Of a stretch of DNA of 64,000 nucleotides, positions 1 through 64,000 are shown piece by piece. Positions within the stretch are counted from its first letter, which is position 1. Each line of letters starts with the position of its first letter. The position numbers were made by a program, and so were the translations under genes. Under the pieces are notes generated by a model, which saw nothing but the letters and a program-made list of their open reading frames with translations, was not told the origin of the DNA and ran no database searches. Source of the stretch: Polyangium sp. 15x6 (lineage in GTDB: Bacteria > Myxococcota_A > Polyangia > Polyangiales > Polyangiaceae); NCBI RefSeq assembly GCF_029960785.1, contig NZ_JASBQE010000002.1, positions 248,001-312,000 on the forward strand. The letters are read 5' to 3'.

Positions 1-608
1 AGGACGGCCTCCGAGCGATACAGCGACTCGGTAGAGAGCAGCTTGCGCGCCTGCTTGACGATGTCGATCGGGAACGCTTCGAGCGCTCGAAGGAGCGTCT
101 CGTGATCGTGGCGCTTCTCCGCCATGATCTGCGCGTTCGTCTTGATCAAGGTGGGCTTGTGGAGGAGGTCCTTCGAAGGCGTGATCGCGATGTGCTCCCA
201 CGCGCCCGTCCGAGGCGTGCCCCACACTTTCTCGCCCGACAGGAAAACGCCGTCGATGGGCGCCTCGGCCACGGCCTTCGCGAGCGCACGGATCGCGCTC
301 GTGTAGGGCTCGGGCGTGGTCTCCGGGTCCCAGAGCGCAGGCCGCGCCTTGCCAGCAGAATCGACGACCACGAGGCCGCCGTACCGCTCGACGAAGCGCC
401 GGCAAGCAGAACATGTGTTGACCTGTCGTAGCTCGGTCGGGACCGCGTCGAGGAAGACCTGGTAAAGCGAAGGCGTACGCGTCGTGAACAAGCTCGGTTT
501 GTCTTTGGTGAGTTTTCCGAAGCGCGCGCGGATCGAGGCGAGCAGCTCGTCGTAGTGGTCCTCGATCGGAAGGGCCTGAGCCGTCGGGGGCGAAGGAAGA
601 TCGGGCAT
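1..608 (-). CDS. Unknown protein, C-terminus cut by window edge
   Basis: The reading frame starts at an ATG at 608 (MPDLPSPPTAQALPIEDHYD...) and stays open to the left edge, so about 202 residues are visible and the C-terminus is missing. There is no signal peptide or membrane segment. A CxxC pair sits in TCSACRRF near residue 63, followed by a hydrophobic strand (GGLVVVDS) and later WGTPRTGAWEHIAIT, so a small metal-binding or cytoplasmic globular protein is possible. I do not recognise the family. It is divergent from the lipoprotein gene at 726, and on its own strand TTGCAA, a 17-bp gap and TGTCAT lie just upstream of the start and could be its promoter. Confidence 0.7.
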   Translation of the reverse strand, partial: MPDLPSPPTAQALPIEDHYDELLASIRARFGKLTKDKPSLFTTRTPSLYQVFLDAVPTELRQVNTCSACRRFVERYGGLVVVDSAGKARPALWDPETTPEPYTSAIRALAKAVAEAPIDGVFLSGEKVWGTPRTGAWEHIAITPSKDLLHKPTLIKTNAQIMAEKRHDHETLLRALEAFPIDIVKQARKLLSTESLYRSEAV

Positions 609-688
609 GGTCGCGTTCCTGATGACACCGCGGCGCTCCGCCGATTGCAAGAGGAGAGCACCCAGGCCGCTCGAAAGCGGCCGGCCGG

Positions 689-717
689 TTGACGCTGCCC
701 CGAAGGCCGCCTACCGT
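689..717 (+). promoter_or_regulatory. Putative sigma70-type promoter, near-leaderless
   Basis: TTGACG at 689-694 and TACCGT at 712-717 are separated by 17 bp. The ATG of the next gene is only 8 nt after the -10, so transcription would begin at about the start codon. No Shine-Dalgarno sequence is seen, which fits a leaderless message. Confidence 0.45.
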
Positions 718-725
718 CGCGGTTC

Positions 726-1325
726 ATGCGGTGGCCGCTCCTTTTTGCGCTCTTCCTCGTCGGCTGCGGGCCCTCCCCCGCCGTCTCCGGGGCCGAATCG
801 TACGCAGGGTCGATGCCCGCCTCGGGGCGCGTGATGCTGCACGGCGTGACCGTGGCCCCCTGCAAACTCGGCGGCGAAGTCTGGGACGGCGTGGGGCAAA
901 TCGAGCCGAGCCAGATCGACCTCCTCGGCAATCTCCTGCGCGGGCGCGTGCCCTACGTGGAAATCGCCAAGGCCCTCGCCGCCCCCGCGAACGAGGCACT
1001 CGACAAACCCGACGTGAAAGGGCGCGCAAAGATCGTCGGGCCCCTGGAAAGCGCACCCGTGCGGCTCAACGGTCAAGCCGATACCTTCACCCCACAATTC
1101 CAGGGGCCGCCGACGTTCGAGAACGTGGCCTTCGACGGGAGCACACGGCTCGCCATCGAGCTGCTCGACGACGACATGGTCGACGACGACCCCATTGGCT
1201 CGTTCCAGCTCGGCCCCGACGAAATGCTAGAGGCATTCCGCGCCGGAAACGTGCACCAAATCCGCGTCGATTCGCAAACGAACGGGCAAGTGCTCTTCGC
1301 CGCGATTTCCGTTCTGGCTGACTGA
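726..1325 (+). CDS. Lipoprotein with C2-like calcium-binding region
   Basis: This 199-residue protein has a lipoprotein signal peptide ending in the lipobox LVGC (Cys14), so it should be anchored in the envelope. The C-terminal half contains LAIELLDDDMVDDDPIG, an Asp-rich turn followed by a beta strand. That resembles the calcium-binding loops of C2 domains (D-x-D-x-x-x-D-D-P-I-G type). The middle (residues 60-100) looks helical. The gene stands alone between a divergent unknown gene and a convergent kinase gene, with repeat element A filling the 3' gap. Exact function is unknown; the C2 assignment is from the motif only. Confidence 0.75.
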   Translation: MRWPLLFALFLVGCGPSPAVSGAESYAGSMPASGRVMLHGVTVAPCKLGGEVWDGVGQIEPSQIDLLGNLLRGRVPYVEIAKALAAPANEALDKPDVKGRAKIVGPLESAPVRLNGQADTFTPQFQGPPTFENVAFDGSTRLAIELLDDDMVDDDPIGSFQLGPDEMLEAFRAGNVHQIRVDSQTNGQVLFAAISVLAD

Positions 1326-1327
1326 AC

Positions 1328-1656
1328 GCGGGGCTTTGCCCCGCACCCCAGCAGGGGGCTGTCCGCCCCCTGCACCCCGGACCAGGCACGGCCTGGACCG
1401 AGGGCCGAGAAACCGCGCGATGCGCGGTTTCTCGGACGGGACAGGGGCAAGACCACGAGCGGCGTTGCCAAACATCAGCCTCGGGCAGACACGTCGGCGC
1501 TGCGGTTTTGCCTGGCAACGTCGTCGCCGGTCTTGCCTCGGCCTGTTCGATGAACTGCGCATCGCGCAGTTCATCGACCCCGGGTCCAGCGCTTGCGCTG
1601 GTCCGGGTCCAGGGGCGGACAGCCCCTGGTCGGGGTCCGGGGTGAAACCCCGGCGC
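1328..1656. repeat. Dispersed bipartite palindromic element, copy A (full)
   Basis: It fills the gap between two convergent genes. The left half carries a CCAGGC/GCCTGG hairpin and a 14-bp stem (arms 1405-1418 and 1422-1435, loop GAT). The right half repeats the same modules in reverse, with stem GATGAACTGCGC and its complement around loop ATC. In this copy the left stem reads GAGAAACCGCGC instead of GAAGAACTGCGC, and the other arm has changed to match, so pairing is kept. Confidence 0.85.
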
Positions 1657-1668
1657 GACGCCGTGGAA

Positions 1669-4600
1669 TCAAAGCGCCGCCGCGAACTCGCGGCCGAACT
1701 CCAGGGGGGATGGGCGTTCGGCTGGATCCCGCGTGGTGGCGGCCCGCAGGAGCTTGGCGATGGACGCGGGGAAGACGCGGAGGCGCTCGGCATCGTCGAA
1801 GGGATCGAGCCTCATGTGCGCGAGGATGCGGTCGCGGCCTGTCAGCTCGTCGAAAAAGGAGCGGCCCGTGGTCACGTTGTAAATCGTCCCGGCGAGCGCG
1901 TAGACGTCCGAGCGCGGGTCGAGCTCCACGGGATCCAGCACCTGCTCCGGCGCGATGTAGCCGGGTGTGCCTGCCACGAAGCGGCCTCCGACCTCGGGCG
2001 GGACGCGGATGGCCCGCACCATGCCGAAATCGATCACCACCGTCGAGAGCGGGGGCACGCGCCCGGGATCGCGGTGTTTCTCCGGGTCGAACCGCTCCCC
2101 GCCGGCGAGCGGCAGACGCAGCCACAGGTTTGCCGGCTTGATGTCGCGATGCACGAGACCCGCGCCGTGCAGCGCTGCGAGCCCCGCGCACGCGTCGAGG
2201 ACCACCTGCCGGAGCTCGAAGAGCGTCATCGGACGCGCCGACGCGTATTGCTTGAGATCCGCGCCGATGAGGTATTCGAGCACGAGGAACGGCGCGCCCT
2301 CCGAGACGCCGCGATCGATGATGTTCGCCACGTTCGGGTGATAGAGACCGGCGAGCGCATTGGCCTCCTCGACGAACGACGCGAGGATGCCGGCGCGCTC
2401 GGTCTCGTTGGCGCTGACGAGCGCGTCCGCCTTGGGGATCTTGAGCACGAAGAGGCGATCGGCTCCGGGCTTGCGCACGAGCCAAACCGAACCGATCCCG
2501 CCTTCGCCGAGCGGCTTGACCAGCTCGTAACCCTCGATGAGCTTGGGCTCCTTTTTCTTCGAGGTCGGCGGCGGCGGCGGCGTCCTGCGGATCGCACCGC
2601 GCACCGCGCCTTCGAGGAGCGCGGACGCGACGGGGCCGAGCGAGGCGAACCACACGTCGAGCATGCCGAGCTCCCGCGCGCGGATGGCGCGGGCGACGAG
2701 CGCGGCCACGCGGGGCGCGTTCTGCGTCGTGCGCGGCGGGAGCGAGTCCTCGTCGTCCTCGTTTGCCGCGTGCAGCGCCTTCACGGGATCCGCGAGCGCC
2801 GCCTGCAATCGATCCCCCGCGAGGACCAGCTTGATGCAGCGGATCTCGAGATCGGGCTTCGGACCCGCGGCCTCGTTGAAGTCTTCGAGCGCCATCGCCA
2901 GCTTCGTGAGCGCGCAGGAGAGCTCCGTGTCCTCGGCGTGCAGCGCGACGAGCGCCTCCTCGGCCTGGAACGCCCAGCCCGCGTCGCTCTCGGCCGACGA
3001 GACGGCCGTGCGCAGCGCCTCGGCCTGCTCGCAGCAGCGCGCGAGCGCGCTCGGCGCCATCATCGGCAGCGAGGTCGCGAGCTGACGCAGCATCGCGGGC
3101 CGATCGATGACGAGCGCCCACCACGCGGCGAACGGACCGAGCCAGCGGACGTCGTCGACCTCGCCGAGCGCCGTGCCCCGCGTCGTGTCCACGAGCCGCC
3201 AGAGCAGCGCCGAGAGCGCGTTCTTCAGAGCGGGCGGGAACTCCCGCGAGCCGCTGCCGAGCCCCTCCAGCTTGCGCAGCCAGAGACACGTGTCGTGCGC
3301 GGTCGGACCGCGGCCCGGGCCGAGCTCGTCGTCCTCGCCGCAAGCGTCGAGCGCGTATCCGCCGAGACGAACCGCCACGACCTCGAGCGCGAGATCCTCG
3401 TGCACGTCCGTCTTCTCGCCGCGCCGACGCTCCGCGACGAGATCGAGGATCTCCGCGGGCGAACGGGCCAGGGTCTTCCACGTCTCCTCGAGCTCGGGCT
3501 CGTCCACGGGGACGCCCGTGGGCCGCGTGGCGAGCAGCGGCCGCCAGAGGCGCACCGCGAACGCCCGCGCCGAGGATTCGAGCGCGTTCAGCGCGGCCGC
3601 GCGCTGCCGGAGCCGACCCCACCCGAGCGCGATGCGGCGCGCTTCATGGAACGTCGCCGCGAGCGAGGAGGCGAACCGCGCCGCGCGCGCGTCCGCTTCC
3701 TCGTCGTCGTACTGCGCGGCGAGGCGCATCAGGTTCTCCAAACCGAGCTCGAGGTCGAGCGGATCCCGCTCGGCTCGGTCGATGACGTCCGTCACCGCGA
3801 TGACCTCGATCCACCGGCGCGTCTCGTCGATCGACGCCGCGCGCACGTACCGCGCCTTCTCTCGGAGCGCGCGGAGCGTGGTCTCGATCTCGGGCTCCTC
3901 CACGCCACGACGGAAGAGCGTCGCGAGCCCACGCGCGAGCGCGCGCGCGGCGATCGCGCCCCCGTCGCCTTCGAGCACCCGCCTCGCGAGGCGATCCCAG
4001 AGCGTCTTGCGCTCGAAGAACAGGTACGGCGTCGCCGCGGCGACCGCGGCGAGCACCCACGCCTCTTCCTCGCGCGAGTCGAGGATGGCCACGAGCTGGC
4101 TCGCGAGAAACGCGAGCCGCTCGGCCGGCAGCGAGGCGAACGCGGTCGTCGCGCGTTGCCGGAGGACCACCGATTCACCGAAGACCCAGTCGAGCAGCGT
4201 GCCCTGGAGCTCCTCCATCACGCCCGTGAGGCGCCCGAGCGCGCGCGCCGCGTGCACCCAGACGAGCGGCTCCGGGTGCAGGAGCAAGGGCTGCAGCACC
4301 TGGAGCGTGCGGCCGATGAGCTCGGGATCGGCCGTCCGGGGCATGCCACGCACGCTGATTTCGAGGCATCGCGCGGCGAGGACGCGTCCACGGAGCGCGC
4401 CGTGTGCGGGCCCGCGGATCATGAGCTCGAACGTCTCGGGTGATCCCCAGAGCCAGGGCCCGAGCTCGGGGACCTCCAGCGCGCTCGCGCCGGCCTCCCA
4501 GATCAGGATCTCCAGCCGCGCGCGCACCTCGGTGTTCTCCGCCGACGCGAGCGCTTCCCCATCGCCGAGCAGCGGTGCACACGAGAGCGCGTCGAGCAGC

Positions 4601-4980
4601 GGCCCTTCGACGACCCGCGCGCGTGCGGCCTCGACGATCCGATCGCGGCCGATCGTCTCGGCGAGCGCCACGAGGATCGGGGCCATGCGCACGTCGCGCC
4701 GGAACGCGCTCGCCGCGCAGAACGAGAGCAGCACCTCGCCGGCCGGCTCGCCGTAGAGCGCGGCGAGCGCGGCGATCTCCTCGGCCGAACGCGCGAGCTC
4801 CGGGAGCTCGCGCCGGAGGAGCTGCGCGGCGGCGCGCGCGTCCTGGGGCAACGCGCGTCGATCGGCCTCGCTCTCGCCGCCCGCGCGGAAGTGCGCGCGC
4901 ACCGCCTCTTCGAGATCGGGGTTCGTCGCGTGGAGGCGCGTCAGGGTCGAGAGCGCGATCTGGATGTCTTCGGAGAGCAT
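1669..4980 (-). CDS. Large Ser/Thr protein kinase, C-terminal kinase domain
   Basis: From the ATG at 4980 the protein has 1103 residues. Residues 1 to about 800 are leucine/alanine-rich helical repeats resembling HEAT/armadillo scaffolds. The Hanks-type kinase domain is at the C-terminus (about 815-1095): glycine loop GEGGIGSV from residue 825, the VLKIPK lysine, HRDIKPAN with catalytic Asp946, DFG starting at Asp984 and IAPEQ. All catalytic residues are present, so it should be active. Myxobacterial kinases more often have the kinase domain first. There is no clear transmembrane segment, so it is probably cytoplasmic. The frame is open upstream of 4980, but that stretch overlaps the divergent KaiC-like gene. 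Confidence 0.9.
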   Translation of the reverse strand: MLSEDIQIALSTLTRLHATNPDLEEAVRAHFRAGGESEADRRALPQDARAAAQLLRRELPELARSAEEIAALAALYGEPAGEVLLSFCAASAFRRDVRMAPILVALAETIGRDRIVEAARARVVEGPLLDALSCAPLLGDGEALASAENTEVRARLEILIWEAGASALEVPELGPWLWGSPETFELMIRGPAHGALRGRVLAARCLEISVRGMPRTADPELIGRTLQVLQPLLLHPEPLVWVHAARALGRLTGVMEELQGTLLDWVFGESVVLRQRATTAFASLPAERLAFLASQLVAILDSREEEAWVLAAVAAATPYLFFERKTLWDRLARRVLEGDGGAIAARALARGLATLFRRGVEEPEIETTLRALREKARYVRAASIDETRRWIEVIAVTDVIDRAERDPLDLELGLENLMRLAAQYDDEEADARAARFASSLAATFHEARRIALGWGRLRQRAAALNALESSARAFAVRLWRPLLATRPTGVPVDEPELEETWKTLARSPAEILDLVAERRRGEKTDVHEDLALEVVAVRLGGYALDACGEDDELGPGRGPTAHDTCLWLRKLEGLGSGSREFPPALKNALSALLWRLVDTTRGTALGEVDDVRWLGPFAAWWALVIDRPAMLRQLATSLPMMAPSALARCCEQAEALRTAVSSAESDAGWAFQAEEALVALHAEDTELSCALTKLAMALEDFNEAAGPKPDLEIRCIKLVLAGDRLQAALADPVKALHAANEDDEDSLPPRTTQNAPRVAALVARAIRARELGMLDVWFASLGPVASALLEGAVRGAIRRTPPPPPTSKKKEPKLIEGYELVKPLGEGGIGSVWLVRKPGADRLFVLKIPKADALVSANETERAGILASFVEEANALAGLYHPNVANIIDRGVSEGAPFLVLEYLIGADLKQYASARPMTLFELRQVVLDACAGLAALHGAGLVHRDIKPANLWLRLPLAGGERFDPEKHRDPGRVPPLSTVVIDFGMVRAIRVPPEVGGRFVAGTPGYIAPEQVLDPVELDPRSDVYALAGTIYNVTTGRSFFDELTGRDRILAHMRLDPFDDAERLRVFPASIAKLLRAATTRDPAERPSPLEFGREFAAAL

Positions 4981-4991
4981 CAGCGGCCGGG

Positions 4992-5018
4992 AGAATACTT
5001 CCACGGCGTTCCGTTCAA
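4992..5018 (-). promoter_or_regulatory. Weak putative promoter of the kinase gene
   Basis: On the minus strand TTGAAC (5018-5013) and TATTCT (4997-4992) are 15 bp apart and end 11 nt before the kinase ATG. The spacing is short, so this is tentative. A direct repeat of about 12 bp (AATAC...CCACGGC) also lies in this divergent gap. Confidence 0.25.
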
Positions 5019-5049
5019 AATACCCACGGCTTGGCAGGGTCGAACTTTG

Positions 5050-6579
5050 ATGGCAAAACGTTGCCCTCCGATGATCGAGCCGAAAAGAAGCATCTACTCC
5101 ACCCGGCTCCGCACGGGGGTCGCTGGCCTCGATACGGTCCTCCTCGGCGGGCTCTTCCAGGGACACATCTATCTCGTCATGGGACGGCCGGGCGCGGGCA
5201 AGACGATCCTGGGCAACCAGATCTGCTTCCACCACGCGTCGCAAGGCGGCCGGACGCTCTACGTCACGCTCCTGTCCGAGGCGCACGAGGCGCTGCTCGC
5301 GCAGATGCACGGGATGCAGTTCTTCGATCCGACGCTCATCGGCACGGGGATCGTGTACCTCAACGGCTACGCGGCGCTGCGCGACGGGGGCCTCGAGGCC
5401 CTGCTCAAGATGCTGCGCGACGGGATCCGCTCGCAGGGCGCCACGCTGCTCGTCATCGACGGCATGGTCATGGCCGAGCTCGCCGCGATCCCGAACGTCA
5501 CCGCCTACAAGCGATTCATCCAGGATCTACAGACCTGGATCGGCCTCATGGGCGTCACGGTCGTGCTCCTGACGAGCTCGGATCCCAACAACGGGGTCCG
5601 CGCCGAGCACACGATGGTCGACGGAATCGTGGAGCTGCGCTGCCGGACGGCCGGGGCCCGAGCGCTGCGGGAGCTCAACGTGGCAAAGCTCCGCGGATCG
5701 AGCTTCCTCGAGGGTTGTCACACCTATCTCATCTCCAGCGAGGGCCTCGTCGTGTATCCGCGGTTCGAGGCGCTCTTCGGTTCACGCCGCACCGGAGCCC
5801 AGTCCGAGCAGCGCATCACGATTGGCATCGAGGCGCTCGACGAGCTGCTCGGCGGCGGCGTGTTCGAGGGCTCGACAACGCTGCTCCTCGGCCCCACCGG
5901 ATCGGGAAAGACCGTGCTCGGCATGCATTTCCTCCACGCCGGTGTACGCGCGGGCGAACCTGCGCTCTGCTTCGGTTTTTTCGAAAACCCGGCCGCAATC
6001 CGCGCAAAAATGGCGCGCTTCGGGATGACCACGGAGGACACCACGGGCCCCGGTCTGCTCGTCGAATGGCAGCCGTCGGCGGAGCTCCTGCTGGACGCGG
6101 TCGGGCACCGGCTCCTCGAGCTCGTGCGGACGCACGGCGTGCGCCGCCTCTTCGTCGACGGCCTCGCGGGGCTCAGGCGCGCGACCACGAATCCGGATCG
6201 CGTGCCCTCGTTTTTCTCGGTCCTCGTGGAAGAGCTCGCCGCGCTCGGCGTCACCACGATCCTCACGGACGAGACGCACGACATCTTCAGCGGCGACGTC
6301 TCCATCCCCGCCCAGGCCGCCTCGGCGTTTTGCCACAACATCCTGACGCTGCGCCAGGTGCAGGTCGAGGCGCAGATCCTGAGGCTGCTCGCCCTCACGA
6401 AGACGCGCGACAGCGCGCACGCGCGCGGGCTCTACGAATTCGAGGTTTCGCCGACCGGTATCGTGATCGGTCCGTCGTTCGAGCTCACGCAGGGCGCCGC
6501 GAAGGGCATCCCGGCGCGCGGAACGGAGCTGCCCCAGGTCCCACGGCCACGAGCACGAAAGGAAACCAAGCGCAAGTGA
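5050..6579 (+). CDS. Two-domain KaiC-like (RecA/RAD55 fold) ATPase
   Basis: The 509-residue protein has two tandem KaiC domains. The first P-loop is GRPGAGKT at 45-52 with Walker B LLVIDGM near 137, and the second is GPTGSGKT at 281-288 with RRLFVDG. The family includes cyanobacterial KaiC and many signalling ATPases in other bacteria. No kaiA or kaiB lies nearby, so I do not call it a clock. The next gene, 22 bp downstream, encodes a single receiver domain, and a histidine kinase is convergent beyond it, which suggests a signalling module. The start is taken at ATG 5050; ATG 5071 is an alternative, and neither has a strong ribosome site. Confidence 0.88.
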   Translation: MAKRCPPMIEPKRSIYSTRLRTGVAGLDTVLLGGLFQGHIYLVMGRPGAGKTILGNQICFHHASQGGRTLYVTLLSEAHEALLAQMHGMQFFDPTLIGTGIVYLNGYAALRDGGLEALLKMLRDGIRSQGATLLVIDGMVMAELAAIPNVTAYKRFIQDLQTWIGLMGVTVVLLTSSDPNNGVRAEHTMVDGIVELRCRTAGARALRELNVAKLRGSSFLEGCHTYLISSEGLVVYPRFEALFGSRRTGAQSEQRITIGIEALDELLGGGVFEGSTTLLLGPTGSGKTVLGMHFLHAGVRAGEPALCFGFFENPAAIRAKMARFGMTTEDTTGPGLLVEWQPSAELLLDAVGHRLLELVRTHGVRRLFVDGLAGLRRATTNPDRVPSFFSVLVEELAALGVTTILTDETHDIFSGDVSIPAQAASAFCHNILTLRQVQVEAQILRLLALTKTRDSAHARGLYEFEVSPTGIVIGPSFELTQGAAKGIPARGTELPQVPRPRARKETKRK

Positions 6580-6601
6580 CGCCGGGCGGAGCCGCTGGCC
6601 G

Positions 6602-6958
6602 ATGAAAACCATCCTCCTCGTCGACGACGAGCTCGCGATCGTCGATACGATCGCGGAGGTCCTCGTCTGGGAGGGCTATCGTGTCGTCACGGCCGCCAAC
6701 GGCAAAGAAGGGCTCGCGCTCGTCGCGAGCGAGCGCCCCGATCTCGTACTCGTCGATTTCATGATGCCGGTGATGGACGGCGTGCAGATGCTCCGCGCCC
6801 TGCGCGCCGATCCGACGTATGTGGCGCTGCCCGTCGTCCTGATCACGGCCGCGCCGAGGGCATTGCCGCCGGACGTCCGGGCGAGCACGCCCGTCCTGGC
6901 CAAGCCCTTCGACGTTCAATCGCTCCTGCGTATCATTCAAAGCCAGATCGACCCGTAG
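6602..6958 (+). CDS. Single-domain response regulator receiver protein
   Basis: This 118-residue CheY-like protein has the acidic pair in LLVDDE, phospho-acceptor Asp52 in VLVDFMMP, a hydroxyl residue in VLITAA, and Lys101 in LAKPFD. No output domain follows, so it probably works by protein contact. It lies 22 bp after the KaiC-like gene, with GGGCGGAG upstream of the ATG, and probably shares its transcript. Its last 26 bp overlap, tail to tail, the 3' end of the histidine kinase gene on the other strand, which may be its partner (inference). Confidence 0.93.
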   Translation: MKTILLVDDELAIVDTIAEVLVWEGYRVVTAANGKEGLALVASERPDLVLVDFMMPVMDGVQMLRALRADPTYVALPVVLITAAPRALPPDVRASTPVLAKPFDVQSLLRIIQSQIDP

Positions 6959-7841
6959 CGGGCTCACGCGGCAAGGAAAGCACGAATGTGGCGCCCTCGG
7001 CGGGCCGGCTCGTGACCGTCACCGTGCCGTTCATGGCCGTGGCGACCTGCTTGACGATCCAGAGGCCCAGGCCGAACCCGGCGAGGTGCGTCGTCGTGTG
7101 GACGCGCTCGAACCGGTGGAAGATCCGCGCCTGATCCTCGATCGAGATCCCCACGCCGTGATCCTTCACGGTGATCCGCGCCGAGGTCTCGAGCCCCTCC
7201 ACTTCCACGTGCACGGGCTGGCCCGCGCCGTATTTCATGGCATTCGACAGGAGGTTGTGGATCACGAGCTCGAGGAGGGGTCGATCCCACGTTCCGAGGA
7301 CCTTGCCATGGCTCGAAAAGGTGCACGGGCAGCGGGCCCAGGCGAGCTCGTCGCGCGCGGCGGCGACGACGTCGGCGACGAGCGAGGAGAGATCGAGCGG
7401 CTCGGGCCGGACCTCGATGCGGCCGGCCTGGAGGCGCGAGGCGTCGAGGAGCGTGCGCACGAGCTTCGTCATGCGATTCGAGCTGCCTTTGGCCTTCTCC
7501 AGGTGGCTCAGCACCCACGCCTGCGGGACCTCGTCGGCGGCGCCGCGGATCCGCGCGTGGAGGAGCTCCAGGCAGATGTGCAGGGCCTGCAGCGGGGTGC
7601 GGAGCTCGTGCGAGACGGTATTCAGCACGCTCTCGACGCGCTGCTCGGCCTGGAGCGCGTCCGCCCGCGCGGCTTCGAGCTCGCGCGCGAGGCGGGCGCG
7701 CTCCTCTTCGAGGATCCTCCGCTCGGCGCGCAGGCGCGTGACTTCATCGGACAGGGGCCCCTCGGAGGAGGACCCTTCCCGGGGTGTGTCGTCCGAAACG
7801 AGAGGCGACGACGGGAGCGCGGAGCGTGGAGACGGAACCAT
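6933..7841 (-). CDS. Soluble sensor histidine kinase
   Basis: The protein has 302 residues from ATG 7841; a GTG at 7856 would add five. After a short N-terminus there is a coiled coil (about 28-68, rich in Arg/Glu/Ala), then the dimerisation/phospho-acceptor helix with His78 in SHELRTPL, the N box NLLSNAMKYG, the G1 box DHGVGIS and the G2 box GFGLGLWI. There is no membrane segment or recognised sensor domain, so its input must come from the coiled coil or a partner protein. The receiver protein and KaiC-like ATPase encoded convergently are the obvious candidates. Confidence 0.92.
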   Translation of the reverse strand: MVPSPRSALPSSPLVSDDTPREGSSSEGPLSDEVTRLRAERRILEEERARLARELEAARADALQAEQRVESVLNTVSHELRTPLQALHICLELLHARIRGAADEVPQAWVLSHLEKAKGSSNRMTKLVRTLLDASRLQAGRIEVRPEPLDLSSLVADVVAAARDELAWARCPCTFSSHGKVLGTWDRPLLELVIHNLLSNAMKYGAGQPVHVEVEGLETSARITVKDHGVGISIEDQARIFHRFERVHTTTHLAGFGLGLWIVKQVATAMNGTVTVTSRPAEGATFVLSLPREPATGRSGFE

Positions 7842-7911
7842 GCGTGGGTGAACCACCGATATCCCGGAGCCCTGGACGCATCAAACACGGCCTGGGTCGG
7901 TGGCTGGATGA

Positions 7912-7928
7912 ATTTCACGTACGGAAAT
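7912..7928. promoter_or_regulatory. Near-palindrome upstream of the histidine kinase
   Basis: ATTTC and GAAAT arms flank ACGTACG, 71 bp upstream of the kinase start in a 177-bp gap between two tandem minus-strand genes. The size suits a dimeric operator. No regulator is identified. Confidence 0.3.
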
Positions 7929-8018
7929 ACATGCACCCGGGTGTGCACACGCAAACCGGCTCACGTTCTTGAGCCTACCCAAGAAAAAATACCATCCGAC
8001 CTGGTGAGCGTGTCCACT

Positions 8019-8513
8019 TCACGGCCGTATGCGGCAGAGCTCGATGAATTCGGCCTTGTGCTCGGGCTCCGTCGTGGACCAGGTCATTCGCACGCGGGGC
8101 CGCCCGAAACCTTCCCACCATGCGTGGTGCTCGCAATCGATCCCGCGCTCGCCGTGAAAATGCTCGTTCAGCGGGCCTTCGCCCGGGAGCACGAGGGCCA
8201 TCTGCTGCCCGTCGTCCGATCGGACGTACACGGGGCCGCTGCATTCGTTGCAGCACACCTCCGGGATGCAGAGGAGCCTCGTGCACCCCCTGCTCTGATG
8301 GAGGACCCCTTCGATGCGCTGGGCGCCCTCCGGTACATCCTTCGGCTCGCACCAGGGCAGCGCCTCGCGAAACGCCACGCCCTCGCGCCGCGCCGCCTCG
8401 ATCCGCGGCTCCGCCCGCGCCCGCGCTTCCTCTTCGGAGGTCGTGCTCGCGCACCCCACGAGCCCCAGCGCCCCCACGCAGAGGACGATCCCGTACGCCG
8501 TGTTCCGGATCAT
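8019..8513 (-). CDS. Small cysteine-containing lipoprotein
   Basis: The 164-residue protein has a lipoprotein signal peptide with lipobox LVGC at Cys21. The mature part is charged at first, then has a cysteine cluster (CTRLLCIPEVCCNECSG) that could form disulphides in the periplasm or bind metal. The C-terminal part has FHGERGIDCEHHAWWEGFG and predicted beta strands. I do not recognise a family. A -10-like TATCCT ends 8 nt before the ATG with no clear -35. The gene lies upstream of the histidine kinase on the same strand but 177 bp away, so they are probably separate units. Confidence 0.75.
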   Translation of the reverse strand: MIRNTAYGIVLCVGALGLVGCASTTSEEEARARAEPRIEAARREGVAFREALPWCEPKDVPEGAQRIEGVLHQSRGCTRLLCIPEVCCNECSGPVYVRSDDGQQMALVLPGEGPLNEHFHGERGIDCEHHAWWEGFGRPRVRMTWSTTEPEHKAEFIELCRIRP

Positions 8514-8592
8514 GCGTAGCCAGGATAACGCGGCTACGTCCGTTTTCCTAGTCCGTCACCTCGGTCGATGCCACCCCCAAGGCGCCTGAGGA

Positions 8593-8913
8593 GGCGCTTC
8601 GCCGGGGCTCTGCCCCGGGCCCCGCGGGGGCTGTTCGCCCCTCGACCCGAACCAGGGCAAGCCCTGGACTCGGGGTGGAAGAACTGCGCTCCGCGCAGTT
8701 CTTCCAACGGGCCCGTTGGACCGCGCTGCCAGTTGAAAGGGCAGCGCGGCTGTCTTGATGGACAGGGTCGTCGCTGGTCTTGCCTCGGCCTGTTCGAAGA
8801 ACTGCGCATCGCGCAGTTCTTCGACCAAAGGTCCAGCGCTTGCGCTGGTCCGGGTCCAGGGGCGGATAGCCCCGGTGGGGCCTGGGGCAACGCCCCAGCG
8901 CAGCGGCTTCGAC
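8593..8913. repeat. Dispersed bipartite palindromic element, copy B (full)
   Basis: It occupies most of the 500-bp gap between divergent genes. The left stem is 8677-8689 with 8693-8705 (loop TCC), and the right stem is 8795-8807 with 8811-8823 (loop ATC). The centre has its own hairpin, CGCGCTGCC pairing with GGCAGCGCG. The right stem reads GAAGAA/TTCTTC where other copies have GATGAA/TTCATC, a compensated change. Confidence 0.88.
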
Positions 8914-9002
8914 ATGAAACCCATGCTCAGCCCAAGACGCGCGGGGGCGAGCGCGTCTCACGCGGAGGCCACGGTCCGGCGCTTTCGCCGCGTGGGCACG
9001 AT

Positions 9003-9009
9003 GGAGGAG
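9003..9009 (+). promoter_or_regulatory. Ribosome binding site fixing the start at 9016
   Basis: GGAGGAG lies 6 nt before ATG 9016. It overlaps an in-frame upstream ATG at 9001 and so favours the second ATG. Confidence 0.6.
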
Positions 9010-9015
9010 CGGCAC

Positions 9016-10497
9016 ATGCAGAGGGATGCATCGAAATCGGGCGCGAGACGCGGCATGACGATCGGGACGGCGCTGCTCGCGGCGCTCGCGCTCACGGGGT
9101 GCGGCGCGAGCGTCGCCACGGCCCCCGTGACCCCCGAACAAAACCCCCTCCCCCCGCGCTCCTCGAACGAACCTGCATCCCCCACGACGGCCCTCCGATT
9201 CCGCGACGGCCTGCTCGCGCTCGCCCGACAGGATGCCACGCAGAAACGAGACGAGGCGAGTTGCAGAGCCACCGCGGCGCATTTCACGGCCGCCGCCGAC
9301 AGCCGTGAGAGCGCCACGATCCGGGCACGCGCCCATTACAACGCGGGCGTGGCCTACCAGCGATGCAAGCTCGATCGCGAGGCGCGGGAGCAATTCACGA
9401 AGGCGCTCGCGGCGGAGCCCACGTTCCACCGCGCGCGGGCCGAGCTCGCGCTCCTGGATTTCGCGACGTCGGGCGGGAAGAACTTCGACGCGGCGATCGC
9501 CGAGCTGACGCGGGCCGCCGTCGTCGACGCGCAGTTCAAGGATGCGACCTCGCTCGTGCACCTCGGCGTGCTGCACCTGAAACGCGGACGCGAGACGCCC
9601 GACGCGGACGGGCTCACCGATTCGCAACGCGCGAAGAAATACGCGCAGAGCGCGCTCGCGGTCGATGATCGCGCCTTGCCGGCGTACAACCTCCTCGCGC
9701 TCATTCACCTCGGGACGGCCCAACGCAAAGCCGAGGCGTCGCGGACGCGCGGCCCGCTCGACAACAAGAAGATCGACACGCAGGTGCTCGAGCTCGCGGC
9801 GCTCGTATGCTCGCAGGCCATTCGCAAGGATCCGCGGTATGCCCCGATTCACAACACGGCTGGCATGATCCAGGTCGAGCTCGGGGATTTCACGGCGGCC
9901 GTGCGTTCGTTCGACGAGGCGCGGAGGCTCGATCCCTCGTTCTTCGAGGCGCACATGAATTTCGCCGCCGTGAACCTGCGCTTCCGCGGTTTTTCCCCGG
10001 CCGAGCGGGCCTACCGCGCGGCGCTCGCCTTGCGGCCGGACGATTACGACGCGCGCATCGGGCTCGCTCATGCGCTCCGCGGCCAGATCGACGACGGCAA
10101 CATGAAGCAAAAGGTCGCCGAGGTCCGGAGCGAGCTCGCGAAGGCGAAGCAAAGCGCGCCCGAGCGGCCCGAGGCCTATTACAACGAGGGCATCCTGACG
10201 CAGGAATATGCGGAGATCGCGGGCTCAGAGCAGCCTGGGATCGCGTCACGCAAGGCCAAGGACCTCTTCGGCGTCTTCCTCCAGAAAGCCGGGACCGATC
10301 CGACCTACGCGGACGCGGCGCGGCGCGCGCGCGAGCGAATCGAGGAGATCGAGCAGATCGAAGGCTTCATGGGGCAGGATCTGAGCATGACGGCGGCCGA
10401 GCGAAAGGCCGCGGACGCCGAGCGAAAGAATCGAATGGCCGAGGAGGAGGCGCGCGCGGGGGAGGAGGAAGCGCCGAAGCCTGCGACGAACCCGTGA
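9016..10497 (+). CDS. TPR-repeat lipoprotein, AglT/GltE-like
   Basis: The 493-residue protein begins with a basic region, a hydrophobic stretch and lipobox LTGC, so it should be an envelope lipoprotein. Several tetratricopeptide repeats follow, for example ARAHYNAGVAYQRCKLDREA and IHNTAGMIQVELGDFTAAV. A charged Glu/Ala-rich tail closes it. The layout resembles AglT/GltE, TPR lipoproteins of the myxobacterial gliding machinery, but I rely on overall pattern only and none of the other glt genes is near. Any TPR scaffold lipoprotein would look similar. Repeat copy B lies directly upstream. Confidence 0.82.
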   Translation: MQRDASKSGARRGMTIGTALLAALALTGCGASVATAPVTPEQNPLPPRSSNEPASPTTALRFRDGLLALARQDATQKRDEASCRATAAHFTAAADSRESATIRARAHYNAGVAYQRCKLDREAREQFTKALAAEPTFHRARAELALLDFATSGGKNFDAAIAELTRAAVVDAQFKDATSLVHLGVLHLKRGRETPDADGLTDSQRAKKYAQSALAVDDRALPAYNLLALIHLGTAQRKAEASRTRGPLDNKKIDTQVLELAALVCSQAIRKDPRYAPIHNTAGMIQVELGDFTAAVRSFDEARRLDPSFFEAHMNFAAVNLRFRGFSPAERAYRAALALRPDDYDARIGLAHALRGQIDDGNMKQKVAEVRSELAKAKQSAPERPEAYYNEGILTQEYAEIAGSEQPGIASRKAKDLFGVFLQKAGTDPTYADAARRARERIEEIEQIEGFMGQDLSMTAAERKAADAERKNRMAEEEARAGEEEAPKPATNP

Positions 10498-10501
10498 GGA
10501 A

Positions 10502-11185
10502 TCAGCCGGCGCGGAAGAGCACGCGATCGTAAAGCGGCTCCTCCTCGACGTCCATCCAATCGATGTCGTGCACCACGGCGTGCGCGAGGATGCAGAGCCC
10601 GAGCAGCGGCAATCCGTCGTCCTCGTCGTCCTGCTCGCGAAAATACATGACGAACCCCGTCCCGTCCTCGCGGGCAGGCTCGTCCTCCTCCGGATCGAAG
10701 GCGATCATCGCCTCCACGTCGAAGCCTTGTATTTCGTCTATGCTGAGTGCGCCCCCCTCGGGCAAGCGCTCGTTCAAGAATGCCAGCATGGCGTCCCAGT
10801 CGTCTTGCATCAGCCGATAGACGACGTTCGCGTGGACCTCGATCTCGACGGGCGTGCGCGCCTCGAAATGGGAACGGAGCAGGCCCACGTGGCGCTTCGT
10901 TTCGGTCGCGAAGAGCGTCTCCAAAAGCTCGTCGGGACTCGTGTCGACGCTGTCCGCCTCGTAAAATCCACGGTCCGGGTCCTCGTCGAGCCCGAGCAAA
11001 CGCTCGAGGCGCTCGAGGTACACCGTCTCGCTCCCGCCGTCCTGGAAGGTGATCTCGTAGCGATCGACCACGAAAAGGAGCGTGCCCGCCCGCGCGACCT
11101 TCGCGAGGAGCTCGGGGGGACGCGAAGGCCCGACGGAGCGGCGCGCGAACGCAAAATCCTCCGGCCCGGTGAGCTGTACGGCCAT
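10502..11185 (-). CDS. Acidic cytoplasmic protein of unknown function
   Basis: The 227-residue protein starts at ATG 11185 after a good ribosome site (GGGAGG, 9-10 nt upstream). It has no signal peptide or membrane helix. It is strongly acidic, especially in the C-terminal third (DPEEDEPAREDG, REQDDEDDG). The secondary structure looks mixed alpha/beta, with LLFVVDRYEITF as a likely core strand. It is convergent with the TPR lipoprotein gene, with only 4 bp between the stop codons. I do not recognise a family. Confidence 0.7.
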   Translation of the reverse strand: MAVQLTGPEDFAFARRSVGPSRPPELLAKVARAGTLLFVVDRYEITFQDGGSETVYLERLERLLGLDEDPDRGFYEADSVDTSPDELLETLFATETKRHVGLLRSHFEARTPVEIEVHANVVYRLMQDDWDAMLAFLNERLPEGGALSIDEIQGFDVEAMIAFDPEEDEPAREDGTGFVMYFREQDDEDDGLPLLGLCILAHAVVHDIDWMDVEEEPLYDRVLFRAG

Positions 11186-11280
11186 GATGAAGGCCTCCCG
11201 CGCGAAGAGGAGCCGAGGACGTCCCCGCTGTCAAGCGCGGGCCTTTTTCACGCCGGGTCGATACGAACGGGCCCACGTTC

Positions 11281-11309
11281 TTGACGCCCGGTGAAAACCA
11301 GCGGATGCT
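11281..11309 (+). promoter_or_regulatory. Possible promoter for the small gene at 11343
   Basis: TTGACG (11281-11286) and GATGCT (11304-11309) are 17 bp apart. The -35 lies inside a larger imperfect inverted repeat (TTTTTCAC...GTGAAAA, about 11242-11297) in the divergent gap. Confidence 0.28.
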
Positions 11310-11342
11310 CCAAAGACCGCGCAATACGAGCCCAAGGCCCCG

Positions 11343-11558
11343 ATGAGCACGACCATTCGCCCCGTTCGCAGCGACAATCCCGGTGGGGGCTCGGAGCTCT
11401 CCGTGGAGGAGCAAAAAGAACGGCTGCGCGGCGAGAACAAGGTCTGGCACATCGGCCGCACCGGCCGCGACGACAACGATCCGATGGCCGGCATGAACGG
11501 GAGCAAGGTCGATCTGACGCGCGTGCTGCGGGGCCGCAGGTTGCGCGGCGACCGTTAG
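11343..11558 (+). CDS. Small unknown protein
   Basis: This 71-residue hydrophilic protein is rich in Arg, Gly and Asp and has no signal peptide. The central part, KVWHIGRTGRDDNDPMAGMNG, looks like a short conserved motif. It overlaps the convergent membrane-protein gene by 4 bp at the stop codons, and a promoter-like sequence lies upstream. The product is unknown. Codon use matches its neighbours, so I think the frame is real. Confidence 0.5.
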   Translation: MSTTIRPVRSDNPGGGSELSVEEQKERLRGENKVWHIGRTGRDDNDPMAGMNGSKVDLTRVLRGRRLRGDR

Positions 11559-12253
11559 CGATAACCACCTTCCCGGGCCGCCGCCGCGGCTTCCGTGAGG
11601 CGCGCCGCGAGGACGTCGGCGTCGAGGCCGGCCTCGTGCTCGGTCAGGATGAACGTCTCCCCTTCCCGCGTCGTCGCGACCCAGGGGAGCTCGTCACCGC
11701 CCACCACGTCATCGCGGCTCCGCACGAGCACGAACACGCCACGCCCGTCGAGATCCCGCGCGAGGGCCACGCCACGCAGGATCGACGTGGGGACGTTGAC
11801 GTCGCGGCCACGGACCCGCAGCGAGATGTAATCGGCGGAGATGTTTTCGAGGCGAATGGGCTGGTCATGCCGGACGTCCGCGACGACGCCCTTGTCGTGC
11901 ACGAATCCCACCGCCGCGCCGGCCACGCCGGCGCCGAAGAGCGTGAACCCGAGGACCACGAGCTCCGAGCCGAGCGCGCCCACGGCGATCGCCCAGACCA
12001 GGGCCACGAGGACCAGGACGAACGCAAGGACGCGGATCCCCGCGCCGAGCCGGATCCGCCGCACGGTGCCGGTCTCCTCGATGGAGAGGCCCAGCATCAC
12101 GAGCCCGAGGCCCACGACGGGCAGGCCCGGCGGGGAGAACATGAACGACAAGAACCCGCCCCGAGCCGCGGCAAACGCCGTCGCCGCGAGCCCGAAGGAG
12201 GAAAACGCGTACGAGAGAGCGCGCCCCTGGGAGACGAGGAAAAAACGACGCAC
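11555..12253 (-). CDS. Membrane protein of unknown function
   Basis: The 232-residue protein starts at a GTG. It has four likely transmembrane helices in the first half (around residues 12-30, 40-58, 70-95 and 98-118), then a soluble C-terminal domain of about 110 residues. That domain has alternating beta strands (PIRLENISADYISLRVRG) and a charged helical tail. Photoreceptor-PH or NfeD-like cytosolic beta domains have this layout, but I cannot assign a family. It lies 45 bp downstream of the giant DUF2339-type gene on the same strand and may be co-transcribed with it. Confidence 0.7.
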   Translation of the reverse strand: MRRFFLVSQGRALSYAFSSFGLAATAFAAARGGFLSFMFSPPGLPVVGLGLVMLGLSIEETGTVRRIRLGAGIRVLAFVLVLVALVWAIAVGALGSELVVLGFTLFGAGVAGAAVGFVHDKGVVADVRHDQPIRLENISADYISLRVRGRDVNVPTSILRGVALARDLDGRGVFVLVRSRDDVVGGDELPWVATTREGETFILTEHEAGLDADVLAARLTEAAAAAREGGYR

Positions 12254-12298
12254 GGCGGGCGCGAAGGTACCACGACGGAGCCGCGTGGCGCGCTGGAA

Positions 12299-15200
12299 TC
12301 AGCCTGGTTTGCCCTCGTCCGCGGGGCCCGCGTTGCGGAGCAGCCGGATCGCCCAGAACGAGAGCGCGAGCAGCACGACCGCGAGGCCCGCGCCGAGCGC
12401 CGTCCGATGCCGCTCCGTGAATGGCAGCGCCGCCGCGCGATCCGCTTCTCCGAAACGAGGGTTTGGCAGGACAGGTCCCATCTTCGCTTCACGCGGCGCC
12501 TCGGCCCGATCGGTACGATCGAGGATCGCCGCGAGATCGTAATACGGCGCGGCGGCGGTCCGATCGCCCACGTAGAGCCGGTGCTCGCCGGGCGTCGCGG
12601 CGCGAAAGACGATCTCTCGCGCGCGCACCTCGCCGCGCGCGCCGCGGATCACGAGCGGCGGCGAATCTTCGTCGTGGATCACGAGGCGGAAATACCGCTT
12701 GCGTGTCTCGTCGATCGGGAGCCGCATCGACTCCAGCACGACGCCCGGCCGCGGCGTGATCCGATAAAGCACGCCGCCGCCCACGGCCGGCCAGACTTCG
12801 CGGAAGCTCGTCGCCGTGACGTCCACGCGGCGGCGCAGCTCGGTCGTCCCCACGTCGAGCGTGATCGCCTGGATCGGAACGCCCTCCGCGCCCGCGTCGA
12901 GCGTGACGATCGTGGAGCGCTCCGCCTCGTCGCGCCGGATCTCCTCGATGCCGAGCGATACCTCGGAGAACACATTCGCGCCGTCGTTCGCGGACGGGCA
13001 GCGGAACGAACCCCCCACGATCGAGAGCCGCCCGCCGGCCTCGTCCGCGTCCGCGGGCAGGAGCGTCACGCGCACGAGCCGCGCTTCGGACTTCGGGTAC
13101 GGGATCTCCATGTGCTGGACCGTGCCGCGCTCATGCCGGATCCGGTACACGTACGGCCCCTCCGCGACCACGCCGAGCGCCTCGCGGCTATCGCCCGTCT
13201 CGACGCGCACGCGCCGGAGAAACGTCTCGCCGGTGACATCGAGCAAGAGCCGACAATGCTGCGACGACGCGGGCAGCCGGAACGTCGCCACCGCGGCGCC
13301 GCTCTGCAGCCACGCGGGATCCAGAAGCTCGCCGGGTACGTACGGCGCGAGCCGATGAACCGGGATCTCCCACACGACCCGAGGTACCTCGCGGCCGGCT
13401 CCGTCCACGAGACGCACGTCCGCGAAGAGCTCGGCGGACGTGCTCGCGCGATAGAGCGCGTCGTCCACGGCGAGCCGATGATCCCCGGCGGCGTCGATGC
13501 CCGTCACGGCGCGCATCGACGCGTACTTGCCGACCGGGAGGAGCCGTGGCGCGAGCTCCTCTGCGTCCGCGCGCGAGGCGACGAGCAGGATCACGAGCGC
13601 GGAGCCGCCCGTGCGCATCAGCGCGATGAGGCGATCGCTGAAGCGCGCGTAGAGAAAGCCGCCGGCGACGAGGAGCGCGCCGACGCCCGTGAGCAGGAGG
13701 ATCTGGTAGATGCGCTCGACGCTCCAGACGTCCCAGACCGCGAGCTTGGCGACGGCGAGGAAAAACAAGGCGAGCCCCAGGTATCGATGAAGCGCGCTGC
13801 GGGCCGCGAAGCCGAGCGCGAGCAGCGCCGCGGCCGCGACCGAGAGCACGAGCGTGGTCGTCATGGCGAGCCTGCCCTCTTGGGACTCCAGCATCGCCGT
13901 GAGGCGCGCGGCAAAGGCCGCCCACTCGGGCGCGTCGAGCGGCACGGGCGGAGGCGCGGGGAGCGTGGTCACGAAAGTGCGCACCTCCAGCACGGCGAGC
14001 GTGATCCAGAGCGCATGGCCACCGATCGCGGCGATCCCCGCGGCGACGTCGAGCGACGCTCGCGCCTCATCCTTGGCGGCGTCAGCACGCTTCGCGCCCG
14101 CTGCAAGCAAGTACGCCGCGACGAGCAGCGAGACGCTCGTGCCCGCAAGGCCCGTCGCGCGCGGGCTCCGGAGGAGCGGCACGGAGAGGACCCCTTCCCT
14201 GCCCTGCGTCGCGAGGAACCGCTCCACGAGCGCGTGCGTGCCCCACACGTCGAGTGCGACGAGACGAACGAAGGTCGCCGCGAACAGGAGCGACGCGACC
14301 ACGAGCCACCCCCACTCGCGTGAGCGTGCCGCGATCGCCGCCGCGACGCAGCCGAGCGCAGCCCAGAGCACGGTGATCGTGGCGCCCTCGAGCCCGAACG
14401 CGATAGCCGCCGCGAAGAGCCCGAGGGCGAGCCCCGCGAGCATGGACAGGTGCACGCTCGCCTCGGGCCTTCGGCGCATGATCACCGCGGCGAGCGCGAG
14501 ATCCGCGGCGCCCGCGGCCGCCGTGAAGAGCGCGCGGAACGTCGGCACCTCGTCGCTCGTCGACGCGAGCGCGGCCGCGACGAACGCGAGCGTGGCGAGC
14601 GCCCCTGCCAGAACGGAGCTCCAGCGGACGGGCTCGGCGGTGCGGAGCGCGGCGAGCCCGACGGCCACGAGGTGCACGATCCCGAAGACCACGAGCGCGC
14701 CGAGGAACGCGGGGGACAAGGGATGTTCGGGCACCGCCTCTCGGACGAACCCTGCGGCGATCGCGATCACGAGCGACGTGAAGCCCACGGCGGCGAGGTG
14801 CAGCGCGCCGAGGCGAGCCCGCAGCGCGAGCGCGGCGGCGGCGGCGCTCCCGATCGAGGCGAGCACGACGAAGATCGCGGGCTTCTCGGGCAAGAGCTGC
14901 GCTGAGGCGAGCACGACGAAGAGCCCCGCGGCGACGCTGCCCGCGATCGCGGCGCCGGCCGGCAGCGGATCACGGCGAAGGACCTTGCGCACGAAGCCCG
15001 CGACGTAGACGGCCGTCCACCCGCCGAAGAGCGAGACGAGCCCGAGCCTTTGATCCGCGGGGACATCGTGGCTCACGACGAGGAAGACCACGAACGCCGC
15101 GGCCATGGGCACGGCGAGCAGCTCGGTCGCGCCGAGCGCGCCGAGGAGCGCGATCGCCGCGATCCCGAGCCCGATCGCGAGGACGGAGAGCACCCACACG

Positions 15201-16495
15201 TGATCGTGGAGCAACATCGCCGCCCCCGCGTGCGAGAGCGTGAGCGCGGCGAGCGCGAAGAGCCTGGCATCGCGCTTTCGCGGCGTACGGCGGTCGAGGT
15301 AGAGCGCGACGGCCGACCACTGCGCGGAGGCGAGTCCGACGAAGACGAGCGGCGCGAGACGCGCGGTCAGGCTGTGATAGGGCCCGAGGCGCGCTTCCGG
15401 CGGCACATCGCTCCACGCGGGCGCGGAGCCGTGGATGTCGAAGTATTTTACGTACCAGCCGAGGAAGAGCGCGGCCGATCCCGGCACGACGAGCGCGGGT
15501 ACGAGGCGGAAGCCGCCGCGCAGCGCGACCCCGAGGGCCATGGATCCGAGGAGGAGCAGGTAGCCGAAGAGCGGCGCGGGTCGGTCCTGTCCGGTCGAGA
15601 GCACGACGGGGTTGGCGAGACCAGCGACGAGGACGAGGACGAGCAGCGACTCGGCGCGATGGCGGAGCGAGAGCCCGGCGCCGAGCGCGAGCACGAGGGC
15701 CACGGCGCCGAACGCCGCGGCCGGCGGGGCGAGCTTGTAGAGCGCGACGCTCGCCCAGAGCGACGCGACGAGCGTGGCGAGGCCGATGCCGGAGAGGGCG
15801 TGCACGAAGGCCGGGCGGGTCTTCGGCCGCAAGAGCTCCGCGGCGGCGAGGAGCACGACGCCGAGGACGGCGCCGAGGACGACGCGGCCGGTAGGCCCGA
15901 TCCAGGCGTTGTCGACGGCGTACTTGAAGAAGAACAGGGCGCCGAGGAGGAAGGCCGCCGCGCCGACGCGCGTGAGCCACGTGAGGCCGAGTTGTTCTTC
16001 GAGGGAGGGCGCGGGCTCCGTGGGCGGCGCGGAGGCGGGAGCGGCGGCGGCTTCCCGCGAGGCGTCCGTCAGCTCTGACGGGTGGGCGGCGGCTTCCCGC
16101 GAGGCGTCCGTCAGCTCTGACGGGTGGGCTGCGGCTTCCCGCGAAGCATCCGTCAGTCCTGACGGGTGGGCTGCGGCTTCCCGCGAGGCATCCGTCAGCT
16201 CTGACGGGTGGGCTGCGGCTTCCCGCGAGGCATCCGTCACCGCTGACGGGTGGGCTGCGGCTTCCCGCGAGGCATCCGTCACCGCTGACGGGCGGGCCGC
16301 GACCACGTGACCGACCGCTTCTGCCCGCGCGATCCGCCACTCCAGCTCCGCGACACGCGCCTCTCGCGCGTCGAGCCTCTCTTCGAGGTCCTTCACGCGC
16401 GCCTTCGCCTGCATGGCCAGGAGCACCGCGATGATCGGTGTGGCCAGGAACAACCCCACCAAGCCCAGGCCGAGCAGGACGAGGAGCGCCTCCAT
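12299..16495 (-). CDS. Giant membrane protein, DUF2339 and DUF3999-like fusion
   Basis: The 1398-residue protein begins with a membrane anchor and a coiled coil (KARVKDLEERLDAREARVAE). Six near-identical 14-residue repeats (HPSxxTDASREAAA) follow, then a very long stretch with more than 20 predicted transmembrane helices typical of DUF2339 (entry motif LTWLTRVGAAAFLLGALFF). From about residue 980 a large periplasmic beta-rich region follows that looks like DUF3999 (LLPVGKYASMRAVTGID...), ending in one more helix near the C-terminus. In many bacteria DUF2339 and DUF3999 are separate neighbouring genes; here they appear fused. Function is unknown, perhaps envelope or glycan related. The kinase gene at 16609 is divergent. 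Confidence 0.85.
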   Translation of the reverse strand: MEALLVLLGLGLVGLFLATPIIAVLLAMQAKARVKDLEERLDAREARVAELEWRIARAEAVGHVVAARPSAVTDASREAAAHPSAVTDASREAAAHPSELTDASREAAAHPSGLTDASREAAAHPSELTDASREAAAHPSELTDASREAAAAPASAPPTEPAPSLEEQLGLTWLTRVGAAAFLLGALFFFKYAVDNAWIGPTGRVVLGAVLGVVLLAAAELLRPKTRPAFVHALSGIGLATLVASLWASVALYKLAPPAAAFGAVALVLALGAGLSLRHRAESLLVLVLVAGLANPVVLSTGQDRPAPLFGYLLLLGSMALGVALRGGFRLVPALVVPGSAALFLGWYVKYFDIHGSAPAWSDVPPEARLGPYHSLTARLAPLVFVGLASAQWSAVALYLDRRTPRKRDARLFALAALTLSHAGAAMLLHDHVWVLSVLAIGLGIAAIALLGALGATELLAVPMAAAFVVFLVVSHDVPADQRLGLVSLFGGWTAVYVAGFVRKVLRRDPLPAGAAIAGSVAAGLFVVLASAQLLPEKPAIFVVLASIGSAAAAALALRARLGALHLAAVGFTSLVIAIAAGFVREAVPEHPLSPAFLGALVVFGIVHLVAVGLAALRTAEPVRWSSVLAGALATLAFVAAALASTSDEVPTFRALFTAAAGAADLALAAVIMRRRPEASVHLSMLAGLALGLFAAAIAFGLEGATITVLWAALGCVAAAIAARSREWGWLVVASLLFAATFVRLVALDVWGTHALVERFLATQGREGVLSVPLLRSPRATGLAGTSVSLLVAAYLLAAGAKRADAAKDEARASLDVAAGIAAIGGHALWITLAVLEVRTFVTTLPAPPPVPLDAPEWAAFAARLTAMLESQEGRLAMTTTLVLSVAAAALLALGFAARSALHRYLGLALFFLAVAKLAVWDVWSVERIYQILLLTGVGALLVAGGFLYARFSDRLIALMRTGGSALVILLVASRADAEELAPRLLPVGKYASMRAVTGIDAAGDHRLAVDDALYRASTSAELFADVRLVDGAGREVPRVVWEIPVHRLAPYVPGELLDPAWLQSGAAVATFRLPASSQHCRLLLDVTGETFLRRVRVETGDSREALGVVAEGPYVYRIRHERGTVQHMEIPYPKSEARLVRVTLLPADADEAGGRLSIVGGSFRCPSANDGANVFSEVSLGIEEIRRDEAERSTIVTLDAGAEGVPIQAITLDVGTTELRRRVDVTATSFREVWPAVGGGVLYRITPRPGVVLESMRLPIDETRKRYFRLVIHDEDSPPLVIRGARGEVRAREIVFRAATPGEHRLYVGDRTAAAPYYDLAAILDRTDRAEAPREAKMGPVLPNPRFGEADRAAALPFTERHRTALGAGLAVVLLALSFWAIRLLRNAGPADEGKPG
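16043..16294 (-). repeat. Six tandem 42-bp repeats inside the DUF2339-like gene
   Basis: Six units of exactly 42 bp encode a 14-residue repeat. Units differ at only a few positions (Ala/Glu/Gly and Val/Leu after Ser). The whole-codon period keeps the frame, and the near identity points to recent expansion of a flexible linker. Confidence 0.9.
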
Positions 16496-16567
16496 GAAAT
16501 GTCCCTACCACGCCCCCGGCGCGCGCGGGTCCACGGTCACCTTCACACGCGCTTCATGAGCCTCCGC

Positions 16568-16596
16568 TTGGATCCCGGAGGCTCCCGGGTCAGAAT
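16568..16596 (+). promoter_or_regulatory. Putative promoter of the kinase/AAA/TPR gene
   Basis: TTGGAT (16568-16573) and CAGAAT (16591-16596) are 17 bp apart. The ATG is 12 nt after the -10, which leaves a leader of only about 5 nt. Confidence 0.35.
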
Positions 16597-16608
16597 CCCC
16601 GTTCGCGC

Positions 16609-20475
<3,867 letters not shown>

Positions 20476-20489
20476 AAACGGCGCTCGCA

Positions 20490-20517
20490 TTGCGTCCGCA
20501 CCGGCGCTCGGTACCTT
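20490..20517 (+). promoter_or_regulatory. Putative leaderless promoter
   Basis: TTGCGT (20490-20495) and TACCTT (20512-20517) are 16 bp apart. The next ATG is 6 nt later and has no ribosome site, so the transcript would start at the ATG. Confidence 0.42.
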
Positions 20518-20523
20518 CGTGGT

Positions 20524-21024
20524 ATGCGCCGAAATCTCTTACCCCTTCCCCTTGCTTTTGCCCTCGTCTCTCTCGCCTCGCCGGCCGCGCGCGCCGATGA
20601 ACCACCGGGCTGGGTGCCCAGCGACACCGCCGAGGATCTCCCGCCGCCGCCGCCTGCGCCGCCGCCCCCGCGCCCGGGGCCCACGACATACACGGTCGAG
20701 CAGAGGGAGCTCCCCGAAGGTCCGACGAAAATGGCGAGCCCGGCAGCGTTTTATGTGGGGACGATTCTCGCCGGCGTGGGCCTGCTCGGCATCGTCACGG
20801 GGCTCGTGATCCGGGCGGATCTCCCGGAGACCGAATGCACCAACTGCCCCGCCGCCGAAAAACGTTCTGCCTCGCTCGGCCTGCTCATCGGCGGCGGCCT
20901 CGGCATGTTGATCGGCATCCCGATCGCCGCGGTCGGCGGGCGAAAGGTGCCGGATGAACCGTCGTGGGCGCGCCCGAAGGTGTTCATCTCTCCGCGCGGC
21001 GGCGCGCTGCAGTGGACGTTCTGA
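20524..21024 (+). CDS. Exported protein with two membrane helices
   Basis: The 166-residue protein has a signal peptide (cleavage likely after AARA at about residue 24), then a proline run of the kind found in periplasmic spacers (PPPPPAPPPPRPGP). Two glycine-rich transmembrane segments follow (about residues 76-96 and 113-136), separated by a short loop with the CTNC cysteine pair. The C-terminus is short and basic. I do not recognise a family. The gene lies 48 bp after the kinase gene but seems to have its own promoter. Confidence 0.72.
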   Translation: MRRNLLPLPLAFALVSLASPAARADEPPGWVPSDTAEDLPPPPPAPPPPRPGPTTYTVEQRELPEGPTKMASPAAFYVGTILAGVGLLGIVTGLVIRADLPETECTNCPAAEKRSASLGLLIGGGLGMLIGIPIAAVGGRKVPDEPSWARPKVFISPRGGALQWTF

Positions 21025-21366
21025 ACGTCGCGCCGCCCTCCGATTGGTGAATTCGTCCCGACGTCTCCGCCGCATCTCGAAATGCGCTTGCAACCGGGAC
21101 GTCGCTCCGGGGACGAACCCCAAATGCCCGAAAATGCCCGTCTCTTCGGGACGTCGCGGCTGGATGGGGTGTGCATGCCGTACCCATGCTCGGCGACGGA
21201 ACCCTGCTCGCATGCAATGCATGCACGGCGGCAATCGCCTCACCCAGAATTTCCCGTCCGTCTGTCGATTTCCTGGTGTCCTGATCGACCACGCTACCCG
21301 GCATGCCGCGTGCACCGCGGGGGTGGGCGACCTAGACGCTTTGCCTGGTTGTCGAAAGGCTCTCAC
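21025..21366. other. 342-bp intergenic region with inverted repeats
   Basis: No gene is supported here. The region is less GC-rich than its surroundings. It holds an interrupted inverted repeat between TTCGTCCCGACGTC (from 21052) and GACGTCG...GGACGAA (to 21117), which may terminate the upstream gene. A 15-bp near-palindrome of GCATGC repeats lies at 21210-21224 and could be an operator for the downstream operon. Confidence 0.4.
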
Positions 21367-21807
21367 GTGTTTCAAGCCACGCAGGAACAAGGGATTCGAT
21401 ACGACATTGGTTCGAGCCGGATGTGCTTCGAGCCGCCGAACACATGCTTCGTGACGTATGTCGGGGACCTCGATGCCGACGTCGTCGCGCGGATGAACGC
21501 GGCGCTCGAGGAGACGGTGCGACATCGAAAGCATGTCGATTTGCTCGTGGATCTGTCTCGTACGGGACAGGTGACGGAGCTCGTCCGGCGCCACGCCGTT
21601 GGCGGCATGCTGGCCCTGAACCCGCGGGCCACCGCCGTGTTCGGCGCCGACTTCCATCTCCGCGTGGTCGTCTCGATGATCACGAAGGCCATTCGATTGC
21701 TCCACGTGGGTCTGCGTGGCCAGATCAAGTTCTTCGAGCACGAAATGGACGCGCGCGCCTGGCTCGCAGAGGTCAAACGTAAAGAGCTGATGCAGCGCAG
21801 CGCTTGA
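21367..21807 (+). CDS. STAS/SpoIIAA-like domain protein
   Basis: I start this at GTG 21367 because AAAGG lies 9 nt upstream; the protein then has 146 residues. It is one soluble alpha/beta domain: a strand pair (CFVTYVGDLD), a helix (ADVVARMNAALEETV), a core strand KHVDLLVDLSRTG and later HLRVVVSMI. This pattern matches small STAS-like proteins that are common in myxobacteria and act as regulatory modules. It ends 21 bp before the terpene synthase gene, so it is probably the first gene of that operon and might regulate or assist it (inference). Confidence 0.7.
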   Translation: MFQATQEQGIRYDIGSSRMCFEPPNTCFVTYVGDLDADVVARMNAALEETVRHRKHVDLLVDLSRTGQVTELVRRHAVGGMLALNPRATAVFGADFHLRVVVSMITKAIRLLHVGLRGQIKFFEHEMDARAWLAEVKRKELMQRSA

Positions 21808-21828
21808 GCGCTTTTCAAGGGAGCGGTC

Positions 21829-22932
21829 ATGCTTGCAGCCAAGGAACGGCCCGACGAGATCATCACGGTTTGCCCTGCCAGAGAGATCACGGCGCCACGC
21901 GCGCCCGACCTCGCGCTCGGGATCCCGCGCCACTGGTGGCCGGATCCGCTCGTGAACGTGCACGCAGCGCGGATCGAAGACGAGACGCTCGCGTGGTTCC
22001 GCGAGCTCGGCTTCGGCGAGCGCTCGATCTGGATCGTCCGCACCTTCGCGCCGGCCGATTACGCCGGGATGCCGTTCCCGCTCGCGGAGCCGCGCGAGCT
22101 CTTGCTCCTCGCCAAGTACCTCTCGCTCTGGCTGCTCTGGGACGACGTCGACGTCGAGGGCCGCGAGCGCACCTTCCCCTTCCGCGGCCCGGCCGTCCTC
22201 GAGCCGAGCGCCTCCGGCGTCACGACCCTCTTCGGCGCCACGTGGTCGGCTCTGCTCCGCGAGCTCGCCGAGACGATGAGCCCCGGCTGGATGGAGACCC
22301 TCTGCGAGGGCATGGACACCTGGAGCACGGCGGCGCTGAAAGAAGCGCGCACCTCGAAGCAGCGCCGCGCGGGGCTCGCCCGCGTCTCGTACGAAGAGGC
22401 CCTCCGCTCGCGCATCGACACCATCGGAATGGCCGCGACGGGCTACCTCCTCGAATACGCGCGCGGCATCGAGCTCCCGCCCGACTTCCACGCGCACGAG
22501 ACCGCGATCGCCTTGAAGACCCTCTCCGGCAAGATTGTCGGCCTCGGCAACGACATCTGGAGCCTCGGCAAGGACTGGGCTTCGGGCTACGTCAACGTCA
22601 TCCTCGCGCTCCGCGAGGAGCACGGGCTCTCCATGATGGAGGCCGTGCGCCACATCATCCGCGATCACGACGAGGCCATCACCGAGTTCGACCGCCTCTC
22701 GCGCGCGCTCCCGAGCTTCGGCCCGAGCTGGGACGCGCACATCGCGACGTGGGTGCAGGACCTCCGGCATGCCTCCCTCGGCTTCACGCTCTGGGAGTCG
22801 CGCGCCCCGCGTTACGCTGCGTTCAAAATGCTCGTGAATGGCACGCCGATCGATCCCTCGTTCATCGTGCCCACGTCGCTCGCCCCGCGCGCCGCCGCGG
22901 CGACCGCGTCCGCCTACGCTCCGCACCCTTGA
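21829..22932 (+). CDS. Class I terpene synthase
   Basis: The 367-residue protein fits a single-domain bacterial sesqui- or diterpene cyclase. The first metal-binding motif is WDDVDVE (Asp105, Asp106), a variant of DDxxD. The second is NDIWSLGKD from Asn241, an NSE triad whose last Glu is replaced by Asp249. A C-terminal Arg-Tyr pair occurs in SRAPRYAAF, as in this family. Such enzymes ionise a linear prenyl diphosphate with magnesium and cyclise it. The product cannot be predicted. Ribosome site AAGGGAG lies 6-7 nt upstream. It lies between an STAS-like gene and an acyl-CoA dehydrogenase gene, probably in one operon; no prenyl transferase or P450 is adjacent. Confidence 0.9.
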   Translation: MLAAKERPDEIITVCPAREITAPRAPDLALGIPRHWWPDPLVNVHAARIEDETLAWFRELGFGERSIWIVRTFAPADYAGMPFPLAEPRELLLLAKYLSLWLLWDDVDVEGRERTFPFRGPAVLEPSASGVTTLFGATWSALLRELAETMSPGWMETLCEGMDTWSTAALKEARTSKQRRAGLARVSYEEALRSRIDTIGMAATGYLLEYARGIELPPDFHAHETAIALKTLSGKIVGLGNDIWSLGKDWASGYVNVILALREEHGLSMMEAVRHIIRDHDEAITEFDRLSRALPSFGPSWDAHIATWVQDLRHASLGFTLWESRAPRYAAFKMLVNGTPIDPSFIVPTSLAPRAAAATASAYAPHP

Positions 22933-22967
22933 CGCCCCTTCGTCGCTGACATCACGTGCGTCGCGCG

Positions 22968-24779
<1,812 letters not shown>

Positions 24780-24804
24780 CGCGCAAGAATCCGACGACGA
24801 CGGT

Positions 24805-24865
24805 GCGTGATCCCGCGGCCGTCCGCGGGGCCTCGGGTGAGCCCGCGATCTTGTCTGGATCACGC
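24805..24865. promoter_or_regulatory. Inverted repeat in the traAB upstream region
   Basis: GCGTGATCC (24805-24813) and GGATCACGC (24857-24865) are perfect 9-bp inverted arms 43 bp apart, ending 58 bp before the traA ATG. They could terminate the upstream operon or bind a regulator of traAB. Confidence 0.4.
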
Positions 24866-24923
24866 GGTCCATGGTAGTGTCCGCGGCAGTGCCGCGGAGT
24901 GCGGCGCGAAGGCCGACGGTGCC

Positions 24924-26963
24924 ATGGAACTCAGACGAATCATCCTTGCTTCAGTCGCCCTCCTCGCCGCGATGGCTCCTCGGGTCGCGAGCGCCGAGCC
25001 GGTCACGATCCCAGAAGGCGTGTCGGACCCACTCGACGGCTCTGGAACGGGCCTCTGCGCGGCCTCGGCGATCGCGACGAGCGTCCAGGAGTTCGGCGGT
25101 TTCGCCAACTACACGGGCGACGTCAATGCGTTCATCGAGGCCCACGCCGTCGATCGCACGGAGCACGTCATCCGCACGCTGCTCGACCTGTCCAACAACA
25201 ACGCCGCGAACCAGGCGCTGAGCTACGGCGACTTCATCGACATCGCGCTCGATCAGGGCTGCAAGACCGGCGGCTGCGACTTCTTCGTGAACGACACCTC
25301 GACGAGGTTCGGCAGCCGCATGCGTGGCTACCTCAACGTCCCGACGAATTGGGTCAACCAGCCCATTCACTTCGGGTTTTACTCGGATGACGCCGTCAGC
25401 CTCACCATCTACGACAGGAACAAGGGCGTCTACAACGTCGTCACGCGCCCGCCCGAGCTCGGCGCGGCCACCTGGCGTTTGACGAACCAGGTCACCTTCC
25501 AGAAAGCCGGCCTCTACCCGATCGAGATCCTCTACGTCCAGCTCACCGAACACGCCGCGCTCGAGATGTCCTACTTCGTCGGGGATTTCGTGGACTTCGA
25601 GCGAGAAGCGAACGTTCCGCCGATCACCAAGCTGAACGATTTGGGCTTCACGCCCTTCCCCTCGACCGCGTTTTTCCAGACGCTGAGCGGCAGCCCCTCG
25701 TACCCCGACCTCGGCGTCTGCAAGCAGTGCAGGCGCGAGTTCGCCGACCAGGGAGGCAACAACGGCTGCGAACCGGGGCAATACTGCAACTCGGCCGCGC
25801 TCTGCGCCCCCTGCGACACGGACAAGCTCTGCGGCCCGAGCTGCTCGCCCTGCGGCAGCGATACGCCCTACTGCGTGAACATCAACGGCACCCTCCAGTG
25901 CGGCGCCTGCCAGACCGACGAGGACTGCGCGAACGGCTTCACCTGCAACCCCGACACGAAGACTTGCGACGAGTGCAACGACAGCTCCGACTGCCCCAAG
26001 GGCGCGGCGTGCGTCGAGAACAAGTGTGAGCCTTGCTCGACGAGCGCCGAGTGCGCCGGCGCCTCCTGCAACTGCTGTCCGGACGGCGCGAACGGCCAGC
26101 AGATGAAGTGCGCCCCGCTCGAGCCGAACGGCGACCCGAGCTGCGTCGAGTGCACGACCGACGCCGAGTGCGGCGGCGGCATCTGCAACCTCTCCGTCGG
26201 CCGCTGCCAGGGCACGCTCCCCGAGAACAACATGCCGACGTGTTGCGGCGACGGCTGCGTCAACTGCACCGCGCTCGAGACCATCGTCGTCAACGGCACG
26301 GCCCAGCCGCGGTATCCCTTCTGCTTGCCCGGCCCCGTCGGCACCGCGTGCGCCGAGTGCCGTCACGACATGGATTGCGGCGAAGGCGCCTTCTGCTTGA
26401 GCGGCACCTGCACCCCCTGCACCCGCGACAAACGGTGCGGCATGCGCTGCGACAGCTGCGGCGGCGACACGCCCTTCTGCTACGGCCAGAACGCGGCCGT
26501 CGCGGCGTGCGTGCGCTGCGTCGAGGACTCGCAATGCGGCGAGGGCTCGAGCTGCGACACGACGACCCACACCTGCTCGGTCACCGCGGGCTGCATGATC
26601 ACGTGCGCCGCCGACACGCCTCATTGCAACGGCGATAGCTGCGTCGCTTGTTACGCCGACTCGCACTGCCCCTGCGGCGGCACCTGCAACCTCTCCACGA
26701 ACACGTGCACGCCCTCGTGCAAGACCAATGTCGACTGCCTCGGCAGCGACCACTGCCGCTGGAACGAGGCCGAGACGGCGAAGGAGTGCGCGCTCGGCCC
26801 CATGCCCGACGGCGTCGATTGCGGTGGTACGCTGGCCACGATATGCTCCGCAAGGCCCGGCCGACACGGCGGTGGCGCGCCCGGAGCCGCATTGCTCGTC
26901 CTCTCCGTCCTTGGCCTGCTCGGCCGCCGCCGCCTCCGTTCCATCTCCCGAGGTGAGCCGTGA
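24924..26963 (+). CDS. traA: TraA, outer-membrane exchange receptor
   Basis: The 679-residue protein has a signal peptide ([18 protein letters not shown]...ASA), a beta-rich PA14-like domain at about 60-250, a long cysteine-rich region of EGF-like repeats (about 270-640), and a C-terminal Cys, hydrophobic helix and RRRLR tail matching MYXO-CTERM sorting. This order and length fit TraA of Myxococcus, the polymorphic receptor that recognises kin cells and allows fusion and exchange of outer-membrane proteins and lipids. The next gene overlaps by GTGA and fits TraB, which strengthens the call. The start is the ATG before the signal peptide. The PA14-like part would hold the recognition specificity. 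Confidence 0.85.
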
Positions 26964-28894
26964 AGCGATCCATCTCATTCTTGCTCTCGCTCGCGACGCT
27001 CGCCGCGGCGCCTCTCGCCGCAGAAGCCGCCGAGGAAGGCCGCTTCGACGCGCAGACCTTCCGCCCCTCCGCGGCGCCGCGCGATCTCGTGATGATCCAG
27101 AAGTCCGAGGTCGTCGGGCACCTCTCGCCGACGTTCGGCATCTACACGGACATCGGCCTCGATCCGCTCGCCGTCGCGGCGATCACGACGGGCCAGGAGA
27201 TCCGCGCCGTCGGCGCGCGCCTCCAGGTCACGGGCCTCGCGGGCATCGGCTTCTTCGACGTCTTCGACATCACGATGGCGATGCCGTTCGTCGCCTGGCA
27301 GATGTCCGACAACCTGAGACCGCTCGGCACCGAGGGTGAGATCTCGCCGAGCGCGCTCGGCGATCTTCGTTTCAACACCAAGATTGCGATCCCGTATCTG
27401 AACCGCAAAGCCCAGATCAAAGAGGGCTTCGGCATGGCGGTCACGGGCAACTTGAACCTGCCCACGGGCGATCAGGACGCGTTCGCCGGCGACGGCGCCG
27501 TCTCCGGCGGCATGGGCCTCGTCGCGGATTACCGCTTCAACTTCGGCCTGCTCGTCACGGCAAACACCGGCATCTGGTTCCGGCCCGACCGACAGTTTGC
27601 CGGGACGAAGGTCGGCGACATGGCGAACTTCGGCATCGGCGCGGAGATGTACGTCGTGCAGCGCTGGGGTTGGTCCGTGCTCGGCGGCGTGTACGGCTCT
27701 GTCTCGCTCGTGAAGTTCCCCGACAGCCCCTCGCAGGTCCCGGCCGAGGCGCTCATGGCGATGCGCTGGCAGTGGGCGAGCGGCTTCGGGCTCACGGTCG
27801 GCGGCACGTTCGGCGCGAACTGCGGGTTCGGCGCGCCCGTCTTCCGCGCGTTCGCGGGCCTCACGTGGCAGCCTTCGAAGTCGCGCGAGCAGCAGGAGAT
27901 CGATCGCCTGAAGCAGATCGACAGCGCGGATCCCGATCACGACGGTCTGATCGAAGAGTTTGATCATTGCCCCGAGCTGCCCGGCGTCCCGCAGAACATG
28001 GGCTGCCCGGACTCGGACTCCGACAAGGACGGCGTCCCCGATCGCGACGACAAGTGCCCGATGATCGCGGGCGGCCGGGGCGGTTGTCCCGGCGCGTACG
28101 TCAAGAACGACGAGATCGTCATCCTCGATCAGGTCCACTTCGCGACGGACAAGGACATCATCCTCGACGATTCGAAGAAGGTGCTCGACGCGGTCGTCAC
28201 GGTCCTCAGGGACAACCCCGAGATCCGCTCGGTCGAGATCGAGGGCCACACGGACGCGCGCGCGGGCGACGTGTACAACCACAACCTCTCGCAGCGCCGC
28301 GTCGAGAGCGTCCGGGAGTACATGATCCAGAAGGGGATCGATCCCTCGCGCGTCACGGCGAAGGGGTACGGTCACACCAAACCCATCTACGACGACTCGC
28401 AGTGCCTCGGGAAGGACGAGGAGCTCACGGAAGACTGCAAGTTCATGACCGCGACGAACCGCCGCGTCGTCTTCCGCATCAAGGGCCAGGGCAGCGCGCC
28501 CGGCGCGGCCGTGGGCGGCGGCGACACGGTCCTCTCGCCGGGCGACAAGCAGCTCGACGGAGAGGGCGTGATCAACGGCAACGGCGTGCTGAATGGCGGC
28601 AGCACCTTGCCGAGCGGCGGCATTCTGCCGAAGGGGAACGGCGTGCTCGACAAGAAGGATCCGACCCTTCCTGGCAGCACCCTCCCGCGCTCCGGCGAGC
28701 AACTGCAGCCCGAGACGCCGAAGGAGGAAGGCGCGGACAAACCGGCCGAGGACAAACCCGCTGAAGGCAAGGACAAACCCAAGCCCGGCGCCGCGCCCGC
28801 GCCCACCACGCCGAAGCCCGGCGCCGCGCCTGCGCCCGCCGCGCCGAAGCCCGGTGCCGCACCCGCGCCCGCGAAGCCCACCGCGCCGCGCTGA
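26960..28894 (+). CDS. traB: TraB, OmpA-domain partner of TraA
   Basis: The 644-residue protein starts at a GTG that overlaps the traA stop (GTGA), so translation is coupled. After a signal peptide the region to about residue 310 has alternating strands of an outer-membrane beta-barrel. Residues about 320-377 contain calcium-binding thrombospondin type 3-like repeats ([17 protein letters not shown]). Residues about 385-505 form an OmpA-like peptidoglycan-binding domain ([36 protein letters not shown]). The tail is low-complexity Pro/Ala/Lys. TraB is needed with TraA for outer-membrane exchange. A strong hairpin follows the stop. Confidence 0.85.
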
Positions 28895-28901
28895 TCCCCG
28901 A

Positions 28902-28930
28902 GGCCTCGCTCCGACGAACGGAGCGAGGCC
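28902..28930 (+). terminator. Stem-loop terminator after traAB
   Basis: A perfect 12-bp stem (GGCCTCGCTCCG and its complement) with loop ACGAA starts 8 bp after the traB stop. No U-run follows, as is common in GC-rich genomes. Confidence 0.75.
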
Positions 28931-29088
28931 CGCGCCTCCCCCGCCCTCCCCTACATCCTCACGCATCGCGCGCCGCGTCCCCGCGGCCGCCGCGATTTTC
29001 TTTGGTGCACAAACGAAACGAGGCCGCGGGCGATCCTCCCTCGTGGAGGACTCGCGCGCGACCTCGTCTCGAAACGCCTCGCGGCGGG

Positions 29089-29709
29089 CTACTTCTTCGT
29101 CGTGGTCTTCGTCGTGGTCTTCGTCTTCGTCGTCGACGTCGTCGCCGTCGTGGGCGTGGGCGCCGGCGTGGTCGTCGCCGCGGCCGTGGGCGTGGGCGGC
29201 GTGGTCGCGGCCGCGGTCGGCGGCGCCGTCGGCGACTTGACCTCGGCCGACGTGTTCAGCGGCGTCGCCTCCTTCGGCGGGTTCGGATCCGCAGCCGGCA
29301 CTGGCTCGGCGCCCTTGTCCTCCGAGGAATGAGCGCCGAGATCGAGCGGCTTGGACGAGACGCCTTCGCGCCGGATCCAGACAATCGCCGTCCCCGTGGC
29401 GACCTTGCCGTACGAGGCGTCGGGCAGGCGAATCTCCTCCTCGATCGCCTCGATCACGGCGTCGCCGCCGGCCATGCACGCGGCCTTGCGGAGCGACCGC
29501 AGGCGCTCGGGCTCGGTGCGCGCCCCGGGCTCGCTTTGCACCGGCTCCAGGCGGTGGAACTCCCTGTCGGGCTGGGTCTTGCCCGCGAAGATGGGCATGT
29601 CCGTGCAGAACTCGCCGGACGGTGTGCGCATGTCCTGGAAACGCGGAGGAGCCGCGCAGGCGACAAAGATCGCGGCCGTCGCGGCCGAGAAGAGAACGAC
29701 ACGTTGCAT
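29089..29709 (-). CDS. Lipoprotein with Thr/Lys-rich tail
   Basis: The 206-residue protein starts at ATG 29709 after a clear AAGGAAA ribosome site. The signal peptide ends in FVAC, a lipobox-like site. The mature N-terminal half (to about 125) is a small domain with Cys residues (GEFCTDMP, RKAACMAGGDAVIEAIEEEI) and strands. The C-terminal third is low complexity: Pro/Ala/Thr, then alternating Thr and Lys, encoded by simple TTCGTCGTGGTC-type repeats. Such tails can span the periplasm or bind peptidoglycan. Function is unknown. It is convergent with traB and divergent from serA. Confidence 0.75.
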   Translation of the reverse strand: MQRVVLFSAATAAIFVACAAPPRFQDMRTPSGEFCTDMPIFAGKTQPDREFHRLEPVQSEPGARTEPERLRSLRKAACMAGGDAVIEAIEEEIRLPDASYGKVATGTAIVWIRREGVSSKPLDLGAHSSEDKGAEPVPAADPNPPKEATPLNTSAEVKSPTAPPTAAATTPPTPTAAATTTPAPTPTTATTSTTKTKTTTKTTTKK

Positions 29710-29732
29710 GGCTATTTCCTTACCAGTTTCTA

Positions 29733-29745
29733 TGCACGTCGTGCA
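29733..29745. promoter_or_regulatory. 13-bp palindrome upstream of the lipoprotein gene
   Basis: TGCACG and CGTGCA flank a single T, 24 bp upstream of the lipoprotein ATG. The position suits an operator for the minus-strand gene. Confidence 0.35.
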
Positions 29746-29781
29746 AACGTCGCGTCGAGGCAAAAGACACGGCGTGAACGT

Positions 29782-29799
29782 CCGTCCGAGGTCGGACGG
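29782..29799. promoter_or_regulatory. 18-bp palindrome upstream of serA
   Basis: CCGTCCGA and TCGGACGG are exact 8-bp arms with a 2-bp centre, 62 bp upstream of the serA start. The tiny centre argues for a protein-binding site and against a terminator hairpin. Confidence 0.4.
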
Positions 29800-29861
29800 T
29801 TTTCCGGCTGGCCTGCGCCCGCCCATGGGGTAGAGAAGGCGCCCCCGAACGAGGACGCGCC

Positions 29862-31109
29862 ATGACCATGCCTGCCCCGGCCGAGCTCCCCCGCGACACG
29901 ATCCAGGTCCTCCTGCTCGAGAACATCCACCCGAGCGCCACGGAGACCTTCCACGCCTTCGCCGAGGGGCGCACCTACGCCATCACCCGGAAGAGCAGCG
30001 CGCTCAAGGAAGACGAGCTCATCGCGGCCCTGCCGGGCGTGCAGCTCCTCGGCATCCGCAGCAAGACCCGGATCACGGCCCGTGTCCTCGAGAACGCGCG
30101 CGACCTGCTCTCCGTCGGCTGCTTCTGCATCGGCACGAACCAGGTCGACCTCGTCGCCGCCAACGCCCGCGGCGTCCCCGTCTTCAACGCGCCGTTCAGC
30201 AACACGCGCAGCGTCGCCGAGCTCATGATCGGCGAGATCATCGTCCTCGCCCGCCAGCTCGGCGACCGCTCGCGCGAGGTGCACGCCGGCGTGTGGAAGA
30301 AGGTCGCCGCGCAATGCTACGAGGTCCGCGGCAAGGTCCTCGGCATCATCGGCTACGGGCACATCGGCCGTCAGCTCGGCGTGCTCGCGGAGGCCGTCGG
30401 CATGCGCGTGCTCTACCACGACATCGCCGCGCGCCTGCCGATGGGCAACAACCGCTCGGTCCCCTCGCTCGCGGCTCTGCTCGCCGAGTCCGACTTCGTC
30501 TCGCTGCACGTCCCCGAGACCCCGGAGACGCGCAACATGATCGGCGCGGCCGAGCTCGCGAAGATGCGCAAGGGCAGCTACCTCCTCAACGCGAGCCGCG
30601 GCACCGTCGTGGACATCGCGGCGCTCGTCGCGTCGCTCGAGAGCGGGCACCTCGCAGGGGCGGCGATCGACGTCTACCCGGAGGAGCCCGAGTCGAACAC
30701 GGACCAGTTCAAGACCGATCTCCAGAGCCTTTCGAACGTCCTGCTCACGCCGCACATCGGCGGCTCGACGGAGGAGGCGCAGGAGGCCATCGGGCGCGAG
30801 GTCGCAGCGGTGCTCGGCAAATTCGCGGCGATGGGGGCGACGACGGGCTCGGTGAACTTCCCGCAGGTCGAGCTGCCGCCGGTGAAGGGCACGCACCGCA
30901 TCCTGAACGTGCACAGGAACGAGCCCGGCGTGCTCCGCGACGTGAACCGCGTCGTCGCCGATCTCAACGCAAACATCGACAGCCAGTTCCTCGCAACCGA
31001 GGGCGCGATTGGTTACCTCATCATGGACCTCGAGCAGGACGTCTCCGCCGAGGTGAGCCGCCGCATCCAGGCCTTGCCCTCGAACATCCGGACGCGCGTC
31101 GTGTATTGA
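29862..31109 (+). CDS. serA: D-3-phosphoglycerate dehydrogenase
   Basis: The 415-residue enzyme catalyses the first step of serine synthesis, oxidising 3-phosphoglycerate with NAD. It has the Rossmann motif IGYGHIGRQ near residue 163, catalytic Arg in NASRGTVV, Glu in the PEEPES segment and His in TPHIGGSTEEAQ. A short C-terminal ACT domain (HRNEPGVLRDVNRVVAD...) is present. The length and single ACT domain match the Escherichia coli type, in which serine inhibits allosterically. An exact palindrome upstream may control it. Repeat copy C follows the stop. Confidence 0.95.
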   Translation: MTMPAPAELPRDTIQVLLLENIHPSATETFHAFAEGRTYAITRKSSALKEDELIAALPGVQLLGIRSKTRITARVLENARDLLSVGCFCIGTNQVDLVAANARGVPVFNAPFSNTRSVAELMIGEIIVLARQLGDRSREVHAGVWKKVAAQCYEVRGKVLGIIGYGHIGRQLGVLAEAVGMRVLYHDIAARLPMGNNRSVPSLAALLAESDFVSLHVPETPETRNMIGAAELAKMRKGSYLLNASRGTVVDIAALVASLESGHLAGAAIDVYPEEPESNTDQFKTDLQSLSNVLLTPHIGGSTEEAQEAIGREVAAVLGKFAAMGATTGSVNFPQVELPPVKGTHRILNVHRNEPGVLRDVNRVVADLNANIDSQFLATEGAIGYLIMDLEQDVSAEVSRRIQALPSNIRTRVVY

Positions 31110-31117
31110 ACCGTGGA

Positions 31118-31417
31118 GCCGGGGCGCCGCCCCGGACCCCGGCAGGGGCTATCCGCCCCTGCACCCGGACCAGGCACGGCCTGGACCGAGGGGGGAAGAA
31201 CTGCGCGATGCGCAGTTCTTCCCACGGGCCCGTGAGACCGCGCTGCCGATCGAAATGGCAGCGCGGCTGTCTTCGTTGGCAGAGTCGTAGCTGGTCTTGC
31301 CACGGCCTGGTCGATGAACTGCGCATCGCGCAGTTCATCGACCCCGGGTCCAGCGCTTGCGCTGGTCCGGGTCCAGGGGCGGACAGCCCCGGTGGGGCCT
31401 GGGGCAAAGCCCCAGCG
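31118..31417. repeat. Dispersed bipartite palindromic element, copy C (full)
   Basis: It lies between the convergent serA and FAD-oxidase genes and fills the gap almost exactly. The left stem is 31193-31206 with 31210-31223 (loop GAT), and the right stem is 31312-31324 with 31328-31340 (loop ATC). The centre hairpin CGCGCTGCC/GGCAGCGCG is intact. Confidence 0.9.
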
Positions 31418-31438
31418 AATCGGCCTCCAGACGAGACG

Positions 31439-32830
<1,392 letters not shown>

Positions 32831-32879
32831 GGTCGGTCGATACAGTGCCCGCGTCCTCCCTGCAACCGGCAAGCGCCGC

Positions 32880-32907
32880 TTGACGTGGTGGGCCCCACGG
32901 CTACCAC
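32880..32907 (+). promoter_or_regulatory. Putative leaderless promoter of the decarboxylase
   Basis: TTGACG (32880-32885) and TACCAC (32902-32907) are 16 bp apart. The ATG is 7 nt after the -10, so the message would begin at the start codon. Confidence 0.45.
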
Positions 32908-32914
32908 GAGCCCG

Positions 32915-34189
32915 ATGAGTCGCTGGATCGAGCGTACCCGCCTGGAAGACGCCTCCACCGTGCTCCGGCGCGCCCTCGCCGAGGGCTTCTTCCGCGAGGG
33001 CACGCCTGCCGCCCTCTTCCACGACCTCGGCCGCGTCCGCGCGCGCTTTGTCGAGCTCGAAGCGCGTTTCCCCGCGGGCACGCTGCACGCCGTCGCGATC
33101 AAGGCGAACCCCGTCGTCGAGATCCTCCGCGCGCTCGTCTCTGCAGGCGCGGGCCTCGAAGCCGCCTCCTTCGAGGAAGTCCGCCTCGCGATCGCGGCTG
33201 GCTGCCCGGCATCGCGCATCGTCTTCGACTCCCCCGCGAAGACCCGCGACGAGATCGCCTCGGCCCTCGCGCTCGGCGTCCATCTCAACGTCGACAATTT
33301 CGACGAACTCGATCGGGTCGCGTTGGCGCTTGGAACCACCCGGCCGCCGCCCATCGGCCTCCGCGTCAATCCCCAGGTCGGCGGCGGCTCGATCGCGCTC
33401 ACCAGCGTCGCCACGCGCTCCTCCAAGTTCGGCGTCCCGATCGAACGTCGGGACGAGATCCTCGCCGCGTTCGAGACGCACCCGTTCCTGTCCGCGCTGC
33501 ACGTGCACGTGGGCTCGCAGGGCATGCCGCTCGAAACGCTCGTCGAGGGCGTCGCTCGGGTCCATTCGCTCCGCGAGGACATCGAGCGCCGCGTCGGCGC
33601 GGGCCGCATCCGCACCTTCGATCTCGGCGGCGGCCTGCCCGTCGCCTATCGCCCGGGCGACGTCGCGATCCCGCTCTCCGCCTATGTCGACGCATTAAAA
33701 GCAAGGATTCCTGGGCTCTTTGCCGGCGATCTCGGGCTCGTGACGGAGTTTGGCCGGGCGATCCATGCGACGGCCGGCTGGGCGGCGAGCCGCGTCGAAT
33801 ACGTCAAGCAGGCCGGCGACGAGCGCCTCGCCGTCATCCACCTCGGCGCCGATCTCCTGGCCCGCCGCGCCTATCGCCCGGACGAATGGTACCACGAGAT
33901 CGCGCTCCTCGACGCGGACGGTCGACCCAAGGCCGGCCCGACGGAGCCCGTCACCATCGTCGGCCCGCTTTGCTTCTCGGGCGACGTCCTCGCCAAGGGC
34001 CTCGCCCTCCCCCGCGTCGATCCGGGCGATTTCGTCGTCATCCACGACGTCGGCGCCTACACGCTCGGCATGTGGTCGCGCCATTGCAGCCGCGGCCTGC
34101 CGCTCGTGCTCGGGTATGACGGAGATTCGCTCTCCGTCCTGAAGAACCGCGAGACGCCGGACGACGTCGTTGCGTTCTGGAGCCGCTGA
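32915..34189 (+). CDS. PLP-dependent decarboxylase, DapDC-like (fold type III)
   Basis: The 424-residue protein matches the ornithine/diaminopimelate/arginine decarboxylase family. Lys63 in VAIKANPV would bind pyridoxal phosphate. HVHVGSQ and DLGGGLP bind the cofactor phosphate, EFGRAI replaces the usual EPGR, and Cys353 in CFSGDVL and GAYTLGM complete the site across the dimer. The overall pattern is close to LysA-type enzymes, but the altered EFGR motif and the lack of dap neighbours leave the substrate open. It is divergent from the FAD-oxidase gene and convergent with a methyltransferase gene. Confidence 0.85.
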   Translation: MSRWIERTRLEDASTVLRRALAEGFFREGTPAALFHDLGRVRARFVELEARFPAGTLHAVAIKANPVVEILRALVSAGAGLEAASFEEVRLAIAAGCPASRIVFDSPAKTRDEIASALALGVHLNVDNFDELDRVALALGTTRPPPIGLRVNPQVGGGSIALTSVATRSSKFGVPIERRDEILAAFETHPFLSALHVHVGSQGMPLETLVEGVARVHSLREDIERRVGAGRIRTFDLGGGLPVAYRPGDVAIPLSAYVDALKARIPGLFAGDLGLVTEFGRAIHATAGWAASRVEYVKQAGDERLAVIHLGADLLARRAYRPDEWYHEIALLDADGRPKAGPTEPVTIVGPLCFSGDVLAKGLALPRVDPGDFVVIHDVGAYTLGMWSRHCSRGLPLVLGYDGDSLSVLKNRETPDDVVAFWSR

Positions 34190-34194
34190 AACCT

Positions 34195-34896
34195 CTATCG
34201 ACGCGTTCCCTGCGGAATCCTGTGGGGCCGGTGCTCCTGCTTCACCCACAGCCGGAGGCGCGGCGCGCCTTCGGGGTCCTCCTCCACGATCTCGTAATCG
34301 GGCGGCATCTTCCCGCCGAACCCCTGGTACGTCACGACCCGCATTCCGGGCGGCGCCGCTTCCAGCGCGGCCTCGATCCGCGCCACGTCCTCCTGGAACC
34401 GCTCCAGCGAGAGCGGCACATCGCCGTCCATCTGCCACGACGGCGCGACCAGGTTCTCCTCGAACGGGTTGTAAAAATAGAGCGCGTCGAAATACGAGAA
34501 ATCGATGTCCTCGATCGTCCCGTGCACGAGCCGCGCGTTCCTCGCGCCCACGGCGGCGAGCACCTCGCGACCCACGTCCACGAGCGCCCGCCTGTGCTCG
34601 ATGCCCACGAAAATGCTCTCCGTCACGAGCGCGCCGACGAGGCAGAATTTCCCCACGCCCGCGCCCACGTCGAGCACGCGCGCCCGCCCCTCCGGCGCGC
34701 AGAGCTTGGCCGCGTGCACCGCGACGGAGACGGGCGTCCAGAACCGTGACGAGAGCTCGCGAATATCCGCGGGATACAGGGCGTCGAGCGCCTCGTCGGT
34801 CACCGGCGCGCCTTCGCGGAGCGCCTCGATCGTTTCCCACTGGGACGCAGAAAGCACGAGGGTGCCTGGACGGTGGTGCGGGAGAACGGCGCGCAT
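34195..34896 (-). CDS. SAM-dependent methyltransferase
   Basis: The 233-residue class I methyltransferase has motif I VLDVGAGVGKF (about 74-84), an acidic end of beta2 (FVGIEHRR), and a post-IV motif YFYNPFEEN that resembles the NPPF/NPPY loop of N-methylating enzymes. No extra domain is present. The target is unknown; protein or small-molecule N-methylation is possible. It lies 63 bp downstream of the Dam-type gene on the same strand and could be co-transcribed with it. The start is the ATG at 34896. Confidence 0.82.
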   Translation of the reverse strand: MRAVLPHHRPGTLVLSASQWETIEALREGAPVTDEALDALYPADIRELSSRFWTPVSVAVHAAKLCAPEGRARVLDVGAGVGKFCLVGALVTESIFVGIEHRRALVDVGREVLAAVGARNARLVHGTIEDIDFSYFDALYFYNPFEENLVAPSWQMDGDVPLSLERFQEDVARIEAALEAAPPGMRVVTYQGFGGKMPPDYEIVEEDPEGAPRLRLWVKQEHRPHRIPQGTRR

Positions 34897-34959
34897 GCGC
34901 GGTTCATCGGACGCGTGATCCGCGAACGGGAGCCCTCCGAAGAGACGCTCCCGGCCGTT

Positions 34960-35877
34960 TCACCGGATGATGAGCTCTTGAATCCGTCCGCGCCCCGCGG
35001 CCTTGCAGTTGATGGCGCGCGACGCCCCCACGGCGGCGAGCTCGAAGCCGTCCCCGTAGAGCGAATACACCTCGGGCGCGGACGAATTCGACAGGAGCAC
35101 GCGCACGCCGCGCTCCTTGAGGTCGCGCGCCACGTCGCGGAGCCTCTGCTGCTCGCGCATCCCGAACCCGCCGCTCGTGTAGGACGTGAAGCTCGACGAC
35201 GCCGACAGCGGCACGTAGGGCGGATCGAAATACACGAAATCCCCCGGCCGCGCCCGCGCGGCGACGTCCTCGAACGAGGCGACGCGGATCGAGGCGTGCT
35301 TCAGGGCCCGCGAGCAGGCGCGCAGGTTCTCCGCGTCGCAGATCGTGGGGTTCTGGTAATCGCCGAACGGCACGTTGTACTGGTTTTGCCGGTTCACCCG
35401 GTAGAGCCCGTTGAACCCCGTGCGGTTCAGGTAAATGAACCAGGCGGCCACCTCCACGTCGGTCTTCGTGTCGATGTCGCTCGAGCGCATCTTCATGAAG
35501 AAATCGCGATCGTGGGGATAGGACGCGAGCAGATCGATGACGTCCTCGACGGCGTCGCGCACGCCGATGTACGTGCGCACGAGCCGCTCGTTCGTATCGC
35601 TGAGCTCGGCGCGCTCGGGCATGAGGTGGAAGAAGAGCGCGCCGCCCCCGACGAAGGGCTCGTGGTACGTATTGAAGCGCGACGGAATGCGCGGATCGAG
35701 CTCGTGGAGGAGCTGCCGTTTTCCGCCCACCCACTTGATGAAGGGTTTCGCCGTCCCCGGCTCGATTTCACGAATGTCCGGACGCGGCTTTCCACGGGCC
35801 TTGAGGGGCCCGGGACGGACGGACGGAAGGGGAACTGCGGCCGGGGTGGGGAGCGTTCGAATCGCGCGCTCGAGCAT
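34960..35877 (-). CDS. DNA adenine methylase, Dam/D12 class
   Basis: The 305-residue enzyme has the Dam-family order: FIKWVGGKRQLL near the N-terminus, SAM-binding YHEPFVGGGALFFH, FIYLNRTGFNGLYRVN and the catalytic FDPPYVPL (DPPY) near residue 216. It should transfer a methyl group to adenine N6, typically in GATC, although specificity cannot be proved here. No restriction endonuclease is adjacent, so it looks like an orphan methylase. I chose ATG 35877; a TTG at 35919 would add 14 residues. A TGTAAT -10 (35898-35893, minus strand) lies 15 nt upstream. Confidence 0.9.
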   Translation of the reverse strand: MLERAIRTLPTPAAVPLPSVRPGPLKARGKPRPDIREIEPGTAKPFIKWVGGKRQLLHELDPRIPSRFNTYHEPFVGGGALFFHLMPERAELSDTNERLVRTYIGVRDAVEDVIDLLASYPHDRDFFMKMRSSDIDTKTDVEVAAWFIYLNRTGFNGLYRVNRQNQYNVPFGDYQNPTICDAENLRACSRALKHASIRVASFEDVAARARPGDFVYFDPPYVPLSASSSFTSYTSGGFGMREQQRLRDVARDLKERGVRVLLSNSSAPEVYSLYGDGFELAAVGASRAINCKAAGRGRIQELIIR

Positions 35878-35937
35878 GTGGATACCCCAGCAATTACAAT
35901 GGGGGATCGAGCTCGGCAAAACTTTCGATCGAAGAAG

Positions 35938-35996
35938 TTCCGGACAGATTCTATCGCTGAAAACTTGTCCGGAATTCGCCTGCTGAAAACTTGTCC
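35938..35996. mobile_element. Possible insertion-sequence end remnant
   Basis: GCTGAAAACTTGTCC occurs twice (35956-35970 and 35982-35996, 26 bp apart), and TTCCGGACA/TGTCCGGAA form perfect 9-bp inverted arms (35938-35946, 35966-35974). The local base composition is AT-richer than the surroundings. Multiple terminal direct repeats are typical of IS21-family ends. No transposase gene adjoins it. Confidence 0.4.
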
Positions 35997-36023
35997 CTGA
36001 ACAGTTGATCGGGCATCACGGGT

Positions 36024-36650
36024 TCAGGGCTTCGGAATGCGCAGCGTCTTCGATATCATCGCGCTCCCGCTCACCACGAACAGCAAAACGATCGGATGCA
36101 GCTCCCACGGCCCGAGCTCGATCGCCCCGCCCGGCAGCGCCGCGCCGATGCGCCCGTTCGCCGCGAGCGCGCCGAAGAGCGCCACGAGCACGAGGCTCGT
36201 CGGGATCGGCGTCCCCTCGTAATACTTCACCTTCCCGCCCTCGTCGGCGAGCTGGCTCGCCGTCGCGTTGTACCGCGCGAGCCGGCTGATGCCGCAGGCC
36301 ACGAAATACACGAGCGCGATCGCGTCCCAGCCCCCGCGCATCCCGAGCCCGAACGCGAGCGCGGCCGGGGCCACGCCGAACGAGACGAGATCCGCGAGCG
36401 AGTCGAGCTCTTGCCCGAGCATCGACACCTCGCGCCGCGCCCGCGCCACACGCCCGTCGAGGAAATCGCAGAACAGCGCGACCGGGAGCAGGCCGAACGC
36501 GAGCCGGAGGAACGTCACGTCGCCCGAGGCCACGTACTTCATCGTCGCCAGCATCGACCCGGTGCCGGCGAATCCATTGCCGAGGGTCAAGAAATCCGCG
36601 ACCTGAAAGTCACGGATCATCGAGAAGCGGCGGCGTCGGGGCTTCTTCAT
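36024..36650 (-). CDS. pssA: CDP-diacylglycerol-serine O-phosphatidyltransferase
   Basis: The 208-residue integral membrane protein carries the full CDP-alcohol phosphotransferase signature D-G-x2-A-R-x8-G-x3-D-x3-D, seen as DGRVAR, then G and the two Asp residues of ELDSLAD. Several hydrophobic helices follow. It should make phosphatidylserine for membrane phospholipid synthesis. The basic N-terminus (MKKPRRRRF) suits the cytosolic end of such enzymes. An in-frame ATG at 36668 would add six residues. The partner decarboxylase gene psd is not visible here. Confidence 0.87.
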   Translation of the reverse strand: MKKPRRRRFSMIRDFQVADFLTLGNGFAGTGSMLATMKYVASGDVTFLRLAFGLLPVALFCDFLDGRVARARREVSMLGQELDSLADLVSFGVAPAALAFGLGMRGGWDAIALVYFVACGISRLARYNATASQLADEGGKVKYYEGTPIPTSLVLVALFGALAANGRIGAALPGGAIELGPWELHPIVLLFVVSGSAMISKTLRIPKP

Positions 36651-36796
36651 GGCAGCGCTGGCATCCATGGCACAATGTGGGCACGCGGCCAAGATCCACA
36701 GCACGGCCGCCCCTCGACGCCTTGACATCCCGCGCGGTTCCATCGGACCCTCGACGCCCTGGACGACGCCCGCCCGTCGAGGCGTTCCCGCTCGCC

Positions 36797-38008
36797 ATGG
36801 CCCCCAAAACCCCGCGCCTGCTCCCCCGCCTCGCCCCACTCCTCGCCCTCCTCCTCGCCGCCGCGTGCGACCCGCCCAAGCACGAACCCGCCGCCTCCGC
36901 GGCCCCGTCCGCCTCCGCATCCACGCGCGCCTCCGCCCCCGCCTCCGCATCCGCCGTCGTCCCTGCCTCCGCCCCCGTCGCTCCTGCGTACGGCCCCTTC
37001 GGTGAGCTCGTACGCTCCCTCTCCGAGCCGGGGGGCGACTTCATCTCGGACAACCTCATCTCGAACGAGACGTCGTATCTCCAGACCGCCGACGCGCTCG
37101 CGGCGCGGCCCGCGGGGGGCGTCTACATCGGCGTCGGGCCCGAGCAGAATTTTACGTATCTCGCGCTCACCCGCCCGCGCCTCGCGTTCATCGTCGACAT
37201 CCGCCGCGACAACCTCCTCCAGCACCTTTATTATCGATTTCTCTTCGAGGAGGCCGAGAGCCGCTCCCATTTCCTCGCGCTGCTCGTCGGCCGGCCCTAC
37301 GACGCAGCCACGGCCCCGCCCGCGAACGCCGACGTCGACGCCGTCCTGAAGCACGCCGAGGCGAAGGCCCCCGATCCGAAGCTCTTCGCCACGACCGTCG
37401 ATCGGGCCATGAAGCGCATGCAGGAGGTCTACGGCGTCACGCTCACGGACAAGGACAAGCGCTCGCTCGCGCAGATGACGCAGGTGTTCTTCGACAAACA
37501 GCTCGACCTCCGGTTCGAGCTCAAAGAAAACTCCGGTCGCAAATACCCCTCGCTACGCGAGCTCCTCGGCGCGGCAGATCCTGCGGGCAAGAAGCGCGGA
37601 TTCCTCGCGACGGACGAGGCCTTCCGGTTCGTCCAGGCGATGGAGCGCGAGGGCCGCGTCGTCCCCGTCGTCGGCGATTTCACAGGCGACGGCGCATTCC
37701 CCGCCATCGCCGCATTCCTCCAGAAAAACGATCTCCGCGTGAGCACGTTTTACGTATCGAACGTCGAGCAATACCTGCTCGAACCGCCGACCTGGACCAA
37801 ATGGATCCGCAACGTCGCCGCGCTCCCGCGCACGGACGACGCGCTCTTCCTGCGGTGCTACCTCGACCAGGGCAAGAAGCACCCGAAGCAGATGGAAGGC
37901 CACCGCACGGCCACCGTCCTCGCGAAGATCGCCGATTTCGTCACGCGCGAGGAGAAGACCCCCACGCGATCGTGGTTCAAGATCGCAACCGAGGGCAACC
38001 TCGACTGA
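36797..38008 (+). CDS. Lipoprotein of the LIC_10091-like family
   Basis: The 403-residue protein has a lipoprotein signal (LLLAAAC at Cys24), then an Ala/Ser/Pro-rich linker (25-62). A large globular domain follows, with GGVYIGVGPEQNFTYLALTRPRLAFIVDIR as a Rossmann-like beta-alpha unit. Later come VPVVGDFTGDGAF and VSTFYVSNVEQYLLEP. I recall this pattern from the LIC_10091 family, which has a methyltransferase-like fold and unknown function. It overlaps no other gene and is divergent from pssA by about 146 bp. Export to the envelope is expected, which is odd for a SAM-type fold. Confidence 0.75.
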   Translation: MAPKTPRLLPRLAPLLALLLAAACDPPKHEPAASAAPSASASTRASAPASASAVVPASAPVAPAYGPFGELVRSLSEPGGDFISDNLISNETSYLQTADALAARPAGGVYIGVGPEQNFTYLALTRPRLAFIVDIRRDNLLQHLYYRFLFEEAESRSHFLALLVGRPYDAATAPPANADVDAVLKHAEAKAPDPKLFATTVDRAMKRMQEVYGVTLTDKDKRSLAQMTQVFFDKQLDLRFELKENSGRKYPSLRELLGAADPAGKKRGFLATDEAFRFVQAMEREGRVVPVVGDFTGDGAFPAIAAFLQKNDLRVSTFYVSNVEQYLLEPPTWTKWIRNVAALPRTDDALFLRCYLDQGKKHPKQMEGHRTATVLAKIADFVTREEKTPTRSWFKIATEGNLD

Positions 38009-38032
38009 ATCGGGTCTCATCGCGAGCCGCTG

Positions 38033-38313
38033 CGCCGGGGCGCTGCCCCGGACCCCGCGGGGGCTGTCCGCCCCTCGACCCGGACCAGCGCAAGCGCTGG
38101 ACCTTTTGTGGAAGAACTGCGCGATGCGCAGTTCTTCCAGCAGGCCGGTGGCAAGACCAGGAACGTGCAGGCGGGGTGGTGGTTGGTCTTGGCCTGACCC
38201 GTTCGAGGAACTGCGCATCGCGCAGTTCCTCGACCCCGAGTCCAGCGCTTGCGCTGGTCCGGGTCCAGGGGTGGACAACCCCTGGTCGGGGTCCGGGGTG
38301 AAACCCCGGCGCT
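38033..38313. repeat. Dispersed bipartite palindromic element, copy D (full)
   Basis: It fills the gap between two convergent genes. The left stem is 38110-38122 with 38126-38138 (loop GAT). The right stem is 38204-38216 with 38220-38232 (loop ATC) and reads GAGGAACTGCGC, with a compensating change on the other arm. The centre differs from that of copies B, C and H. Confidence 0.88.
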
Positions 38314-38319
38314 ACGCCA

Positions 38320-40110
38320 TCAACGCCCCAGCGCGAGACCGCTCTTGTTGCGTGGCTCGGCCGCCCCTGCCCACACGCCGCCCGGCGCCCGCACGATTGA
38401 CGGCGCGTCTGCGATTGCGCCCCACGCTTCGAACTCGTGCCCGCGCGCGCCGAGTGCTCGCAACACGTCTTCTGGCACCCCGCCTTCCTCCATGAAAATT
38501 TGATCTGGCAGATGCTGGTGATGCACGCGCGGCGCGCCTACCGCTGCGGTTGCGCCCATTCCGTGATCGAGCACGTTCGTGATCACTGCGAGTGCTGCCG
38601 AGATGATCGTCGGCCCGCCGGCTGCGCCCGTCACGATTCGCACGGCGCCGTCTGGCGCGACCACGATCGTCGGCGTCATCGACGAGAGCATCCGCTTGCC
38701 TGGCGCGACTGCGTTCGCCTCTCCCTGCACGAGGCCGAAGACGTTTGGCTTTCCGGGCTCGGTCGCGAAATCGTCCATCTCGTTGTTCAAGAGAAATCCG
38801 CCGCCTCGCACGACCACGGCTGCGCCGAGTGACGTGTTGATCGTCGTCGTCAGCGCCACGGCTGCGCCGCTTCGATCCACGATCGAGAAATGGGTCGTGT
38901 GTTTTTTCTCGTTCGCGCCTCCGCGCCCGGACCCGACCTCGGATGAAGGCGTCGCGCGGGCCGGATCGATCGACGCGCGCGCCGCCTTGATCGCCTCGGC
39001 CGAGAGGAATTCGCTCGTGGGAATTGGCACGAATGCGGGATCCCCGAGGAAATGGTTTCTCTTTGCGAATGCTCGGCGGGACGTCTCCACCGTCACGTGC
39101 AGCGCCTCGGGCGAAAGAAATCCCATCTTCCCCAGATCGTACCCCTCGAGCACGCCGAGCATGAACGCGAGCACGAGCCCGCCCGACGAGGGCGGCGGCA
39201 TTGCGAAGACCTTGTGCCCGCGATAGGCCATCTCGACCGGCGTCCGCCAAACTGGCCGATATGCCGCGAGATCCTCCGCCGTCACGATCCCCCCGCCCGC
39301 CTTCATTTCCTCGACGAGCAGTTTTGCCGTCTCGCCCTCGTAAAACCCGGGCGCCCCGCGCTCCGCGATACGCGATAGTACCCGCGCGAGATCCGGGTTC
39401 TTCAGGACCGCCCCCACGGCGAGCGGCTTTCCTCCGGGCAAAAACATCGCCGCCGAAACCGGAAACCGCGCGAGATCCTCCGCGCGATCCCGGATGATCT
39501 CGGCGAGCCCCTCGTCCACGACGAACCCCTCCTCGGCGAGCCGGATTGCGGGCGCCAAAAGCTCCTTCCACGGGAGTTTTCCATGCGCACGATGCGCCTC
39601 CCAAAGCCCGGCCACCGCGCCTGGCACCCCGGCGGCGAGGTGACCGACGAGCGACGCGTCCTTTTTCCCGAAGAACATCTCCCGCGTCGCCTTGGCCGGC
39701 GCGGTCTCGCGGAAATCGAGCGCGCGCGCCTCCCCCTTCTCCGGCCGCACGACCATGAATCCCCCGCCGCCGACATTTCCCGCCTGCGGAAATACCACGG
39801 CGAGCGCGAACGCCACGCCCACCGCCGCGTCGACCGCATTCCCGCCCTTCTCGAGGATCGCCACGCCCACACGCGTCGCATCCGCCGCGTCGCTCGTGAC
39901 CATGCCGTCCCGCCCCGACGCGGGCGCGGCCTTCAGATCGAAGCGCCACGTCGCGGGTACGCGCGCGAGCGCGGGCAGCGCGGCGGGCGAAGACGCGGCC
40001 GCCGGCACCTCCGGGGGCTTCGCGCTCTCGCCGCACGAGGCGACGAGGAGCGACGAGACGACGAACGTTGCACGAACGAGGAGCCGGCGCGCGGCAGCGT
40101 GGGCGTTCAC
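38320..40110 (-). CDS. ggt: Gamma-glutamyltransferase, lipoprotein form
   Basis: The 596-residue protein starts at a GTG and has a lipoprotein-type signal (VVSSLLVASC). The rest matches gamma-glutamyltranspeptidase: AILEKGGNAVDAAVGVAFAL, NVGGGGFMVV, and the N-terminal nucleophile Thr405 in TTHFSIVD, where the precursor cleaves itself into two subunits. MLSSMTPTIV and TGAAGGPTI follow. The enzyme breaks gamma-glutamyl bonds of glutathione and related peptides outside the inner membrane. Its last codons lie at the edge of repeat copy D and may derive from it. Confidence 0.94.
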   Translation of the reverse strand: MNAHAAARRLLVRATFVVSSLLVASCGESAKPPEVPAAASSPAALPALARVPATWRFDLKAAPASGRDGMVTSDAADATRVGVAILEKGGNAVDAAVGVAFALAVVFPQAGNVGGGGFMVVRPEKGEARALDFRETAPAKATREMFFGKKDASLVGHLAAGVPGAVAGLWEAHRAHGKLPWKELLAPAIRLAEEGFVVDEGLAEIIRDRAEDLARFPVSAAMFLPGGKPLAVGAVLKNPDLARVLSRIAERGAPGFYEGETAKLLVEEMKAGGGIVTAEDLAAYRPVWRTPVEMAYRGHKVFAMPPPSSGGLVLAFMLGVLEGYDLGKMGFLSPEALHVTVETSRRAFAKRNHFLGDPAFVPIPTSEFLSAEAIKAARASIDPARATPSSEVGSGRGGANEKKHTTHFSIVDRSGAAVALTTTINTSLGAAVVVRGGGFLLNNEMDDFATEPGKPNVFGLVQGEANAVAPGKRMLSSMTPTIVVAPDGAVRIVTGAAGGPTIISAALAVITNVLDHGMGATAAVGAPRVHHQHLPDQIFMEEGGVPEDVLRALGARGHEFEAWGAIADAPSIVRAPGGVWAGAAEPRNKSGLALGR

Positions 40111-40217
40111 GGGCGCTTCATACCACGCGTGACGCGAAGGCTCGCATCCATCGTGAGAACATCTTCATGCCGCCGCGCGACTCGCGTAAGGATGGACGGA
40201 AACCGCGGAGGTCCACC

Positions 40218-41912
40218 ATGCGATCTTTCTTTTCGGCCATCGCCCTCGTCACGCTCACCTGCACCACGCTCCTCGCCGCCTGCGGAGGCAATGAAGGCGA
40301 GAATGGAAGTGGTGGCAACACCGGCAGCGGCAGTGGCGGCAGCGGCGGAAGCGGCGGCAGTGGCGGAAGCGGTGGCGGCGGCAGCGGCGGAAGCGGCGGC
40401 GGCAGCGCCTCGGCCGTCTGCGACCCGCCGAACCAGCTCGCCGACGTCTCCAAACCCGCTGCCGTCGTCGGCACAGGGACGGCCGCGAGCTGCACCGAAG
40501 CGGCGCTCGACGCGGCGCTCGCGAACGGCGGCGTCGTCGTCTTCGATTGCGGCCCCGATCCCGTCACCATCACGCTCGGCACGGCAAAGACGATCAAAGC
40601 CGACACCGTCGTCGACGGCGGCGGCCGGGTCACCTTGAGCGGCGGCAAGAAGACCCGCATTTTCGAGATGGACACGAAAAACTTCGAGGCCACGAGCCCG
40701 ACCCTCACCGTGCAGCGCCTCACGCTCCGGGACGGCAAAGCCTCGGGCACGACCATTCCCCTCGGCACCGACACCGACGGCGGCGGCGGCGCCATCTACC
40801 ACGTCGGCGGCAACGTCAACGTCGTCGACTGCGTTTTTCTGGACAACGAGGCCGCCCTGGAGGGCCCCGACGTCGCGGGCGGCGCCATTTACAGCATCGG
40901 CCTGGGCACGCTCACCGTGAGCGGCAGCCACTTCTCGGGCAACCGCGCCGCGAACGGCGGGGCCATCGGCGCGCTCGGCGCGGCCATCGTCCTCGCGAAC
41001 AGCACGATCGAGGGCAACCAGGCCACGGGCTATGGCGCCAATTACATCGATCCGAATGGCCAGCAGGCCGGACGCGGCGGCAATGGCGGCGCGATCAGCA
41101 TGGATGGCAAGGGCCGCACGCTCTCGCTCTGCGGCGTGATCGTGAAGAACAACCAGGGCCGCGCCTTCGGCGGCGCGCTCTTCCGCACGGGGTACGAAAC
41201 CGAGCCGACGACGATCGATCGCTCGACGTTCGACGGCAACTCCATCGAGGATCACGAAGGCGCCGAGGGAATGTCGAGCAGCGCCGGAGGCCTCTACATC
41301 CAGGGCACGCACGTCACCCTGACCGCGTCGACCATCTCGAACAACCAATCCGAGGGCTTCGCCGGCCTCTGGATCCTCGGCCACGGCGCGACCCCCGCGA
41401 TCGCGGACCTCACGAACGTCACCATCACCGGCAACAAGACCTACCCCCGCGCCGATTTCACCACGCGCGGCATCGGCGGCGGCCTCATCATCGGCGACAA
41501 TACCACCGGCAAGCTGACGAACTGCACGATCGCCGGAAACGCCGCGCAGTTCGCCTCGGGCATCTCCAACGTCACGAAGCTCGAGATCCTCAATACCATC
41601 ATCAGCAACGACGCGGACAACGAGTACACGCCCCTCAATTGCACCGGCAACGCCTACGCCCAGCCGCCCGGCACCGGGCAAAACAACCTCCAGTGGCCGA
41701 ACGGCAAGAAAGACGACATGGATTGCACGCCCGGCATCACCCGCGCCGACCCGCTCCTCGGCGACCTCGCCGACAATGGCGGCCCGACGCGGACGATCGC
41801 TCCGCAGGCCGGGAGCCCGGCGATCGGCGCGGGCGCAGGTTGCCCGGCCACCGATCAGCGGGGCAAACCCCGTAATCCGGCCCAGTGCACGCTCGGCGCG
41901 TACGAACCCTGA
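40218..41912 (+). CDS. Right-handed beta-helix lipoprotein
   Basis: The start is ATG 40218 because GGAGG lies 6 nt upstream. The 564-residue protein has lipobox LLAAC, a Gly/Ser linker of about 40 residues, and then many short repeats of the parallel beta-helix type (SGSHFSGNRAANGG, NSTIEGNQATG, NVTITGNKTY). It ends in a CPATDQRG...CTLGAYEP motif found in bacterial surface proteins (choice-of-anchor Q type). These proteins are often polysaccharide-binding or adhesive. No catalytic residues are evident, so I call it a surface structural protein. Confidence 0.85.
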   Translation: MRSFFSAIALVTLTCTTLLAACGGNEGENGSGGNTGSGSGGSGGSGGSGGSGGGGSGGSGGGSASAVCDPPNQLADVSKPAAVVGTGTAASCTEAALDAALANGGVVVFDCGPDPVTITLGTAKTIKADTVVDGGGRVTLSGGKKTRIFEMDTKNFEATSPTLTVQRLTLRDGKASGTTIPLGTDTDGGGGAIYHVGGNVNVVDCVFLDNEAALEGPDVAGGAIYSIGLGTLTVSGSHFSGNRAANGGAIGALGAAIVLANSTIEGNQATGYGANYIDPNGQQAGRGGNGGAISMDGKGRTLSLCGVIVKNNQGRAFGGALFRTGYETEPTTIDRSTFDGNSIEDHEGAEGMSSSAGGLYIQGTHVTLTASTISNNQSEGFAGLWILGHGATPAIADLTNVTITGNKTYPRADFTTRGIGGGLIIGDNTTGKLTNCTIAGNAAQFASGISNVTKLEILNTIISNDADNEYTPLNCTGNAYAQPPGTGQNNLQWPNGKKDDMDCTPGITRADPLLGDLADNGGPTRTIAPQAGSPAIGAGAGCPATDQRGKPRNPAQCTLGAYEP

Positions 41913-41945
41913 TGCATTGCAATCGGGTCCCGGGACGGCTCGGCA

Positions 41946-43331
41946 TCACGTCATCAGCGTGCCCTGGACCAAAGTGGTCGGGAGCCTGAAGCAGAACCGG
42001 CTCCCCTTCGGCGTGTTGTCCTCGATCCAGCTCGCCCCGCCGTGCGCCTCGACGGCCAGTTTGCAGAACGAGAGCCCGAGCCCCCAACCGCTGCGGCCAT
42101 TGCCTTCGAGCCGCACGTACCGGTCGAAAATGCGTTCGCGCATCTCGACCGGGACCCCGGGGCCCTCGTCGCAGACGGCGACCGTCACCCACGCGGCGTC
42201 CGCGCGCGCCTCGATGCGCACCGTGCTCCTCGTGGGACTGTACCGAAGGGCATTGTCGACGAAGTTATGCAGCGTGCGCCCGAGGAGATCCCGATCGGCC
42301 CGAAGCGCGCCCGCGGGCACGTCACAAGACAGCTCGATGGTCTGCTCGTGTTTCTCGGCGATGGGCAAGACGACGTCACGGATCTCGGCGAGCAACCCAC
42401 AAAGCTCGACATCGGCGTATCGCGGCACGAGCCTGCCGTCCTGGCTCTGGGCGATGTCGAGCACGTTGGCCGCCGTGCGGATGATTCTCTCCGCGGAGGA
42501 GAACACGGCGCTCCAGCGGCGCCGCTCGGCGGGGTTCAGGTCGGCGCTCCGTAGCTGTACTGCCGCCGCGAGCGCGATCGCGGCGGCGGGGCTCTTGAGA
42601 TCGTGCACGACGAGCGCGCTCAGCTCCTCCTTCTGCCGCTGAAGCTCGAGGAGCGCCGCGTGCTCCGCGGCGAGCTCGCGGCTCCTCGCTTCGAGCTCGC
42701 GCGTCCGGTCCTGGACGCGCTTCTCCAGCTCGGCGTAGACCTCGACATTCTCCACCGCCACCGAGGTGCTATCGGCGAGCGCCTGCAGGTGCGCGAGCTC
42801 GCACGGCGTCGCGTGGTGCCGAGACGCCCAGTAATTACCGATCGCGCCGATGGGCGCCTTCGTCCGGATGGGCACCATGCACAGGCTCTGCACGAACGTC
42901 GGCCGATAAGCGTCCACAGGAATGCGGGGATCATCATAGATGTCCTCGACTGCGACGGCCTCGCGGTGGATCATCGCCCAGCCGCTGATGCACGCGGACA
43001 TCGGGAATCGCCGGCCTTTCCAGAGCGGGGCGATGGCGTTCTCCTCCGCGTAGTAGCAGAGGTCGCCGTCGCGCAGGACGAACGTCGCTCCGTCGGCGCC
43101 GGTGAGCTCCCTCGCCGCCTTCCGGACGATCTCCATGATCGTCGGCATATCGCGGGCGAGCGATAAATCCTGGACGATACCGACGAGGGCCCCTGGGTAA
43201 GGGGCGAGGTCCTCCGTCGGAGGACATTCCCCATAGCGCGCGGGCTCTGCCCGACTGCAAATGGCAGCCGTCATCGTCGATTTGATACTGCACGGCCACC
43301 ATGGTGACAAGCTCGCTCCTGGGCACGCCAT
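41946..43331 (-). CDS. GAF-domain sensor histidine kinase
   Basis: The 461-residue protein (442 if ATG 43274 is used) has a GAF sensor domain at about 55-205, with LRDGDLCYYAEENAIAPLW and LCMVPIRTKAPIGAIGNYW. A coiled coil (ELEKRVQDRTRELEARSRELAAEH) links to the phospho-acceptor His243 in VVHDLKSPAAAI. The ATPase boxes are NFVDNALRYS, DEGPGVP and GWGLGLSF. There are no membrane helices, so it senses a cytoplasmic ligand or partner. No response regulator is adjacent, so it is an orphan kinase in this window. Its 3' end is convergent with the beta-helix gene, 33 bp apart. Confidence 0.92.
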   Translation of the reverse strand: MACPGASLSPWWPCSIKSTMTAAICSRAEPARYGECPPTEDLAPYPGALVGIVQDLSLARDMPTIMEIVRKAARELTGADGATFVLRDGDLCYYAEENAIAPLWKGRRFPMSACISGWAMIHREAVAVEDIYDDPRIPVDAYRPTFVQSLCMVPIRTKAPIGAIGNYWASRHHATPCELAHLQALADSTSVAVENVEVYAELEKRVQDRTRELEARSRELAAEHAALLELQRQKEELSALVVHDLKSPAAAIALAAAVQLRSADLNPAERRRWSAVFSSAERIIRTAANVLDIAQSQDGRLVPRYADVELCGLLAEIRDVVLPIAEKHEQTIELSCDVPAGALRADRDLLGRTLHNFVDNALRYSPTRSTVRIEARADAAWVTVAVCDEGPGVPVEMRERIFDRYVRLEGNGRSGWGLGLSFCKLAVEAHGGASWIEDNTPKGSRFCFRLPTTLVQGTLMT

Positions 43332-43427
43332 TCGATTGTGACCCCAACCCGGTCCACCCGCCGCGCGGAGCGCGGTCGCGTGCCACCGGAACGGGCCAAG
43401 CCGCTCGGACGTGGGCGCTCGGTATCC

Positions 43428-44996
43428 TCACTTCCGAATCACGACCCACGTCCCCGGCTCGCTCGGTCGCGCGTCCGCGCTCGACCAGCCCTCGGGGACG
43501 GGCGGGTCGGTCCAGGCGAACACGATCGACGCGTCTTCGGGCGACAGGTTGATGCAGCCGCCGCTCTTCGGCGTGCCGAAATCCTCGTGCCAGTACGCCG
43601 CGTGAATCGCGAAGGGATTGCGGAAGTATTGCACCCACGGCACGTCCGCGATCCAGAACGACGACGGATCCGCCGTCGCCTCGTCCGTGAGCTGCGCCGC
43701 CCGGTATTTCACGGCAATGCGATAACTCCCGAGCGGCGTGAACGCCCCGCGGACGAGCTCCTCCGTGGTCGCCTTCGGCGACGCCGTCACCCCGCCCGCG
43801 CCCGGCGACATCAGCGTCGAATACACCGCGCGGCGCCCCTCGAACAGCGTCATCGTCCCGCGCGAGAGCGACACGTCGATCCATTTCTCGTCGGCCCCCA
43901 CCATCCGGGGCCACTCGTCCGGCTCGGCGACGACCGAAATGTCCCGCGCCCGCGCATACGTCGGCCCGGGCTCGAGCGTCTCCCAGAAGAGATCCCCGTC
44001 GTGCGTGATCGATTTCCCCGACAACCGCACGGACGTGCGCGGCGCCCAGCTCTCGCCCGTCACGACGAACGCGCCGCTCTCCTCCCGCTTGTACTTCGTC
44101 CGTGCCGCCTTGCGGAACCAGCCGATCGGTAATGGATTCGAGCTGCCGACGGCGACGCCGCGGAACGCGCTCGGGCGGAAGCGGCGCATGCGATCGGCGG
44201 GGACGAGGGTCAGATCGGGCGAGAGCAGGAACGTGCGTCCCTCGACGTCGAAGGCATGCGCGAAGGAAAGCATGGATCCATGCGGGATCTCCTTGCGCAC
44301 GAGGCCGCCGCGCCGTCCCGCGGGCACGGGCGCTTCCTTTCCGCCGAGCAGAAACTCGGGAATGGGATCACGCGCCGGAGTGGGCGTGAGCTCGGCGAGA
44401 TCCTCGTGCCCATCCATCGAGCGGCGGACCCGGGCGAGATCCGCCACGGGCCGCAGGCGTCGCTCGGTCCGGGCTTGCTCGCTCGACGTGGGGATCCGGC
44501 CGTACATTGGCGCCCGCGTGGAAAACGCGTAGTCGTAGGGCCGCGAGCCATCACGCGGGGCGGCGAGCGCGAGCGCGCGGAAGCGTGGATCGTCGAGGTT
44601 CCGGGTGATGGTCTCGTCCTCGCAGATGAAGCCGCGAGGCGCGACGGGGTAAAAGCGGCCGCTCTTGCAGCCGCCGAGCTGCGAGGGCGGCACCTCCACG
44701 GGCTCGTCGCTCTGGAGGATGACCGTCGTCCCCGGACGAACGTCGCCGATCCGGCGCTTTCGCGAGCGATCCTGGTAGATGAAGGTGGTGTAGCCGATGG
44801 AGCCGAGGCGGGGCGGCTCGACGTCCGTGTCCGCTACCGCTGCGGCGACCGCTGCCGCGTCCGCTCCTGCATCCGCTGCTGCTGCCGCGTCCGCGTCCGC
44901 TCCTGCCTCTGCGCCCGCGTCGGGCACGGCCTCGGCCTTCGGGCCGCCGCAACCGGCCGCGAGCGCGCAGAGGAGCGGGAGGACGGGCCGGGTCAA
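43428..44996 (-). CDS. L,D-transpeptidase-domain lipoprotein
   Basis: The 522-residue protein probably starts at TTG 44996, whose bases overlap the stop of the upstream peptidase gene (TTGA), so the two are translationally coupled. The signal peptide ends in LAAGC. An Ala/Asp-rich linker follows (GADADAAAAADAGADAA), then a domain with cysteines and YDYAFSTRAPMYGRIP. The C-terminal YkuD domain has His465 in IHAAYWH and the catalytic Cys481 in SGGCINLS, close to the usual SHGC motif. It should link or modify peptidoglycan stem peptides through L,D bonds. The start codon is inferred from the overlap. Confidence 0.85.
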   Translation of the reverse strand: MTRPVLPLLCALAAGCGGPKAEAVPDAGAEAGADADAAAAADAGADAAAVAAAVADTDVEPPRLGSIGYTTFIYQDRSRKRRIGDVRPGTTVILQSDEPVEVPPSQLGGCKSGRFYPVAPRGFICEDETITRNLDDPRFRALALAAPRDGSRPYDYAFSTRAPMYGRIPTSSEQARTERRLRPVADLARVRRSMDGHEDLAELTPTPARDPIPEFLLGGKEAPVPAGRRGGLVRKEIPHGSMLSFAHAFDVEGRTFLLSPDLTLVPADRMRRFRPSAFRGVAVGSSNPLPIGWFRKAARTKYKREESGAFVVTGESWAPRTSVRLSGKSITHDGDLFWETLEPGPTYARARDISVVAEPDEWPRMVGADEKWIDVSLSRGTMTLFEGRRAVYSTLMSPGAGGVTASPKATTEELVRGAFTPLGSYRIAVKYRAAQLTDEATADPSSFWIADVPWVQYFRNPFAIHAAYWHEDFGTPKSGGCINLSPEDASIVFAWTDPPVPEGWSSADARPSEPGTWVVIRK

Positions 44997-45934
44997 TGCG
45001 AGGCGAGGATCTCCGAGATGCTCGAGAACCGGCTCGGCCGACGCGTGCCGTAGTGCAGGAGCGAGCCGCCCGCCGTCATCCACGACTCGTCGAAGCGGCC
45101 GTCGGGCGACTGGATCCGCACGAGGTGATCGCCGTTGTCGAACGCCCAGTGCCGCCCGTGCGGATCGAAGTGATCGATGAGCGCGCCCTGGCGCGTGCGG
45201 ATGTGGAACTGATCCGACGGGATGTCCCACGTCCGGTCCACGACGAACTCGTAGATCTGCCAGATGTTGCCCGAGGGCAAGACGCCCCAGTCGACGTTCA
45301 GGCCCGCGTCGTTCGGCAGGCCGAAGACACGGTAGTCGCCGAAGCGCCGCGCCGCGTCCCAGAGATCGCCGTTGCGGCTCGAGTCGTGGTGCAGCGTGAT
45401 CATCGACTTGCGCACCAGGCCGAAACCCTTCGTGTCCGTGTAGTCGTCGTACGTGCGCCGGAAGATGTGCTCGCAGAGCTGATCGGCGCCCGCCGAGAAG
45501 CCCACCGTGAGCAGGCCCCGCGCCTTGCGCTCGTGCAGGATCCGCCCGAACTTGCCGGGCTCGCCGCTCCAGCGCGCCCCGAGATCCTTGTAGCGGTGCA
45601 GGCCCGTCACGCTGTGCCCGCCGCCGAGGATCACGACCTCCGACGACCACAGGTAATGCCAGAACGTCTCGACGTCCTCGGCGCCGAGCCCGCTGTTCCA
45701 GTAGAAAGGCAGGTACTCGAGGCCGAACCGATCGTAGAAGCTGAAGAAGTAGCGGAAGTTGCCCCAGGCGAACTCCTGACGTTCGTACTCGCTCCCGTTC
45801 TGCGGGGTCTCGGACATCGGGAGGAACAGGATCCGCCGGTTGTTCTCGCCGCGCAGCGCTCGCTGCACGATGAAGTGATCGTGGATCAGGTCGGATCGGT
45901 CGTGCGAGCTGTAGACGAGCGAGGTGCCTTTCAT
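44993..45934 (-). CDS. S51-family (cyanophycinase/dipeptidase E-like) peptidase
   Basis: The 313-residue cytoplasmic protein has the type 1 glutamine-amidotransferase fold of peptidase family S51. The strand-turn VVILGGGHSVTGL precedes the nucleophile Ser147 in LTVGFSAGADQL, the GxSAGA motif. It starts at ATG 45934. Family members cleave aspartyl dipeptides or cyanophycin. Here its stop overlaps the L,D-transpeptidase start, so a role in peptide recycling or cell-wall modification is possible (inference). Length is near that of cyanophycinases. Confidence 0.82.
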   Translation of the reverse strand: MKGTSLVYSSHDRSDLIHDHFIVQRALRGENNRRILFLPMSETPQNGSEYERQEFAWGNFRYFFSFYDRFGLEYLPFYWNSGLGAEDVETFWHYLWSSEVVILGGGHSVTGLHRYKDLGARWSGEPGKFGRILHERKARGLLTVGFSAGADQLCEHIFRRTYDDYTDTKGFGLVRKSMITLHHDSSRNGDLWDAARRFGDYRVFGLPNDAGLNVDWGVLPSGNIWQIYEFVVDRTWDIPSDQFHIRTRQGALIDHFDPHGRHWAFDNGDHLVRIQSPDGRFDESWMTAGGSLLHYGTRRPSRFSSISEILASH

Positions 45935-45996
45935 GGTCGGGGCAGAGTAGAGTCCCGGAAGGCGCTGTTCGTCAAGGCGATCGTGAAGGACCGCGA

Positions 45997-46581
45997 TCAG
46001 TCGACGAAGAGCATCAAGGAGAGTGCGGAGAGACGCTCCGCATCGCTCCACGAGGCGAACCCGTGGCCGACCTGGAGCTCCACCTCCTCCGGCTGCCAGC
46101 GCCCGTCACAACGCTTCTTCCCCACGTACACCTGTCCGCGTCGCCCGAGGTCGAGCTCACAACGGTCGAGCACCACGTGCGCGCGCTCGTCGCTCATCGC
46201 GACCTCGACGTTCCTGCCGTAGACGAGCCCACGCGCCGTGGTCACCCGCGGCTCGCGCGTGACCGTGAGCTCGAACGGGAGCGACGACGCGAACCCGCTC
46301 ACGCGATCCCCCTCGACGCGCATGTCGACGAGCCGCCCGTAGACTTTCCCGCGGAGCGCGTGATCGTCCGGATCGGTGTAGCGGCCGAGGTTCACGTCGA
46401 GCCCGAGCACGCCGCCCGGGTCCACCTGGCCGCCGATCACCTCGCGTCCTTGGCTGAAGACCGCGAAGCGATTGAAATCCCGGGGTTCGTCGTAAAGCTC
46501 CTCTTGCGAGGGGAAGTTCGGCGGAGCCGCACACCCCAGAGGAACCACGAGCGCGAAGAGAGAAAACAGCCACGTTCGCAC
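45997..46581 (-). CDS. Small envelope lipoprotein
   Basis: The 194-residue protein starts at GTG 46581, chosen because GGGAGG lies 5 nt upstream. The signal peptide ends in VPLGC. The mature part is mostly beta strands (VIGGQVDPGGVLGLDVNLGRY, RGLVYGRNVEVAMSDERAHVVLD) with one Cys pair (CELD...KKRC). It is convergent with the S51 peptidase only in the sense of lying upstream on the same strand, with 62 bp between them. I do not recognise a family; a small beta-barrel lipoprotein is likely. Confidence 0.75.
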   Translation of the reverse strand: MRTWLFSLFALVVPLGCAAPPNFPSQEELYDEPRDFNRFAVFSQGREVIGGQVDPGGVLGLDVNLGRYTDPDDHALRGKVYGRLVDMRVEGDRVSGFASSLPFELTVTREPRVTTARGLVYGRNVEVAMSDERAHVVLDRCELDLGRRGQVYVGKKRCDGRWQPEEVELQVGHGFASWSDAERLSALSLMLFVD

Positions 46582-46586
46582 GAGCA

Positions 46587-46592
46587 CCTCCC
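46587..46592 (-). promoter_or_regulatory. Ribosome binding site fixing a GTG start
   Basis: On the minus strand GGGAGG ends 5 nt before the GTG at 46581 and decides that start over other in-frame codons. Confidence 0.6.
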
Positions 46593-46682
46593 TCGACGGA
46601 AAACCACTCGACGCTCGGGGTTCCGCTCGGGCAAGCCGAGCTGCACCCCGAACCCCGGCGAGTGTGCCACGGGTTCGGGCCC

Positions 46683-46712
46683 TTGAAAACCCTCGTGACG
46701 CGTGAGCATCAT
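46683..46712 (+). promoter_or_regulatory. Putative leaderless promoter of the prolyl oligopeptidase
   Basis: TTGAAA (46683-46688) and CATCAT (46707-46712) are 18 bp apart, and the ATG is 8 nt after the -10. Confidence 0.38.
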
Positions 46713-46720
46713 GCGCGCCG

Positions 46721-48928
46721 ATGAACCTCTCGCGCACCTCCTCGCTCGCCGTCCTCCCCGTGCTCCTCGCCGCCTGCGCCGGCGCGCCGCCGGCCCCGGA
46801 AGGAGGCGGCGACATCCCCCCGCCCCCGCCCGCAAAGACGACGGAGGCCGCCGAAGCCAAGCCCGACGTATCCGCGCCAAAGCCCGCGTTCCCCTACCCC
46901 GCGACACGGAAAATCGACGCGTCGGACACGTTCTTCGGCGTCAAGGTCGCCGATCCTTACCGGTGGCTCGAGGACGAACGTTCGCCCGAGGTTCAAGCGT
47001 GGGTGAAGGCGCAGGACGACCTCGCGCGCGCCGAGCTCGCGAAGCTGCCGAAGCGAGAGGCGTTCGCCGAGAAGCTCCGCGCGCTCTCGTACCTCGAATC
47101 GATGAGCCCGCCGATCCAGCGCGGGAAACGTTCGTTCTGGTCGCACAAGCCCGCGGACAAGGAGAAGAAGACGATCTACTGGCGCGAGGGTGAGAAGGGC
47201 GAGCAGAAGGTCTTGATCGACGTCGCCTCGCTCAGCGCCGATGGATCGACCTCGCTCGGCGCGTGGGTCCCCTCGTACGACGGCAAATGGGTCGCGTACG
47301 TCGTGCACCCGAACAACGCGGACGCGGGCCAGATGCGCCTGCGCGACGTCACGACGGGCAAGGACAGCGCGATCGACACGATCCCGGGCGCCGAGTACGC
47401 CTACCCGCTCTGGACCCCGAAGAGCGACGGTTTTTACTACGTCTCGGTCCCCGTCGACCCGAAGATCCCGGCCTCCGAGCTGCCCGGCTACTCCGAGGTG
47501 CGCTTCCATGAGCTCGGCAAGAAGGCGGACACGGACACGCTCGTGCTGCCGAAGAACGGCGATCCCGAGACGGAGCTCGAAGCGCGGCTCTCGCGGGACG
47601 GTCATTTCCTCGTGGTGAACGTGCTGCACGGCGGCAACGTGAACGGCATCAAGTTCCTCGACCTGCGCAAGAAGGGCGCGGCGTGGGTCGATCTCGTGAA
47701 GGGTTACGAGGGCTCGATGAGCGCCTTCGCCCACAAGGACGTGATTTACCTCCGCACCACGGAGGGCTCGCCGCGCGGTCGCGTGTTCGCCGTCGACCCG
47801 GCCAAACCGGCGCGCGATCAGTGGAAGGTGATCGTGCCCGAGTCGAAGGACGCGGTGCTCGAAGCGGCGGAGATCGTCGGCGGGCACCTGGCGCTCACGT
47901 ACCTGCGCAAGGCGTCGAGCGAGATCGAGGTGTGGACGACGGCGGGCAAGAAGGTGCACGCGATCAAGATGCCGGGGCTCGGCACGACGAGCGGTCTCTT
48001 CGGCGAGCCGGACGAGGATCGCGCCCACTACGTGTTCACGTCGTTCACGTACCCGACGTCGATCTTCGAGGCGAGCGTCAAGTCGGGCGAGAGCAAGCTC
48101 TGGTACGCGCTCAAGGCGCCGGTCGATCCGGCTCCGTACGCGATCGAGCAGGTCTTCTACCCGTCGAAGGACGGCACGCAGGTGTCGATGTTCGTCGTCC
48201 GGAAGAAGGACGCCCCGAAGAACGGGACGACGCCGTTCCTGCTGACGGGCTACGGCGGCTTCAACATCAGCAAGACGCCGGCGTTCTCGCCGATGTACTA
48301 CACGTGGCTGGAGAATGGCGGCGGCCTTGCCGTGCCGAATCTGCGTGGCGGCGCGGAGTACGGCGAGGAATGGCACCGCGGCGGGATGCTGACGAAGAAG
48401 CAGAACGTGTTCGACGATTTCATCGCCGCAGCCGAGTGGCTGGTGAAGGAGAAGCTGACGTCGACGGATCGGCTGGTCGCGTACGGCGGCTCGAACGGCG
48501 GGCTACTCGTGGGCGCGGTGGCGAATCAGCGGCCGGATCTGTTCAGCGCGGTGCTCTGCGCGGTGCCAGTGCTCGACATGATCCGGTATCCGCTGTTCGG
48601 CGACGGGAAGACGTGGGTCGCCGAGTACGGATCCCCCAAGGAGGAGGCGCTGTTCAAGGCGCTGTTCGCGTATTCGCCGTATCACAACGTGAAGCCAGGG
48701 ACGAAGTACCCGGCGTTCCTGATGCTGTCGGCGGACGCGGATGATCGCGTGCATCCGCTGCACGCGTGGAAGACGACGGCGGCATTGCAAGCGGCGCAGG
48801 CGGGCAATCAGCCGGTGTTGATGCGCGTGGAGAAGCACGCGGGTCACGGGGGTGCCGATATGGTGAAGAGCCGCGTGGAGCAGGGGGTCGATATGCTCGC
48901 GTTTGCATTCGGGCACGTCGCGCACTGA
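46721..48928 (+). CDS. Prolyl oligopeptidase (S9A), lipoprotein form
   Basis: The 735-residue protein has a lipoprotein signal (VLLAAC) and a Pro-rich linker, then the seven-bladed propeller and hydrolase domains of prolyl oligopeptidase. The family entry motif DPYRWLEDE is near residue 85. The catalytic triad is Ser591 in YGGSNGG, Asp675 in DADDRVHP and His709 in HAGHGG. It should cut short proline-containing peptides outside the cytoplasm. Myxobacteria are known to use such enzymes in feeding. The start is ATG 46721, with a near-leaderless promoter. Half copy E of the dispersed repeat follows the stop. Confidence 0.95.
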   Translation: MNLSRTSSLAVLPVLLAACAGAPPAPEGGGDIPPPPPAKTTEAAEAKPDVSAPKPAFPYPATRKIDASDTFFGVKVADPYRWLEDERSPEVQAWVKAQDDLARAELAKLPKREAFAEKLRALSYLESMSPPIQRGKRSFWSHKPADKEKKTIYWREGEKGEQKVLIDVASLSADGSTSLGAWVPSYDGKWVAYVVHPNNADAGQMRLRDVTTGKDSAIDTIPGAEYAYPLWTPKSDGFYYVSVPVDPKIPASELPGYSEVRFHELGKKADTDTLVLPKNGDPETELEARLSRDGHFLVVNVLHGGNVNGIKFLDLRKKGAAWVDLVKGYEGSMSAFAHKDVIYLRTTEGSPRGRVFAVDPAKPARDQWKVIVPESKDAVLEAAEIVGGHLALTYLRKASSEIEVWTTAGKKVHAIKMPGLGTTSGLFGEPDEDRAHYVFTSFTYPTSIFEASVKSGESKLWYALKAPVDPAPYAIEQVFYPSKDGTQVSMFVVRKKDAPKNGTTPFLLTGYGGFNISKTPAFSPMYYTWLENGGGLAVPNLRGGAEYGEEWHRGGMLTKKQNVFDDFIAAAEWLVKEKLTSTDRLVAYGGSNGGLLVGAVANQRPDLFSAVLCAVPVLDMIRYPLFGDGKTWVAEYGSPKEEALFKALFAYSPYHNVKPGTKYPAFLMLSADADDRVHPLHAWKTTAALQAAQAGNQPVLMRVEKHAGHGGADMVKSRVEQGVDMLAFAFGHVAH

Positions 48929-48940
48929 GGGAGCGGCGGC

Positions 48941-49050
48941 GCTTCGCCGGGGCTCTGCCCCGGACCCCGGCAGGGGCTATCCGCCCCTGCACCCGGACCA
49001 GGCACGGCCTGGACCGAGGGTGGAAGAACTGCGCGATGCGCAGTTCTTCC
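48941..49050. repeat. Dispersed palindromic element, copy E (left half only)
   Basis: Only the left half is present: GGGGC/GCCCC hairpin, CCAGGC/GCCTGG hairpin and the 13-bp stem 49022-49034 with 49038-49050 (loop GAT). The centre and right half are absent, which shows that a half-unit can exist alone. Confidence 0.85.
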
Positions 49051-49216
49051 AGCGAGTCGGTTGGCACGTCAGCGGTCCCGTTGGCGGTACCCGCGCGCGA
49101 TTGACGCGTCAGCCGCCCTCCACGGCCAAACCCGCTCGAGCTTTTACGCGTCATTCCCGCCGCCCGAGCGTTGGCCCGGGTCCTGCTGATGCTGCCTCCG
49201 ACACCGGAGGCACACG

Positions 49217-50746
49217 ATGAAGACTGCGCATACCTTGGGCAAAGCGATGATGACGACGGGCCGATGGACGGCTGCAGGGCTCTGTTTGGCCGGCCTCGCG
49301 CCGGCGATGCTGGGTTGCGCGCCCGTGGACGAGATGGTCGTCGAGGAGTGGGAGGAGGTCGAGGCGAGCGGCGGCTCCGACGTCGTGGACGACGAGGAGA
49401 ACGTCGCCGAGGCGACGGAGGCGCTCACCTCGCTGGGTTTCTCGACGTTCTTCGGAGGAACGGGAAGCATCTGGGGCGGCACGCCGGCGGTGGACCCGGC
49501 GGGGAACGTGTACGTGGCGGGCACGACGACGATCAGCGGTACCACCAACATCGATATCTTTGTCGCCAAATACAACGCCAGCGGCGCGCTCTTGTGGACG
49601 GCGACATTCGGCGGCCCCGGCAATGAGGATGTCCGGGATATGGTGGTGGACAGCGCGGGATGCGTGTACGTGCTCGCGAAGACCAATTCGTACGGCTCGA
49701 CGCAGACGATCCTCGTCGCGAAGCTCAATGCCGCGGGCAATGCGCTCGCCTACTACAGCAGGTTTGGCGGCAGCGGTGAAGACCGGCCGTACGGACTCGC
49801 CGTGGATCCCGCTGGAAATGCTTACGTGACAGGTAGTACGCTTTCGGTCGATTTTCCTGTGACGCCCGGGGCAATGCAGCAAACGCGCCGCGGGGACATG
49901 GATGCATTCGTCACGAAGCTGAATGTGTCGGGCTCGAGCCTCGTGTACTCGACGTACCTCGGAGGTAGTGGCTCCGAGGACGCCATGGACATCGCCGTCG
50001 ATGCGGCCGGTTATGCATACATCGTCGGGCGCACGGATCCTCCGCCGAACGGCGTCGGGCTCCCCTTCCCGACGACGCCCGGCGCATATCAGAGGATCTA
50101 CGGTAACCCCTCGTATGATTCGGATGTTTTCGTCACCGAGCTGATCCCGAGCGGGTCGGCGCCTTATTATTCGACCCTGCTCGGAGGCAGCACGACCGAC
50201 GCCGGGTACGGAATCGCGGTGGACAGCGCTTACAATGCATACGTGGTTGGGATTTCGAGGTCCACCAACTTCCCCACGACGCCGGGCGCGTTCCGTCGCG
50301 TCAAGAGCGGACCTGCCGATGAATTCGACGTATTCGTGACGAAGATCAACGAGCCTGGCAGCGCCATTTCGTACTCCACCTGGGTGGGGAGCGGCCAGAG
50401 CGGGTACGACCTCCCCCGCATCGCCGTGAGCAGCAGCGGAAGGGCGTACGTCACGGGGATGACGGTCTCGCCCAGCTTCCCGGTGACGGCGAATGCGCTT
50501 CAGAAGTCTTACGGCGGCTCTACCGACGGATTCTTGATGGAGCTGAATGTTTCGGGATCGGCGGCAGCGTACGCGACGTATTTGGGCGGGAGCGGCACCG
50601 ATTATTCGTTCGGCGTCGCCGTCGATGGTCATGGAAGCGCCGTCGTGGCTGGTTGGACGAGTTCCGCGAATTTCCCCGTCCATCACGCCGCGCAGCCGAC
50701 CAACTCCGGCTGGGGCGGCTTTCTCACGAAGATCCTAGGCCCCTGA
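49217..50746 (+). CDS. SBBP-repeat beta-propeller lipoprotein
   Basis: The 509-residue protein has a long basic n-region, a hydrophobic stretch and lipobox AMLGC near Cys34. An acidic linker (VVEEWEEVEASGGSDVVDDEENVAEA) follows. Then come seven or so repeats of the SBBP type, such as YLGGSGSEDAMDIAVDAAG and YSTLLGGSTTDAGYGIAVD, which fold as beta-propeller blades. The ribosome site GGAGG lies 7 nt before ATG 49217. Such secreted propellers are numerous in myxobacteria and probably bind surface ligands. No enzyme motif is present. Confidence 0.9.
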   Translation: MKTAHTLGKAMMTTGRWTAAGLCLAGLAPAMLGCAPVDEMVVEEWEEVEASGGSDVVDDEENVAEATEALTSLGFSTFFGGTGSIWGGTPAVDPAGNVYVAGTTTISGTTNIDIFVAKYNASGALLWTATFGGPGNEDVRDMVVDSAGCVYVLAKTNSYGSTQTILVAKLNAAGNALAYYSRFGGSGEDRPYGLAVDPAGNAYVTGSTLSVDFPVTPGAMQQTRRGDMDAFVTKLNVSGSSLVYSTYLGGSGSEDAMDIAVDAAGYAYIVGRTDPPPNGVGLPFPTTPGAYQRIYGNPSYDSDVFVTELIPSGSAPYYSTLLGGSTTDAGYGIAVDSAYNAYVVGISRSTNFPTTPGAFRRVKSGPADEFDVFVTKINEPGSAISYSTWVGSGQSGYDLPRIAVSSSGRAYVTGMTVSPSFPVTANALQKSYGGSTDGFLMELNVSGSAAAYATYLGGSGTDYSFGVAVDGHGSAVVAGWTSSANFPVHHAAQPTNSGWGGFLTKILGP

Positions 50747-50758
50747 CGCTCCAACGAA

Positions 50759-50782
50759 ACGCCCCAGCGCAGCGGCTTCGAC
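50759..50782. repeat. Dispersed palindromic element, copy F (24-bp scrap)
   Basis: These 24 bases are identical to the right edge of copy B (8890-8913) and lie between two convergent genes. It is a decayed or partial copy. Confidence 0.7.
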
Positions 50783-50783
50783 C

Positions 50784-51314
50784 TCAGGCGGGGTTCGGGG
50801 CGCTGGGCTCCGTGCTGGTCTCGGCGTTCGTCTCGAGGCGGGCTTGCTTGTTCTTGCGGCGCGTCTCGGCGGCCTTTTTCGCGTACTGGGCGCGGTACGT
50901 CAGGGTCTTGTTGAAGGCGGCCTGCACGGACGGGTCGCCGTGCTGAATGGTGGCGTCGAGGAAACCGCCGATGCGGCTGATGTCGGACTCACGCGCGTCC
51001 TCGTAGTAGATCTCGCTCTCCTCGAGGACCTCGGCGAGCTTGAGGACATCCTTCTTGAGCGCTCGGATCTCCTCGAGCGTGACGGTCTTGTCGACGAGCT
51101 TCTCCCAGATCCCGGCGTGAATGCCGAGGGTCTCGCCGTACTGCGGGAGGGCCTTCGAAAGTTCGTCGAAGACCTCCGGAAAACCGGGCTTCTGGCGCCG
51201 CGCGCCCGAAAGCGTGCCATTGGCGACGTCCACGAGCTTCGGACGGATGCTGGTCACGTCGATGATGGTGGGGCCCATATAGGGAGCAATCTTGTCGTTC
51301 ACGAAAACCTCCAT
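50784..51314 (-). CDS. Helical protein of unknown function
   Basis: The 176-residue protein starts at ATG 51314 after a GAGGGTG ribosome site. It is soluble and mainly helical, with a predicted coiled coil at about 85-125 (TLEEIRALKKDVLKLAEVLEE). A Lys/Arg-rich segment (YAKKAAETRRKNKQ) precedes a Ser/Pro/Thr tail. No enzymatic motif is seen. The 43-bp tandem array starts 87 bp upstream, so that array would lie in its promoter region or 5' leader. I do not recognise the family. Confidence 0.7.
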   Translation of the reverse strand: MEVFVNDKIAPYMGPTIIDVTSIRPKLVDVANGTLSGARRQKPGFPEVFDELSKALPQYGETLGIHAGIWEKLVDKTVTLEEIRALKKDVLKLAEVLEESEIYYEDARESDISRIGGFLDATIQHGDPSVQAAFNKTLTYRAQYAKKAAETRRKNKQARLETNAETSTEPSAPNPA

Positions 51315-51400
51315 GGCCGCACCCTCATGGAAGGAGCGGGCGTCTTGGGGTGAGGGCCGCAAGATAAGCAGGGGCCGAATGCTGTCATCGGCGGAATCTT

Positions 51401-51874
51401 GCTCTGTGGGCGGCCGCGCGGAGTGTGAGCACGCGCGAGGGGGGGCACGTCCTCGCGAACAGAGAGGGTGAACAGGCGCGGTGGGTCGCTCGTGCTCGCG
51501 CGCGATGAGCATGAGCACGCCTGGGGAGGCGCACGTCTTCGTGCGCGATGCGCGTGAGCACGCCCGGGGAGGCGCACGTCTTCGTGCGCGATGCGCGTGA
51601 GCACGCCCGGAGGGGCGCACGTCTTCGTGCGCGATGCGCGTGAGCACGCCCGGGGAGGCGCACGAGCTCGTCCCCAGAGAGGGAGAGGACGACCGGGGAG
51701 GCGCACGTCCTCACGCGCGACGAGCGTGATCACGCCCGGAGGGGCGCACGTCCTCGCGAACGGAGCAGGGTGAGGACGCCCGGGGGGCGCATGTACTCGT
51801 GCGCGATGAGCGAGAGTACGCCCAGAGGGGCGCACGCCCTCGTGGACGAAGCAGGATGAGGACGCGCGAGGGGA
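51401..51874. repeat. Array of eleven 43-bp tandem repeats
   Basis: Eleven imperfect units of 43 bp (one has 44) share a block GCACGTC(T/C)TCG and a block CGCCCGGGGAGGC, with a more variable interior. The best units (51531-51659) contain a hairpin of GCGCACG, loop TCTT and CGTGCGC. Two sub-types of interior are mixed. The period is not a multiple of three, so the array does not encode a regular protein repeat. I see no spacers of CRISPR type. Confidence 0.85.
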
Positions 51875-52077
51875 AGGGCCAGGACGCGGTTTGCGATGGC
51901 GTGGACGACGCGGTTGCCGAGGGCGCGGAGGCGACGGATCCGCACGTGCCCGGTTGCGGAGGGCTACGACGTGGCGCGGGACCTCGCGTCGCCGCGCCCC
52001 ATGACCCAGCTCGGATCTAGCGCTTGGATTGGCGCCGCCGCGCCCATGGCTCGGGTCCCGCGAGCGCCCCCTCCCAT
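51875..52077. other. No gene seen between the array and copy G
   Basis: Open frames cross this stretch on both strands but have no ribosome site or recognisable product. I see no feature I can support. Confidence 0.4.
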
Positions 52078-52226
52078 CAAGACAGCCGCGCTGCCCTTTC
52101 GACTGGCAACGCGGCCCGTTGGAAGAACTGCGCGGAGCGCAGTTCTTCCACCTTCGGTCCAGGCCGTGCCTGGTCCGGGTCGAGGGGCGGATAGCCCCCG
52201 CGGGGTCCGGGGCAGAGCCCCGGCGC
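52078..52226 (-). repeat. Dispersed palindromic element, copy G (half, reverse)
   Basis: Read on the minus strand this is a left half plus part of the centre. The stem is 52121-52133 with 52137-52149 (loop GGA, i.e. TCC on the other strand), and the centre text matches copy B. The opposite half is missing. Confidence 0.85.
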
Positions 52227-52384
52227 GGCGGCCCCAGCCCAAGAAGAGACCAATGCCCTCCTCGTACCCGCCCATGGTCCACCCCCTCTGTCAATATGGT
52301 GTCTGGGTTTCACGTGGCAACGGCTCGGGCACGAACACGGTCGCCACGCGGTAGGTCCTTGCGGCGTCGGGCAGGCTCGCCAAT

Positions 52385-52405
52385 GAAATGAGCGAGGGGC
52401 ATTTC
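52385..52405. promoter_or_regulatory. Inverted repeat upstream of the modular protease gene
   Basis: GAAATG and CATTTC are exact 6-bp arms with a 9-bp centre, 47 bp upstream of the ATG at 52453. The position suits an operator. Confidence 0.3.
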
Positions 52406-52440
52406 GCGGCGACGCTACGAGCGCCCGATGTGTTTGACCT

Positions 52441-52445
52441 GGAGG
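52441..52445 (+). promoter_or_regulatory. Ribosome binding site fixing the start at 52453
   Basis: GGAGG lies 7 nt before ATG 52453 but only 1 nt before the in-frame ATG 52447, so the second ATG is preferred. Confidence 0.6.
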
Positions 52446-52452
52446 TATGACC

Positions 52453-55400
52453 ATGGGCCGTAAAAAACCCGAGGATGCGGGCGGGACCGAGGCGCGCCGC
52501 GCCCTTTCCGCCGAGGCGCCGTTCACGCTCACGTTGCTCGACGTTGGGGAACAACCCTACGGCGATGCAGTGCTCTGCCGCTTCGGCGACACCTCTATCA
52601 TGATCGACGGGGCCCACCCCGCCAATCACCGGCGGAAAGACGGACACCGCTCGATTCAGGAGCAGATCAAGCCGCTCCTGCCGCAGCGAGGTCGCGCATC
52701 CGTGGTGACCCTTCTCATCGTCTCTCATGCGCATCAGGATCACATCGGGTGCCTGCCGCGGCTCGTGCGCGACGGGCACCTCGTCGCCGAATGGGCGCTC
52801 GTGGCGCATCCGGAGCTCGGCTGGGGCAACGTGGGCAGGGAACGCGCGGCGCCGGAGGTATCGCCCTCCGCGCTCCGGATCGCGGCGGCCCTGCGCGAGG
52901 AGCCGCAAGAGTTCGACGACGCCGGCGAGGAGAGCGCGTTCCTCGAAGAGGCGCAGCGCATGGACGACGAGTACCGCGAGATGCTGAATACGCTGGCCCG
53001 CAAAGGAACGCGGGTCATTCCGTTTTTGGGGAGCGACGACCCCGCGGTCCGGCCGCTCGTGGAGGCGCTCGCGCGCGGCGGGGTTTCCCTGAAGCTCCTC
53101 GGCCCGACCCGAAAACACGTCGCCGCCTGCGCGGAGGGCATCTCCGGGGGTCTGGAGACGATGAGCGTCGAAATCGAGAAAGTGCTCGCGGCCGAGAGCA
53201 CCGGGAGCCCCGACGAGGAGACCGACGAGGCCAAAGAGGCGCGTGAGCTCGAGGTTTACCGCAGGTTCGCCTCGCGTTTCGCCTCCGAGGACGAGGAGGC
53301 CGGGGAGGTCGAGGAGGCGGGAATTCCCCGCGTATCGAAGTTCGTGAACCTCCAGAGCTCGGTGCTGACCTTCGCATATCAAGGCAAGAAGCTCCTGTTC
53401 ACCGGGGATATGCAGCTCGCGGATCCGCAAACCACGGACCCCACGGTGCTCGCTGGGATGAAGAAGATCCTCGGGGCCATCCGGAAGGACGCTCCCTACG
53501 ACTTCGTGAAGCTGTCGCATCACGGGAGCGACAACGGAATCAGCGCAGAGCTCCTCGAGCTCATGGGGAATCCCCGATTGCTCGGCATATGCGCCGGCGA
53601 AAAGAGCAAGCGGCACCCGAACGCGAGGACGATCGATCTCATGAAGAAGACACGCGCCAAGCGCGACCTGCGCTGGGCGCGGACCGACAAGAACGGGCTC
53701 ACGACGATCCGCTTCGACGAGGGCGAGCCGGCCGTGGACGTGTCCTGCGGTCGCATCAACGACGCGAGCCCGCCGAGAGGCGCGAGACGATCGGAAACGG
53801 CGGACATGGCCGAGGCGGACATGGCCGAGGCGGATATGGACGAGGCGGATATGGACGAGGCAGACATGGACGAGGCGGACATGGACGAGACAGAATCGCG
53901 CGCACGTGGAAAGCCGGTCGCTTCCGGGCCGTGCGTCGGGTCTGCCCCGGAGAACGGGGACGAGACCACCGTCGAATCTGCCGAGGAGCGAGGGGAGGAG
54001 AGCAACGTCGCTCCCTTGGAGGGAGTCCTGGAGTTCGTACCTGGGTATCGGCGCGCCAGCGGGGTCGCCGCCGAGGTCCAGCCCGGGCTCGAAACGGGCG
54101 CTGCGCCCTCCGACCCTGTCCTGCGCCCCGCCAGGCACACGGGGGAGGAAGCCGCGGTCGCGATCGAGGCCGCGTCCGAGCCGGAGACCATGTTCGACCC
54201 AGCCTACCTGGCCCCCATCACGGCGACCGAGACCATCATCGGCGGCGTCGACGATCGGCGGCTCATCACCCCGACGACGGCGCTGCCCTGGCGCGCGATC
54301 TGCTCGTTGCGCATGACCAGCGCAGATGGAAAGCGTTTCATCGGCACGGGCTGGCTCATCAATCCGCGTACCGTCGTCACGGCGGGGCATTGCGTCTATT
54401 CCCACGCCTTCGGGGGCTTCATGAAATCCGTGGAGGTCACCCCGGCGCTCGATTCCGACGCGAGGCCGTTCGGCTCGGTGGTGGGGAAGAAGTTCCGCGC
54501 CGCGGAGGGGTGGATCAAGGACAAGTCGTCGGAGTACGATTACGGCGTCATCCTGCTCGACGAGCCCATCAGGCTCGAAAGTGGCTTCTTCGTGCCCATG
54601 CCGGCGTCGAACACGGAGCTCGAGGGCGTCCTCGCGAACATCGCGGGGTACCCTTCGGATCGAGAGCTCGGCCGGCGCCTCTTCTTCCACGCGCGAAAGC
54701 TCCAGAACATCGGGACGCGGCGGGTCCAGTACGACATCGATACGTTCGGCGGTCAGAGCGGCAGCCCGGTGTGGGTCACGCTCCGGAATGGGAAGCGCAT
54801 CGTGGCGGCGATCCACACGAACGGCACCACGCCCAGCGTGAAGTTCAACTCGGGGACGCGGATCACCGCCGAAGTGCTCCGCAACCTGACGAAATGGGCA
54901 GCGGAGGCGGGGGCGGAGACGCCGAATCCGCGGAGGCGACGCGCGCCGCGCAGAGAAGAGGCGCCCGCGACGGAGAGCGCAGGGGAACGGCCGCGGGAGC
55001 GTACGGCGACGATGCTCAGGGGCCGGGTCATCGACCGGCAACGACGCCCCATCGCTGGCGCGACCGTCGCGATCAGCACAGGCGACGCGCCCTATCCCGA
55101 GGTCGCCGCGATCTCGGCGGAGGACGGCTCCTTCACGCTGCCGATCACGAGGTCGGGGCGTTACGGGGTGGAGGCATTTTCGCCGCGAGGCAGAGGCGCC
55201 ACCACGACCACCGTCGCAGGGGACGAGACGAGCAACGCGACCATCATGCTCGACTCGGAGAGAGAGGACACGACGAACGAAACCGTGGCAGCGCCGCCGA
55301 AAGCTCCGCTGCATGGGATGTCACTCCCGGGGACCGGCATGAAACGCGGCGTCAAGAGCGCGGCCGTGACGCAGCTCCAGAATGCGCTGGTGAAGCTCGG

Positions 55401-55602
55401 CCACATGACGAAGGCCCAGGTGAATGCAGACCGGGGCACGTTCGGCGAGCGAACCGAGGCGGCGCTGAAGAAGTTCCAGGCCAAACACGGCGTGCCAGCC
55501 ACGGGCACCTACGGCCCGAGGACGCGCGCGGCCTTCGCCAAGCTCGGCGCGAAGGTGGCCAAAGCGTCCAAGCCCAGCCGCCCAGCGCGCGGCGGCGTAT
55601 AG
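52453..55602 (+). CDS. Modular protein: metallo-beta-lactamase, protease, PG-binding
   Basis: The 1049-residue protein joins parts rarely seen together. Residues about 28-425 are a metallo-beta-lactamase domain of ComEC/Rec2 type (HAHQDH at 92-97, FTGDMQ with Asp319, SHHGSDN with His356-357). Six EADM(A/D) repeats (450-479) and an LEFVPGYRR motif (526) lead to a trypsin/V8-like protease with His646 in TAGHC, Asp696 in YDYGVILLD and Ser769 in GGQSGSP. A carboxypeptidase-regulatory-like beta domain (about 855-935) and a peptidoglycan-binding domain (about 962-1030) close it. No signal peptide or membrane helix is present. The neighbouring gene at 57175 shares the central core. I infer a toxin- or effector-like role but cannot prove it. 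Confidence 0.85.
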   Translation: MGRKKPEDAGGTEARRALSAEAPFTLTLLDVGEQPYGDAVLCRFGDTSIMIDGAHPANHRRKDGHRSIQEQIKPLLPQRGRASVVTLLIVSHAHQDHIGCLPRLVRDGHLVAEWALVAHPELGWGNVGRERAAPEVSPSALRIAAALREEPQEFDDAGEESAFLEEAQRMDDEYREMLNTLARKGTRVIPFLGSDDPAVRPLVEALARGGVSLKLLGPTRKHVAACAEGISGGLETMSVEIEKVLAAESTGSPDEETDEAKEARELEVYRRFASRFASEDEEAGEVEEAGIPRVSKFVNLQSSVLTFAYQGKKLLFTGDMQLADPQTTDPTVLAGMKKILGAIRKDAPYDFVKLSHHGSDNGISAELLELMGNPRLLGICAGEKSKRHPNARTIDLMKKTRAKRDLRWARTDKNGLTTIRFDEGEPAVDVSCGRINDASPPRGARRSETADMAEADMAEADMDEADMDEADMDEADMDETESRARGKPVASGPCVGSAPENGDETTVESAEERGEESNVAPLEGVLEFVPGYRRASGVAAEVQPGLETGAAPSDPVLRPARHTGEEAAVAIEAASEPETMFDPAYLAPITATETIIGGVDDRRLITPTTALPWRAICSLRMTSADGKRFIGTGWLINPRTVVTAGHCVYSHAFGGFMKSVEVTPALDSDARPFGSVVGKKFRAAEGWIKDKSSEYDYGVILLDEPIRLESGFFVPMPASNTELEGVLANIAGYPSDRELGRRLFFHARKLQNIGTRRVQYDIDTFGGQSGSPVWVTLRNGKRIVAAIHTNGTTPSVKFNSGTRITAEVLRNLTKWAAEAGAETPNPRRRRAPRREEAPATESAGERPRERTATMLRGRVIDRQRRPIAGATVAISTGDAPYPEVAAISAEDGSFTLPITRSGRYGVEAFSPRGRGATTTTVAGDETSNATIMLDSEREDTTNETVAAPPKAPLHGMSLPGTGMKRGVKSAAVTQLQNALVKLGHMTKAQVNADRGTFGERTEAALKKFQAKHGVPATGTYGPRTRAAFAKLGAKVAKASKPSRPARGGV
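53800..53889 (+). repeat. Six 15-bp repeats encoding EADM(A/D)
   Basis: Six tandem 15-bp units give an acidic, methionine-bearing linker between the metallo-beta-lactamase and protease regions. Two units carry Ala and four carry Asp at the last position. Confidence 0.85.
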
Positions 55603-55623
55603 CTCGCTGAGCTGGGGCCGCCG

Positions 55624-55928
55624 CGCCGGGGCGCCGCCCCGGACCCCGCGGGGGCTGTTCGCCCCTCGACCCGAACCAGGGCAAGCCCTGGACCTCAGGT
55701 GGAAGAACTGCGCTCCGCGCAGTTCTTCCAACGGGCCCGTTGAGCCGCGTTGCCAGTCGAAAGGGCAGCGCGGCTGTTTCGGTTGGCAGGATCGTCGCCG
55801 GTCTTGACTCGGCCTGTTCGATGAACTGCGCATCGCGCAGTTCATCGACCCCGGGTCCAGCGCTTGCGCTGGTCCGGGTCCAGGGGCGGATAGCCCCGGT
55901 GGGGCCTGGGGCAACGCCCCAGCGCGGC
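55624..55928. repeat. Dispersed bipartite palindromic element, copy H (full)
   Basis: It lies between two convergent genes. The left stem is 55701-55713 with 55717-55729 (loop TCC), and the right stem is 55819-55831 with 55835-55847 (loop ATC). It is very close to copy B in the left half and to copy C in the right half. Confidence 0.9.
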
Positions 55929-56014
55929 GGCTCCCAGATGAGACCAATGCTCAGACGAAGGCGCGCCCTCCCCGGGTATGGGGGGGCGCGCCTTCGTGTG
56001 CGCGGGCTTCAGGC

Positions 56015-56749
56015 TCAGCGGATCTGCCGCCCGAAGGCCCAGACGAGGCCGACAATCACGCTCGTCCACCCCACGAACGGGACGGCCTTCGAGGCGACCT
56101 TGGCCACCGCCTTGGCGGCAGCCTTGGCGCCGACCCGCTTCGCGAGTGCCTTCCGGAACTTGCTCGAGCGCATCGCGTTCAGGACCTTCTTCAAGGGCTT
56201 CTTGGCTTTCGCGAAGCGCCTCCCCTTGAGGTGACCGAGTAGCGCCTGCCAGTTCTTCTTGTCCGCCGCCTCCACCGCAAAGATGATTGCGGTGACCATG
56301 CCCGGTTCGATGCCGAGCGCGGAGACGAGCTTCGCGGCCACGATTGTCACCAGGCTCTTGGGCGGGACCCCAGCCTCGGCCGTTGCGCCCTCCTGGGCAG
56401 CTTCGGTGGCGGCGGCCTCGTTCGCGAGGAAAGCCTCGAAGGTGGGGAAAGAAAAGTCAGGGGCCACCTCATCTTCGCCCTCGCCGGCCTCGGCGGCGGC
56501 CACGTGGCTCCCGGCGCGGGCGGCGGCCTCCTTGGCCAGCTGGTTGATCTCCGCGCAATGCGCGAAGATCGCCTTGACAATCGTCTCGCTCGGCACCGAT
56601 TTGCCAGGCATGAGCTTCTCGAGGTCGGCGACCCGCGTTTTCAGCACGAGTTCGAGGCCCTCCAGCTCGCTCCGCTCGAGCACCTCGGTCACGAACTCAT
56701 ACGCCGCTTCCGCCGTGGACTCGGTTTTTTTTGATTGCTTTGCTGCCAT
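56015..56749 (-). CDS. Unknown protein with basic region and C-terminal helix
   Basis: The 244-residue protein starts at ATG 56749 after a strong GGAGGGAAGG ribosome site. The N-terminal half is soluble and helical, with an acidic Glu/Asp/Ala stretch (about 90-100). The second half is Lys/Ala-rich (AKKPLKKVLNAMRSSKFRKAL, KRVGAKAAAKAVAKVASKA) and ends in a hydrophobic segment VPFVGWTSVIVGLVWAF. That tail resembles membrane-inserting peptides such as bacteriocins, but this is only a look-alike. It lies between the two modular protease genes and could be a partner, an immunity factor or unrelated. Confidence 0.65.
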   Translation of the reverse strand: MAAKQSKKTESTAEAAYEFVTEVLERSELEGLELVLKTRVADLEKLMPGKSVPSETIVKAIFAHCAEINQLAKEAAARAGSHVAAAEAGEGEDEVAPDFSFPTFEAFLANEAAATEAAQEGATAEAGVPPKSLVTIVAAKLVSALGIEPGMVTAIIFAVEAADKKNWQALLGHLKGRRFAKAKKPLKKVLNAMRSSKFRKALAKRVGAKAAAKAVAKVASKAVPFVGWTSVIVGLVWAFGRQIR

Positions 56750-56838
56750 GACCTTCCCTCCTCCGTGTATCGCGCGCTATGCGTCCCCTTCTTTCGGACC
56801 CATCATGGTTCGCGGTCTTCGGGGCCGACAAACCAGCT

Positions 56839-57144
56839 TCATGGCATTTCGTTGGGTTCCCGGTGCGGCCCGTCAATCCGTGCGGGGCCACCCCGCAGAC
56901 AACGTCTCACCGTATTGCGGGCGACCTTCAGCTCTCGCGCGATCCGCTCGGCACCCGAGTCGCGGGCCGCCAGATCGCGGATCTGCCGGATGATCTCCGG
57001 CTCCACGATATCCCACACCTCCGCGACCGGAGGTGTCTTCTCCCAGCGTTTGTCCCCCTGTCCATTTTGCGATGGATGGCGAGGTCCTCGCTTGCGCGTC
57101 TTTTGAATGAAACTAAATATCGTTCGAGGCGGGTCGAGAAACAA
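56839..57144 (-). pseudogene. IS21-family transposase (IstA) N-terminal remnant
   Basis: The frame of about 100 codons contains VWDIVEPEIIRQIRDLA and GAERIARELKVARNTVRRCL, the helix-turn-helix N-terminus of IS21 IstA proteins. Full IstA has about 500 residues with a DDE core. Here the frame stops soon after the HTH and no IstB follows, so it is a truncated relic. The first start codon available is a TTG; a GTG nearer the HTH (in EVWDIVEPE) is more natural. It lies just upstream of the second modular protease gene. Confidence 0.7.
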
Positions 57145-57174
57145 GGGGACGAAATTCAGAGAAGGGGAATTCTC

Positions 57175-59172
57175 ATGAACAGGAATCGTCGTCGAGCCGT
57201 GGCCACCGAGGGAAGCCGCGTGACCGGCGGTGACGAGATTTCCCGGAGCGAGGACGGGCCCAGGCCGTGTGCCCCTGCGACCGAGACGGGCACCAGGAAG
57301 CCCACGAGCCTGATCGAGTACGTGCCAGGGTACCAGCGGCCAAGGGGGGAGGCCGCCGCGCCCATGTCACGCCTGCCCGGGAGGCGCGTGGAGGAGACGC
57401 CTGACAGGTTTCTCGTGCCCGAGCGGTTCGCGCGGGAGGGGGCCATGCTTTTGCGGGAGCCGACGGTCACGCCGGCGCCGACGTTCACGATGGAGCCGGA
57501 GAATGGGGGCGCCGGGACCGTCATCCACGCAGTACCGGTCGCCCTATTCGGCGACGATGATCGGGTCCTGGTCTCCCCGACCGACGTGGAGCCGTTTCGA
57601 GCCATCTGCGCGCTGCGGCTCACCGGCACCAATGGCGCCCCGACCATCGGTACGGGGTGGCTCATCGATTCGCGCACCGTCATCACGGCGGGGCATTGCG
57701 TGTACGACTGCCAGAAGATGGGCGGATGGGCGGTCTCCGCGGAGGTGATCCCGGCGCTCGATGCGAGCCGGCGGCCCTTCGGCTCCGTCAGAGCGACCCG
57801 GTTCCGAACGGTGTCGGCGTGGCTCATGCGCCGCTTCCGGGAGTACGATTACGGCGCGATCCTCCTCGACGAGCCCGTCCAGCTCGAAGAAGGCTTCTTC
57901 GTGCCCGAGGCGCTCTCGGATGCGGCGCTCACGGGCATCCTCGCCAATATCGCGGGATATCCGGAGAATCGCGAGAATGCCACCCGCATTTTCTTCCACG
58001 CGCGGGAGCTGCGGGACACCTCCGCCCGTCTCGTCCAGTACGACATCGACACGTATGGCGGGCAGAGCGGCGCCCCGGTATGGGTTACGCGGCCGGACGG
58101 GAGGCGCACCGTGGTCGGGATCCACACGAGCGGCCCCGATTGGCCCATCCGCTGGAACTTCGGGGTGCGCATCACGGCCGAGGTGCTCGAGAACCTGCGG
58201 CGGTGGTCGGAGGAGGCGGCGACGCCCCGGCGGCGCAGGTTACCGGCCCCCACCCGGGGAGCCTCGGCTCCCGCGAGCTCGGCGGAGAGCGCGACGCTCG
58301 AGGCCGGGACGACGACCAGGGAGATCACGGGCAAGGTGGTCGACGCGGCAATGCGCCCGCTCGCCGACGTCACGGTCACGATCTCCAGCCAGGGCGCTCC
58401 CACGATTGCCACGACCTCGACGGAGGACGGCTCGTTTTCGTTGCCGATGGCAAAACCCGGGCGTCATGCGCTGAAAGCGTTCTCCAGCCGGGGGGCGAGC
58501 ACCAAGACCGTGACGAGCGAGCAAGAGGGCCCTGTCACGCTGGTGATCGAATCGCAGCCCGAGGCCCCGACGGGCGGCACCGAGGCGGGCGTGGTGAAGC
58601 CCGCCGCCGCGCCCGTGAAGAAGCCCGCGAAGAAGCCTGCGGTGCGGGCCGGGGTCACGCTGGCCGAGCTCAGGGCCATCATGCCTCGACTCCCTGTCGG
58701 GCGGGCCCGCGCGTGCTTGCCACACCTCAACAAGGCCATGAAGGAGGCGGCCATCACCACGAAGAAGCGGATCGCCGCGTTCCTCGCGCAACTGGCGCAC
58801 GAGAGTGGGGAGCTCCGCCATTTCGAGGAGCTCGGCACCGGCAAGTCTTACGAGGGGCGCAAGGATCTCGGAAACGTCCGCCCCGGCGACGGCCCCCGCT
58901 TCAAGGGCCGTGGCCCGATCCAGATCACGGGCCGCAGCAATTACCGCGCCGCGGGCAAGGCGCTCGGCATCGACCTGGAGAAAAACCCGAAATGCGCAGC
59001 CCGCCTCGACGTGGGATTCCGCATTGCAGGGTGGTTCTGGAAGAGCCGCAAGCTGAACGCGCTCGCGGACCGGGGCGACTTCAAGAAGATCACGTACCGG
59101 ATCAACGGCGGATACAGGGGGCTCGCGCGCCGGAGGGTATACTACCAGCGCGCCCTGCGCGTCCTCGGCTGA
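57175..59172 (+). CDS. Modular protein: trypsin-like protease plus GH19 lysin
   Basis: The 665-residue protein starts at ATG 57175 after AAGGGGA. It carries an IEYVPGYQR motif at about 47-55 and a trypsin/V8-like protease with His174 (TAGHC), Asp225 (YDYGAILLD) and Ser298 (GGQSGAP). A carboxypeptidase-regulatory-like domain (about 383-450) and a Lys/Pro/Ala linker follow. The C-terminal GH19 chitinase/endolysin domain has Glu543 in LAQLAHESGEL, then YEGRKDLGN and KGRGPIQITGRSNY. The protease and beta domain closely match the gene at 52453, but the ends differ. There is no signal peptide. It should cut cell-wall glycan after release by protease processing (inference). Confidence 0.87.
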   Translation: MNRNRRRAVATEGSRVTGGDEISRSEDGPRPCAPATETGTRKPTSLIEYVPGYQRPRGEAAAPMSRLPGRRVEETPDRFLVPERFAREGAMLLREPTVTPAPTFTMEPENGGAGTVIHAVPVALFGDDDRVLVSPTDVEPFRAICALRLTGTNGAPTIGTGWLIDSRTVITAGHCVYDCQKMGGWAVSAEVIPALDASRRPFGSVRATRFRTVSAWLMRRFREYDYGAILLDEPVQLEEGFFVPEALSDAALTGILANIAGYPENRENATRIFFHARELRDTSARLVQYDIDTYGGQSGAPVWVTRPDGRRTVVGIHTSGPDWPIRWNFGVRITAEVLENLRRWSEEAATPRRRRLPAPTRGASAPASSAESATLEAGTTTREITGKVVDAAMRPLADVTVTISSQGAPTIATTSTEDGSFSLPMAKPGRHALKAFSSRGASTKTVTSEQEGPVTLVIESQPEAPTGGTEAGVVKPAAAPVKKPAKKPAVRAGVTLAELRAIMPRLPVGRARACLPHLNKAMKEAAITTKKRIAAFLAQLAHESGELRHFEELGTGKSYEGRKDLGNVRPGDGPRFKGRGPIQITGRSNYRAAGKALGIDLEKNPKCAARLDVGFRIAGWFWKSRKLNALADRGDFKKITYRINGGYRGLARRRVYYQRALRVLG

Positions 59173-59389
59173 TCGGGGGCAAACCGCAAGCGGGGGGGAG
59201 ACTGCCACGCCGAAGCGTCGGAGCGCGGCCTGTACTGCGGCGAGCTCGCGCGGCTTCGGACGAGTGGGCCTCATCGGACAGCGCCTTTGGCCATCGAGAT
59301 CAGCCGTCTCTACCCGTTGTCGTTTTTCTTTGCTCGGCTCGTGCACCGAGGGTGAAATGCCTGACGGTGACGCCGCCGACGGCTCGTCG

Positions 59390-59998
59390 TCACCGCCCGG
59401 GCGAACCTCCCCCGAGCCGCTCGCCTAGCCATGACGACAGCCACTCCATCTCGCCGCGCCTCGACTCGGCGAGATATCGACAAACCGCCACCACGTCCGG
59501 CTCCGTCGCGCTCTCGGCGCACGCCTCCGCCTCGGCCAGCATGCTCGCGTGAGCATTCAAGATTCCCTGGAGCATGTCCCGCTCGCTGCCGTCACCTCGC
59601 GCGATCGGGGTCGCCGGTATCGCGGCGCCCCCGAACGTGTCCTGGGGCAGCACCGGCAGCGTCGTCCCGGGGTGCCCGCGACGTGGATGACGCTCGGGGG
59701 GATCACCGGGCAACGCTGGGAGCGTCGCGCCAGGGATCCCGACGCCTGGGGTCCCACGAGGTGGCGGCGACAGGATCACGCCGCTATCGTCATTGCCATT
59801 GCCCGCGCCATTGCCAGGCAGGCGCTCTCCACGCTCCCCCGCTCCGGCTGAGCGCCCCATGACGGCTCCTGGCGGTACGTCCGGCCGCCTGGTCCCTGGC
59901 GACCGCGGAGGCAGCTCGCTCCCATCCTCCTCGCCGCAGGCCCCGAGCGCGACGAGCGCGACGAGCCCAACCGCGATGCCCCACCCTCTCCGCGCCAT
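59390..59998 (-). CDS. Small lipoprotein with C-terminal helical domain
   Basis: The 202-residue protein starts at ATG 59998. The signal peptide ends in LGAC. A long disordered Pro/Gly region follows (GERLPGNGAGNGNDD, repeats of PGATLP and PGTTLP). The last 60 residues form a helical domain (ILNAHASMLAEAEACAESATEPDVVAVCRYLAESRRGEMEWL) that loosely resembles DUF305-type metal-binding helices. I cannot assign a function. It is convergent with the GH19-protease gene, 217 bp away, with nothing evident between them. Half copy I of the repeat lies upstream. Confidence 0.7.
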   Translation of the reverse strand: MARRGWGIAVGLVALVALGACGEEDGSELPPRSPGTRRPDVPPGAVMGRSAGAGERGERLPGNGAGNGNDDSGVILSPPPRGTPGVGIPGATLPALPGDPPERHPRRGHPGTTLPVLPQDTFGGAAIPATPIARGDGSERDMLQGILNAHASMLAEAEACAESATEPDVVAVCRYLAESRRGEMEWLSSWLGERLGGGSPGR

Positions 59999-60066
59999 GC
60001 TCCACCCCCGCGGCGTGCCGTGCACGGCGGATACCAGCGCGTGTCCTGTTCGCCCCGCTCGCCCTC

Positions 60067-60198
60067 GCCGGTCTTGACCCGGCCTGCTCGATGAACTGCG
60101 CATCGCGCAGTTCATCGACCCCGAGTCCAGCGCTTGCGCTGGTCCGGGTCCAGGGGCGGACAGCCCCGGTGGGGCCTGGGGCAACGCCCCAGCGCAGC
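60067..60198. repeat. Dispersed palindromic element, copy I (right half only)
   Basis: Only the right half is present: stem 60089-60101 with 60105-60117 (loop ATC), CCAGCGC/GCGCTGG hairpin and the GGGGC/GCCCC end. It lies between two tandem minus-strand genes. Confidence 0.87.
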
Positions 60199-60229
60199 GC
60201 CCCTAGATGCCCCCATGCTCCGTCTAGAA

Positions 60230-62314
60230 CTAGACGACGGCCCCCGCCCGCTGGAGGAGCCGATCGCGCATCTTGAACACCTCGTTCGCCGCGATCATGT
60301 CGCCGCCCTCGCGAAACGCCTCGGCGGCGCGCTCGTAAAAGACCGCGGCCTCGCGCGGCAAGAAGACGCTGCGGGACGACGTCGCCGCATCCATCAGCTT
60401 TCGACCTGCCATGCACGGTTCGCCTGCGCCGCGCCACTGCTCGGCCACGAGGGCTGGGTCGGCGCCCAGCGATTCGAGCGCCACCGCCAGCCGGCGGCGC
60501 AGCAGCGCCTCGACGGGGCGCGGGAGCGTCGCGAGGACGGTCTCCCCGATGAGATCGTGGCTGAAGCCCATGCCATGCACGACGTGCGCGGCCGTGAGCT
60601 CTGCCCAGCAAGCGGCGGTCGCCGCGGCGCTGGCCTCGAGCGCGGCCGACGCGCTCGCGAGCGTGAAGTTCGAGCCGAGCAGCGCGAGCACGCGCGCCAT
60701 CTGCAACGCCGGCTCCGACAAGCGCGAGAGCGTGCCTTCGAGAATCACGCCGATGCGGCCGGGGGGCATGCGCGCGACTTCGGCGCGCGAGAGCGTGCCC
60801 GACGCGATCACGTGCTTCACGGTCTCGAGGACGAAGAGCGGATTGCCGCCCGCGTAGCTCGCGATCGCGTCGGCCATGTCGGCGATGCCGGGCACGTCGA
60901 GGCTCCCGAGCAGCTGCCGCACGCCGGCCGGCGGGAGCGGATCGAGCTCGATGTGGATCCCCAGGCCAAACGCCACGCCCTCGCGGATGGCCGCCATGAT
61001 CGCCTCGGGCAATTCGCCCGCGCGATAGCAGAGGACGGCGCGAAGCTTCACCGTCGGGTCCTGGAACAACTGCTCCATCACGTACTGCCCGGCCTCCGCC
61101 GTCGCGGCGTCCACGAACTGGATATCGTCGAAGCCGAACGCGTCGTAACCTTCGCGCGCTGCGAGGCGATGCGCTTCGACCTTGGCCTGGAGCATGCGTA
61201 ACTTGTCCGCCTCGCTCTCCATCGGCCCCGGCGCCTGCCCCAGCGCCGGCACGATCCGCGCGAGCTCGGCGCGCGCCCAGGGAGCGAGCTTCGCCGCGTC
61301 GATCTTCACCATCATCTCGCTGTACACACGTGCGTGCGTCCCGTAGGGCACGGCGCGGTCGCCGGGGCGGGCCGTGAAGAAGAACGGCCTCGCCACTGCG
61401 TTGAGGAAATCGTGCATGAGCCGGCTCTTGCCGATGCCGGGCGGGCCGCCGATGATGATGGCTTGGCCGGCGGCCCAAGCCGCCTCCATCCGCGCCCACA
61501 CCTCCTCGCGGCCCACGAGCTCCGGAGGCCGGAGCACGGAGAGGGGGATCGCTCTCGCCGGCGACGCGGACCTCGGCCCCCGTTGCTCGGCGGATCGCGC
61601 GATCTCGCGGGCGAGCTCGGTCGTGGCGCGCGAAGGCTCGATGCCGAGGTCCCGCCCGAGCATCGTGCGCAGGCGCTGGAAGGCCGCGAGCGCTTCGCCA
61701 CGATCTCCCGCGGCATAGAGCAGGCGCATCCGCTGCCGGTGCGCGTCCTCCGAACACGGTTCGAGCTCCACGGCGCGCGCCGCGAGCGCGAGCGCGTCGG
61801 CCAGACGACCGCTTCGCTCGTGCTCGTCGATCGCGGCGGTGATCGCTTGACGTCGCGCGGCGTCCACGTTCGCTCGCGCGCTGTGCAGCCACTCGTCGAA
61901 CAGCGATGCGTCGTCGAACTCGAGCTGACCGAGCAGCCGGCCCAAAGGCAGCTCGGCGGCGCGCGCCGCGAGCTCCGTGCGGCGCGCGCCTCGCAGCGCG
62001 CTCACGTCCGCGTCCACGGAGGCTGCCAGAGCCAGCGGATCGGCGCCGCTCACGAGCACGTCGCCGGTCGCCATCTTCAGCCGCCGGAGGAGTTGCCGCA
62101 GGTTGGCCCGCGCCGTCGCCTCGGGCGAGTCGGACCACAACAGCCCGGCGAGCCTCGACTTCGGCGTCTCCCCCTCGACCGCCAGGTAGGCAAGGAGCCC
62201 GAACGCCTTCTTTTCGAGCCTCACCGGGCCGTTGGGGCCGACGAGTCGGACCTCGCCCAGCACGAAGAGACGCCAATCGATGATCACTTTTGTGGAACTG
62301 CCCTGAGAGTGCAC
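60230..62314 (-). CDS. SARP/BTAD-type transcriptional regulator with ATPase domain
   Basis: The 694-residue protein starts at GTG 62314 (CAGGTGA upstream); GTG 62287 is an alternative. The N-terminus is an OmpR-like winged helix (LFVLGEVRLVGPNGPVRL, KAFGLLAYLAVEG). A BTAD domain of helical repeats (about 95-240) follows, as in SARP activators. Residues from about 270 form an AAA/STAND ATPase with Walker A GGPPGIGKS near 289. The C-terminus is helical. Such regulators bind paired heptamers and often control secondary metabolism or adjacent genes. Heptamer repeats lie in the divergent gap next to it. Confidence 0.88.
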   Translation of the reverse strand: MHSQGSSTKVIIDWRLFVLGEVRLVGPNGPVRLEKKAFGLLAYLAVEGETPKSRLAGLLWSDSPEATARANLRQLLRRLKMATGDVLVSGADPLALAASVDADVSALRGARRTELAARAAELPLGRLLGQLEFDDASLFDEWLHSARANVDAARRQAITAAIDEHERSGRLADALALAARAVELEPCSEDAHRQRMRLLYAAGDRGEALAAFQRLRTMLGRDLGIEPSRATTELAREIARSAEQRGPRSASPARAIPLSVLRPPELVGREEVWARMEAAWAAGQAIIIGGPPGIGKSRLMHDFLNAVARPFFFTARPGDRAVPYGTHARVYSEMMVKIDAAKLAPWARAELARIVPALGQAPGPMESEADKLRMLQAKVEAHRLAAREGYDAFGFDDIQFVDAATAEAGQYVMEQLFQDPTVKLRAVLCYRAGELPEAIMAAIREGVAFGLGIHIELDPLPPAGVRQLLGSLDVPGIADMADAIASYAGGNPLFVLETVKHVIASGTLSRAEVARMPPGRIGVILEGTLSRLSEPALQMARVLALLGSNFTLASASAALEASAAATAACWAELTAAHVVHGMGFSHDLIGETVLATLPRPVEALLRRRLAVALESLGADPALVAEQWRGAGEPCMAGRKLMDAATSSRSVFLPREAAVFYERAAEAFREGGDMIAANEVFKMRDRLLQRAGAVV

Positions 62315-62641
62315 GTGGCGCTGTCACCTGGGATGCCTCCAGCGCGTCGCGACGGGAGGCGGGGGCGATTTAAGGATGCGGTGCCGAGTCTAGCCCCACC
62401 TTTCGTCAGGCCGCCACCATCGAGCAGCAACCCGCGATACAAGTCGGTGTCGGGCGAGTTGCTCGCGGTCACGCTGCGCGCTTCCGTGAGGGACCGAGCC
62501 ATCGGCGCGAAAGCGCGACGGAAATCTGCTCGCCTCCCCCTGTCACGCTTCAGTCACGCCCCCGGTCCCAAGCTCCCGTTCGACTTGGCCCGCCGAGACC
62601 TCCGACGTCGCGGCGCATGGCCTCACGGGGAGCTTGCACGT
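62315..62641. other. 327-bp divergent regulatory gap
   Basis: No gene is supported here. The gap lies between the SARP-type regulator and the cysteine-rich lipoprotein gene. It contains three copies of GTCACGC and should hold the promoters of both genes. It is slightly less GC-rich than the coding DNA. Confidence 0.55.
62542..62559 (+). promoter_or_regulatory. Paired heptamer GTCACGC, SARP-type operator
   Basis: GTCACGC occurs at 62542-62548 and 62553-62559, separated by 4 bp, giving an 11-bp period. This is the spacing known for SARP binding sites. A third copy lies at 62468-62474. The pair is about 83 bp upstream of the lipoprotein start. Confidence 0.5.
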
Positions 62642-64000
62642 ATGAAACCGCACATCGATTCCAAGCGTTCCTTCTCGGTGCTCTCGGCCATCTTCGGGAC
62701 GGCTCGCAAATCGGTCGCGCCTTCGGATGGCATCGTGGGCGGGGATCCGCTGCGCGCAGCGGGATCCCTCGGCTCGATGTCTCCCCCTCCCCGGAGAGGC
62801 TCGCACCGGGGCGCGCTCGGCGTCGTGGCGGCCTTGGTCGTGGGGGGGCTTGTCGCCGCCGCGTGTGGCGCCGCGCCCGAAGACGCTCCGCTCGAAGACG
62901 AAAACGTCGACTCGTACAGCGCTGCCGCCACCTGCGAGACTTGCGAACCACCCCCCGAGGATCCCCCCCCGACCTGCACTATCTCGTGTGCGGGCAAGCC
63001 GTGCGGGGCAGCCAACGGCTGCGGCGGCAAGTGCGGCACCGGCTCCTGCCCGGCGGGCACGACCTGCGGCGGCGGCGGCGTGTACGCCCAGTGTGGGTGT
63101 ACGCCCCAGTGTTCGGGCAAGGCGTGCGGGGCGCCCGACGGCTGCGGCGGCGCGTGCACCGTCGGCACGTGTCCCTATGGGCAGGGGTGCGGCGCGGCGG
63201 GCGTGCCGGGCCAGTGTTGGACGCTGCCGGTGGGGCAGGGGGTCGAGTGCTTCGTGTTCAACGATGGCTACACCAACGTGGCCGGGCCGACGCAGGCGCT
63301 CACCTTCAAAGACGACGAGGGCCTGGTGTGCATGCCCGACGGCACCCCGGGCGGCACCTGCCGCAAGTGGTTCGGCCGCTGCCGCACCACCGACCCGAGC
63401 CACACGCCGGTGCTCTTCTCGGTCTTCAACGACGGCAGGGCCGACATGTCGGGCCCGTCGGATGCGGTGTACGTGCCGTCGCACCACAGGGCGTGCGTGC
63501 CCGACGGCTCCCCGGGCGGCTTCTGCCGCGAATGGTTCGGCGCCGCGAAGCTGCCTGACGGGCGTCCGGTCGAGTGCAAGCTGTTCGATGACGGCGGCGC
63601 GCAGAAGACGAAATACACGGACGACGATATGTTCGTGAACGGCCTTCCGGAGGTGTCCTTCGAAAACGGCACGCGTCGCAAATGGTTCGGCGAGTGCATG
63701 GTGGCCGGCTGCGGCGACGGCGTGTGCAACAACGGCGAGACGTCGTGGACCTGCTCCGACTGCACATGCGGCGATGGGGTCTGCAACGGCAGCGAGAGGT
63801 GTAGCACGTGTTCGAAGGACTGCGGCTCGTGCTGCGGCAACGGCGTTTGCGACAACAACGAGACGTGCAGCTCGTGCTCGCAAGATTGTGGCTCGTGCTG
63901 CGGCAACGGCGTCTGCGACAACAACGAGACGTGCAGCTCGTGCTCGAAAGACTGCGGCGAGTGCCCCCCGCAGACGTGCTCGGGGCAGACGGCCGGGTCG
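62642..64000 (+). CDS. Cysteine-rich lipoprotein, C-terminus off window
   Basis: The frame starts at ATG 62642 after GGGGAG, or at ATG 62777, which would give a more standard lipoprotein signal. The hydrophobic segment ends in VAAAC. Cys-rich repeats with CxxC and GxxC patterns follow, then a domain with WFGxC repeats (KWFGRC, EWFGAA, KWFGEC). Near the edge come CGNGVCDNNETCSSC repeats, also found in myxobacterial surface proteins. At least 453 residues are visible with no stop. It is divergent from the SARP-type regulator, which may control it. Confidence 0.82.
   Translation, partial: MKPHIDSKRSFSVLSAIFGTARKSVAPSDGIVGGDPLRAAGSLGSMSPPPRRGSHRGALGVVAALVVGGLVAAACGAAPEDAPLEDENVDSYSAAATCETCEPPPEDPPPTCTISCAGKPCGAANGCGGKCGTGSCPAGTTCGGGGVYAQCGCTPQCSGKACGAPDGCGGACTVGTCPYGQGCGAAGVPGQCWTLPVGQGVECFVFNDGYTNVAGPTQALTFKDDEGLVCMPDGTPGGTCRKWFGRCRTTDPSHTPVLFSVFNDGRADMSGPSDAVYVPSHHRACVPDGSPGGFCREWFGAAKLPDGRPVECKLFDDGGAQKTKYTDDDMFVNGLPEVSFENGTRRKWFGECMVAGCGDGVCNNGETSWTCSDCTCGDGVCNGSERCSTCSKDCGSCCGNGVCDNNETCSSCSQDCGSCCGNGVCDNNETCSSCSKDCGECPPQTCSGQTAGS
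63831..63960 (+). repeat. Two 66-bp repeats in the cysteine-rich gene
   Basis: Two nearly identical 66-bp units encode a 22-residue CCGNGVCDNNETCSSC-type repeat. They are in frame and suggest recent duplication; more may lie beyond the edge. Confidence 0.8.

Follow-up and report, generated by a model that had tools for sequence, protein, structure and literature searches.

Results

Palindromic elements in the window

The window analyzed in this study is a stretch of 64,000 nucleotides from Polyangium sp. 15x6, which belongs to a genus of soil myxobacteria. Near its start, a forward-strand gene at positions 726 to 1325 and a convergent reverse-strand gene at 1669 to 5310 enclose a full copy of a palindromic element (copy 1), which lies on the forward strand at 1328 to 1660 in the orientation B..A. 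The stop codon of the first gene (1323-1325) ends 3 nt before the start of the nhmmer limits of the copy (1329-1660), and the stop of the convergent gene is found 8 nt past its end. The element is a nested inverted repeat of approximately 330 bp that contains eight hairpins, four in each half. A half-unit consists of H1 (GGGGC/GCCCC), H2, H3 and H4 in this order, and the inverted second half follows beyond the centre. In copy 1, for which the limits of H1 to H3 were set by eye, the first half contains H1 at 1328-1344, H2 at 1351-1373, H3 at 1379-1399 and H4 at 1405-1435, the centre occupies 1436-1546, and the second half contains H4' at 1547-1577, H3' at 1583-1604, H2' at 1609-1629 and H1' at 1637-1653. 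RNA folding of positions 1322-1660 gave a free energy of -245.8 kcal/mol (z -14.6).

Four other full copies were found in the window, all on the forward strand: copy 2 (8595-8906; H4 at 8676-8706 in the B half and at 8794-8824, an A variant with the stem CGAAGAACTGCGC), copy 3 (31112-31423; H4 at 31193-31223 and 31311-31341), copy 4 (38027-38316, with a shorter centre; H4 at 38109-38139 and at 38203-38233, an A variant with the stem CGAGGAACTGCGC) and copy 5 (55619-55930; H4 at 55700-55730 in the B half and 55818-55848 in the A half). Half copies are located at 48940-49056 (B half, forward strand; H4 at 49021-49051), at 52065-52235 (B half with part of the centre, reverse strand; H4 at 52120-52150) and at 60082-60199 (A half, reverse strand; H4 at 60088-60118). 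The halves form terminal inverted repeats and are 80% complementary over 122 nt in copy 2 and 84% over 85 nt in copy 4. The window also contains tandem arrays at 51372-51885 (43-nt units), 16001-16336 (42-nt units) and 63767-63964 (66-nt units), the last of which appears by eye to be a Cys-rich coding repeat.

In the B half of copy 1, the H4 hairpin has a 14-bp stem and a 3-nt loop on the forward strand, with the arm CCGAGAAACCGCGC at 1405-1418, the loop GAT at 1419-1421 and the arm GCGCGGTTTCTCGG at 1422-1435. The remaining B-type stems of the window read GAAGAACTGCGC, and in the A half of copy 1, H4 (1547-1577, reverse strand) has the arms TCGATGAACTGCGC and GCGCAGTTCATCGA. The preliminary description had reported that the stem of copy 1 differs from the others and that the opposite arm is changed to match; this was borne out at exactly 1405-1435, where all 14 of the 14 positions pair. 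The further changes that it had reported, GAAGAA (8794-8824) and GAGGAA (38203-38233) against GATGAA, are also real, and the opposite arm is matched in each. Indeed, the five full and three half copies together carry 13 H4 hairpins with six different arms, and all 14 bp are paired in every one of them.

Two unlike halves

Profile searches returned 640 hits, of which 352 were near-full halves (313 unique), with partial hits and short C-type halves excluded. The dominant H4 arms were CGATGAACTGCGC (141) and GGAAGAACTGCGC (67). An exact A half (CGATGAACTGCGC and its complement) occurred exactly once in 103 of the 120 unique full elements, twice in none, and was lacking in 17, several of which carry A variants. 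When short halves were counted in, one exact A half was present in 112 of 137 full copies, two in none, and none in 25. The stems of the B half, to which 1405-1435 belongs, are variable (GGAAGAACTG, TGAAAAACTG, CGAGAAACCG and GGAAAAACCG are examples). C-type halves with the stem GCATCGAC numbered 26 unique sequences, all of which were perfect in a retrieval pattern that itself demanded a match of the outer 8 bp; eight full copies combine such a half with an A half, and the others stand alone. Examples are G004:C20:46931-47033 and G000:C198:83111-83216, and the empty site of one lone C-type copy reveals a duplication of 3-4 nt.

The mean identity among halves was approximately 75%. The possibility that the two halves of a copy pair over a distance or undergo gene conversion with each other was considered and rejected, as the identity within elements (0.715) was below the shuffled value (0.751). 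By eye, four copies with gaps of 551-744 nt between the halves contain tandem repeats or extra hairpin pieces, and one gap of 1559 nt contains a 499-aa ORF; no transposase was recognized by eye among the ORFs of these five long-gap cases in the sampled contigs. The copies L061:2157-2902 and G003:C116:24262-24840 have in common a centre enlarged to 744 and 577 nt, respectively, in which a degenerate H4 is embedded, and they appear to come from the same species.

Distribution and gene context

Matches to copy 1 were obtained in 6 of 39 genomes, its own included. All six belong to one genus and represent 6 of 6 Polyangium genomes, while none of the 33 genomes from 32 other genera gave a match. 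Of the 183 genomes searched in the order, 7 had matches to copy 2, namely the six of the genus and one other with a 55-nt fragment; in these genome-wide searches, at most 18 and 4 candidates were scored per genome. This genome contains 277 A-type H4 hairpins (with any loop), and five relatives contain between 24 and 219 each; the same pattern in reverse order did not occur. Exact matches to the H4 core at 8 non-Polyangium loci, among 80 listed, were attributed to chance because the similarity was weak and restricted to the core.

The gene context was determined with our own simple gene caller in about 1.64 Mb of sampled contigs. The elements are intergenic in these contigs, and one copy at a contig end overlaps a predicted gene. 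The 46 full elements were located between convergent genes in 30 cases, between tandem genes in 11, between divergent genes in 3 and at contig ends in 2, compared with 206 convergent, 719 tandem and 200 divergent pairs among all 1125 adjacent gene pairs. Of 87 scored ends of full elements, 70 face the 3' end of a gene and 17 face a 5' end, where the share facing 3' ends predicted from intergenic length was 43%. The median distance of the 3'-facing ends was 13 nt; 56 of the 87 ends lie within 30 nt of a gene 3' end, and none lies within 30 nt of a 5' end. Half elements gave 35 ends, 27 facing 3' (24 within 30 nt) and 8 facing 5' (1 within 30 nt). When the element was subtracted, convergent gaps had a median length of 27 nt (n = 30), compared with 11.5 nt for gaps that lack it (n = 166). 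In summary, the element tends to occupy the slot just 3' of stop codons, most often between convergent genes.

The site of copy 1 has a filled counterpart in G004 and is empty in G001, G002, G003 and G005, and the site of copy 3 has a counterpart in G002 and is empty in G001, G003, G004 and G005. These empty orthologous sites support turnover, and we infer from them that the element moves actively. Among nine scored pairs of sites filled in two species, one was clearly closer than random copies and eight were within or near the background, three of these eight being from one three-genome site; because of these eight, it is likely that sites are reused or that sequences are overwritten. Inversion of the element at shared sites was also considered, as the orientation differs in four of the nine shared full-length sites inspected by eye; independent insertion or overwriting accounts for this equally well, since the identities of eight of the nine scored pairs are within or near the background, and inversion was not retained. 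Direct repeats at a fixed offset showed no clear excess in 115 copies, with overlaps of 3-4 nt at single empty sites.

Other repeats were observed near these positions. Another hairpin repeat (CCCCTCTCCC-type with CGGGGTGAGG) occupies the same slot between genes where the element is absent, as seen in G005 for the empty allele of G000 C198:93470 and in G000 for that of G003 C114:93193. A CTGAGCATTGGTCTCATC-like motif lies just outside element ends, for example to the right of 55619-55930; its core was present in 19 of 344 half flanks (fewer than 1 expected from the background density), and it may represent an older outer end or a different repeat.

Covariation in H4 and in the other hairpins

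The H4 alignment consisted of 56 regions (55 distinct), 13 from the window and 43 from other loci, with at most three per arm type. Each half contributed the stretch that paired best, provided that it reached 10 of 14 pairs, which is a mild pre-selection for pairing. In this alignment 99.3% of 769 cells were paired, compared with a shuffled mean of 84.0 and with none of 500 shuffles as high. The covariation score was 0.438 (0.137 when shuffled, reached by 0 of 500 shuffles), and registers slid along the alignment were 35-54% paired. The number of further pair types (14, compared with 14.3 in shuffles) was the sole measure of five that did not exceed the shuffles. Changes on both sides of a pair were found in 131 cells and a change on one side in only 1.

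Each of the variable H4 pairs keeps Watson-Crick pairing in almost every one of the 313 unique halves, and the six top-scoring column pairs are all stem pairs. Under our own tree-based null, E < 0.05 was obtained for 2 of 39 stem pairs with all 313 halves and for 4 of 39 with the 165 non-A halves, the latter set also giving 2 non-stem pairs. On the tree, H4 showed 64 double-change steps, all of which ended in a Watson-Crick pair, and 25 single-change steps (5 G.T, 10 A.C), while the ratio of double to single steps was 18/20 for H1, 38/33 for H2 and 12/45 for H3; the steps are not independent events, because the tree uses the same columns and adjacent pairs share branches. The preliminary description had proposed that the fold itself is selected, or is copied during movement, in RNA or single-stranded DNA. 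Both the alignment and the tree support the conclusion that the H4 fold, rather than the H4 sequence, is conserved. Evidence for selection on RNA was not found, and the wording of that proposal combined several mechanisms. Turnover at sites is supported by the empty orthologous sites.

A minimum spanning tree connected the 21 different perfect 13-nt H4 arms in 20 pair steps, with a mean of 7.7 transitions and 12.3 transversions. Transversions thus made up 61% of the steps against a genome background of 51% (the differences between G000 and G004 were 49% transitions). There is no excess of transitions in the pair changes, and the difference between 61% and 51% is small. H4 haplotypes present in at least two unique halves were perfect in 18 of 19 cases, compared with 10 of 26 private haplotypes. 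Counted as distinct events over H1, H4 and the cores of H2 and H3, mismatches were G.T in 8 cases, A.C in 18 and other in 17, and no preference for wobble was seen in these paired cores. At the loose outer pairs of H2 and the base of H3, which lie outside this count, G.T cells are more numerous than A.C cells (110 vs 66 over the whole H2 stem and 78 vs 41 over the whole H3 stem). Of the 313 halves, 309 retain an A.A mismatch in H3, and in H2 the three outermost pairs are often unpaired.

Loop orientation and a matched change between orthologs

The reverse complement is also present for 10 of the 17 types of H4 loop, in the pairs GAT 179/ATC 6, TCC 52/GGA 3, AAT 16/ATT 1, TTC 4/GAA 1 and GCT 3/AGC 1. 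No such pairs were found in H1 (9 types, 306 halves), H2 (6 types, 299 halves) or H3 (13 types, 270 halves). The inversion signal in H4 had P = 0.02 under a uniform null and P = 0.087 under a positional null. The closest shared-site pair (G000 93470 and G004 30759) had an identity of 0.939, compared with at most 0.909 for other copies, and the differences between the two are a matched change from A-T to C-G and two loop letters, all within 17 nt.

Discussion

Our preferred explanation, to which we give slightly less than even confidence, is that the H4 stem is kept perfect by arm-templated copying (template switching) of a DNA hairpin in a REP/REPIN-like element. The arms would be matched because H4 folds as a DNA hairpin in which one arm templates the other (template switching, quasipalindrome correction), either during ordinary replication or during copying of the element itself. 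A mutation in one arm would be written into the other, and the loop would sometimes be flipped, as the pattern suggests. Copies with an unmatched H4 would rarely be the parents of new copies, given that mismatches are mostly private, and this dispersed, directional double-palindrome element of Polyangium would spread to the gap behind stop codons. Arm-templated copying would explain the missing intermediates, and it predicts inverted loops in long stems only. Several observations count against it. The loop-inversion signal is weak (P of 0.02 or 0.087), private mismatches are also simply younger, and the matched change between orthologs is a single event without a known parent sequence. Homogenized arms with few one-sided intermediates were found for H4 and not for the H3 base or the outer H2 pairs; the A.A mismatch of H3, the loose outer H2 and the single changes in H1 to H3 therefore indicate that arm correction is not general.

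Gene conversion between the arms had been named in the preliminary description as the process that could overturn its interpretation, and arm-to-arm copying does fit the data at least as well as selection. As a single reading, we would rank it above selection on RNA, with confidence that again falls a little short of even. If the fold were kept by selection on an RNA hairpin at transcript 3' ends, acting in bidirectional termination or in protection of the mRNA end, the convergent setting of the full elements, the short distances behind gene 3' ends and the very stable fold would all be expected. If selection acted on the RNA of a single strand, G.U pairs would be expected to persist and transitions to be favoured. 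Transcription from convergent genes covers both strands, so wobble would be excluded under such an explanation; a hairpin required to fold on both strands would exclude wobble as well, and for this reason the absence of wobble preference in the cores disfavours one-strand RNA selection only. No U-run terminator was found in or beside copy 1: a scan for Rho-independent terminators at 1200-1800, around copy 1 only, gave one hit (0.7 expected), which lies at 1285-1301 inside the upstream gene. The window also gave no match above the gathering score in Rfam 15, and sister species can lack copies. Since sister species lack copies at the same site, host selection on the stem of every copy seems unlikely, with the caveat that the halves average only about 75% identity. 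Taken together, we regard selection on a transcript hairpin as improbable.

A hairpin in single-stranded or cruciform DNA could instead be recognized by a mobilizing enzyme, such that only copies with an intact H4 move and no arm-templated repair is needed. The REP-like architecture, the presence or absence of copies at orthologous sites, the mostly private nature of mismatched arms, the pairing of two unlike halves in each copy and the conservation of GGACC boxes and of the H2 loop are all in line with this. However, it leaves the scarcity of intermediates and the inverted loops unexplained, and the two families for which nine genomes were searched, Y1 (PF01797) and Y2 (PF04986), gave matches in only 3 and 4 of the six Polyangium genomes, with four Y1 loci (about 3.2-3.4 kb) that lack the element. 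We consider this explanation unlikely, at roughly one chance in four. A Y2 (IS91-type) mobilizer was rejected as patchy and absent from G001 and G003. Finally, the covariation might merely be inherited from founders, if a few subfamilies with perfect stems were amplified recently and their hairpins swapped by recombination. The two dominant arms, CGATGAACTGCGC and GGAAGAACTGCGC, and the ties of arm subfamilies to A and B halves would fit, but swapping cannot create new perfect arms, and the 21 perfect arms include several private ones and are connected by one-pair steps. The closest ortholog pair carries a private matched change, and a mean identity of about 75% means that the halves are not all young. 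A founder effect alone is therefore very improbable.

The arm-templated copying that we prefer can be compared with known systems. REPINs are inverted palindromic doublets with predicted ssDNA or mRNA hairpins in which compensatory changes are common (PMC3116915), so that such changes are already known in hairpins of this kind. Like REPINs and BIMEs, the Polyangium element is an inverted palindromic pair around a spacer, is intergenic and high in copy number, and has compensatory hairpin changes, and its unlike halves resemble the heterodimers that many REP families prefer (PMC3733652). In contrast to REPINs, each half consists of four hairpins (about 120 nt), where a REP is one unit of 20-40 nt, and two exact A halves were never found in the 120 or 137 full copies. 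The CGTC-tagged REPs, described as dimeric and without an associated transposase, have stems of 8-9 bp in which the first two positions are complementary A/T (PMC3733652). The Polyangium element likewise consists of dimeric palindromes, and no Y1 or Y2 transposase common to its hosts was found; unlike in those REPs, CGTC occurs near H1 in 44 of 308 halves. A fixed tag within 12 nt before H1 was not seen, GTAG being present there in 46 of 308 halves and CGTC in those 44. REPs are recognized by TnpA (PMC8266576), and membership in a RAYT/REP system was rejected on the basis of the inconsistent Y1 gene, the Y1 loci without the element and the tag that is not fixed.

Template switching has been proposed as the source of matched stem changes in rRNA, where compensatory and loop changes are jointly depleted and where its role in the maintenance of short stems is "less clear" according to the authors (PMC8794818). 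In yeast genes, template switching was associated with spacer inversions solely at arms longer than 9 bp (PMC8604942), and the modestly supported loop inversion, seen in H4 only, would agree with this long-arm limit. The matched arm changes and, with that reservation, the inverted loops resemble template-switch homogenization as presented in these two reports; their subjects were hairpins in rRNA and coding genes of yeast, whereas the present case is one hairpin in hundreds of dispersed copies in one bacterial genus. MITE-like repeats such as ERIC, Correia, RUP and BOX are short and non-coding and have inverted ends. The likeness of the Polyangium element to them is one of description, and neither a clear target duplication of constant length, in 115 copies, nor a partner transposase recognizable by eye, in the five long-gap cases, was found for it. 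A search of the literature on Polyangium palindromic repeats, myxobacterial MITEs and Sorangium repeats, which covered few subscription journals, returned no description of the element among the papers listed.

More broadly, the element could represent a genus-specific family of large, two-sided hairpin arrays that fills the gap 3' of stop codons, frequently between convergent genes, that moves without a shared Y1/Y2 transposase and whose central hairpins are kept perfect by routine template switching, although we regard this combined proposal as doubtful. Covariation is the usual evidence for functional RNA structure, and strong covariation across many dispersed copies, without a sign of wobble-tolerant RNA selection in the covarying stem, warns against inferring function from covariation in dispersed palindromes. 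Within a large bacterial genome of 13.4 Mb, the element also marks a position between convergent genes that recurs, and its copies provide a dense data set for measuring template-switch correction in nature. If arm-templated copying is the correct explanation, the sequence of the hairpin would be free to drift while its fold stays constant, and the copies would preserve, in a bacterium, a natural record of double substitutions that arose instantaneously.
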